Of a stretch of DNA of 35,650 bases, positions 1 through 35,650 are shown piece by piece; position 1 is the stretch's first letter; each line of letters opens with the position of its first letter. The stretch is from Bacillota bacterium (lineage in GTDB: Bacteria; Bacillota; Clostridia; Peptostreptococcales; Anaerovoracaceae). The stretch covers positions 1 through 35,650 of the forward strand of contig JAFSHN010000060.1 of assembly GCA_017440275.1 (NCBI GenBank), in the 5' to 3' direction. The notes beneath the pieces were generated by a model that saw nothing but the letters and a program-made list of their open reading frames with translations, was not told the origin of the DNA and made no database searches. The translations under genes and the position numbers were made by a program.

Positions 1-915
1 AACTTCTCCAATACGTGGTAATCTTAAGGATTTTTCGATATCATCCATTAAGTCCATCATGTTCATTTCAGTGATGTGTTCACTCATTGTAGCAATAACC
101 TCCTTAATTACGCATTCGGGCGTCGATGCACCCGCTGCAACACCTATTTTATTACATTTTAACAATTGGTGCAATGGTAAATCTTCGATTTTTTCAACAA
201 AAATTGTGTTATCGCACATTTTTTTGGAAATCTCAAAAAGTTTTTGCGTATTGGAGCTGTTTTTTCCTCCAATTATTACCATGGCATCACATTCAGCCGC
301 AAGTTTTCTGCAATTATTCTGGCGCTGGGAAGTAGCATTGCATATAGTGTTCTTTACAGTATATTCTTTGTTCTTTTTATCGAAAACTTCCACAATGGAA
401 TCAACCAATTCTTTCTTGATAGTCGTCTGACATACTACAAACAAATGGTCTTTCTCAATCAAGTCAGCTTCGTCAGGAGAATTGATTATGATTGCTTTGT
501 TATCGCTCCAACCATTTATTCCTTTAACCTCCGGATGGTCCTTATCTCCTATAATTACCACATTATATCCATCATTTACAGCATCTTCCACTAAAGAATG
601 AATTTTGCTTACAAAAGGACAGGTTGCATCCACAACTGTCAATTTGTTTTCTTTAACCTTATTCCAAAATGGTTTACCTTCTCCATGAGAACGCACAATA
701 AGAATGTCTTCTGACGTAGCGTCATCAATATTCGTCAAAATAGATACCCCTCTGGCTTCAAGGTCATCTGTTACCAATTTGTTGTGAATAAGCGGACCGC
801 AAGTATAAATTTTCTTACCATTTTTGTTATTCTCAATTTGTTTTTCTGTTTTTTCTATAGCTTGTTTAACTCCAAAGCAAAAGCCCGAGTTTTCTGCTCT
901 GATAATTTCAGTCAT
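1..915 (-). CDS. ispH: IspH (HMBPP reductase) fused to ribosomal S1 domains, 3' end cut by window edge
   Basis: Seen: an open frame of 305 codons from ATG at 915 that runs off the left edge without a stop. It carries the IspH signature: NSGFCFGV near the start (Cys13), RSHGEG (75-80), DATCP (Cys99), NTICNATSQRQ (Cys192) and GGKNSSNT (217-223). The three cysteines are the expected [4Fe-4S] ligands. Known: IspH makes IPP and DMAPP in the last MEP-pathway step, and a plain IspH ends near residue 280. Here the frame continues past residue 300 into LPRIGEV, which looks like the first strand of an S1 RNA-binding domain, as in the IspH-RpsA fusions common in Clostridia. The S1 repeats themselves lie outside the window, so the fusion is inferred. 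The start is 1 bp from the rarA stop, so it is the last visible gene of the SPOR-rarA-ispH unit. Confidence 0.93.
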   Translation of the reverse strand, partial: MTEIIRAENSGFCFGVKQAIEKTEKQIENNKNGKKIYTCGPLIHNKLVTDDLEARGVSILTNIDDATSEDILIVRSHGEGKPFWNKVKENKLTVVDATCPFVSKIHSLVEDAVNDGYNVVIIGDKDHPEVKGINGWSDNKAIIINSPDEADLIEKDHLFVVCQTTIKKELVDSIVEVFDKKNKEYTVKNTICNATSQRQNNCRKLAAECDAMVIIGGKNSSNTQKLFEISKKMCDNTIFVEKIEDLPLHQLLKCNKIGVAAGASTPECVIKEVIATMSEHITEMNMMDLMDDIEKSLRLPRIGEV

Positions 916-916
916 A

Positions 917-2185
917 TTACTTTTCCAAACTTTCTAAATATTTTTTAAAAGAACTTTCCGATCCATTTGAAGTCGGATTGTAGTATTTTACTCCTTCTTT
1001 ATACAGGTTGTCCGGCAAATACTGTTGCTTTACATAACCACCGTAAGCGTGTGGGTATTTGTACTCTTTGCCGTAACCCATCTTCTTTGCCCCTGCATAA
1101 TGGCTGTCTTTCAAGTGATCGGGAACATCATCTATCTTACGCTTCCTAAGATCTGAAAGAGCACTTTCAAAGGCAGCATTTGCTGAGTTTGACTTTGGAG
1201 CAGAGGCAAGCAAAATGACTGCCTGACTCAAATTAATTGCCGCTTCCGGCATTCCTATCATAAGTGATGCCTGTACGCATGATGTTACAATAGAAATTGC
1301 AGAAGGATAAGCCATACCGATATCCTCACTGGCCATAACCATCAATCTTCTTCCAATCATCTGAATATCTGCACCGCCGTCTATTAGTCGCGCATAATAG
1401 TGAATAGCTGCATCCGGATCGCTTCCTCTTATAGACTTTTGCAAAGCACTCAGCAAATTATATCTGTCATCACCTTTATCGTAAAATCCTATTTTTCTCT
1501 GCATAGCTTCAGCAACAGTTTCTTTTGTAACAGTCTGACCTTCAGCCAAATTATCTACGATAAACCCTGCAGTATCAAGAGCTACTCTTGCATCACCGTT
1601 AGCAAGATCTGCCAAAACGAGCAAAGCATCATCATCCCACTTCACATCGACAGCACCGAGGCCTCTTTCACGATCGCACAATGCTCTCTGCAAAATATTC
1701 AAAAGATGCTCTTTAGTCAATCTTCTGAACTCGTATATGTTTCTGACCCTGCTTATAATCGCATTATTCACTGAAAAATACGGATTTTCTGTCGTACTTC
1801 CGATAAATTTGATTACACCTTCTTCCAGAGCCTTCAAAAGTGAATCTTGCTGTAGTTTACTCCATCTGTGAAATTCATCTATGTAAACGTATGTAGTTCT
1901 GTTCTCCAGACCGTAAAACCTGTCTTTAGCCCTGTCTATCAAATCTTTCAGTTCTTTCGTCCCTGTTACAGATGCATTTATTTCATAAAACTCTCCGTCC
2001 ATTTCGCGGGCTATTATTCTGGCCAAAGTTGTTTTACCTGTGCCGGAAGGTCCGTAAAAAATAGCCGAATCAAAGGTTTTGTTTTTTATTGAATTGTAAA
2101 AAAGTGAACCGGTATAAAGAAAATGTTCCTGCCCTTGAAATTCTTCCAGCTTCTGTGGTCTCATCCTTGTAGAAAGTGGTATCAT
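917..2185 (-). CDS. rarA: RarA/MgsA replication-associated recombination AAA+ ATPase
   Basis: The 422-aa product is full length for the RarA/MgsA/WRNIP1 family, which acts as a clamp-loader-like ATPase at stalled replication forks. Visible features are the N-terminal PLSTRMRPQKLEEFQGQEH box, Walker A GPSGTGKT (45-52), a Walker B YVYIDEFHRW, the sensor region GSTTENPYFSVN with the Arg-finger segment ISRVRN, and a C-terminal half with the conserved LPDNL and KYYNPTSNG segments. The Walker B box reads DEFHRW where the family usually has DEIHRF, a mild change that keeps both acidic residues. The ATG at 2185 follows an AAGGAG-type site and lies 11 bp after the SPOR gene, so the two are co-transcribed; ispH follows with almost no gap. 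The family call is firm; the link to isoprenoid synthesis is only operonic. Confidence 0.96.
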   Translation of the reverse strand: MIPLSTRMRPQKLEEFQGQEHFLYTGSLFYNSIKNKTFDSAIFYGPSGTGKTTLARIIAREMDGEFYEINASVTGTKELKDLIDRAKDRFYGLENRTTYVYIDEFHRWSKLQQDSLLKALEEGVIKFIGSTTENPYFSVNNAIISRVRNIYEFRRLTKEHLLNILQRALCDRERGLGAVDVKWDDDALLVLADLANGDARVALDTAGFIVDNLAEGQTVTKETVAEAMQRKIGFYDKGDDRYNLLSALQKSIRGSDPDAAIHYYARLIDGGADIQMIGRRLMVMASEDIGMAYPSAISIVTSCVQASLMIGMPEAAINLSQAVILLASAPKSNSANAAFESALSDLRKRKIDDVPDHLKDSHYAGAKKMGYGKEYKYPHAYGGYVKQQYLPDNLYKEGVKYYNPTSNGSESSFKKYLESLEK

Positions 2186-2196
2186 TATTTGCTCCT

Positions 2197-2634
2197 TTAA
2201 AAAGATGTTATAAAAACATCTTCAACCTCTTTTTCTTTGACTTTTTCTAATTCATCTAAGGCTTCATCCTTGGTTTTTATGATGGGACTTATAACCTTAT
2301 ACAAATCATCTTTAATTAATATTTTAGCTTCTATTCCCTTTTCCTGCAATTTAGCCACCATATTATTTGCGGCTTCTTTTGTGGAATACACACCAAACTG
2401 CAATGCATATCCATCTTCGATAGTTGAGGATTCATTAGTTTTATCTGTGCCTGCAGTTATAGGACTCTCATCAGCATTATACCCCAATATAGGACCTATT
2501 ACAAATCTTGCTGTAAAATATCCCAAAATAACTGCCATCATCATTATACCAAGAAATACAAGAATTTTCATCTTGGAATTGCCTTTATACCCTCTTCTTC
2601 TTCTGACTCTGTGTCTCACAAATTTTTTGTTCAT
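2197..2634 (-). CDS. Membrane-anchored SPOR-domain protein
   Basis: The 145-aa protein has a very basic cytoplasmic N-terminus (KKFVRHRVRRRRGYKGNSK), one membrane segment at about residues 22-46 (MKILVFLGIMMMAVILGYFTARFVIG), a short polar linker, and a C-terminal SPOR-like domain at about 72-142 that begins YALQFGVYSTKEAANNMVAKL. SPOR domains bind denuded peptidoglycan, often at division septa or during sporulation. The topology (N-in, SPOR outside) fits a cell-wall binding role, but the exact partner cannot be named. ATG at 2634 is preceded by GGGAGGTG. It is the first gene of the unit leading to rarA and ispH; its promoter would lie in the short gap before the Tad terminator at 2694, where no consensus promoter stands out. 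Confidence 0.82.
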   Translation of the reverse strand: MNKKFVRHRVRRRRGYKGNSKMKILVFLGIMMMAVILGYFTARFVIGPILGYNADESPITAGTDKTNESSTIEDGYALQFGVYSTKEAANNMVAKLQEKGIEAKILIKDDLYKVISPIIKTKDEALDELEKVKEKEVEDVFITSF

Positions 2635-2693
2635 ATTACACCTCCCGCTTATTACATTTTATTTACACCTTCTTCGATTATGACAGTACAAAA

Positions 2694-2718
2694 AGAGGCG
2701 GTCCGGTGGACCGCCTCT
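2694..2718 (-). terminator. Intrinsic terminator at the end of the Tad operon
   Basis: A perfect 11-bp stem (AGAGGCGGTCC / GGACCGCCTCT) with a 3-nt loop is followed on the minus strand by TTTTTGT. It lies just after the stop of the last Tad-operon gene and separates it from the SPOR-rarA-ispH unit. Confidence 0.9.
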
Positions 2719-2722
2719 AAAA

Positions 2723-3253
2723 TCAAATGACATCACAGATTGTAACTTCTCGTTTAAGCTGAATTATTAAATTTTTTACTCCTCTGAAACTCAATGTTTC
2801 TAAAGTCAGCATTTCTTCAAGCATATTAAGATACAATACTCCGCTTTCTGTAGTGAGTCTTTTAAGTTCCTTTACGAAGTTTACCATCTTAATAGATGAA
2901 TGTTCTGTCTTCTCGCCGGGTATATATGTAATCTTTACTTCATCTAAATTTTTTGAAGTATATACGGTTTCCGTGCTCAAAATATATTCATCAGGAAAAA
3001 TCAAATACTGTTTACATTCTTCAATAGCTTCCATTGTCTTTTCGAGAATCGTAAGTACCTGCAATGCACTTATATTCTCAAGAACTGTCAATGGCATATA
3101 TCCCGCAGTATAATAAAATCCCTTTAATCCTTCATCATCTTTTATTATGCTGATAGGGAAAATACCTTTGCATACACCTCCAAGCAATGTTTCCAATTTT
3201 TCTTCAAATCCAAGCCTTTCTTCATCTATCATTATCATTTTCTTTTCAATCAA
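2723..3253 (-). CDS. DUF6382-like protein without FHA domain, last gene of the Tad operon
   Basis: The product resembles the DUF6382 N-terminal domain found in clostridial proteins near Tad loci, where an FHA phosphothreonine-binding domain usually follows. Supporting features are GVCKGIFPISIIKDDEGLKGFYYTAGYMPL-like content, split here by the conserved KGFYY and LTVLENIS segments, and a long helical middle. This copy stops at 176-181 aa, directly before the operon terminator, and no FHA motifs (GR, SxxH) are visible, so it is a domain-only version. The frame could start at GTG 3268, but GGAGG sits 8 nt before TTG at 3253, so that start is preferred; ATG 3238 is another option. It overlaps the end of the upstream TadE-like gene, implying translational coupling. 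The family assignment is from memory of sequence pattern; the function is unknown. Confidence 0.6.
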   Translation of the reverse strand: MIEKKMIMIDEERLGFEEKLETLLGGVCKGIFPISIIKDDEGLKGFYYTAGYMPLTVLENISALQVLTILEKTMEAIEECKQYLIFPDEYILSTETVYTSKNLDEVKITYIPGEKTEHSSIKMVNFVKELKRLTTESGVLYLNMLEEMLTLETLSFRGVKNLIIQLKREVTICDVI

Positions 3254-3866
3254 TTGCAGCACCTCCACATACCAGACAAGGCGTATACCCTTTCAGTCCG
3301 GCATCATTTTTTTCCATTTCAAGCTTTTCGGCAGAATCATTTTGTGCTCTTTTTACATAAATACATTCTTTTGTGTGATACTTTTTTCCGTATTTAGGAA
3401 AAACAACAACTTTTTTACTGTTACCACTCAAAAAAGCATCTTCAGCTAGAGGGATACCGGATTTTCTTACCCCTACCATCGGCCTGGCAATAAGTTGTTC
3501 ACCAAAAGTAATACACCCATTTATTCCTAAAGGATTAACGACTGAAAAGCCGGCCTTTGCAGCTAACAAAATATGTTCTTCTTCGTCGCCATCCATACAG
3601 GCATATTCTATATTTGTTACTTCAAAATCCGTCAGTTCTGATTCATCAGACAAAACCTTTTTTTCTATTCTTTTGCAAAGGGAAACAGATAAAAAATTTT
3701 CTTGTGGATTTCTGATTATATCAATTAAACTGTCTACTGTCGAAAAACAAATACCTTCACAAACCATTGCAATTTTGATTATAAGTATTAAAGAGCAAAC
3801 TGAAATTATTAATGCCGGTAATGATATGGCAGCTTCAACTATATATCCGCCTTTTTTATTATTCAT
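3246..3866 (-). CDS. TadE/TadG-like pseudopilin with C-terminal His/Cys (Ada-like) tail
   Basis: The 206-aa protein starts with a class III prepilin-like signal: KKG, then GYIVEAAISLP with Glu at +5 after the likely cleavage Gly, and a hydrophobic stretch to about residue 35. That is the TadE/TadG minor pseudopilin layout. The C-terminus is unusual: about residues 158-202 carry KYHTKECIYVKR, then GLKGYTPCLVCGG. The H-x3-C ... P-C-x2-C pattern resembles the small metal-binding (Ada-like) motif found as a C-terminal tag on various Gram-positive extracellular proteins. I infer a zinc-binding or disulfide-forming tip on a pilus subunit. ATG 3866 shares its last base with the stop of the DUF5702 gene, and the 3' end overlaps the DUF6382-like gene, so translation is coupled on both sides. 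Confidence 0.75.
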   Translation of the reverse strand: MNNKKGGYIVEAAISLPALIISVCSLILIIKIAMVCEGICFSTVDSLIDIIRNPQENFLSVSLCKRIEKKVLSDESELTDFEVTNIEYACMDGDEEEHILLAAKAGFSVVNPLGINGCITFGEQLIARPMVGVRKSGIPLAEDAFLSGNSKKVVVFPKYGKKYHTKECIYVKRAQNDSAEKLEMEKNDAGLKGYTPCLVCGGAAID

Positions 3867-5077
3867 CAGTACTTATCCTCAAATTTGTATGTATGTCCAT
3901 TGACCTCAATACTGTACTTAATCCCATTGCAGTAATCATTTAAGAGAAACTCGGCACAATAACTATATTTACCGTTAATCTGTATCAAATCCATAATTCG
4001 CAACAGTTTAGTTTCATTGGTCAATCCGCAGAGCAATATTGCCAGATATGTATCATATTTTTCGCCTTCCATTACATCCGGTTTTATACTTTTGTTCTTG
4101 TTATGTTTCTTTTCAGTACCATCCTCGTTAAACACATTATCAAGAGTGAGAGCCCAATTGGTATCCTTTTTGATGAGCGGAACACTTCCTCCTTCGTATA
4201 ATATATTTATATCGTTCTCAGCCTCTTGATATGCCCATGTTTCGAGAATAACCGCTTGTGTCAGAACTGCCGCAGGCCCCGGAGTCAGGGTTTCAGCCAA
4301 AGCCAGCGCTCCTTGTCTTTTCTCAGGGCACGAATACAAATAGTACAGATTCAACAAGTTGCGCATAACTTTTATGCTGGTCTCCACACTTTTTTTCGCC
4401 TTTACATCACTTAATTTGCCACTGATTATATATTCTATTTCATTGCTGAAATATGTTTCAGTTAAATCTCTGTCGTCCATATAGTCCTTAAAAAACGTAA
4501 AAATATATTTATCTATAATCGGTTTCTTTATTAAGTTTTCGGCACCCAGGCCTGCCTTGATTTGTTTAACAAGTCCGCTTAAATACAATTCCTCGGATGT
4601 GCCGTAAGACGGTAAGGCTTTAATTATCCATTCTGCAGTTATAGTACGGTCAGGCTGAACTATATCTTCATTACTACTGCTTTTAACCGGCTCAATTCCC
4701 GCCGTTACAGCTTCTATCACGGCTTTCTCCATTTGTTTTGTACCGCTTAAATTGTATCCAGACGAATCCGATTCTATTTTTCCCGTTTTTATATATGCTT
4801 TTGTCTTAAAAGAATAGTCGGAATATGTCCTTATATCTTCCTCGACCGAGTAGTCATTTCCATAGAAACCTAATATTCCGTAACGTTCTTTAAGATACAA
4901 ATCGTATTTTCCCAGCATATTCTTACTCCAAAGAATACCAAAACTGTTTACAGAACCTTTTACTGCCAAATCAGCTGATGCATCTATGAGTGCTATCAAC
5001 ATAATCAGTGTTGCAGTAAAAAGCATCAGCGCAAAAATAACAAAGGATCCTTCTTTTTTTCTAAGCAATTTAAACAT
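3866..5077 (-). CDS. DUF5702-like Tad-locus membrane-anchored protein
   Basis: The 403-aa product has a short basic N-terminus with KKEG, then a single hydrophobic segment (SFVIFALMLFTATLIMLIALIDA) followed by a large extracytoplasmic part. The segments SKNMLGKYDLYLKERYGILGFYG and DYSVEEDIRTYSDYSF match the pattern I know from DUF5702 proteins encoded in clostridial Tad loci; they are often thought to be TadG-like. Unlike its neighbours, the residue at +5 of the hydrophobic segment is not Glu, so processing by a prepilin peptidase is doubtful. The longest frame begins at TTG 5080, but ATG 5077 overlaps the tadE stop in the classic ATGTTTAA arrangement and is chosen. No enzyme motif is visible. 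Position between two TadE-like genes supports a structural role in the pilus. Confidence 0.7.
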   Translation of the reverse strand: MFKLLRKKEGSFVIFALMLFTATLIMLIALIDASADLAVKGSVNSFGILWSKNMLGKYDLYLKERYGILGFYGNDYSVEEDIRTYSDYSFKTKAYIKTGKIESDSSGYNLSGTKQMEKAVIEAVTAGIEPVKSSSNEDIVQPDRTITAEWIIKALPSYGTSEELYLSGLVKQIKAGLGAENLIKKPIIDKYIFTFFKDYMDDRDLTETYFSNEIEYIISGKLSDVKAKKSVETSIKVMRNLLNLYYLYSCPEKRQGALALAETLTPGPAAVLTQAVILETWAYQEAENDINILYEGGSVPLIKKDTNWALTLDNVFNEDGTEKKHNKNKSIKPDVMEGEKYDTYLAILLCGLTNETKLLRIMDLIQINGKYSYCAEFLLNDYCNGIKYSIEVNGHTYKFEDKY

Positions 5078-5270
5078 CAATCATTTCCCATATATAGTTA
5101 CATTCTGACATCGTCAATCCAATAAGTTCTTCTTTGTGCCATTTGACCTGGTTAATGAATTGATTATAAAACCCGATAGATATAGTTAGCATAGTAATCA
5201 CAATCATAAAAGCCATGGGCATTACCATAGTGGCTTCTATATAAATACTGCCTTTTTTATTAAATTTCAT
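5070..5270 (-). CDS. Short TadE-like pseudopilin
   Basis: Only 66 aa: MKFNKKG, then SIYIEATMVMPMAFMIVIT with Glu at +5 after the presumed cleavage Gly, and one hydrophobic helix followed by about 30 polar residues. This is the TadE signal-plus-helix module with almost no C-terminal domain, much shorter than typical TadE (about 120-200 aa), but there is no sign of a frameshift and the stop overlaps the next gene's start. It begins 2 bp after the Flp1-like pilin stop. It probably works as a minor pseudopilin that helps pilus initiation or anchoring. Confidence 0.75.
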   Translation of the reverse strand: MKFNKKGSIYIEATMVMPMAFMIVITMLTISIGFYNQFINQVKWHKEELIGLTMSECNYIWEMIDV

Positions 5271-5272
5271 AA

Positions 5273-5440
5273 CTAAAACTTTGTTTTATTCAATGCACCG
5301 AATGTGTCATTTACAAAAGAAGTTATTTGTTCTTTAAAAATCAAGCCTAAGGTTACTGCAATTGCTACCAGAATAGCCACCTGGACCATTTCCATACCTT
5401 CTTTGTTCCTTAAAGATTTAAAAATACCGATACCTCTCAT
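5273..5440 (-). CDS. Flp1-like major pilin candidate (55 aa)
   Basis: Starts at ATG 5440 with GGAGGT 5 nt upstream and stops at 5273. The 55-aa product has a basic leader (MRGIGIFKSLRNKEG), then MEMVQVAILVAIAVTLGLIF as its hydrophobic helix and a short polar tail. This matches the Flp1-like pilin family of Gram-positive Tad loci, which lack the classic GQGMVEY motif. The likely cleavage is after Gly15. It sits exactly where a pilin is expected, between the TadC platform gene and the TadE-like genes, and has the best ribosome binding site of the operon, in line with a subunit needed in quantity. Family fit is good; polymerisation into a fibre is inferred. Confidence 0.85.
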   Translation of the reverse strand: MRGIGIFKSLRNKEGMEMVQVAILVAIAVTLGLIFKEQITSFVNDTFGALNKTKF

Positions 5441-5452
5441 TTCATACCTCCT

Positions 5453-5953
5453 TTATTCTATATACATCTGCAACATTGCAGGTGCTGCCGTAATAATAAT
5501 TAATGCTATTAAAAGCAATCCAAGAGGAAAACTCATTTTGCTCTCCGTTAATTTTATTTTTTCAAGAGCCCTTTGTCGTCTGTTTTCCCACAGTGTTTCT
5601 CCTTCTTGTGCAAGTCTGTCCCATATATCAATCCCTTTATCGCGGCTTTCAAGCAAAATACCTGTAACTCTTGAAAGTTCTTTTACTCTTGCCTCCTTAC
5701 TGAACACATAGAGATTGAGTAAGAAGTTTTCACCGCTTTTGCAAGACTGTACATACAAATTATATAAAGTACTTGTAAAATAGTTTTGTCTGTTTTTTTC
5801 CAGTTCACCATATCCTTTAGCAATTCTTGCAAGAGCCTCTTGCAAAACCATCCCGCTGTTAAGGAGCAACAAAATTTGGTTAATAAATGTCGGAAGTTCT
5901 CGCTGTATTACATTCTTTTTCTTCTCTTCTTCACGTTTTTGCTTAGAATTCAA
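5453..5953 (-). CDS. tadC: TadC-like inner-membrane platform protein (T2SSF domain)
   Basis: The 166-aa protein has one GspF/T2SSF-type helical domain: ELPTFINQILLLLNSGM near residue 19, a middle region of amphipathic helices with SCKSGENFLLNL, then a C-terminal membrane helix (FPLGLLLIALIIITAAPAML). It is shorter than proteobacterial TadC (about 300 aa) since it lacks the extra N-terminal membrane helices. The start is TTG 5953, with AAAGGA 9 nt upstream; it overlaps the tadB stop by 11 bp. TadB and TadC together form the platform that the TadA ATPase acts on. Confidence 0.85.
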   Translation of the reverse strand: MNSKQKREEEKKKNVIQRELPTFINQILLLLNSGMVLQEALARIAKGYGELEKNRQNYFTSTLYNLYVQSCKSGENFLLNLYVFSKEARVKELSRVTGILLESRDKGIDIWDRLAQEGETLWENRRQRALEKIKLTESKMSFPLGLLLIALIIITAAPAMLQMYIE

Positions 5954-6686
5954 TTTTGTTCATCCTTTCTATCAGTAACCAACTCACTGCTATCATTACC
6001 AACGCTAATGTGCTTATCATTCTTCCTTCTGCTGTTAATATAAGAGGTTTCAAATATTCCGGAGAAAAAATCTTAATGGTAAAAATCATAACAAATGGGG
6101 CAATTGCAACTATTCTGCCTTCAAATTTCTTTTGTGCCACCGCTGTTTGCAATTCTTTTTCCAGAGAAATTTTATCTCCTATTATATTTGAAGTATTAGA
6201 TATTGCTTTTGTCATGTTACTGCCTGTTTCCTTGCAAATTTTGCAAGCTGCAGCAAAGTCTCTGATATCATCCAGTGATGTCCTCTTCGCAAAATCCTCC
6301 AGAACAGATATGTCACTTTCACGGCTTTCGCTCATAAGTCTGGACATATAATTAAGTTCACAGATAATGTAATCGCTGTCATCATAGGTTCCCCTCATAA
6401 ACTCAAGGGAATCTTCCAATGCCTGCCCGATGCTTCTTCCGACAGTAACTAATGATGACAAGGAATACAACAAATCTTTGAACTGAAGAAGGAGTATATT
6501 TTTTCTTTTTTTAATCAAATGATTTTTGTATATATTTTGTATAGGTTGGAGTACAGGGAGAAATAACGAAGAGATAAAAAGATTATCATAAAACAACCAG
6601 CTCAATATGAGCGAAGCCGAAAAAGTTATAAGATAAAATAAAATTTTTTGACTCGAACTTAAACTAAGCGAATTATAATCAGTCAA
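5943..6686 (-). CDS. tadB: TadB-like inner-membrane platform protein (T2SSF domain)
   Basis: About 247 aa. Two N-terminal membrane helices (near ILFYLITFSASLILSWLFY and LFISSLFLPVL) precede a T2SSF domain with LLQFKDLLYSLSSLVTVGRS and the conserved CKETGSNMTKAI element, then two C-terminal helices. This is the TadB layout. Of two in-frame TTG codons, 6695 abuts the Shine-Dalgarno AAGGGGA while 6686 is about 9 nt downstream of it, so 6686 is chosen. The start lies inside the end of tadA and the stop overlaps tadC, so the three are translated as a coupled set. Confidence 0.88.
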   Translation of the reverse strand: MTDYNSLSLSSSQKILFYLITFSASLILSWLFYDNLFISSLFLPVLQPIQNIYKNHLIKKRKNILLLQFKDLLYSLSSLVTVGRSIGQALEDSLEFMRGTYDDSDYIICELNYMSRLMSESRESDISVLEDFAKRTSLDDIRDFAAACKICKETGSNMTKAISNTSNIIGDKISLEKELQTAVAQKKFEGRIVAIAPFVMIFTIKIFSPEYLKPLILTAEGRMISTLALVMIAVSWLLIERMNKIEF

Positions 6687-7884
6687 AAATATCAATCCCC
6701 TTCCGCTTAAGTTTGTATGAATTGACTATAGAATTACCTGTGAACGTCAGCTCTTCATCTTCATTTAAAGTCATAATGGGATTGAGAATAAATCTGCCGT
6801 TTTCATATCCTACAAGCTCGATTATTTCGGTAATCCTACGCCCTCGATTGTATTTTTCAATATGTATCATAATGTCTATTCCTTCTGCAATCTGTGCTCT
6901 TACAGCATCTATGTCAAGAGGCATTGCCATTAAAAACATAGCCTCCAGCCTTCTGAGCATACCTTTAATCGAATTGCCGTGACCTGTACTCATACTTCCC
7001 GCATGCCCCGTATTCATAGCCTGAAGCATATCTAATACTTCTTCTCCTCGCACTTCGCCTACGATTATACGATCAGGCCTCATTCTTAGACTTGTTCTTA
7101 TAAGCTGTGCTATAGATATTTTGCCTATGCCTGAAAGATTATCTTGCCTGCATTCCATCTGAACTAAGTTCTCAACTGAATTTAACTGTAATTCCATAGA
7201 ATCCTCAATAACAATCACTCTCTCATCTTCGGGAATACAATGTCCCAAAGCATTAAGAAGAGTAGTCTTGCCAGAAGATGTTCCTCCACTGACAAAAATA
7301 TTAAAGCCCGACATTACAAGTGTTCTGAGAAGTTTGTCTGCTTCCTCATTGATAGTTCCGTTTTGGACTAAATCTTCAAGTTTCATATAATTATCGGAAA
7401 ACTTTCGTATGGTGAGAATCGGACCGTTTGCCGCAATATTTTTGTATACTCCGTTTACTCTGGAACCATCCTCAAGCCTTGCATCAACAATTGGATGCAA
7501 TTCATTAATTTCACGATGAACTCCGGATGCAATTCTCTGCATAAGTTCTTCAAGTTCTGTTACAGAAGCGAATCCGTAAGGTAAACGTCGTATAAGTCCT
7601 TCTCGTTCTATAAAGATTTTCTCAGATCCGTTAACCATTATTTCAGTAACCTTCTTATCTTCAATCAGAGGAGTAAGTATCCCCATTGGTTTTCTGATTC
7701 TGTAAAAGGTTCTGTCTGCAATAAATTTCAATTCTTCATCACTCATCTTAATATGAAAAATATTTGAAAAAATAGTTTCTGCGATTAGTTCTCTAGCTTG
7801 TTCGTCATCTACAAATTCCAGATGTGCAATTTTTCTTCTTACCTGTTCCAACACTTCTGTTTCAAATGAATAATCCATCCGCAT
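6679..7884 (-). CDS. tadA: TadA/CpaF-family pilus assembly ATPase
   Basis: The 401-aa product is a full-length type II/IV secretion ATPase of the CpaF/TadA branch. It has the N-terminal domain with EIMVNGSEKIFIEREGLI, Walker A GGTSSGKT (200-207), the Asp-box region EDSMELQL, Walker B RIIVGEVRG (272-280) and the His box NTGHAGSMSTGHGNS (291-305). It powers pilin extraction and fibre assembly at the cytoplasmic face. The frame is open back to TTG 7953, but that extension reads through a terminator hairpin at 7931-7959 and has no homologous look; ATG 7884, 8 nt after AAGGA, is the better start. It overlaps tadB. Confidence 0.95.
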   Translation of the reverse strand: MRMDYSFETEVLEQVRRKIAHLEFVDDEQARELIAETIFSNIFHIKMSDEELKFIADRTFYRIRKPMGILTPLIEDKKVTEIMVNGSEKIFIEREGLIRRLPYGFASVTELEELMQRIASGVHREINELHPIVDARLEDGSRVNGVYKNIAANGPILTIRKFSDNYMKLEDLVQNGTINEEADKLLRTLVMSGFNIFVSGGTSSGKTTLLNALGHCIPEDERVIVIEDSMELQLNSVENLVQMECRQDNLSGIGKISIAQLIRTSLRMRPDRIIVGEVRGEEVLDMLQAMNTGHAGSMSTGHGNSIKGMLRRLEAMFLMAMPLDIDAVRAQIAEGIDIMIHIEKYNRGRRITEIIELVGYENGRFILNPIMTLNEDEELTFTGNSIVNSYKLKRKGIDIFD

Positions 7885-7930
7885 TTTCCATTTCCTTACT
7901 GTAATTATTTTACATCTTGATGAAATAATA

Positions 7931-7959
7931 AAACAGCTGCAACAATTTTGCAACTGTTT
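7931..7959 (-). terminator. Hairpin with U-rich tail between tadZ-like gene and tadA
   Basis: A 12-bp stem (AAACAGTTGCAA with TTGCAGCTGTTT, one G-U pair) and 5-nt loop, followed on the minus strand by TTTTATTATTT, lies between the stop of the tadZ-like gene and the tadA start. It would end or weaken transcription entering tadA from the tadZ promoter, so it may act as an attenuator inside the operon. Confidence 0.72.
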
Positions 7960-7984
7960 TTCTTCGACAAAAATCGACGCGCCC

Positions 7985-8887
7985 CTATTGGACCAAGTCT
8001 TGTACTATATCTTTAATATCTTCTGCAAAAATTCCTTCTAAAGAGATTCTGACTTTATTACCGAATTTCACGAAACTTGTCCTGTCGTATCTTATTCTGC
8101 CCTTATCCTTAATCATTGAATTATTTATAACCCCTTCATCATAGCTGCATCTCACATCATTATAATTGTTTATTATCAGTTGATTATGGCACAAATTCAT
8201 CACTTGCATATTTTTCCCAGCATCAATTACAATGTATGCGATATGTTTGCTTTCACATAAATACTTTACTAATATTTGTATGTCATCAATACGTAAATCT
8301 TCTGCAGTGTTAAGAACATATAATCCAAATTCATCCTTAAAAATATAATCATCCAGCAATATTTTTCCTGAATTCTTTATTCGAAAGATTAGTTCCTTCA
8401 CAGTTCTTGGTTTTTCTATATTACCTTCAAAATATATATTATAATCCTCTGAGCCGGAGCAATTGATGTAAATCACTTTTCCTTCACTTTGCAAAGAAAG
8501 AATTCTTCCTGCTGTTATTGCAATTGTCGAAACGCCTGCACCTCCTACATTGCTTCCGGCACCTACAATTTTTGTATCTTCAATCATCTGCGGCAAAAAT
8601 ATATGATCTGTCGCTTCAAGATATGTTTTTATTATTTTTTTCAGTATTATTCCCACAGGCAAGCTTTTGCTGATGGTTGACTCACTTTCCTTTATTTTAT
8701 CGCCCAAAACGGATATTTGAAGCTCTGAAGGCGTTTTAAAATCCGAAAGCATTACATCACAATCATCTGCATCTGATGAATCTGCACATATTATTTCAAT
8801 TCCGGCGGACTCTTCCGCAAGGCCTTTAGCCAACGCTTTTCCATAATGTTCATTTTTTGTACAAACAGCGACTTTAATTTTTTTCAT
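7985..8887 (-). CDS. tadZ: TadZ/CpaE-like atypical ATPase, first gene of the Tad operon
   Basis: The 300-aa protein has an N-terminal receiver-like part (about 1-100) and a ParA/MinD-like part starting IVGAGSNVGGAGVST (108-121), then VIYINCSGSEDYN and a late IAYIVIDAGKN strand. TadZ/CpaE proteins have this two-part build and help place the pilus machine in the cell. In a MinD-type P-loop (KGGxGKT) both lysines are expected; here they are Val114 and Val119, so ATP hydrolysis of the usual kind is unlikely. Loss of P-loop residues is known for TadZ atypical ATPase domains. It follows a strong promoter at 8922-8950 and GGAAAGG ribosome site. Assignment rests on fold pattern plus position before tadA. 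Confidence 0.8.
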   Translation of the reverse strand: MKKIKVAVCTKNEHYGKALAKGLAEESAGIEIICADSSDADDCDVMLSDFKTPSELQISVLGDKIKESESTISKSLPVGIILKKIIKTYLEATDHIFLPQMIEDTKIVGAGSNVGGAGVSTIAITAGRILSLQSEGKVIYINCSGSEDYNIYFEGNIEKPRTVKELIFRIKNSGKILLDDYIFKDEFGLYVLNTAEDLRIDDIQILVKYLCESKHIAYIVIDAGKNMQVMNLCHNQLIINNYNDVRCSYDEGVINNSMIKDKGRIRYDRTSFVKFGNKVRISLEGIFAEDIKDIVQDLVQ

Positions 8888-8921
8888 AACTATCCTTTCC
8901 GCTGTTTCCCTTTGCCTTTTT

Positions 8922-8950
8922 AAATTACATTAAATGGTAATTACTGTCAA
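8922..8950 (-). promoter_or_regulatory. Sigma-A type promoter of the Tad operon
   Basis: On the minus strand TTGACA (8945-8950) is followed after 17 nt by TAATTT (8922-8927). The -35 box is perfect and the -10 box fair. The start would fall about 28 nt before the tadZ-like ATG, leaving a short leader with its ribosome site. Confidence 0.65.
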
Positions 8951-8957
8951 TAAAAAA

Positions 8958-8977
8958 GAGCGGAAATATTTCCGCTC
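8958..8977 (-). terminator. Terminator after the 3-hydroxyacyl-CoA dehydrogenase gene
   Basis: GAGCGGA / TCCGCTC stem around AATATT, followed on the minus strand by TTTTTTATTG. It ends the deacylase-DUF819-dehydrogenase unit; the Tad promoter starts within the U-run side. Confidence 0.88.
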
Positions 8978-8990
8978 AATTTATTAATTA

Positions 8991-9926
8991 TTAAACTTCA
9001 AGTACGTCACAAACTTTCATGTACTTTTCGTCTCTTTCCTTGATTGCTCTGTCAGCCTTACCGTCGCCGTAATCATAGATACCTGCGCCTGCCTTAACAC
9101 CCAGTCTGCCCTGTTCTACTAAGGATCTAAAGAGAGGTGAACCGTCCTGGTTATTGTCAAGATCAGCAAAGAGATAATCGGAAATGTTTCTGAATGTGTC
9201 GATACCGCCCATATCTGCAATTTCGAAAGGACCAAGACAAGCATATCTCAGACCCAAACCGTATTTCATTACGTTGTCAGCATCTTCACAGCTTACTACA
9301 TCATCTTCTACCAGGTGCAGAAGTTCTCTTAAAACTGTGAACTGTACTCTGTTTGCACAGAAGCCTGGAACGTCTTTCTTAACGCGGATAGGTCTCTTGC
9401 CTAAATCTTTGGATAATTCATAAACTGCCTGTGCATTGGCATCGTCAGTCTTATCTCCGTTGATTACTTCAATCAAAGGAATAATATGCGGAGGATTGAA
9501 CCAGTGCATACCAACAAATCTTTCAGGACCTTTAACAGCTTCTGCAATTGCTGTGATAGAAAGGCCTGATGTATTTGTAGTCAGTAATACGTCTTCATCA
9601 ACGATATTTGAAATCTTACCCCAGAAATCTCTCTTGATTTCCAGTTTTTCTACTACAGATTCAGTAACAAAGTCTGTATCCTTTGCAACTTCCAGGTCAG
9701 TTGTAAAAGAAATATTAGCAATTACTTCTGCTGACTTTTCAGGAGTTGATTTGCCTGTCTTAATTAGAGCTTCCTGATTTAACTGAAGAAGTTTCTTACC
9801 GTTTTCGATAGCCTTATCAAAAATATCGTAAACTGTTACTTCATAACCTTTACCTGCAAATGCCTGTGCAATGGACATACCCATTGTACCGGAACCTGCT
9901 ACGAATACTTTTTTAATTTCTCTCAT
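8991..9926 (-). CDS. 3-hydroxyacyl-CoA dehydrogenase family protein
   Basis: The 311-aa NAD-dependent enzyme has the dinucleotide loop AGSGTMG (10-16), NTSGLSI (118-124, substrate Ser), GMHWFNPPH with catalytic His141, Glu153 in LIEVI and Asn192 in GFCANRVQ, then the helical C-terminal dimerisation domain ending GVKAGAGIYDY. That is the layout of 3-hydroxybutyryl-CoA dehydrogenase (Hbd, about 282 aa), slightly longer here. The HWFNPPHIIPLIEV stretch differs from the butyrate-pathway HFFNPVPVMKLVEV, so the substrate may not be 3-hydroxybutyryl-CoA; I leave the gene name blank. No other butyrate genes are adjacent. It is third in the deacylase-DUF819 unit, behind a hairpin at 9947-9967. Confidence 0.85.
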   Translation of the reverse strand: MREIKKVFVAGSGTMGMSIAQAFAGKGYEVTVYDIFDKAIENGKKLLQLNQEALIKTGKSTPEKSAEVIANISFTTDLEVAKDTDFVTESVVEKLEIKRDFWGKISNIVDEDVLLTTNTSGLSITAIAEAVKGPERFVGMHWFNPPHIIPLIEVINGDKTDDANAQAVYELSKDLGKRPIRVKKDVPGFCANRVQFTVLRELLHLVEDDVVSCEDADNVMKYGLGLRYACLGPFEIADMGGIDTFRNISDYLFADLDNNQDGSPLFRSLVEQGRLGVKAGAGIYDYGDGKADRAIKERDEKYMKVCDVLEV

Positions 9927-9946
9927 CTTATCCCTCCATACAAGAA

Positions 9947-9967
9947 AGAGGGTTATTATAACCCTCT
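9947..9967 (-). terminator. Hairpin between DUF819 and dehydrogenase genes
   Basis: AGAGGGTTA / TAACCCTCT stem with a 3-nt loop; the minus-strand tail is TTCTTGTATGG, a weak U-run that runs into the ribosome site of the dehydrogenase gene. It may lower read-through or protect the upstream message rather than fully terminate. Confidence 0.5.
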
Positions 9968-9997
9968 GACTTTGTTTGTTTTATGTATTATATCAAA

Positions 9998-11215
9998 TTA
10001 TAATACAGATGTAAATCCGATCATGTTAGCGAAGAAGATACCGCAGTAGCTACCGATAACATAACCCCACAGACCTACTAACAGACCAGGAACTACCATC
10101 TTGTTCCATCCTAAGGATACTGCCATTGGAGCAGCTGTTGTAGGGCCACCAACTGTTGCCTGGTTTGCAATAGCAACGTCTTCCCAAGTGCACTTTAAGA
10201 TCTTTGCACCTACGAATGTTACAGCCATGTTGATTAAGGAAATTAACTGGTGGAAAATCAGAGCCCAGATACCAGTCTGGATGATTGTAACGATGTTACC
10301 GGAAATACCGATAGTTGAGAACCATGCCAGGATACCGATGTTACCTAATTCCATAGGACCATTTAACTTACCCATCTTATCCTTGAAGATAGTAGCAAGA
10401 GCAACTGTCAGGATAGAGAGGATTAAGTAAGGGCTACCGAATAACTGCTTAATCAGTTCAGGTGGGTTGAAGGATAATACCCAGTTAGCAATTGTCTGGG
10501 AAACACCAACGATTGTGAAAGTCAGTGCTAAGCAGATTGCGATATCCTTCAGGCTGATTTCCTTGCCGCCCCAGAAACCTGCAGTCAGAGTCTTTCCTTC
10601 TCTCTTCAGAGCTTCTAAGTCAACAGATGCTTCCATTTCATCGATGTGAGGGTGAGGAAGCTGCTTACGCATCCATTTGCTGTTACCGATTAATCTAGTT
10701 TCTAAGATCAGTAATGCTACGGACATGTTACCTACTACAGATGTAGCTGCAAATACGTCGTTTGGAACGCCGAAGATGCTCTGCATAGCTACCATGTTTA
10801 CAGTACCACCGATCTGTCCGCCAGCGTACAGTACAGTTAAGTAATCAGCATTTTCAACGCCGCCGAAGATGAAGTGCATTGCGAAAGCACCGATGATAGT
10901 ACCAACTGCTGCTACGTGGAACAGAATGAATACTTTTCCGGAGTTCTTAACGATTTCCTTGATGTCTGCTTTGAAGAGCAGTAAAGGAATAGAACAGATA
11001 AGAACTACAGAACCGAGCTGTGAGAACACTGGAGATGAGTGTGGAATCAGTCCAATGTTTGCTAAGATGAAACCGCCGATGATAACCAGCATTGTGCTGG
11101 ATAATGTAGCTGCCCATCTAAAGCGCTGTTCTAAAATAATTGCGATTGCAACGAGACCTAATACAACTGCCCATAGTAATATGGTTTGGTCTTCAGCAAT
11201 GATAGGTGTACTCAT
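9998..11215 (-). CDS. DUF819 (YjcL-like) multi-pass membrane protein
   Basis: The 405-aa protein is almost wholly hydrophobic, with roughly ten or more membrane helices. The segments LLWAVVLGLVAIAIILEQRF, AGGQIGGTVNMVAM and ANQATVGGPTTAAPMAV fit the DUF819/YjcL family, whose symmetrical glycine-rich motifs suggest a secondary transporter. Family function is not established. It lies 36 bp downstream of an N-acyl-D-amino-acid deacylase, with AAGGAGG before its ATG, so it may carry the deacylase substrate or product; that is inference from position. A central cytoplasmic loop (about residues 175-215) is charged. Confidence 0.85.
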   Translation of the reverse strand: MSTPIIAEDQTILLWAVVLGLVAIAIILEQRFRWAATLSSTMLVIIGGFILANIGLIPHSSPVFSQLGSVVLICSIPLLLFKADIKEIVKNSGKVFILFHVAAVGTIIGAFAMHFIFGGVENADYLTVLYAGGQIGGTVNMVAMQSIFGVPNDVFAATSVVGNMSVALLILETRLIGNSKWMRKQLPHPHIDEMEASVDLEALKREGKTLTAGFWGGKEISLKDIAICLALTFTIVGVSQTIANWVLSFNPPELIKQLFGSPYLILSILTVALATIFKDKMGKLNGPMELGNIGILAWFSTIGISGNIVTIIQTGIWALIFHQLISLINMAVTFVGAKILKCTWEDVAIANQATVGGPTTAAPMAVSLGWNKMVVPGLLVGLWGYVIGSYCGIFFANMIGFTSVL

Positions 11216-11251
11216 AATCTTTACCTCCTTGTTTTATTTGGTTTTTTTTAA

Positions 11252-12835
11252 TTAATGAGTAATTAGTACCCCCGGATATACTCCGGTTAATTTTTTATCT
11301 TTAAAGACAATCTGTCCATTAACGATAACAAATTCAAGGCCTTCTGCTACATTATTGGAATCTGTGTAGCTTGCCATATCTTTCAGATTATCGTAATCAA
11401 ATATTACTAAATCTGCGTCCATACCATCAGCAATAACGCCCTTGCCCTTAAGCATATATCTTTCTGCAGGCAGTGAAGTCATCTTTCTGATGATTTCTTC
11501 TAATGACATAATTCCCTTTTCTTTGTGGAAGTATGTGATTGCGTGAATGCAAGTTCCCCAAGCTCTTGGATGACCTTTTTCCTGTAATGCCTTACAGATA
11601 CCGTCAGAACCAACTACTGTGTTAGGATCCTGAATGATTCTGCAAAGGTCTTCTTCTCCCATACTGAAGTAAATACCGGAACCTGCGCCTCCGTTTTCGA
11701 TTACTAAATCAAAGTATGTATCAAACGGATCTTTGCCTAATTTTTCAGCAATTTCGGATACGAACATACCTGCATATTCAGGTGTGTTAGGTAATACTGA
11801 TGCGAATACACCTTCCCAACCGCCGCAGTTAATGTAGTAGTTGTCGAAAGGAGCCTTTTCATCAAGCATTTCTGCCTTAATCTGAGCTCTCATTTCAGGA
11901 TCTTTCAGAATATCGCAAACTTTGCTGATACCGCCGGAGAAATATTTAGGCGGAATTAATACGTTAAAGTGTGTCATTGATGCTTCGTATGGATACTGGT
12001 CAATTGTAACTTTCTGACCGTTTGCGATAGCATCTGCAACCATCTTTAATGTTTCTTTGCTCTTACCCCAGTTTGTCTTGCCATAAGCTTTGTGGTGAGA
12101 TAACTGAACTCTTACACCTGCTTCTTTACCGATTGTCAAAGCTTCCTGAACTGCCGGAATCAGTCCTGCGGATTCATTTCTTAAGTGAGAAGCATAAATA
12201 CCATCATAAGGAGCCATTACCTTTGACAGTTCGATTAATTCTTCTGTATCTGCGAAATCTCCAGGAGGATAAATAAGACCTGTACTCATACCAAGAGCGC
12301 CTTCTTCCATAGCTTCTTTCAGAAGAGCCTTCATCTTATCCATTTCTTCTTCTGTCGGCTTACGGTTATCCATACCCATTACAGCAATTCTGATTGCACT
12401 GTGACCTGCAATAATAGCTGTATTACAAGCAAGATCTAAAGTCTTCAAGTATTCTTTATATGTCTTAAAATCACTCCATTTATCCATATTTTCATCAAAT
12501 TCAGGACAAATAACTGAGAGTAATTCTTTGAGCTGTGGTAAAGTTTCAGGGTTTACAGGGAAAAAAGTGGAACCGCACTGTCCGCAAATTTCAGTAGTTA
12601 CACCCTGTCCTATTTTACAAAGATTACCGAATTCTGTTCCGTATACACCATCACCGTGTGAATGGGAATCAATAAATCCAGGTGCTACATATTTCCCTTC
12701 TGCATCTATAACAGTGGCTGCCTCTTCACATTCAGGATTAAGTTTAAGTTTGCCGTCTACGACACCTACGTTTCCTTTAAATGCTGGGGCCCCTGTACCA
12801 TCAACGATTGTAGCGTTTTTAATTAAAAGCTCCAT
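11252..12835 (-). CDS. N-acyl-D-amino-acid deacylase (D-aminoacylase) family amidohydrolase
   Basis: The 527-aa enzyme is full length for the D-aminoacylase branch of the amidohydrolase superfamily. Metal and catalytic residues line up with those known for this family: His58 and His60 in DSHSHGD, bridging Cys87 in GQCGST, His217 in ASHLRNE, His247 in QLSHHKAYG and Asp411 in VGSDG. The C-terminal strand return ADLVIFDYDNL is typical. These enzymes split N-acyl-D-amino acids into a D-amino acid and a carboxylic acid in the cytoplasm; some relatives act on cyclic ureides or peptides, so substrate is open. It has GGAGG upstream, leads an operon with DUF819 and a hydroxyacyl-CoA dehydrogenase, and is divergent from a LysR gene that probably controls it. 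Confidence 0.9.
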   Translation of the reverse strand: MELLIKNATIVDGTGAPAFKGNVGVVDGKLKLNPECEEAATVIDAEGKYVAPGFIDSHSHGDGVYGTEFGNLCKIGQGVTTEICGQCGSTFFPVNPETLPQLKELLSVICPEFDENMDKWSDFKTYKEYLKTLDLACNTAIIAGHSAIRIAVMGMDNRKPTEEEMDKMKALLKEAMEEGALGMSTGLIYPPGDFADTEELIELSKVMAPYDGIYASHLRNESAGLIPAVQEALTIGKEAGVRVQLSHHKAYGKTNWGKSKETLKMVADAIANGQKVTIDQYPYEASMTHFNVLIPPKYFSGGISKVCDILKDPEMRAQIKAEMLDEKAPFDNYYINCGGWEGVFASVLPNTPEYAGMFVSEIAEKLGKDPFDTYFDLVIENGGAGSGIYFSMGEEDLCRIIQDPNTVVGSDGICKALQEKGHPRAWGTCIHAITYFHKEKGIMSLEEIIRKMTSLPAERYMLKGKGVIADGMDADLVIFDYDNLKDMASYTDSNNVAEGLEFVIVNGQIVFKDKKLTGVYPGVLITH

Positions 12836-12851
12836 ACAATCTCGCCTCCTT

Positions 12852-12869
12852 CATTGTGTGCATTGTGTG
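12852..12869 (-). repeat. Tandem 9-bp repeat in the deacylase leader
   Basis: CATTGTGTG occurs twice head to tail. It lies between the predicted transcription start (about 12876) and the ribosome site of the deacylase gene, a place where a bound protein would block elongation. Possible operator; short and unproven. Confidence 0.5.
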
Positions 12870-12882
12870 AACATTTTCTTCA

Positions 12883-12911
12883 CATATACAGTATATATCT
12901 TCTGTTTTCAA
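12883..12911 (-). promoter_or_regulatory. Promoter of the deacylase operon
   Basis: Minus strand TTGAAA (12906-12911), 17-nt spacer, TATATG (12883-12888). It fits sigma-A spacing and faces the deacylase start about 45 nt away. Confidence 0.5.
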
Positions 12912-12932
12912 GTAACAAATACATAAAATTGA

Positions 12933-12983
12933 TTTTCGTTATCGAAAAAACAGATAGATTCCTTCTAAACTTTGAAATTTCAA
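12933..12983. promoter_or_regulatory. Two dyads between divergent promoters, candidate LysR sites
   Basis: TTTTCG-TTAT-CGAAAA (12933-12948) and the perfect palindrome TTGAAATTTCAA (12972-12983) lie between the deacylase and lysR promoters. LysR-type regulators bind T-N11-A dyads in exactly such divergent gaps. The rest of the 12836-13099 gap holds only the promoters and the 9-bp repeat. Confidence 0.5.
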
Positions 12984-13025
12984 GAAGTTTCTCCATTTTT
13001 TCTCTGCGTTAATTGATTTTGAATA

Positions 13026-13054
13026 TTGAAAAAGTGGCTCTCAGTTTTTATAAT
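13026..13054 (+). promoter_or_regulatory. Promoter of the lysR gene
   Basis: TTGAAA (13026-13031), 17-nt spacer, perfect TATAAT (13049-13054). Transcription would start near 13061, which leaves the upstream TTG at 13067 without a ribosome site and supports GTG 13100 as start. Confidence 0.75.
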
Positions 13055-13099
13055 AATAATGTATAGTTGTATGTATTAAAAAACGAGGAGGGATGGCAA

Positions 13100-14005
13100 G
13101 TGAATATTCAATCATTGGCATATTTCATTCAGGTCGCAGATTCAAAGAGCTATTCCATTGCAGCAAAAAAAATATATGTTGCCCAATCGTCTTTAAGTAC
13201 TTCCGTTAAAAAACTGGAAGATGAACTTGGAATTAAATTATTTAATTATGACGGTAAGTCTCTACACCTTACTATTGAAGGGGAACGATTTTATGAACTT
13301 GCACAGGAATTCTTAACTTCTTATGAGGTTTTTTTCGAATCTGCAAAAAAGATTACTGATGATGTATTTGGAACAATAAACATCCTCTTACCTGTATTGG
13401 TCAGCGACATCTATTTTGCTGAACCTATAGCGGAATTTCAGAAAAAATATCCTGACGTTAAAATCAACGTTACCAATCGCGGCGGTTTCCAGACCCAGAA
13501 TTTGATTTCAGTAAACGAATTCGATATTGGTGTCACCATTAAGCCAATAATTCAAAATACTTTTGAATGTGTAGAAATTGCCAAGTCCCCTATGGTCCTG
13601 GCAGTCCACGAATCTCATCCTCTTGCGGAAAGAGAATCCGTAACATACGAAGACCTTATGTACGAAGATTTCCTTTCTTATGAAGAAGACTCTGTTCTTT
13701 ATCAAAGTTTTTTCAGCAAAGCTAAAGATGCCGGCTACGCACCTCAAGTTATGATCAGAGCTGCCGAAACGCCACTGTTACTTTCAATTATAGAAAAAGG
13801 CGTAGGCATTTTAGTCGTTCCTGAATGTGTAGTAGATTACCGAAAGTATTCCCACATCAAGGTTATTCCTATTGTAGGCGAAGAAGAAGGATATCAACTT
13901 GTTATGGTATATAACAAAGATAAATATATGTCTACAGCCAGTCAGGCATTTATAGACTTTATAAAAGACTGGTATGACAATAAAAAGGAGAATATAAATG
14001 GCTAA
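13100..14005 (+). CDS. LysR-family transcriptional regulator
   Basis: The 301-aa protein starts at GTG 13100, 7 nt after GAGGAGGG; the frame is open to TTG 13067 but that lies at the expected transcript start. The N-terminal winged helix is clear: NIQSLAYFIQVADSKSYSIAAKKIYVAQSSLSTSVKKLEDELGIKLF is the typical pattern (shown here by AYFIQVADSKSYSIAAKK and SSLSTSVKKLEDELGIKLF), followed by a periplasmic-binding-like effector domain from about residue 85. The gene is divergent from the deacylase operon, the common layout for LysR regulators and their targets. It overlaps the following gene by 8 bp, so the exported protein downstream is made from the same message. Confidence 0.93.
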   Translation: MNIQSLAYFIQVADSKSYSIAAKKIYVAQSSLSTSVKKLEDELGIKLFNYDGKSLHLTIEGERFYELAQEFLTSYEVFFESAKKITDDVFGTINILLPVLVSDIYFAEPIAEFQKKYPDVKINVTNRGGFQTQNLISVNEFDIGVTIKPIIQNTFECVEIAKSPMVLAVHESHPLAERESVTYEDLMYEDFLSYEEDSVLYQSFFSKAKDAGYAPQVMIRAAETPLLLSIIEKGVGILVVPECVVDYRKYSHIKVIPIVGEEEGYQLVMVYNKDKYMSTASQAFIDFIKDWYDNKKENING

Positions 14006-14783
14006 AAAAATAATCACATTTTTCCTGTTGCTCGCAATAGTTTTTACACCTGTTGTTGTATGGGCTGATGCAGAGGATGTTGAGCTGGAAGAGTACCAGG
14101 TACATAACGATAATATGCATATTTCCCTGCCTTATGACGGTTGGTATATTAATACACCTCGTGATATAAACAAAGATTTCTTAGAAGTCTCCGAAAATCC
14201 CAAGCGAAAATTAGTCAAATATCTGAATGATAATGATATAGACTATAATGTTGTTTCCGAAGATTTAAAAACAGAAATTAATGTTATCCTGGTAAACAGC
14301 AGTCAGTCAAAGACCATGTTTGACTTTAACCTCATAGATGACGAAGTCCTTCTTGACCGTGCCAAGGGTCTTGTTGAATTAGGTACACAGGAAGAAAAAG
14401 ATATTAAAACAACTTATAACACATATAGACTTGAAGAATTCAACAAATGTACTTTTATGGTTTTTGAAGGTACTGTAGAATCCGAGCAGGACAACGTAAA
14501 ATTCTATCAGTATACTACAATGATTAATGGATACGGTATATCAGTTACACTGAGATCCTCAGAAGGTGCAGATTATGATTCCGATAAATTGCTGCTTGAA
14601 AGAATAGTTCACACACTGGACATTAAAGAAGTAAAGGTTGTAGACCTGAAAACAAATATGCATAAACAGATGGCAATTCCTATTCTTGTAGTTGTAGCCT
14701 TTGTAGGATTTGTAGTCTTTTTATTCGTAAGACAGATTAGAAAGAATAAACGCGAAGAAGCCGCAAACAAGAATAAAGAATAA
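13998..14783 (+). CDS. Exported protein with C-terminal membrane anchor, unknown function
   Basis: Not recognised. The 261-aa product has a signal peptide (MAKKIITFFLLLAIVFTPVVVWA, cleavage probably before DAEDV), an extracytoplasmic region of about 190 residues rich in acidic and aromatic residues (for example ISLPYDGWYINTPRDINKDF), and a C-terminal membrane helix (IPILVVVAFVGFVVFLFV) followed by a basic cytoplasmic tail. No enzyme motif or lipobox is visible. ATG 13998 follows AAAAGGAG and overlaps the lysR stop. It ends at a strong terminator. Its fixed coupling to the regulator hints at a role tied to sensing or to the same catabolic cluster, but that is only positional. Confidence 0.8.
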   Translation: MAKKIITFFLLLAIVFTPVVVWADAEDVELEEYQVHNDNMHISLPYDGWYINTPRDINKDFLEVSENPKRKLVKYLNDNDIDYNVVSEDLKTEINVILVNSSQSKTMFDFNLIDDEVLLDRAKGLVELGTQEEKDIKTTYNTYRLEEFNKCTFMVFEGTVESEQDNVKFYQYTTMINGYGISVTLRSSEGADYDSDKLLLERIVHTLDIKEVKVVDLKTNMHKQMAIPILVVVAFVGFVVFLFVRQIRKNKREEAANKNKE

Positions 14784-14796
14784 CTCTAAATAATAC

Positions 14797-14824
14797 GAGC
14801 CTCAGCAAAAGCTGAGGCTCTTTT
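14797..14824 (+). terminator. Terminator of the lysR operon
   Basis: Perfect 10-bp stem GAGCCTCAGC / GCTGAGGCTC with AAAA loop, followed by TTTT. It separates the plus-strand lysR unit from the converging tepA-like gene and may serve both strands. Confidence 0.92.
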
Positions 14825-14832
14825 ATGTCATT

Positions 14833-15522
14833 CTATATCATCTCTCTCAATTTCTTTAAGGCTTTACTCAACGAGCCCATTTCATCTATGAGTCCCATTT
14901 CTACGGCTTCCGGTCCAAAAAGCAAGGTCCCAACATCATTGGCCATATTTGAAGTACAGTTCATCTTTTTTTCAATATCTGCCTTAGTTGCTTTGGAATG
15001 TTCCACAATGAAGTCCACTACCCTCTCCTGTGTCCTTTTCATATACTCAAAGGTCGGTTCTGCAGTTATTAAAGTTCCGCTGGTTCGTATAGGATGCATT
15101 GTCATAGTTGCAGATTTGGCAACAAAGGAATAATCTGCAGAAACTGCAAGAGGAATTCCTATACTATGGCCGCCTCCAATGACTAGAGATACTGTCGGCT
15201 TTGAAATGCCCGCAATCAATTCAGCCAAAGCAAGCCCTGCCTCAACATCTCCTCCTACCGTATTTAAAATCAAGAGCAATCCTTTTATATCTGGATTTTC
15301 TTCTACCGCTACCAATTCAGGTATCAAATGTTCGTATTTAGTAGTTTTATTATCCTGTGGCAGAATCATATGCCCTTCCACACTGCCTATTATATTGATA
15401 TACTGGATGTCACTTTTAAAATTATTACCGCTTGCAATAAGCCCCAGTTCCTTTATGATGTCAGTTGTCGAAGAATCATCTTTTTCACCGGTGTTCTTGT
15501 CCTTTTCTCTCTCCTCGTTCAT
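14833..15522 (-). CDS. tepA: TepA-like ClpP-family serine protease
   Basis: The 229-aa product is of the ClpP/crotonase fold, in the TepA (YmfB) branch of Gram-positive bacteria. After a polar N-terminal tail of about 35 residues comes IQYINIIGSVEGH, then ILNTVGGDVEAGLALAELI, the nucleophile Ser120 in GGGHSIGIPLA and the His143 in TMTMHPI. TepA was linked to protein translocation and sporulation in Bacillus, though its substrates are unclear. There is no signal peptide, so it is cytoplasmic. It is divergent from a ymxH-like gene, a neighbourhood that suits sporulation-associated genes. ATG 15522 follows AAAGGA. Confidence 0.9.
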   Translation of the reverse strand: MNEEREKDKNTGEKDDSSTTDIIKELGLIASGNNFKSDIQYINIIGSVEGHMILPQDNKTTKYEHLIPELVAVEENPDIKGLLLILNTVGGDVEAGLALAELIAGISKPTVSLVIGGGHSIGIPLAVSADYSFVAKSATMTMHPIRTSGTLITAEPTFEYMKRTQERVVDFIVEHSKATKADIEKKMNCTSNMANDVGTLLFGPEAVEMGLIDEMGSLSKALKKLREMI

Positions 15523-15582
15523 ATAAAAATCCTTTCACAATAAAATATAATATCCATATTATTAGCAAAGGAGAGATTCTTT

Positions 15583-15813
15583 ATGCTTTTGAGCGAAATC
15601 GGCGATAAGGAAATTGTGGATTTATCAACGGGAAGTATGCACGGAAAACTATGGGATGCAGAAATGATTTTCGACGAGCAGACCGGTATCATCAAATCCT
15701 TGCTCGTACCGGATTTTCAAGGAGCGTCAAGTCGTTACAAAAGTGAGCTTTCTCTGCCCTGGAGTTCAATTCTTATCATTGGAGAAGATCTGATAATATT
15801 CAGGTCAAATTAA
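15583..15813 (+). CDS. YlmC/YmxH-family sporulation protein (PRC-barrel-like)
   Basis: A 76-aa protein matching the YlmC/YmxH family: LLSEIGDKEIVDLSTG at the start, then IFDEQTGIIKSLLVPDF and LPWSSILIIGEDLIIF, the repeated-strand pattern of a PRC-barrel-like fold. The family occurs in endospore formers and is regulated in sporulation, but its biochemical job is unknown. AAAGGAGAG precedes ATG 15583. It suggests, without proving, that the organism sporulates. It is followed by a bidirectional terminator. Confidence 0.88.
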   Translation: MLLSEIGDKEIVDLSTGSMHGKLWDAEMIFDEQTGIIKSLLVPDFQGASSRYKSELSLPWSSILIIGEDLIIFRSN

Positions 15814-15840
15814 AAGAACCGACTGTTTATGTCGGTTCTT
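15814..15840. terminator. Bidirectional terminator between ymxH-like gene and thiN
   Basis: AAGAACCGAC / GTCGGTTCTT, a 10-bp stem with a 7-nt loop. The minus-strand tail is TTTTAATTT, suited to the met-thiN operon; the plus-strand tail is weaker. Genes converge on it from both sides. Confidence 0.85.
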
Positions 15841-15844
15841 GATT

Positions 15845-16465
15845 TTAAAAAACTTTAATCAATAGTGCTTCGCCCTCTCCAACTGTAACTTCAGCAGTTT
15901 GACCTTTTATTACTTCGTTGCTTATACCGTATTGATAATCACATTTGATTTCAGCATTCTCAAGCGGATATTTGGCATTTTTAATGGTTATATCACGTGT
16001 TGTGCCTGTAATATTCAAAAGTGAAAAAAATTGAAAATTGTCTTCAATATATGCAGGTTCTCTGCTTATGATTTCCATCAAAGAATAATCGTCTGCAATT
16101 GCAGCCTTTTTACCCATTGAATCCAACATTACCAAAATAGAAACATTGCCGAGAGAATGATCAAAGCGGCCGCCTACCGCACCTATCAGCAGGAACTCTT
16201 CAAAACCGCGTTTTACGGCTTCTTTTACTGCAAAAACAGTATCTGTATCATCCTTCTCGCATGGTAATTCAATAGTTTCAATATCAGTTTCCGGCTTCGT
16301 ATGCGAATCAAAATCCCCCACTATCAGATGAGGCTTTATATCAAGAGATTTTTCATGGGCTAGACCTCCGTCACAAAAGACATTAAAGTCATCTTTTCTC
16401 AAAAGTCCTTTAATTCGATTGTATTCTTTTATTTCGGCACCGCCGATGATGACACATCTTCTCAT
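15845..16465 (-). CDS. thiN: Thiamine diphosphokinase
   Basis: The 206-aa product matches ThiN/TPK: the N-terminal VIIGGAEIKEYNRIKG and FCDGGLAHEKSLDIKPHLIVGDFDSH, with the Asp-rich loop, then LPCEKDDTDTVFAVKEA, the GAVGGRFDHSLGNVS active-site loop and a C-terminal beta domain (about 130-206) that binds thiamine. It transfers pyrophosphate from ATP to thiamine to make TPP. It starts 3 bp after metA and so is co-transcribed with the methionine genes; I see no biosynthetic reason beyond shared transcription. No thiamine riboswitch is present before the operon. Confidence 0.94.
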   Translation of the reverse strand: MRRCVIIGGAEIKEYNRIKGLLRKDDFNVFCDGGLAHEKSLDIKPHLIVGDFDSHTKPETDIETIELPCEKDDTDTVFAVKEAVKRGFEEFLLIGAVGGRFDHSLGNVSILVMLDSMGKKAAIADDYSLMEIISREPAYIEDNFQFFSLLNITGTTRDITIKNAKYPLENAEIKCDYQYGISNEVIKGQTAEVTVGEGEALLIKVF

Positions 16466-16468
16466 TGA

Positions 16469-17395
16469 TTATTTTCCCTGCTTTAATTCATCGAGGTCAT
16501 AAGGTGTTTCCTGATATACATAGTAGTTAAGCCAGTTTGAAAACAGCATGCTGGCATGACCTCTCCATCTGAAGAGAATATCCTCTTTTGGATCATCATT
16601 TTTGAAATAATTCTTTGGAACAGCAATGTCAAGGCCTTTATTAATATCTCTAAAATATTCGTTTGCCAAAGTTTCTTTATCATATTCCTGATGACCCAGG
16701 ATAAAGATTTGTCTTCCGTTTTCTATGGACACGATATGTGGTCCCACTTCTTCGGATTCAGCGAGAATTCTCAGTTCAGGATGCTTTTCTATGTCCTCTT
16801 TTAGAACTTCTGTATGTCTTGAATGAGGTGCATAAAAGATTTCATCAAACCCTCTGACAAGAGGATTATGCGGTCTTGTAACCTTATGTTCAAACACACC
16901 GAAAACTTTGCCGTCTACAGCTTTTTTGTTGATTCCATAGTGATAATATAAGCTCGCCTGTGCACCCCAGCAAATAAACATACTGCTGTAAACATGAGTC
17001 TTTGCAAACTCGAAAATTTCACAAAGTTCATCCCAATAGTCCACTTCTTCAAAAGGCATCAGTTCAACAGGAGCTCCTGTAAGAATCATCCCGTCGAAAT
17101 ACTCATCTTTGATCTCCTCCAGAGTCTTATAGAAAGAAATCATATGCTCCTGTGAAATATGCGTGGACTCGTGAGAATCCATAGTTACAAGAGTCAGCTC
17201 AACTTGCAGCGGGCTGTTTGCAAGCACTCTGGCAAGCTGAGTTTCTGTTGCAATTTTTGTAGGCATTAAGTTTACTATTACAATTTTCAGAGGACGAATA
17301 TCCTGAGTTGTCGCTCTTCCTCTATTCATTGTAAATATATTTTCCTTTTGAAGAGCTTCCGCTGCCGGAAGCTCATTAGGTATAATTAAAGGCAT
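16469..17395 (-). CDS. metA: Homoserine O-acetyltransferase of the MetA fold
   Basis: The 308-aa enzyme is full length for MetA. Cys142 in FICWGAQ is the acyl-accepting nucleophile and His235 and Glu237 in GHQEYD complete the triad. Residue 111, in TGAPVEL, is Glu; E. coli MetA has Gly there (TGAPLGL) and uses succinyl-CoA, while Glu111 enzymes such as those of Bacillus use acetyl-CoA. I therefore call acetyltransferase, though databases often label it succinyltransferase. The product, O-acetylhomoserine, is the substrate of the sulfhydrylase encoded 16 bp upstream, which supports the call. AAGGAG precedes its ATG. Confidence 0.95.
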   Translation of the reverse strand: MPLIIPNELPAAEALQKENIFTMNRGRATTQDIRPLKIVIVNLMPTKIATETQLARVLANSPLQVELTLVTMDSHESTHISQEHMISFYKTLEEIKDEYFDGMILTGAPVELMPFEEVDYWDELCEIFEFAKTHVYSSMFICWGAQASLYYHYGINKKAVDGKVFGVFEHKVTRPHNPLVRGFDEIFYAPHSRHTEVLKEDIEKHPELRILAESEEVGPHIVSIENGRQIFILGHQEYDKETLANEYFRDINKGLDIAVPKNYFKNDDPKEDILFRWRGHASMLFSNWLNYYVYQETPYDLDELKQGK

Positions 17396-17411
17396 ATTCT
17401 ATCTCCTTAAA

Positions 17412-18692
17412 CTAGATTTGTTCTAAAGCCTGTTCGAAGTCAGCAATAATATCATCAATAGATTCAAGACCCACAGATACCCTGATTAATGATGGGTTGA
17501 GTCCAGCTGCGAGCTGTGCTTCTTCAGAAAGCTGTCTGTGAGTTGTACTTGCAGGATGAAGTACAGAAGTTCTGATATCTCCAACGTGTACTACAATGCT
17601 GGCAAGTTTGAGGTTTTCCAGCAGCTTTTCACCGGCTGCCTTTCCTCCCTTAACACCGAATGAGAGAACACCACCTGCACCGTTTGGCAGATATTTCTGA
17701 GCCAGTTCATAATACTGGTCCCCTTCCATTCCCGGATAAGTAATAAAGTCCACTTTTGGATGATTCTTTAAATACTTAGCAAGTGCAAGAGCATTTTGAC
17801 TGTGTCTTTCCATTCTCAAATGTAAAGTCTGAAGTCCCTGATGAGTCAAATATGCATTCATAGGAGCCATAGTGCAGCCCATGTCTCTTACTAATACAGC
17901 TTTTAATCTTGTACAGAAAGCTGCAGGACCAAACTTTTCGTGGAATGTTAAACCGTGATAACTTTCATCAGGCTGTGATAAACCCGGGAACTTGTCACTG
18001 GCTGACCAGTCAAAGTTACCGCCTTCAATAACACATCCGCCTACAGCACTGGCATGTCCATCTGAATATTTGGTTGTAGAATGTGTTACTATATTTGCTC
18101 CAAATTCAATAGGTCTGCAAAGAGCCGGAGAAGCTAAAGTGTTATCTACAATTAAAGGAACACCGATTTCTTTAGCCACTTCTGCAAATTTTTCAATATC
18201 CAGAACTGTTAATGCAGGATTTGCAATGGTTTCTCCAAATATAGCCTTTGTATTAGGCTTGGCATATTTAAGAATCTCTTCTTTTGGCAGATTCTGATCA
18301 ATTAAAGTAGCTTCTATTCCCAATCTTGCAAGAGTTACTGTAAATAGGTTATGAGTTCCTCCGTAAATATTGGATGCAGAAATAATATGATCACCTGCCT
18401 GACAAATATTCAAGATTGTAATCATAGTTGCTGCCTGTCCTGCTGATGTAGCCATACCGGCAGTACCGCCTTCAAGAAGAGCCATCTTCTGTTCAAGGGC
18501 GTCAACTGTAGGGCTTCCTAATCTTGTGTACATGTGATTAGGGCTTTCCAAATCAAATAATTCTGCAACATCCTGTGCATTGTAATATCTGTAAGTAGTG
18601 TTCTGTACAATCGGAAGCACCTGCGGCTGACCGCTTTCTGCCTTATATGCACCGTGTACACATCTAGTTTCGAATCCGTGGTTATTTGCCAT
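17412..18692 (-). CDS. metY: O-acetylhomoserine sulfhydrylase (MetY), PLP enzyme
   Basis: The 426-aa product belongs to the Cys/Met metabolism PLP family, in the longer MetY branch. The PLP lysine is Lys208 in THSTTKYSDGHASAVGG, with YTRLGSPTVDALE, SAGQAATM and DNTLASPALCRP around it. It makes homocysteine directly from O-acetylhomoserine and sulfide in the cytoplasm. First gene of metY-metA-thiN; ATG 18692 follows AAGGAGG and a consensus promoter at 18744-18772. The leader is only about 45 nt, too short for a SAM riboswitch or T-box, so control must be by a repressor or not at this level. Confidence 0.95.
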   Translation of the reverse strand: MANNHGFETRCVHGAYKAESGQPQVLPIVQNTTYRYYNAQDVAELFDLESPNHMYTRLGSPTVDALEQKMALLEGGTAGMATSAGQAATMITILNICQAGDHIISASNIYGGTHNLFTVTLARLGIEATLIDQNLPKEEILKYAKPNTKAIFGETIANPALTVLDIEKFAEVAKEIGVPLIVDNTLASPALCRPIEFGANIVTHSTTKYSDGHASAVGGCVIEGGNFDWSASDKFPGLSQPDESYHGLTFHEKFGPAAFCTRLKAVLVRDMGCTMAPMNAYLTHQGLQTLHLRMERHSQNALALAKYLKNHPKVDFITYPGMEGDQYYELAQKYLPNGAGGVLSFGVKGGKAAGEKLLENLKLASIVVHVGDIRTSVLHPASTTHRQLSEEAQLAAGLNPSLIRVSVGLESIDDIIADFEQALEQI

Positions 18693-18743
18693 TGTGATCC
18701 TCCTTATATGAAAAAGTATTTTTATACAACTAATTTAACTTTT

Positions 18744-18772
18744 ATAATACAACATTTTAAAAATCTTTTCAA
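18744..18772 (-). promoter_or_regulatory. Promoter of the metY-metA-thiN operon
   Basis: Minus strand TTGAAA (18767-18772), 17-nt spacer, TATTAT (18744-18749). Close to sigma-A consensus, about 52 nt before the metY ATG. Confidence 0.72.
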
Positions 18773-18782
18773 GACAAAGAAA

Positions 18783-18806
18783 GGGCTGTCCATAGTCAGA
18801 CAGCCC
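18783..18806 (-). terminator. Terminator after the Na/Pi cotransporter gene
   Basis: GGGCTGTC / GACAGCCC stem with an 8-nt loop, followed on the minus strand by TTTCTTTG. It lies 7 bp past the cotransporter stop and just before the metY promoter. Confidence 0.8.
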
Positions 18807-18813
18807 AAACATT

Positions 18814-20583
18814 TTATAACGGTAATGTGTATTTTGTTTCGTAATTATGAACTCTTTCAGTGAAATGATCAGTATCGTACTTTTTAACGCTCTTGATATA
18901 GTGATGCATATCAAATTCGTCTCTTTGGGTTTCAATTGTGCAAACCGCCAGATTAGAGCAGTGGTCTGCAACTCTTTCTAAGTTTGTACCAAGATCAGTT
19001 AACACAAATCCCAATTCAATTGTGCACTTACCGGACTGAAGACGTTTAACATGTCTTGTCTTAACTTCGCTGTGAATAACGTCGATAACTTCTTCAAGAG
19101 GTTCTACATTCATTGCAGTTTCAATATCTGAATTTATAAATGATTCAACTGCCAAATCAACAACTTCATTTACAGCATCTGTATAAACCTTAAGTTCTGC
19201 TAAAGCATCACCTGAGAAAGCAAGACCCTTTGTGTGAAGTTCCTGTGCTGTTTCTGCAATATTCTTTGCGTGGTCGGAAATTCTTTCTAAGTCGCCGATG
19301 TTGTGCAGAATCATTGACAGTTCCTTACTGTCAGCATTGCCGAGGTCAAGTCTTGATAACTTAACGATGTAAGCGCCGATAGCATCTTCATATCTGTCAA
19401 TCTTGGATTCTAACAGTTTTACATAATCAAACTTATCATCTTCCCATGTATTCAGTAATTTAACAGCTTCCACAATACTTGTTCTTGAAAGTTCTGCCAT
19501 CTTATGAGCTGCAGTTCTAGCCTGTGCAACAGCAACCGCAGGAGTTTCCATAAATCTTTCGTCCAGAATAGTAAGTGTTCCATCCTTCGGTTTTTTTTCA
19601 GGTTCAACAGAATCCTTTACAATAATTGTAGCCAGTTTTTCAAGCTGCTTGTAGAATGGTAACAGCACTAATGTTACCGAAATGTTAAATATACTGTGTA
19701 CCAAAGCGATATTTTCAGGACCTGCAGCTTCATGCATAAAGCTGAAACCTATAATTGCATCAAATCCATAGAATGCTATTAAGAAGAGAACTGTACCAAT
19801 TAAATTAAAGGACAAGTGAACAGCCGCTACTCTCTTAGCATTTTTGTTAGCACCTATGGAAGATAATACTGCAGTTACACAAGTACCGATATTCTGACCC
19901 ATGATGATAGGAATTACAGATGCATATGTTAATGAACCTGTCAAGCATAATGCCTGCAAAATACCTACGGATGCGGATGAACTCTGAATTGCTGCAGTAA
20001 CGATAGCACCCGCTGCAACACCTAAAACAGGGTTTTCAAACATTGTAAGAATGCTTACAAATTCAGGTACGTCCTTGAGAGGCTCAACAGCACTGCTCAT
20101 GATGTCCATGCCGTACATCAGTGTAGCAAAACCCACCAGCACATAACCGATATTTGCTTTCTTCTCGCTCTTGAGGAACATAATGAATACTATACCGATT
20201 GCGGCTAATACCGGTGAGAATGACATTGGCTTTAAAAGCTGAACAAACACATTGCTGCCTTCAAGACCTGTCAAACTGAGGAGCCATGCAGTAGCAGTTG
20301 TACCGATGTTAGCACCCATGATTACAGGAATTACCTGTCCAAGTTTCATAATACCGGAGTTTACGAAACCTACCATCATTACTGTTGTTGCAGAGGAACT
20401 CTGGATTACTGCAGTTACAACAGCACCCAGCAATACACCTCTAAAAATATTAGAAGTTAAACTTTCTAAAATTGATTCTAATTTGCTTCCTGAAGCTCTT
20501 GTCAGCCCGTCACCCATTGTTTCCATACCGAAGAGGAACAGACAAAGACCACCGACGAGCTGCAGAACACCAAAAATGTCCAT
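18814..20583 (-). CDS. Na/Pi cotransporter family protein with PhoU-like C-terminal domain
   Basis: The 589-aa protein carries the two inverted QSSS repeats of the NptA/PNaS family: VIQSSSATT (Gln61) and IQSSSASVG (Gln200), each within a cluster of membrane helices up to about residue 320. The C-terminal 230 residues are helical and PhoU-like (LSMILHNIGDLERISDHAKNI; LTDLGTNLERVADHCSNL). It imports phosphate with sodium; the PhoU-like tail may sense or limit uptake. The frame is open to ATG 20631, but that codon overlaps the -10 region; ATG 20583 has AAGGAG upstream and begins MDIFGVLQLVGGLCLFLFG as in relatives. A Pho-box-like promoter fits phosphate control. Confidence 0.93.
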   Translation of the reverse strand: MDIFGVLQLVGGLCLFLFGMETMGDGLTRASGSKLESILESLTSNIFRGVLLGAVVTAVIQSSSATTVMMVGFVNSGIMKLGQVIPVIMGANIGTTATAWLLSLTGLEGSNVFVQLLKPMSFSPVLAAIGIVFIMFLKSEKKANIGYVLVGFATLMYGMDIMSSAVEPLKDVPEFVSILTMFENPVLGVAAGAIVTAAIQSSSASVGILQALCLTGSLTYASVIPIIMGQNIGTCVTAVLSSIGANKNAKRVAAVHLSFNLIGTVLFLIAFYGFDAIIGFSFMHEAAGPENIALVHSIFNISVTLVLLPFYKQLEKLATIIVKDSVEPEKKPKDGTLTILDERFMETPAVAVAQARTAAHKMAELSRTSIVEAVKLLNTWEDDKFDYVKLLESKIDRYEDAIGAYIVKLSRLDLGNADSKELSMILHNIGDLERISDHAKNIAETAQELHTKGLAFSGDALAELKVYTDAVNEVVDLAVESFINSDIETAMNVEPLEEVIDVIHSEVKTRHVKRLQSGKCTIELGFVLTDLGTNLERVADHCSNLAVCTIETQRDEFDMHHYIKSVKKYDTDHFTERVHNYETKYTLPL

Positions 20584-20635
20584 AAATTTTTTTCTCCTTT
20601 GTTTAACACATTTTATTTCATAACTTAACATCTTG

Positions 20636-20689
20636 ATTATATTGTAAGATGTCGGAAAATAAAAGTTAAATGTATGTTAAATCCGTTAA
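20636..20689 (-). promoter_or_regulatory. Pho-box-like promoter of the Na/Pi cotransporter gene
   Basis: Minus strand: TTAACA (20675-20680) and TTAACT (20664-20669) are direct repeats 11 bp apart, with a third TTAACG at 20684-20689 at 9 bp. A perfect TATAAT lies at 20636-20641 and no good -35 box is present. Bacillus-type PhoP binds TT(A/T)ACA repeats with 11-bp period over weak -35 regions, which is what is seen here. The gene controlled is a phosphate transporter. Confidence 0.62.
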
Positions 20690-21000
20690 AACTTCATTCC
20701 ACTCCCGCTCGCCTCGCAAATGTTTTCTAACACTCATTCGCAGAGTGTGGGAAAAAAACTTTGTCTTCGTCGCTGTTTGGCTTAATTGCTGTGCAATCCT
20801 TACGGATTTGCCTTTCGCTTCAAGTTCTCAAAATTCACTTCGTGATTTTCGAACTTTCAACTCACGGCAAGCCTGGCGGCTTCTGCACAGCAATTATTTG
20901 GTGGCGACATACGCAAAGTTCTTTTGTCACCAAACTCTTTGCTCATTTCGTATTGAAAACGTTGTTGCTCGGCTCAAAGGGATTGTCATGAAGTTTTAAC
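20685..21000. repeat. 316-bp imperfect palindromic element with 13-bp terminal inverted repeats
   Basis: GTTAAAACTTCAT at 20685-20697 is exactly inverted at 20988-21000. Inside, further arms pair about a centre near 20839: AACTTTG 20757-20763 with CAAAGTT 20914-20920, GTCGC 20769-20773 with GCGAC 20904-20908, AATTGCTGTGCA 20784-20795 with TGCACAGCAATT 20884-20895, and AAGTTC 20822-20827 with GAACTT 20851-20856 around a TTCACTTCGTGA tip. Local hairpins (ACACTC/GAGTGT; ATCC/GGAT) interrupt the arms. An open plus-strand frame covers it but has no ribosome site. No target-site duplication is clear. It fills the gap between methyltransferase and cotransporter. It may be a non-autonomous mobile element or a structured RNA. 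Confidence 0.75.
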
Positions 21001-21017
21001 TGTATATCTTATTACAA

Positions 21018-21047
21018 AAAAGACCTTCTCTGCTGAAAAGGTCTTTT
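21018..21047 (-). terminator. Terminator after the DNA methyltransferase gene
   Basis: AAAAGACCTT / AAGGTCTTTT stem, 10-nt loop, minus-strand tail TTTTTTGT. It sits 8 bp past the methyltransferase stop. Confidence 0.88.
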
Positions 21048-21055
21048 GACGTTTT

Positions 21056-22393
21056 TTATAGTATTGTAAATGTGCAGTTGCCCATTACATCTACGGTTTT
21101 AACACAGATTTTCTGCTGTGTGCCGTTTGAAATGAGTTTTTCACACTTTGTTTCAAGGCCGCCCTTAGATTTTGAGAAAATCATATCAGGACGATATACC
21201 ATGCCATCATAGTTAAAGTCAACGCTCCAGTACTCAATAAGGTTAACCGGGTCTATCGAGAGGATTTTCTCCATCGCCTCTTTGCCCTTTTCGTCCATAG
21301 TTATAGGAAGATTATCGAGCTGATAATCAACAAGTTCTATGGTTAACACTTCTTTATCTGAACCGGTGATTTCCTCTGACTTAACATTAAAAGTCACTTT
21401 TGCAGGCGAAGTATTATGTTCAGATTCTTCTTCCAGAACCTTGATTGCTGCTTTTTGCGGATAAAGACGCTTCAAAGTGCTGGAAACTGCAAGAGAACTG
21501 CCGTCACAGCAGATCCACTTTCTGCCCATTCTTTCAGCTACTGCTCCAAGGGTGCCGGAGCCGCAGAAGAAGTCAGCGCACAAATCGCCTTCACAAGTTG
21601 CACTTTCAATGATTCTTTCAAGGAGAGCTTCAGGCTTTTGTGTTGCATATCCGGTTCTCTCGGAAGAAGTTCTTCCTACCATATCAACCTGCCAAACGTC
21701 TTTCATGGTAACCATGGTGTACCATCCCAAATCATCCTTGTACTCTTTGACACCTTTAAATCTATAAGGCTTAAATCCTCTGTTGTAAGACTTTTCTTTA
21801 GGCGGTGCAAAATAATATTTTTTACTCTTGCTGTAAACAAGGATTGTATCATGCTTACGGGCAAAGTGACGCTTACCGGAACCTCCGGACTTGTACTGCC
21901 ATACGATTTCATTGACAAAATTTTCTTCACCGAATATTTCATCAAGGAACACCTTAACATAATGAACCACATGCCAATCGAGATGAATCCAAATTGTTCC
22001 GTCTTCGGCAAGTAAATCCTTCATTAACATGAGTCGCTGGCAAAGCATAGTCAAATATCCGGCCATATCTTTCTGCCAGACATCATCGTAGGCAAAATAC
22101 TTTACAGGCGGTAGTTTTTCGCCTTTTACGGGCGATAAATGTATAACTGCATCATAAACGGCTTTACTGAAAAAAGGAGGGTCAATATAAATTAACTTTA
22201 ATTTCCCCTCCATGTTCCCTTCAGTCAAAAGGGATTTCATGAATCCGCCGTTGTCACCGAGGGCAAGCACATTGGACCACTTACCTTCTTCGCAGTTTAT
22301 TTCTTCGGAAATCTTAAAGCCTGCGGCTTTTGTTTCAAGATACTTCTTCTTACTGTCTTCTAAGATTCCCGGAAATTTACTGATGAGATTCAT
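21056..22393 (-). CDS. Solitary DNA methyltransferase (beta-class, adenine N6 or cytosine N4)
   Basis: The 445-aa protein has the catalytic motif DPPF (71-74, in LIYIDPPFFSKA) before the SAM-binding motif DFFCGSGT (274-281, with GRKWICCD after it), and TQKPEALLERII (251-262) as motif X. That motif order is the beta class. The region between them, about 170-250, is the likely target recognition part. DPPF in place of DPPY is accepted in known enzymes. No restriction endonuclease or specificity subunit is adjacent on either side, so it looks solitary. The last about 120 residues, with NIVDLVDYQLDNLP-like strands, are not recognised. It starts 21 bp after the acyl-CoA synthetase and shares its message. 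Confidence 0.88.
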   Translation of the reverse strand: MNLISKFPGILEDSKKKYLETKAAGFKISEEINCEEGKWSNVLALGDNGGFMKSLLTEGNMEGKLKLIYIDPPFFSKAVYDAVIHLSPVKGEKLPPVKYFAYDDVWQKDMAGYLTMLCQRLMLMKDLLAEDGTIWIHLDWHVVHYVKVFLDEIFGEENFVNEIVWQYKSGGSGKRHFARKHDTILVYSKSKKYYFAPPKEKSYNRGFKPYRFKGVKEYKDDLGWYTMVTMKDVWQVDMVGRTSSERTGYATQKPEALLERIIESATCEGDLCADFFCGSGTLGAVAERMGRKWICCDGSSLAVSSTLKRLYPQKAAIKVLEEESEHNTSPAKVTFNVKSEEITGSDKEVLTIELVDYQLDNLPITMDEKGKEAMEKILSIDPVNLIEYWSVDFNYDGMVYRPDMIFSKSKGGLETKCEKLISNGTQQKICVKTVDVMGNCTFTIL

Positions 22394-22414
22394 ATTATCA
22401 CCTTTGATTCTATA

Positions 22415-24133
22415 TTATTTTGTAACGTTATACTGCTGAGTTTCGTCCCACTTTTCGTCAATAGCCTTCATTTCAAGATTTCTCTTAACCTTCATTGTAG
22501 TTGTCATAATCATTGGTTCTTCGCTTAAAATGAAGTGATTTACATACTTGTAAGTTGGGAGTGTGTCATTGATTGCATTAAGATCTTTTTTAACAAGATC
22601 CACAAATGCATCTTTGTCAAGGTCCTGTGCATCCAGATAAGTCTTGTCATAAACGATTTTTACCCAGAGAACCAATTCATTATGCTTTTCTCTTGTGAAA
22701 ATCATATTTTCTGAAACATACGGCAAATCACCGATAAGTGTTTCCAGTTCTTCAGGGAAAATATTCTTTCCGTTCTTCATTACGATAACGTTTTTCTTAC
22801 GTCCGCAAATCCAAAGTCTTCCCTTTTCATCAATACGGCCCAGGTCTCCTGTGTAGAACCAACCGTTCTTTATTACTTCGTCTGTAGCTTCAGGCTGCTG
22901 GTAGTAACCGTGCATTACGTTAGGTCCCCAGACAACGATTTCACCGATGCCATTTTCATCAGGACTGTCTATAACAATCTTAACACTTCTCATAGGTAAA
23001 CCTACAGAACCTGCACAAAGGTCCCAAGGTCTTTCTGCCGCTAATACAGGAGAAGTTTCTGTGAGACCGTAACCCTGAACTGTAGTAATACCGAAGTTAT
23101 TCAAACCTCTGCCAACTTCTTCATTAAGAGAAGCCGCTCCGCAGATGATGAGTTTCAGTTTGCCGCCCAGCTTATCTATGATTTCAGCAAAAATCTTTCT
23201 TCTTGCTTTGATTCCAACCTTTTCTAAAGCGGCTGCAATTTTCAGTCCCTTCTTTACAGTGCCCATTTTACCCTGCTTTTCAACCTGTTTCATAATCTTG
23301 TTGTACAGGCTTTCAACAATTAATGGAACACCTACGAATACAGTTACACCGTATTCCTGCAGGTTCTTTTGAACGTACTTAAGGCCGTCACAGAATACGG
23401 CACAAGCACCTGCTGCCATAAATACAAGTACACCTACCAGACCGAATGCGTGGTGGAAAGGCAGGAATGCCATATTAACATCATCCGGATGGAAGAAAAG
23501 CATACTGTGATGCATGTCCACAACATTGGAAGTAATATTGTCGTGTGTCAGCATTACAACCTTTGATGTGCTTGTAGTACCGGAAGTAAAGATAAATACA
23601 GCCAAGTCACTTCTGTTAACAGGTCTTTCAAGATAACTTCTGTCGCCGCTCTTCATCTTTAATTCGCCGGCTAATCTCATAGCATCCAAATCATTATCTT
23701 CCCCTGTAATTCTGAAGTATTTGATATCATCAGCACATTGAGCCTTAATCTGCTCTACAGTTGCAGCGTGTTTTTCATCGTAGAAGAACACTTTGATGTC
23801 ACTTCTCTGAACGCACTGAACCAGTTCCTCAACTGTAAGCCCCTTATCAAAAGGTACTGCTACATTACCGCCGCAAACGATTGAAAGGAAGCAGTTATAC
23901 CATGGATAAGAGTTTTCACCGATGATACCCATTCTGTTTCCGTCGAGGCCTAAAGCAGTCAGCTCAGTTCCCAGAGTTTCCACATCCTTAATCATATTGA
24001 TAAATGTGATAGTCTTTATTTCACCCTTTTCTTTAACCTTAAAAGCTGCATTTGTAGGGAATTTTTCCTTTGCTTCGTATATCAATGCTCTGATTGTATC
24101 TCCGCTGCTGATATATGGCTTTACTTTACTCAT
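22415..24133 (-). CDS. Long-chain acyl-CoA synthetase-like AMP-binding protein
   Basis: The 572-aa protein has the adenylate-forming enzyme motifs: the P-loop FIFTSGTTSTSKVVMLTH (about 190-207), GYGLTETSP (the A5 motif), YTGDLGRIDEKGRLWICGR (A7-A8) and the C-terminal catalytic lysine region KNGKNIFPEELE. It would activate a fatty acid or other carboxylate to acyl-AMP and acyl-CoA. The chain length cannot be read from the sequence. No signal peptide or clear membrane helix. GGAGAAAC precedes ATG 24133. It is followed at 21 bp by the DNA methyltransferase, an unusual partner with no clear functional tie. Confidence 0.92.
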   Translation of the reverse strand: MSKVKPYISSGDTIRALIYEAKEKFPTNAAFKVKEKGEIKTITFINMIKDVETLGTELTALGLDGNRMGIIGENSYPWYNCFLSIVCGGNVAVPFDKGLTVEELVQCVQRSDIKVFFYDEKHAATVEQIKAQCADDIKYFRITGEDNDLDAMRLAGELKMKSGDRSYLERPVNRSDLAVFIFTSGTTSTSKVVMLTHDNITSNVVDMHHSMLFFHPDDVNMAFLPFHHAFGLVGVLVFMAAGACAVFCDGLKYVQKNLQEYGVTVFVGVPLIVESLYNKIMKQVEKQGKMGTVKKGLKIAAALEKVGIKARRKIFAEIIDKLGGKLKLIICGAASLNEEVGRGLNNFGITTVQGYGLTETSPVLAAERPWDLCAGSVGLPMRSVKIVIDSPDENGIGEIVVWGPNVMHGYYQQPEATDEVIKNGWFYTGDLGRIDEKGRLWICGRKKNVIVMKNGKNIFPEELETLIGDLPYVSENMIFTREKHNELVLWVKIVYDKTYLDAQDLDKDAFVDLVKKDLNAINDTLPTYKYVNHFILSEEPMIMTTTMKVKRNLEMKAIDEKWDETQQYNVTK

Positions 24134-24200
24134 ATTGTTTCTCCTTATGTCTAAAAGGTTTAAAATGTCAATTGTCAGTTCTTAACTTATATATTATAAA

Positions 24201-26000
24201 CTATTTTTTCCTTTTTTTGTGATATTTCTGTGAAATGAGCACTGGAATCAAGTCTTCCCTGCCCGCTTTTTTCAATGCTTTTTCCACAGTTTGTCTGTTT
24301 TCGGATTTGTGGAAGTGAATCAATGCTCTTTGCATCTGCTTTTCTTCCATAGATTTGGCCACATAAACCTTTTCCATTGATAATGGGTTAAGTCCCGTAT
24401 AATACATGCATGTCGCCAAAGTTCCGGGAGTCGGATAAAAATCTTGTACTTGATCCGGAACGAAGCCGTATTCCTTCAGGAAAAGCGCCAACTCAATAGC
24501 ATCATCAAGAGTACTTCCCGGATGACTTGAAATCAGATACGGTATTAAATACTGCTTAAGTCCCAGTCTTTCATTGGTCTTTTTGTATTTTTTAGTAAAT
24601 CTGATAAAGTCTTCTTTCGGCGGCTTGTGCATGTGGGACAGCACATTAGGTGAAATGTGCTCCGGTGCCACCTTTAAAGTACCGCTTACATGATACTTGC
24701 AAAGTTCTTCAATAAACTTATCACATTTAGGATCAGCCAGCAGATAATCATATCTGATACCTGATCTGATAAAAACCTTCTTAACCTTATCCAGGCTTCT
24801 CACTTTGCGGAGCAGTTCCAGATATTCGCTGTGGTCTGCCTTAATTGAAGGACAAACATTTGGATAGAGGCAATCTCTATGGGTGCAAACACCTGATTTT
24901 AACTGTTTCTGACAAGCAGGTCCTCTGAAGTTTGCTGTAGGACCGCCCACATCGTGAATATATCCCTTAAAGTCTTTTCGCTTAGTCAATTCTTTTGCTT
25001 CTTCAATTATCGATTCTTGACTTCTGCCTCTCACCTGTCTTCCCTGATGATATGTCAAAGCACAGAAACTGCATCCTCCGAAGCATCCTCTAGAACTTAC
25101 AAGACTGAATTTAACTTCCTCAAATCCAGGGATGCCTCCCTGTGCAGCATAAGAAGGATGTTCTTCCTTTTCAAAAGGCAAAGCATACACTTCATCAAGT
25201 TCAAACTGCTCAAGCGGCGGCTGCGGTGGATTCTGAAGCACCCACAATGTGTCAGTATACTGTTCTGCCAGTCCCTTTGCGGAAACGGCATCATTATTAT
25301 TGTACTGAACAGCAAAACTTTCCGCATATTGTTTCTTATCTTCTTTAATTTGCTCAAAAGAAGGAAGTTTTATCCACTCATCTCCTTCGGGCATGGTTTT
25401 GGATTTACAGCATGTCCCCTTAATCCAAGTGATATCCTTTATATCAAGCCCCGAATCAAGGGCATCGGCTACTTCGACAATGGAGCGTTCGCCCATTCCG
25501 TAAAGCAGCAGGTCTGCCTTTGAATCTAAAAGCACAGAACGTCTTACACTGTCACTCCAGTAATCATAGTGACCAAGTCGTCTCAGGCTGGCTTCAATAC
25601 CGCCGATGATAACCGGAACTCCCTTGTATGCTTCCCTCGCCCTGTTGGCATATACAATTAAGGCTCTGTCAGGTCTTCCTCCTGCTTCACCTCCGGGTGC
25701 GTACTCATCTTTCTTTCTTCTGTGCTTAAACACAGAAAAATTATTAACCATAGAGTCAACAACGCCGCTGTTCACGAGAAATCCCAGCCTTGGTTTGCCA
25801 AAGCGTCTGAAGTCATCTGCCGACTTATAATCCGGACGCGGCAAAATAGCCACCTTATAGCCATGACTTTCAAGAACCCTTGCGATTATGGCAGTTCCAA
25901 AGGAATGGTGGTCCACATAGGCATCTCCTGTCACAAGTACAAAATCAACCTGTTCCCACCCTCTCATATTCATTTCTTCTCTTGTAATTGGTAAAAACAT
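24201..26000 (-). CDS. YgiQ-family radical SAM protein
   Basis: The 599-aa protein matches the YgiQ family from end to end: it begins FLPITREEMNMRGWEQVDF, then VTGDAYVDHHSFGTAII (cobalamin-binding-like region), VIIGGIEASLRRLGHYDYWSD, the radical SAM cluster Cys306-x3-Cys310-x2-Cys313 (RGCFGGCSFC), a second Cys-rich stretch near residues 371-387 (CQKQLKSGVCTHRDC, YPNVC), and VAPEHISPNVLSHM. The enzymatic reaction is not known. ATG 26000 has AAGGA upstream; a terminator-like hairpin lies only 20 bp before it (26020-26038), so its transcription may be conditional. Confidence 0.94.
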   Translation of the reverse strand: MFLPITREEMNMRGWEQVDFVLVTGDAYVDHHSFGTAIIARVLESHGYKVAILPRPDYKSADDFRRFGKPRLGFLVNSGVVDSMVNNFSVFKHRRKKDEYAPGGEAGGRPDRALIVYANRAREAYKGVPVIIGGIEASLRRLGHYDYWSDSVRRSVLLDSKADLLLYGMGERSIVEVADALDSGLDIKDITWIKGTCCKSKTMPEGDEWIKLPSFEQIKEDKKQYAESFAVQYNNNDAVSAKGLAEQYTDTLWVLQNPPQPPLEQFELDEVYALPFEKEEHPSYAAQGGIPGFEEVKFSLVSSRGCFGGCSFCALTYHQGRQVRGRSQESIIEEAKELTKRKDFKGYIHDVGGPTANFRGPACQKQLKSGVCTHRDCLYPNVCPSIKADHSEYLELLRKVRSLDKVKKVFIRSGIRYDYLLADPKCDKFIEELCKYHVSGTLKVAPEHISPNVLSHMHKPPKEDFIRFTKKYKKTNERLGLKQYLIPYLISSHPGSTLDDAIELALFLKEYGFVPDQVQDFYPTPGTLATCMYYTGLNPLSMEKVYVAKSMEEKQMQRALIHFHKSENRQTVEKALKKAGREDLIPVLISQKYHKKRKK

Positions 26001-26019
26001 AATTATATCCTTAAAAAAA

Positions 26020-26038
26020 GGGTGTAGAAACTACACCC
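26020..26038 (-). terminator. Terminator-like hairpin in the ygiQ leader
   Basis: GGGTGTAG / CTACACCC stem with 3-nt loop and a tail of seven T on the minus strand, ending 12 nt before the ygiQ ATG. A TATAAT at 26060-26065 would start transcription upstream of it. It may be the second of two tandem terminators for the CAP gene or an attenuator of ygiQ. Confidence 0.75.
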
Positions 26039-26080
26039 CCTGAAATTCAATACACATTAATTATAATACAAATACAACAA

Positions 26081-26106
26081 AAGGGAAAGAAGTTTTTCTT
26101 TCCCTT
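26081..26106 (-). terminator. Terminator after the CAP-domain gene
   Basis: AAGGGAAAGAA / TTCTTTCCCTT, an 11-bp stem, with a minus-strand tail of TTGTTGTATTTG. It starts 7 bp past the CAP gene stop. Confidence 0.75.
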
Positions 26107-26112
26107 CGTTAA

Positions 26113-26706
26113 TTATCCTACAAAGATTTGTACCCAATACGGTGTCCCGTTGGCACTGACTGCATAACCAACACCCAGTTTGCTGTAGCTGCTGTTCAAA
26201 ATATTGGCCCTATGACCTGTTGAATTCATCCAGCCATTCATTACGGTCTGAGCAGTTTTCTGTCCTTTAGCGATGTTTTCGCCTGCCGTCCTGTATTTGA
26301 TCCCATGACTTTTTAGCATATCAAAGGCTGAACCGTATGTAGGAGAATTATGAGAAAAATACCCCTTCTTAGCCATATCTTCAGCTTTTAACTGTGCAAC
26401 CTTGTTAAGTTGGCTGTCACCTTTCAGACTTGAAAGTCCCTTGGCTGCCCTTTCTTTATTGACCAGACTCAAAACTTGTGCTGTTTTGCTTTGATCTTGC
26501 ACCACATTGTCTTCATTTGGATTTTGTGGCTTCGAACCAACATCTTCCTGGCTTCCTCCGTTAAAAATGTAATCCATCAAAATTGTGCACAGATTTGATA
26601 AATCAATCTTGCCGCTGAATCTTACGTCAGTTGCTGCAAAGCTGGGCGCCGCCTGGCTCATTACAAGTGCCAAGACCATAACCATTGTCAAAATTTTCTT
26701 TTTCAT
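26113..26706 (-). CDS. Secreted CAP/SCP-domain protein
   Basis: The 197-aa protein has a signal peptide (MKKKILTMVMVLALVMSQ, then AAPSFA, cleavage near residue 24), a linker rich in Gln, Asn and Pro (about 50-75), and a CAP domain (about 78-197) with VNKERAAKGLSSL, GYFSHNSP (His in the cavity), GENIAKG, GHRANILN and the final YWVQIFVG. Bacterial CAP proteins of the YkwD type are exported or spore-coat proteins with unclear enzymology. ATG 26706 follows AAAGGAGAC and a plausible promoter at 26739-26767. It is transcribed alone. Confidence 0.92.
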   Translation of the reverse strand: MKKKILTMVMVLALVMSQAAPSFAATDVRFSGKIDLSNLCTILMDYIFNGGSQEDVGSKPQNPNEDNVVQDQSKTAQVLSLVNKERAAKGLSSLKGDSQLNKVAQLKAEDMAKKGYFSHNSPTYGSAFDMLKSHGIKYRTAGENIAKGQKTAQTVMNGWMNSTGHRANILNSSYSKLGVGYAVSANGTPYWVQIFVG

Positions 26707-26738
26707 TTCTGTCTCCTTTCTTTTTGACTACATAAACC

Positions 26739-26767
26739 ACTATACAGAAAGGATCCGGAAATGTGAA
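26739..26767 (-). promoter_or_regulatory. Promoter of the CAP-domain gene
   Basis: Minus strand TTCACA (26762-26767), 17-nt spacer, TATAGT (26739-26744). One mismatch in each box against the sigma-A consensus. Confidence 0.55.
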
Positions 26768-26796
26768 CCCATCAGATTTTTCCAAAACCACCGGAG

Positions 26797-27012
26797 TTGC
26801 CAGGAACATCATCCGCAGATTTGTTCTTTTTTTAATTGCTGCGTGAATTTTTTCAAATTTTTTCGCAAAACGTGGCTTTGGGGTAAATCTGCGAAAGAAA
26901 AAAATAAAACTTTCGCAAAATACAAATTAAAATGCATTCTGCGAAAGTTTTTGAGTTTTTTCACGCACAGGGCATTTTTTAAAGATTTTGCGGACCACAG
27001 CAGCCTCGGCAA
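26797..27012. repeat. About 216-bp AT-rich imperfect palindrome with four TGCGAAA/TTTCGCA cores
   Basis: Nested arms share one centre at about 26903.5: TTGCC 26797-26801 / GGCAA 27008-27012, CCGCA 26813-26817 / TGCGG 26989-26993, GCGTGAA 26841-26847 / TTCACGC 26960-26966, TTTCGCA 26861-26867 / TGCGAAA 26940-26946, and TGCGAAAG 26890-26897 / CTTTCGCA 26910-26917. The core octamer can also pair with the neighbouring copy, so alternative folds exist. No gene or ribosome site is seen in it. It occupies the whole gap after the NUDIX gene, where no ordinary terminator is present, up to the CAP promoter. Confidence 0.72.
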
Positions 27013-27018
27013 ACTGTT

Positions 27019-27630
27019 CTACAGCAGTTCTTTACTCAACCACTCTACAATACGCGCTGTCATACCCCAAATCACATGACCATCATAGTGATACACCGGT
27101 ATAACATTTTTGCCTACACGCCAATTGTATGAGCGCGGAACGCCCACTTCCTCAAAAGGAAAGTCTTCTGTCTTGGAAACTACATCAATGGAATAGTCCT
27201 TAGCAGGTGTGTCTTTAAAAAACTGCAGCGACACTGTAAAAACTTCTGCCACTTCGTTCTCGCTCAGTTTAATATCAGCGAGTGCCGATTTGTCAACCTT
27301 AACCATATGAGTAAACAAACTATAGCCTGAAAAACCGTACAACGTGTCGAATTGTCCCAAAACTTCCACAGATGCAGCAGGAATTCCGATTTCTTCTTCC
27401 ATTTCTCTCAAGGCGCACTCAAGAGGAGTCTCTCCCGCTTCCATATGGCCTCCCGGAAAACATACATCGCCCGGCTGAGTTTTCATATGGCTGGCACGCA
27501 CTTCAAAAAGCAGGCTAAGTTCATCACCATCACAAATAATAGGAATTGCCACACTGAAATATTTGTGCTTTCCGACAGCACCGGGAACCCTGTTATTTAG
27601 TTTTGATTTTAAAGCGTCTATGGTAATCAA
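27019..27630 (-). CDS. CoA pyrophosphatase-type NUDIX hydrolase
   Basis: About 203 aa. The NUDIX box is complete: GGHMEAGETPLECALREMEEEIGI, read here as G-x5-E-x7-REMEEEIG, and just before it sits the CoA-type extension with RASHMKTQPGDVCFPGG, typical of the CoA pyrophosphatase branch (YeaB/Nudt7). It would split CoA or acyl-CoA to phosphopantetheine and 3',5'-ADP, or house-clean related nucleotides. The frame is open to TTG 27651, but AAGGAGG (27637-27643) is positioned for TTG 27630, which is chosen. It is followed by a long palindrome instead of a standard terminator. Confidence 0.88.
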   Translation of the reverse strand: MITIDALKSKLNNRVPGAVGKHKYFSVAIPIICDGDELSLLFEVRASHMKTQPGDVCFPGGHMEAGETPLECALREMEEEIGIPAASVEVLGQFDTLYGFSGYSLFTHMVKVDKSALADIKLSENEVAEVFTVSLQFFKDTPAKDYSIDVVSKTEDFPFEEVGVPRSYNWRVGKNVIPVYHYDGHVIWGMTARIVEWLSKELL

Positions 27631-27659
27631 GTTAGCCTCCTTATCATTCAAAAAACATA

Positions 27660-27681
27660 AGGCGGTAGTTGCCTACCGCCT
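27660..27681 (-). terminator. Terminator of the ABC-rlmN operon
   Basis: AGGCGGTAG / CTACCGCCT with a short loop, minus-strand tail TATGTTTTTTG. It follows the small P-loop gene and precedes the NUDIX ribosome site. Confidence 0.82.
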
Positions 27682-27708
27682 GCTATTTATCGAACAAATT
27701 TTATAATA

Positions 27709-28131
27709 TTAGTTGAGAATTTCACAGTCTTCGAAGTCAACACCGATCATTTCTTCTTTTTCAGCACTTAAGCTTACAACAAAATCCATTCCGTAGTTCT
27801 TGGAGATGTCTTTTAATCTATCAACGAACTCAGGTAAATCTCCTAAGGAGAAGTCTGCGTGCTTTAAGATGCTGTCTATGTAAATTGTTTCGATGTCGTG
27901 ATCGGAACTGATAATTCCGTATAAGAATCCGATGTATTCATCGCTGTTTGTAACATGTTCAAAATCTTCCATACAAATAACTCTGATTCTATATTTTAAA
28001 TCATACATCAATCTGTGATTCTTATTGATGAAAATAACGCTTCCTTTGCTAGTTTCTACACATTCATTGGCTAAGTCAATCATCTGCTTAGTCTTACCGG
28101 AACCCTTGTGTCCTACTAATAATTTAACCAT
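27709..28131 (-). CDS. Small P-loop NTP-binding protein of unknown function
   Basis: The 140-aa protein starts MVKLLVGHKGSGKTKQM, a Walker A (GHKGSGKT, 7-14), then SVIFINKNHRLMYDLKYRI and a Walker B-like IETIYIDSILKH strand, and FVVSLSAEKEEM near the end. That is a minimal P-loop domain with no second domain. I do not recognise a named family; similar short proteins are annotated only as ATP-binding in Clostridia. It has no membrane segment. It lies 91 bp after rlmN in the same direction, before the operon terminator. ATG 28131 follows AGGAGG. Confidence 0.8.
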   Translation of the reverse strand: MVKLLVGHKGSGKTKQMIDLANECVETSKGSVIFINKNHRLMYDLKYRIRVICMEDFEHVTNSDEYIGFLYGIISSDHDIETIYIDSILKHADFSLGDLPEFVDRLKDISKNYGMDFVVSLSAEKEEMIGVDFEDCEILN

Positions 28132-28222
28132 TGGTTATCGCCTCCTAAATAATTTTGTCCGATTATTTATAATCTTCGTTTCAATCATTATACAATAACC
28201 ATTCTTGTTTTTCAACTGAAAT

Positions 28223-29248
28223 TTATTTTTTTCCACCAAGACGAAGCTGTCCGCAAGCACCGTCAATGTCGTCACCCAGCTCTCTTCTAATGGTTGCAGG
28301 GATTCCATGGTCTTCCAGAATTTTCTTAAAAGCTTCGCAGGCCTTTCGTTCTGAAGTGTCAAGTCCTGTCTCTTCAACTTTGTTCAGAGGAATAAGATTC
28401 ACGTGACAAAGTACGCCTCGCAGTTTTTCAATAAGTTCAAAAGCATTTTCTCTTGAATCATTTTTGTCTTTTACGAGAGTGTATTCAAAGGTGATTCTGC
28501 GTGAAGTTTCTTCTGTGTATTTTTTGCAGGCTTCAATCAAAACTTCCATCGGATATTTTTTGTTAACCGGCATCATGGAGTTTCTGATGTCGTTGTTAGG
28601 TGCGTGCAGAGAAATCGCCAGGTTAACCTGAGGAAAATCCTTTGCAAAAGTTTCTATCATAGGAACCAGACCGCAAGTGGAAACAGTGATATTTCTCATA
28701 CCCAGATTGCGTCCGTTTTTATCGTTGATGATTCTGATAAACTTTGAAAGGTTTTCGTAGTTATCGAAAGGTTCTCCTGTTCCCATAACAACGATATGGT
28801 TGATTGGCTCTCCTGCATCTCTTTCTGCAGCGAGAAGCTGCTCTGCCATCTCACCGGGAGTCAGATTGCGCTGAAGCCCTCCAATGGTTGAAGCACAGAA
28901 TTTGCAGCCCATTCTGCAGCCTGCCTGTGAAGAGATACAAATAGTGTTGCCGTATTTGTACTTCATATACACGCTTTCGATAGCATTGCCGTCGCTCAGT
29001 TCAAATAAGTATTTACGTGTGCCGTCCAGCTTTGAAATCTGTACTTTTGCAGGCACAAAAACGCCTGTACTCCAGCCTGCCTCTTCAAGCTTGTTTTTGA
29101 GAGCAGCCGGAACATTGGTCATTTCATCAAAACCGGATACACCCTTGTAGAGCCAAGCAAAAATCTGCTTGGCTCTGAATTTAGGTTCACCAAGCGCTAC
29201 AAGAAGCGCTTCCATTTCATTTAATTGTAAGTCTTTTAAATTTTTCAT
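28223..29248 (-). CDS. rlmN: RlmN, 23S rRNA/tRNA adenine C2-methyltransferase
   Basis: The 341-aa radical SAM enzyme has the cluster Cys111-x3-Cys115-x2-Cys118 (GCRMGCKFC), the N-terminal LGEPKFRAKQIFAWLYKG, GTGEPFDNYENL, the SLHAPNN segment and the C-terminal Cys332 in DIDGACGQLRL that forms the methyl-transfer intermediate. It methylates A2503 of 23S rRNA and A37 of some tRNAs. RlmN proteins are about 340-380 aa, so this one is complete. It begins 2 bp after the stop of the upstream ABC gene and so is translated with it, an arrangement not expected for a housekeeping rRNA enzyme. Cfr is the close relative; context and length favour RlmN. Confidence 0.94.
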   Translation of the reverse strand: MKNLKDLQLNEMEALLVALGEPKFRAKQIFAWLYKGVSGFDEMTNVPAALKNKLEEAGWSTGVFVPAKVQISKLDGTRKYLFELSDGNAIESVYMKYKYGNTICISSQAGCRMGCKFCASTIGGLQRNLTPGEMAEQLLAAERDAGEPINHIVVMGTGEPFDNYENLSKFIRIINDKNGRNLGMRNITVSTCGLVPMIETFAKDFPQVNLAISLHAPNNDIRNSMMPVNKKYPMEVLIEACKKYTEETSRRITFEYTLVKDKNDSRENAFELIEKLRGVLCHVNLIPLNKVEETGLDTSERKACEAFKKILEDHGIPATIRRELGDDIDGACGQLRLGGKK

Positions 29249-29250
29249 TC

Positions 29251-31686
29251 TTAATCCACATCATATCTTGCTAAAATTGCAGCCGGAGTCTGACGCATAG
29301 TATTAAATACAGGAATTAATCCTACAATTGAATTGAACCCGTAAACTACGATGACCGCTCCGAAGAATATTACAGGATTCATAGCAAACATACTGCTTAG
29401 ATACGAAATACCTGCCAGTTTGCCCAAAGCGTAAGATGCAACAATAATGCCCAAAAGGCTGCTCAATGTTGTGAGAGCAAAAATCTCACCCAGGAACATC
29501 TTATATATGTCGCTCTTCTTGACACCAATAGCTCTGAAAATACCGATTTCCTTGATTCTTGAGAGGAATGAAGATCTGGTCATCAGGAGTATTTCTATTA
29601 AAGAAATCGCCAATATCAGTGCCCCCAGAATTTTAGTAGCGTTAACTATTTCCATTCTGTCCGCCTTATAGGTTTCCTTGTCTGTCTCATAGGCATCCTT
29701 AGCATTGAGATTGTACTTATCCTGAAGTGCTGATATACAAGCTGCTTTGTCATCTGTACATACCACGAATCCCTTCGCGCTGCTAATCATAGAATACTTG
29801 ATTGTGTTTTGATTTACAAGGAAAACATCTAAATTTTCGGAACTTTCGTAATATCCTACAACCTTAAGTTTCTTGTTATTGACTTTCATATCAATTTCTT
29901 TGTTGAGCGGATAATCGTATTTCTTGTCGTATGAAACAATGGTTTCATAATCATTAGACGGCAAACGGCCTTGTTTCATTTTGAACTGCTTATTGACAGT
30001 GGCGTAATTGAGCATATTAACCGTAACAGGATCGCTGTCGTCCACATATTCTTCATCTTCATGACCGCTGTTATAAAGAACATCTATAATCAAACTTCCG
30101 TCAACATAGATTACAGGCTGCACTTTGTCTGTCAGACCTACAATGGTAAACGTCTTCATATTGGCTAATCTTACTTCTTCACCAAGGAGTTCTTCAGCCT
30201 CTTCAATACCCACCATCTTTGGAGTCCCGTACTGAGCCATCCTGTCAAAGGTCATCTTGTCTATTACTATTTCATAAGGGTTCTTTGGCATTTCACCTGC
30301 CACTAAATCCTCTTCAGTTATTCTTGATATATCCGTAATAGAGCCTTCAAGAGTTCCTTGAGCATAATCAGTCTGATAATAGAAGTCCATTTTGTACTTA
30401 AAGTACGCTTTGCCATCTCCCGGCATCAAATAAGAAACTTCAGGTTCAGCCTCATACTTGATATACTTTGCCGCTTCAAGTTTAGGAATGTCGACTACCA
30501 GATAGTCTCTATTGTTTTGAATAAAGTCTTTGTCCTGCACGTCCAGCGCCGCATAAATACTGCTGAATGAGTAGGTTATAAACATTCCGGCCATTATGAA
30601 CCCTATAAGGAGAAGTTTCTTCATTAAAGGATAGGCGGCGATCTTCTTAAAACCGGCAACTATTGAAGGCCAGAATCCTATAATTGAACTGTATTTTTCT
30701 TTAATGGAAGAATCCACCACCTTATCAAAGTCAAATTTATATTCCTCATAAAGGCTCTTGTCCATTTCTTTGAAATGGTCATCTACAAACTCAATGGCTG
30801 AATTCCCATCCACTACTTCGATTCTTCCTTCGTTTTTAGACTGAATATAAATATTTCCGTTCTTTATTACAATATCTAAATCCAGTTTATCTTCTTTACC
30901 CCCGTAGAAGTTCACATTTATATCACTATCTGTAAGTTTTTCCTGCTTTTCAAAGTCTTTGAGATAAAACTTGTGATCCAATCTGTAATTCAGGTTGTCA
31001 TCAGTAATGTTTTCATAGTCGTTGATTACACAGCCGTCTTTGAGTTCAATGATTCTTGAAGCATAAAACTTAGCCAGCTCAACTTCGTGAGTAACCAGCA
31101 CAACCAATCTATCTCTGGAAATGGCTTTGATTATGTTCATTATTTCAATAGTGTTTGCGCTGTCCAGATTACCTGTAGGTTCATCGGCAATAATAATCTT
31201 AGGGTTCTTCGCAATGGCTCTTGCAATGCCTACACGCTGTCTTTCGCCCCCTGACAGCATTCCTGCCATTCTGTTTCTGTAACGGTAGATGCCGAGAGTT
31301 TCAAGCACATAATCAGTACGCTTCTTGATTTCATCTTTATCTTTGATGCCCAGCATCTTCAGTGCGATGGCAACGTTTTCGTAGACAGTCATATTGTCTA
31401 CCAGTTTATAATCCTGGAAAATATAACCGATATTAAGATTTCTTATTTCATCAACTTTTGAAGCACCCTTGCCTGTTACTTTGTTTCCGTTTACAAAGAT
31501 GTCTCCTTTCTGAACCTTATCAAGACCTCCGATGGCATTGAGCAAAGTGGTTTTGCCGCATCCGGAAGGCCCGAGGAGCGCTACAAGACCGCTGCTCCCA
31601 AGATCCAAAGTTGTTTCATTGATAACATGAATCTGATTTTTCTTGCCTTTATTAAAATATTTATTAACCCCGAATAATTTAATCAT
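29251..31686 (-). CDS. ABC transporter, fused ATPase and FtsX/MacB-type permease (811 aa)
   Basis: Residues 1-230 are an ABC ATPase of the LolD/MacB type: Walker A GPSGCGKT (39-46), signature LSGGERQ (144-150), Walker B IIIADEPTGNLDS (164-176) and H-loop VTHEVE. A linker leads to a membrane helix (about 355-380), a large extracytoplasmic region and a C-terminal FtsX domain with three helices (ILGALILAISLIEILLM; FLGEIFALTTLSSLLGIIVASYALG; the last before the end). This is the MacB layout: mechanotransmission rather than classic pore transport. Neither gene of the pair has an adjacent membrane fusion or two-component gene. It starts 4 bp after the second ABC gene and ends 2 bp before rlmN. Confidence 0.93.
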   Translation of the reverse strand: MIKLFGVNKYFNKGKKNQIHVINETTLDLGSSGLVALLGPSGCGKTTLLNAIGGLDKVQKGDIFVNGNKVTGKGASKVDEIRNLNIGYIFQDYKLVDNMTVYENVAIALKMLGIKDKDEIKKRTDYVLETLGIYRYRNRMAGMLSGGERQRVGIARAIAKNPKIIIADEPTGNLDSANTIEIMNIIKAISRDRLVVLVTHEVELAKFYASRIIELKDGCVINDYENITDDNLNYRLDHKFYLKDFEKQEKLTDSDINVNFYGGKEDKLDLDIVIKNGNIYIQSKNEGRIEVVDGNSAIEFVDDHFKEMDKSLYEEYKFDFDKVVDSSIKEKYSSIIGFWPSIVAGFKKIAAYPLMKKLLLIGFIMAGMFITYSFSSIYAALDVQDKDFIQNNRDYLVVDIPKLEAAKYIKYEAEPEVSYLMPGDGKAYFKYKMDFYYQTDYAQGTLEGSITDISRITEEDLVAGEMPKNPYEIVIDKMTFDRMAQYGTPKMVGIEEAEELLGEEVRLANMKTFTIVGLTDKVQPVIYVDGSLIIDVLYNSGHEDEEYVDDSDPVTVNMLNYATVNKQFKMKQGRLPSNDYETIVSYDKKYDYPLNKEIDMKVNNKKLKVVGYYESSENLDVFLVNQNTIKYSMISSAKGFVVCTDDKAACISALQDKYNLNAKDAYETDKETYKADRMEIVNATKILGALILAISLIEILLMTRSSFLSRIKEIGIFRAIGVKKSDIYKMFLGEIFALTTLSSLLGIIVASYALGKLAGISYLSSMFAMNPVIFFGAVIVVYGFNSIVGLIPVFNTMRQTPAAILARYDVD

Positions 31687-31690
31687 AACC

Positions 31691-33919
31691 CTACACCTCC
31701 TCTTTGTATGTGCTCATAACGGAATTCTTAAAAAGTCCCTTCGCAAATCTGGTGGAAATCATATAGGACATTCCGATTATTATTACATACATCAAGACAT
31801 AGTTGCCGGCAGACATATATCCGGCCAGGTCAAAAATGAAGGCGTTGTTGATTACACCTGCATAAACTAAAAGCATAAATGCCATAAACAGTCCGAAAGC
31901 AATAGTTGCAGTAATCATAAGCTCAATATCAAGGAGCTGTTTGGAGATTTTTCTTGATGCTCCAAGGGTTCTGATTGTCGTATAGTAAGCATTTCTCGAC
32001 TTGAGCACTATCTTTATAATAAAATATGAAATAAAGAATAGTGCTATGATAAGCGCTGCAATTACAAAGGTCTTAATCATTGAAATAAGCTGCTGTACAT
32101 CGGCGCCGTCACTGCTGAGTGCATCTCTCATAGCAAGAGTATTAAATCCCATATTTTCCAGTTCTGCCAACGTGCCGTCCAGTTTTTTTGCATCTTTTAC
32201 ATATACCGAGCTTTGGAAAATACCGTTGTAGAATAATTCCTGATAATCTTTAGAGTTTATGAAAACTTTACCTTCATGGTTTTCGCTGTAATCTAAACCC
32301 AAAAGTCCTTTAAAGTTATTTTTGTTGTATTTCTTTGCAACATTTACCTTCAAAGATTCTGAATGATAAGTGTTTTCTATATCAATTTCTATTCTTTCAC
32401 CCAGACAATTACCATCAGAAACTTCATAATCAAAGTTTGCACTCACATAAGCCTTCCCTCTTGGTACCTTATCGCTGGCCACAATCTGAAAGTACGGATC
32501 TCCAGAATAAGAAGTATATGTGTTCCCTGCAAAGGAGGAAGTCACTTCACTGTCCTGCAGAGCCATACGCTGGCGCATAACTTCAAGAATGCTGTTATCT
32601 ACATAATACTTTACCTGCCAGTCGTTTCTTTCAGAATATGAGATTCCTACAACGGTCATAGTCATATTTTTATTTCTGTCACCGTCTTCCTCATAGTCGT
32701 CCATATAGAAAGTCTCTCCCAGGATTTCTTCAGGTTCTTCCCTTAAATCATAGTTTTGGCGGCTTCCCTGCAAAACTATTTCACCCGGTTTTTCAGGCAT
32801 ACGCCCATAATCCAGTTCCCCGTCAAAATATTCTATTGATTCAAAATTACCGTAAAAATAGTACCAGTAATCTTCGTTTGAAATGCTGTTGGTATAATCA
32901 ATTAAAGTATCGTCTTTAATTATCTTTTTAACATTGTCAAGCTTTGCAACAGCTGCAAATTCGTCATCAGTAATGGCACTTCTGTCATTTTTATTGATGA
33001 CTATTCTTGTGTCGCTCGTATCACTGAAGAACTCATTCCACCCATAAGTCGCTTCTTCGTATTCTTGTTTTTGGAAAGTAGCATAAGTGCCGGCAACGGC
33101 AAATGATATAAACAGAAATACGAAGAAAATCAAAGTAAATTTGACAGGGATGTTGAATGCATTGCGCGCACCGATACGGAAACGGTTTTCCAAGGTAATG
33201 TCTTTAAAATCTCTTGAAATATCTTCATCCTGTACTTCCGGTTCAACCAGTTTCTTATCCTCAAGAATCTTCCCGTCGTGCATCTTAATGAGTCTTGTGG
33301 CATATTGCTCAACCTGCTCTATGTTATGAGTTACGATGATAACCAGTTTATCTTTAGCAATTTCACTAAGTGTCCTCATTACTTCATCAGCTGACTCCGA
33401 ATCAAGATTGCCCGTAGGTTCATCGGCTACGATAATAGGTGTTTCTTTTGCCAAAGCTCTTGCAATAGCAACTCTCTGCTTCTGGCCGCCCGAAAGTTTT
33501 GCACATTTTGTATCTGCAAACTCAGTGAGCCCCACCTTTTCGATGATTCCATTTACCAAGTCTCTAATATCTTTTTTGTTTTCCCCATTTAAAAGCAAAG
33601 CAAGTTCAACATTCTGATAAACTGTATAACTGTTTATCAGATTGAAATTCTGAAAGATATTGCCCACATACTTTCTGCGGTATTCCTCAAAATCCTCTTC
33701 GTTGTAATGACTTGTTTCTTCGCCGTTAATGTACATTTCCCCTTCTTCGTAAGTATCAAGACCGGAAAGCACATTAAGCAAAGTTGATTTGCCACTGCCT
33801 GATTCACCTGTTATAACCACAAACTCGCCCATAGCAAGTTCCAGGTTAACTCTTGAAAATCCGCTGGCAATGACGCCCTTGCTGTAATAAAACTTCGATA
33901 CATTCTTAAGTTTCAGCAT
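31691..33919 (-). CDS. ABC transporter, fused ATPase and FtsX/MacB-type permease (742 aa)
   Basis: Same build as its neighbour but clearly divergent in sequence: Walker A GESGSGKS (38-45), LSGGQKQ (142-148), Walker B IIVADEPTGNLDS (162-174), VTHNIEQ, then a first membrane helix (about 260-285, FTLIFFVFLFISFAVAGTYA), a long outer domain rich in Tyr and Asp, and three C-terminal helices (IKTFVIAALIIALFFISYFI; ATIAFGLFMAFMLLVYAG; NYVLMYVIIIGMSYMIS). The two probably form a heterodimer. The frame is open to ATG 33943, but ATG 33919 has GGGG 7 nt upstream and begins the canonical MLKLKNVSKFYY, so it is chosen. Substrate unknown; peptide or lipoprotein-linked roles are usual for the family. Confidence 0.93.
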   Translation of the reverse strand: MLKLKNVSKFYYSKGVIASGFSRVNLELAMGEFVVITGESGSGKSTLLNVLSGLDTYEEGEMYINGEETSHYNEEDFEEYRRKYVGNIFQNFNLINSYTVYQNVELALLLNGENKKDIRDLVNGIIEKVGLTEFADTKCAKLSGGQKQRVAIARALAKETPIIVADEPTGNLDSESADEVMRTLSEIAKDKLVIIVTHNIEQVEQYATRLIKMHDGKILEDKKLVEPEVQDEDISRDFKDITLENRFRIGARNAFNIPVKFTLIFFVFLFISFAVAGTYATFQKQEYEEATYGWNEFFSDTSDTRIVINKNDRSAITDDEFAAVAKLDNVKKIIKDDTLIDYTNSISNEDYWYYFYGNFESIEYFDGELDYGRMPEKPGEIVLQGSRQNYDLREEPEEILGETFYMDDYEEDGDRNKNMTMTVVGISYSERNDWQVKYYVDNSILEVMRQRMALQDSEVTSSFAGNTYTSYSGDPYFQIVASDKVPRGKAYVSANFDYEVSDGNCLGERIEIDIENTYHSESLKVNVAKKYNKNNFKGLLGLDYSENHEGKVFINSKDYQELFYNGIFQSSVYVKDAKKLDGTLAELENMGFNTLAMRDALSSDGADVQQLISMIKTFVIAALIIALFFISYFIIKIVLKSRNAYYTTIRTLGASRKISKQLLDIELMITATIAFGLFMAFMLLVYAGVINNAFIFDLAGYMSAGNYVLMYVIIIGMSYMISTRFAKGLFKNSVMSTYKEEV

Positions 33920-33960
33920 ACGATTTCCCCTTTTCTCCTTCATATATTTGGATAAAAAAA

Positions 33961-33983
33961 GTGTACTACGAAACGTAGTACAC
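33961..33983 (-). terminator. Terminator of ileS
   Basis: GTGTACTACG / CGTAGTACAC, a 10-bp perfect stem with 3-nt loop, followed on the minus strand by seven T. It separates ileS from the ABC operon. A TTGACA occurs just upstream (33984-33989) but without a good -10. Confidence 0.92.
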
Positions 33984-34033
33984 TGTCAATCACTTATGGG
34001 ATTGTTTAAGGGTTTCTTAAGAAAGATGTAAGA

Positions 34034-35650
34034 TTATTTCTTTTCTACAGAAATACCTGTCTTGTGACCGTTGAGGTCGTATTTGTCAGCAGCTTCAGCA
34101 AATGTAAGGGATACAGCTAAAGTTTCCTTTGTGATGTATTCCATGTGCTTTTCTACTGCTGTCTTAACTTCTTCGTCAGCTTCAACTACGATATCGATGT
34201 TATCCATCATTTCGAAGTCTTTCTGCTTACGCAGCTGCTGAACCTTGGATACTAATTCTCTTGCCAGACCTTCGTCGATGAGATCCTGGTTAAGAGTTGT
34301 ATCAAGGATTGTGAAGATGTTGTTTTCCATTGCAACTGCGAAACCTTCTTTAGCAGCGATTCTGATGTCTACTAAATCCTTAGTAACGTCAAATGTTTCG
34401 CCGTCAAGTTCAATTGCAACCTTGCCTTCAGCTTCCATCTTAGCTACGAATTCAGCTGCGTTAACCTTAGCCATTGCACCGCCGAATGCCTTAACCTTGC
34501 TTCCGAGAACAGGACCTGCTGCTCTGAAGTTTGGCTTTAAGGAGAAGTTCATATATTTATCAAGGTCGTTTTCGAATACAACTGTCTTAACGTTCAGTTC
34601 TTCTGTAATCAGTGGAGTCAGGTCGCTGATTAAAGCTTCGTACTTACCATCTACCAGAACTTCTGACAGAGGCTGTCTAACTTTAATTTTTTCCTTTTCT
34701 CTTGTTCCACGTCCTAAAGTTACCAGTGCTCTTACCAGGTCCATTCTTTCTTCAACGCCCTTATCCACAAGGCTCATATCAGCCTTAGGGAAGTAAGCAA
34801 TGTGAACTGTTTCTTCACCTGTTAAGTTTACATACATTTCGTCGGAAATGAATGGTGCGATAGGTGCAATCATCTTAGCTATGCCTACGAGAACTTCGTA
34901 AGTTGTAGCATAAACGCTCTTCTTGTCCAGAGTCATTTCTTCTGCATAGAATCTTCTTCTTGCACGACGAATGTACCAGTTGGACAGGTCTTCGTTTACG
35001 AATTCGTTGATTGCTCTTACAGTTTTCATGTGGTCATACTGATCCATGTATTCTGTAACGTCGTGAACCAGCTGGTTGTACTTAGAAATGATCCATCTGT
35101 CAAGTTCAGGTCTGTCTGCGTAAGGAACTTCCAGTGAAGCAGGGTCGATGTCGTCCTGGTTGGAATAAAGAACGAAGAAGTTATAAACGTTCTTGATTGT
35201 TCCGAAGAACTTGCTCACTACGTCGATAAGACCGTCTTCGTCAAATTTTGTTGGAGTCCATGCAGGGGAAACGCTTAAAAGATACCATCTTGTAGCGTCA
35301 GCACCGTATTTGTCGAATAATTCGAATGGGGAAACTGTGTTTCCTCTGGACTTGGACATCTTCTTTCCTTCCTTGTCCAGAATCAGGTCGTTAACCAGTA
35401 CATTCTTGTAAGGAGACTTGCCCATGATGAATGTTGCAATAGCCATCAGGGAGTAGAACCAACCTCTTGTCTGGTCAATACCTTCGCAGATAAAGTCTGC
35501 AGGGAACAGCTTTGTTTCAACAGCTTCTTTATTTTCAAACGGATAGTGCCACTGTGCGAAAGGCATAGCACCGGAGTCGAACCAGCAGTCCATAACTTCT
35601 GTGATTCTTGTCATTGGCTTGCCGCAGTGTGGACATTCGATGTGAACATC
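34034..35650 (-). CDS. ileS: Isoleucyl-tRNA synthetase, C-terminal part (5' end outside window)
   Basis: Open through the right edge: 538 codons before the stop at 34034, beginning DVHIECPHCGKPMTRITEV. Visible are the zinc-knuckle CPHCG, the catalytic-domain block MDCWFDSGAMPFAQWHYPF, GIDQTRGWFYSL, the KMSKS loop (GKKMSKSRGN) and the anticodon-binding helical domain with WYIRRARRRF. The longer C-terminal extension (from about VRQPLSEVLVDG to the end) and lack of a C-terminal zinc cluster fit the eukaryote-like IleRS type, the one linked in bacteria with natural mupirocin tolerance. It charges tRNA-Ile in the cytoplasm. The N-terminal HIGH motif and any T-box leader are outside the window. Confidence 0.95.
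   Translation of the reverse strand, partial: DVHIECPHCGKPMTRITEVMDCWFDSGAMPFAQWHYPFENKEAVETKLFPADFICEGIDQTRGWFYSLMAIATFIMGKSPYKNVLVNDLILDKEGKKMSKSRGNTVSPFELFDKYGADATRWYLLSVSPAWTPTKFDEDGLIDVVSKFFGTIKNVYNFFVLYSNQDDIDPASLEVPYADRPELDRWIISKYNQLVHDVTEYMDQYDHMKTVRAINEFVNEDLSNWYIRRARRRFYAEEMTLDKKSVYATTYEVLVGIAKMIAPIAPFISDEMYVNLTGEETVHIAYFPKADMSLVDKGVEERMDLVRALVTLGRGTREKEKIKVRQPLSEVLVDGKYEALISDLTPLITEELNVKTVVFENDLDKYMNFSLKPNFRAAGPVLGSKVKAFGGAMAKVNAAEFVAKMEAEGKVAIELDGETFDVTKDLVDIRIAAKEGFAVAMENNIFTILDTTLNQDLIDEGLARELVSKVQQLRKQKDFEMMDNIDIVVEADEEVKTAVEKHMEYITKETLAVSLTFAEAADKYDLNGHKTGISVEKK

Follow-up and report, generated by a model that had tools for sequence, protein, structure and literature searches.

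A dispersed palindromic element with a conserved interior core and divergent but complementary arms in Anaerovoracaceae

The window, the whole stretch of DNA that was analysed (35,650 nucleotides), contains a 316-base element at 20685-21000 that is likely a non-autonomous mobile DNA palindrome, a MITE-like foldback element. This reading is favoured by dispersed copies, empty orthologous sites, a conserved and partly paired core, and arms that are complementary but divergent. Against it stand the lack of a linked mobilising enzyme, the lack of a terminal repeat common to the copies and a target duplication that is only putative; because of the last two, we do not file the element as a MITE. It is short, has no genes of its own and occurs in several dispersed copies, as MITEs do, and it behaves like a MITE- or ERIC-like palindrome. 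It is therefore best placed among the small bacterial palindromic mobile sequences, with an unusual anatomy.

The window copy and its neighbourhood

Positions 20685-21000 form a single long imperfect palindrome, delimited by repeat search, fold and copies. The initial annotation had described perfect 13-bp terminal inverted repeats, and these coordinates are exact: GTTAAAACTTCAT at 20685-20697 matches the reverse complement of 20988-21000 at every base. The outer stem runs on to 20706 on the left and begins at 20979 on the right, giving outer arms of 22 nt that are 86% complementary and rank second among the 22 inverted repeats found in the window. Reading inwards on the plus strand (the orientation of the model), the alignment of copies places TCGCA (20738-20742) on the 5' side of a conserved asymmetric internal loop. 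It is followed by the 5' core arm GAGTGTGGGAAAAAAACTTTGTCTTCGTCGC (20743-20773), a variable centre (20774-20902), the 3' core arm GGCGACATACGCAAAGTTCTTTTGTCACCAAACT (20903-20936) and TTTGCTC (20938-20944), the 3' side of the loop. The variable centre still folds, into an inner closing stem (20786-20794 with 20885-20893, helix 4 of the covariation analysis) and tip hairpins at 20795-20808, 20822-20856 and 20870-20881.

The predicted fold of the window copy thus consists of nested arms and three tip hairpins, and the suggestion that these go beyond chance is borne out by its folding energy of -106.3 kcal/mol, compared with a shuffle mean of -69.3 (sd 5.0, z -7.46; none of 100 shuffles equal). 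The description of the element as gene-free needs one qualification: an ORF of 109 aa crosses the window copy. We take this ORF as chance, because its Pfam match (DUF4800, E 0.008, 15.8 bits) lies below the cut-off of 28.8 and a reading-frame check found none of the other four copies in the host genome open across the full length. On the same two results a conserved ORF in the element was rejected, and no ORF is common to the host-genome copies.

Distances of 53 and 55 bp separate the window copy from its neighbours, the nearest gene 3' end being at 55 bp. Both neighbours are on the minus strand: a Na/Pi cotransporter gene (PF02690) with its 5' end towards the element, and a DNA methylase gene (PF01555) with its 3' end towards it. 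The adjoining terminator of the initial annotation can be seen by eye as a 10-bp stem (21018-21027 with 21038-21047). A pattern scan returned no terminator at 21018-21047, probably because the loop of 10 exceeds the 3-8 that the scan allows. TTAAC repeats precede the Na/Pi cotransporter gene; three of them lie on the minus strand at 20665-20690, the outermost inside the left end of the element. They would fit a putative Pho-type promoter, which the element may touch.

Copies, empty sites and position

The host genome (G000; 77 contigs, 75% complete) holds five copies, hereafter its own copies: the window copy on contig C32, copies on C67, C5 and C9, and a split copy whose parts lie at the ends of C51 and C53. 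C21 bears a sixth copy, from which the centre is deleted. The neighbours of these copies are unrelated genes. BLAST of the element against 60 relatives gave no match. A model built from the five own copies (R1) found relatives in three other genera, and a model built from ten cores (R2) matched 23 of 349 genomes of the same family, in 19 of 92 genera, with ten matches in G011; four of the 23 genomes had supplied R2 itself. Three matches were dropped (G076, G217 and G109; E 0.009-0.025; loci L162-L164, without a foldback at the match), and a hand count leaves 20 genomes in 17 of the 92 genera. Among these 20, self-alignment reveals a foldback in 16; G117, G155, G174 and G190 were kept on the predicted fold alone, without a shuffle control. 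Foldbacks of at least 180 bp were found by self-alignment at 21 of 30 fetched loci (15 of 24 after removal of six that are in the model), and the 21 span 180-389 bp. The copy search proposed in the initial annotation thus yielded several dispersed copies, with relatives recovered by the core model; what was found is not the single copy, unconserved in relatives and without folding excess, that the annotation had named as evidence against its proposal.

Five congeners lack the element in both the R1 and the R2 searches. Among 391 genomes of the class, the sole match outside the family (G785) folds, by eye, as an ordinary terminator and was not counted as a member. Searches of more than 40 genomes used stricter filters and scored few candidates per genome, so misses are likely. 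A phage or plasmid origin was rejected, as neither an own copy nor a G011 copy gave a BLAST match to phage or plasmid. Two core patterns had no exact match in viral contigs, and a looser pattern gave 11 (best R1 E 0.68). Genome contigs gave no match for one core pattern and 39 for a looser one; two of these had strong R1 scores (E 3e-17 and 7e-9), followed by one at E 0.07. The two strong matches belong to the MAG RGIG7444 (Bacillota, water buffalo colon), a related genome that carries the element, and add no new member beyond G118.

Several loci have counterparts without the element. The G098 copy (L154) lies directly behind a dUTPase gene and is absent, with both outer arms, from G217 and G033, where by eye the next gene starts about ten bases past the stop codon. 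The G134 copy (L161), directly after the tsaD stop codon, is absent from G033. The split own copy stands between kinase and ABC transporter genes; in G002, G003 and G004 the two genes are separated by 65-128 bp and the element is missing, whereas in G001 the gap measures 899 bp and is occupied by a long palindrome of a different kind. For the C5 copy, the adjoining H+-pyrophosphatase and enoyl-CoA hydratase genes are 704 bp apart in the host and 139 bp in G005. L160 also has relatives without the element, but the gaps align poorly, and no empty site was found for the window copy. Since the empty sites come from other species, the exact junctions are uncertain, and TA or other short repeats at them are not separable from chance.

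The examined loci are intergenic, apart from overlaps of a few bases with a gene end. Among 19 hand-chosen loci (15 of them from L142-L171), scored against mechanical ORFs of at least 100 aa, 13 lie within 25 bp of a gene 3' end and none within 25 bp of a gene start. The own C9 copy starts at the stop codon of its upstream gene. At 11 of the 13 loci near a 3' end, the element has the same orientation as the adjoining gene, which is not predicted for a passive DNA passenger and counts against the mobile reading. Two loci from different genera, L142 (G125) and L148 (G107), both lie 16-19 bp behind a GidB (rsmG-type) gene, which may reflect either a preferred site or shared descent.

The search for a mobilising enzyme covered DDE_3 and Y1 transposases in nine genomes. 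A TAAA-like start recurs among the own copies by eye and had suggested an IS630/mariner MITE; this candidate was rejected, as DDE_3 was found in none of the nine genomes. A Y1 transposase occurs in three (G000, G005 and G110). It was not found in the element carriers G118 (57% complete) and G125 (83%), it is present in G005, where no element was found, and its loci in the three genomes have no BLAST similarity to the elements.

Constant core, variable arms and what is maintained

Compared pair by pair, the five own copies have a mean identity of 89% in each core arm, 59-65% in the stretches that adjoin the core arms, 51-55% over the outer 30 bp and 49% across the centre. The asymmetric loop is conserved as well: across the ten cores of alignment A3, its 5' side reads YTCRCA in nine, and its 3' side reads TTTGCTCR in six and differs from this by a single change in the remaining four. 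When a set of 34 elements was scanned with strict expressions for loop and core, 28 contained the 5' form and 16 the 3' form; generous expressions found no core in two of the 34. The ends, on the other hand, vary by copy. Four own copies have perfect terminal palindromes of 13, 18, 19 and 18 bp, each of different sequence, and the split copy has 0 bp of perfect palindrome from its first base; a terminal inverted repeat common to the five copies is absent.

The outer arms, the inner closing stem and the tip hairpins differ among copies yet remain paired. In alignment A2, both sides have changed in 25 of the 76 pairs, against a mean of 10.6 in 500 shuffles, none of which was as high; 91.0% of cells are paired, compared with 36-47% in slid versions. 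A2 was made by MAFFT without a structure and the structure was then derived from A2, so part of this contrast in pairing and covariation is expected.

A palindrome may be kept for the fold of one RNA strand or as DNA. Selection on a one-strand RNA fold should raise G-U-type above A-C-type oppositions between the arms. We counted 80 G-U-type and 92 A-C-type oppositions in the 34 elements (p 0.40), 35 and 37 in the ten copies, and 30 and 25 in the five own copies alone; these counts include related copies, which are not independent of one another. Isolated mismatches inside helices are few (10 G-U, 11 A-C and 15 other; 4 versus 9 in 18 elements when one is taken per genome). As a control, 51 one-sided terminators, collected by a symmetric rule from stretches of the host genome and G001, gave 38 G-U-type versus 6 A-C-type. 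The 34-element set was hand-chosen: it leaves out L205, L209, L210 and L211, which are cut by contig ends, and L208 and L218 (not found by expression), L221, L149, L158, L167 and L168 also lie outside it. Because the arms lack a G-U preference, the palindrome seems, as judged from sequence, to be maintained mainly as DNA and not as a one-strand RNA.

These counts bear directly on the alternative that the copies are a structured non-coding RNA or an RNA processing element (for example one that protects mRNA 3' ends or serves as a substrate of RNase III) that has been duplicated and is retained because of its fold as RNA. The strong folds of four own copies (z -7 to -12), the compensatory changes in A2, and the position past stop codons with its co-orientation would all suit such an RNA, yet we regard it as unlikely. 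Its arms should then have the G-U excess seen in the control terminators, five congeners do without it, and the host-genome copies have unrelated neighbours. Moreover, Rfam at the gathering score had no match in the window, and at relaxed thresholds ten loci gave four weak matches, none over an own copy; one (22.3 bits; gathering score 97) covers the element of L029. In the searches made, no known family was recognised, as the initial annotation had stated. Its choice between a MITE-like element and a large structured RNA is thus partly settled: dispersed copies, empty orthologous sites and the lack of a common ORF support the former, although the terminal repeats of a MITE are not common to the copies, and the RNA reading is weakened by Rfam and the G-U counts.

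If the element is a mobile DNA palindrome, its outer arms may be passed on with it or formed anew. Two types of outer arm can be told apart by eye in G011, each common to several copies, which argues that they are inherited. In G104, two copies with like interiors have outer arms that are unrelated between the copies but nearly perfect within each (29 and 30 matches over the 30 outermost alignment columns), and one of these arms takes in the final codons of the upstream gene. Overall, matching is better in outer than in inner columns (0.885 and 0.782 in the first two bins, later mostly 0.63-0.80), a difference to be read with the caveat that local alignment favours its ends. Renewal of the arms at insertion is possible.

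The G104 pair, with its near-perfect arms and included codons, and the C9 copy that begins at a stop codon could also mean that the outermost arms are host DNA, acquired by insertion in the loop of a host hairpin or by an inverted target copy made at insertion. We consider this quite improbable: neither arm is present in the two empty sites of the G098 locus, for which reason a host terminator loop or inverted target copy was rejected as a general rule, the arm types of G011 are common to several copies, and by eye no T-run follows the outer arms in the GC-rich L145, L150 and L152.

Finally, the A-rich and T-rich outer stems of the own copies and the location near gene ends would fit bidirectional transcription terminators, and termination at these stems is possible, but as an account of the element this is very improbable: the core is common across genera, other terminator-like hairpins adjoin the C32 and C5 copies by eye, the three GC-rich members lack a T-run by eye, and the arm oppositions (80 versus 92, against 38 versus 6 in the control) show no G-U excess, unlike the one-strand RNA hairpin that, with a T-run, makes an intrinsic terminator.

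Proposed mechanism and relation to known palindromes

For the mobile palindrome, we infer a mechanism in which an enzyme acting in trans would recognise the core, probably as an extruded hairpin or cruciform, and insertion would take in the whole hairpin. One arm would be copied from the other, by template switching or hairpin repair, so that the two would stay matched even as drift or replacement alters their sequence. Copies would persist mostly just past stop codons because little is damaged there. Template switching is described as homogenising the arms of inverted repeats, so that the two become identical (PMC8604942). The arm data of our element suggest a similar outcome, and by this analogy arm-to-arm copying may be at work in it; that source studied the process in yeast genes, on short repeats, and not as a way in which a mobile family is maintained. 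Mismatches are retained in the core, so arm copying cannot be complete. In a more specific form, which we put forward as doubtful but possible, the identity of the family would reside in the interior hairpin core: a trans enzyme would read the asymmetric loop (YTCRCA opposite TTTGCTCR), and self-templated synthesis would renew the outer arms at each move, so that each lineage or copy would get a new, perfectly matched terminal palindrome.

Among known systems, ERIC/IRU, Correia/NEMIS, RUP and YPAL are, in the descriptions drawn on here, about 100-200 bp long, dispersed and mostly intergenic, like our element, with predicted long stem-loop transcripts and some cases at gene 3' ends (PMC2229807, PMC10969869). 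These descriptions set the element apart: ERIC, Correia and RUP have terminal repeats, TA ends and target duplication, whereas its ends vary by copy and its common part is internal (PMC2229807, PMC10969869). The Rickettsia palindromic elements, as far as the same account covers them, are likewise palindromic, with long predicted hairpins and a target duplication that is not established, but they carry ORFs and sit inside genes, whereas the own copies of our element have no common ORF and are intergenic or overlap a gene by a few bases (PMC2229807). REP/BIME sequences and REPINs with their RAYT transposases are extragenic palindromes, and hairpin recognition by an enzyme is a possible parallel. 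In the descriptions available, however, REPs are 20-40 bp long, with GTAG or CGTC tags and high copy number, whereas the element occurs in few copies of about 180-390 bp. Our literature search, judged by titles and abstract openings, found no account of the element, which is weak evidence of absence.

Small bacterial palindromes are usually defined by their ends, so families with ends that turn over and a stable core can be missed or split. The family presented here offers a searchable core, empty sites and a simple G-U versus A-C test that separates DNA-kept from RNA-kept palindromes. If arm renewal holds true, it would link arm homogenisation, already known as a mutational process, with the life cycle of mobile DNA.

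Other repeats were observed in these genomes. A second long palindrome (L011:7215-7465; host contig C5, 13214-13464) adjoins the C5 copy, and a 60-bp piece of it lies at L012:7099-7157. Inspection by eye shows outer arms similar to those of the C5 and C32 copies but a different centre, which suggests a modular superfamily, as far as sequence alone can indicate. The G001 gap that corresponds to the occupied site in the host contains, at L085:2370-2580, another palindromic repeat type (AATTAAA, TCTGTTTGAG, GAGTTA, TTTAATT); a similar stretch lies on the right flank of L151 (G190), with further BLAST matches in G190 and G098. Beside family members, the right flank of L142/L025 (G125:C53) holds two copies of TGTTTCACGTGAAACA, which presumably resembles a parS site, and the right flank of L157 (G174:C77) holds repeats of GTTTGAGACCCCTATGATATTGCACCGCTCTCAAAC in a CRISPR-like array. 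The host genome also contains arrays of short motifs in alternating orientation (L112:12388-12625, L113:15976-16210, L110:4092-4382 and L010:9480-9760), with the motifs AAAACTATCC, TTAGGCA and AAATGGAATT; arrays in G001 (L130, L132, L134 and L135) have a different motif, GCCGTAAA.
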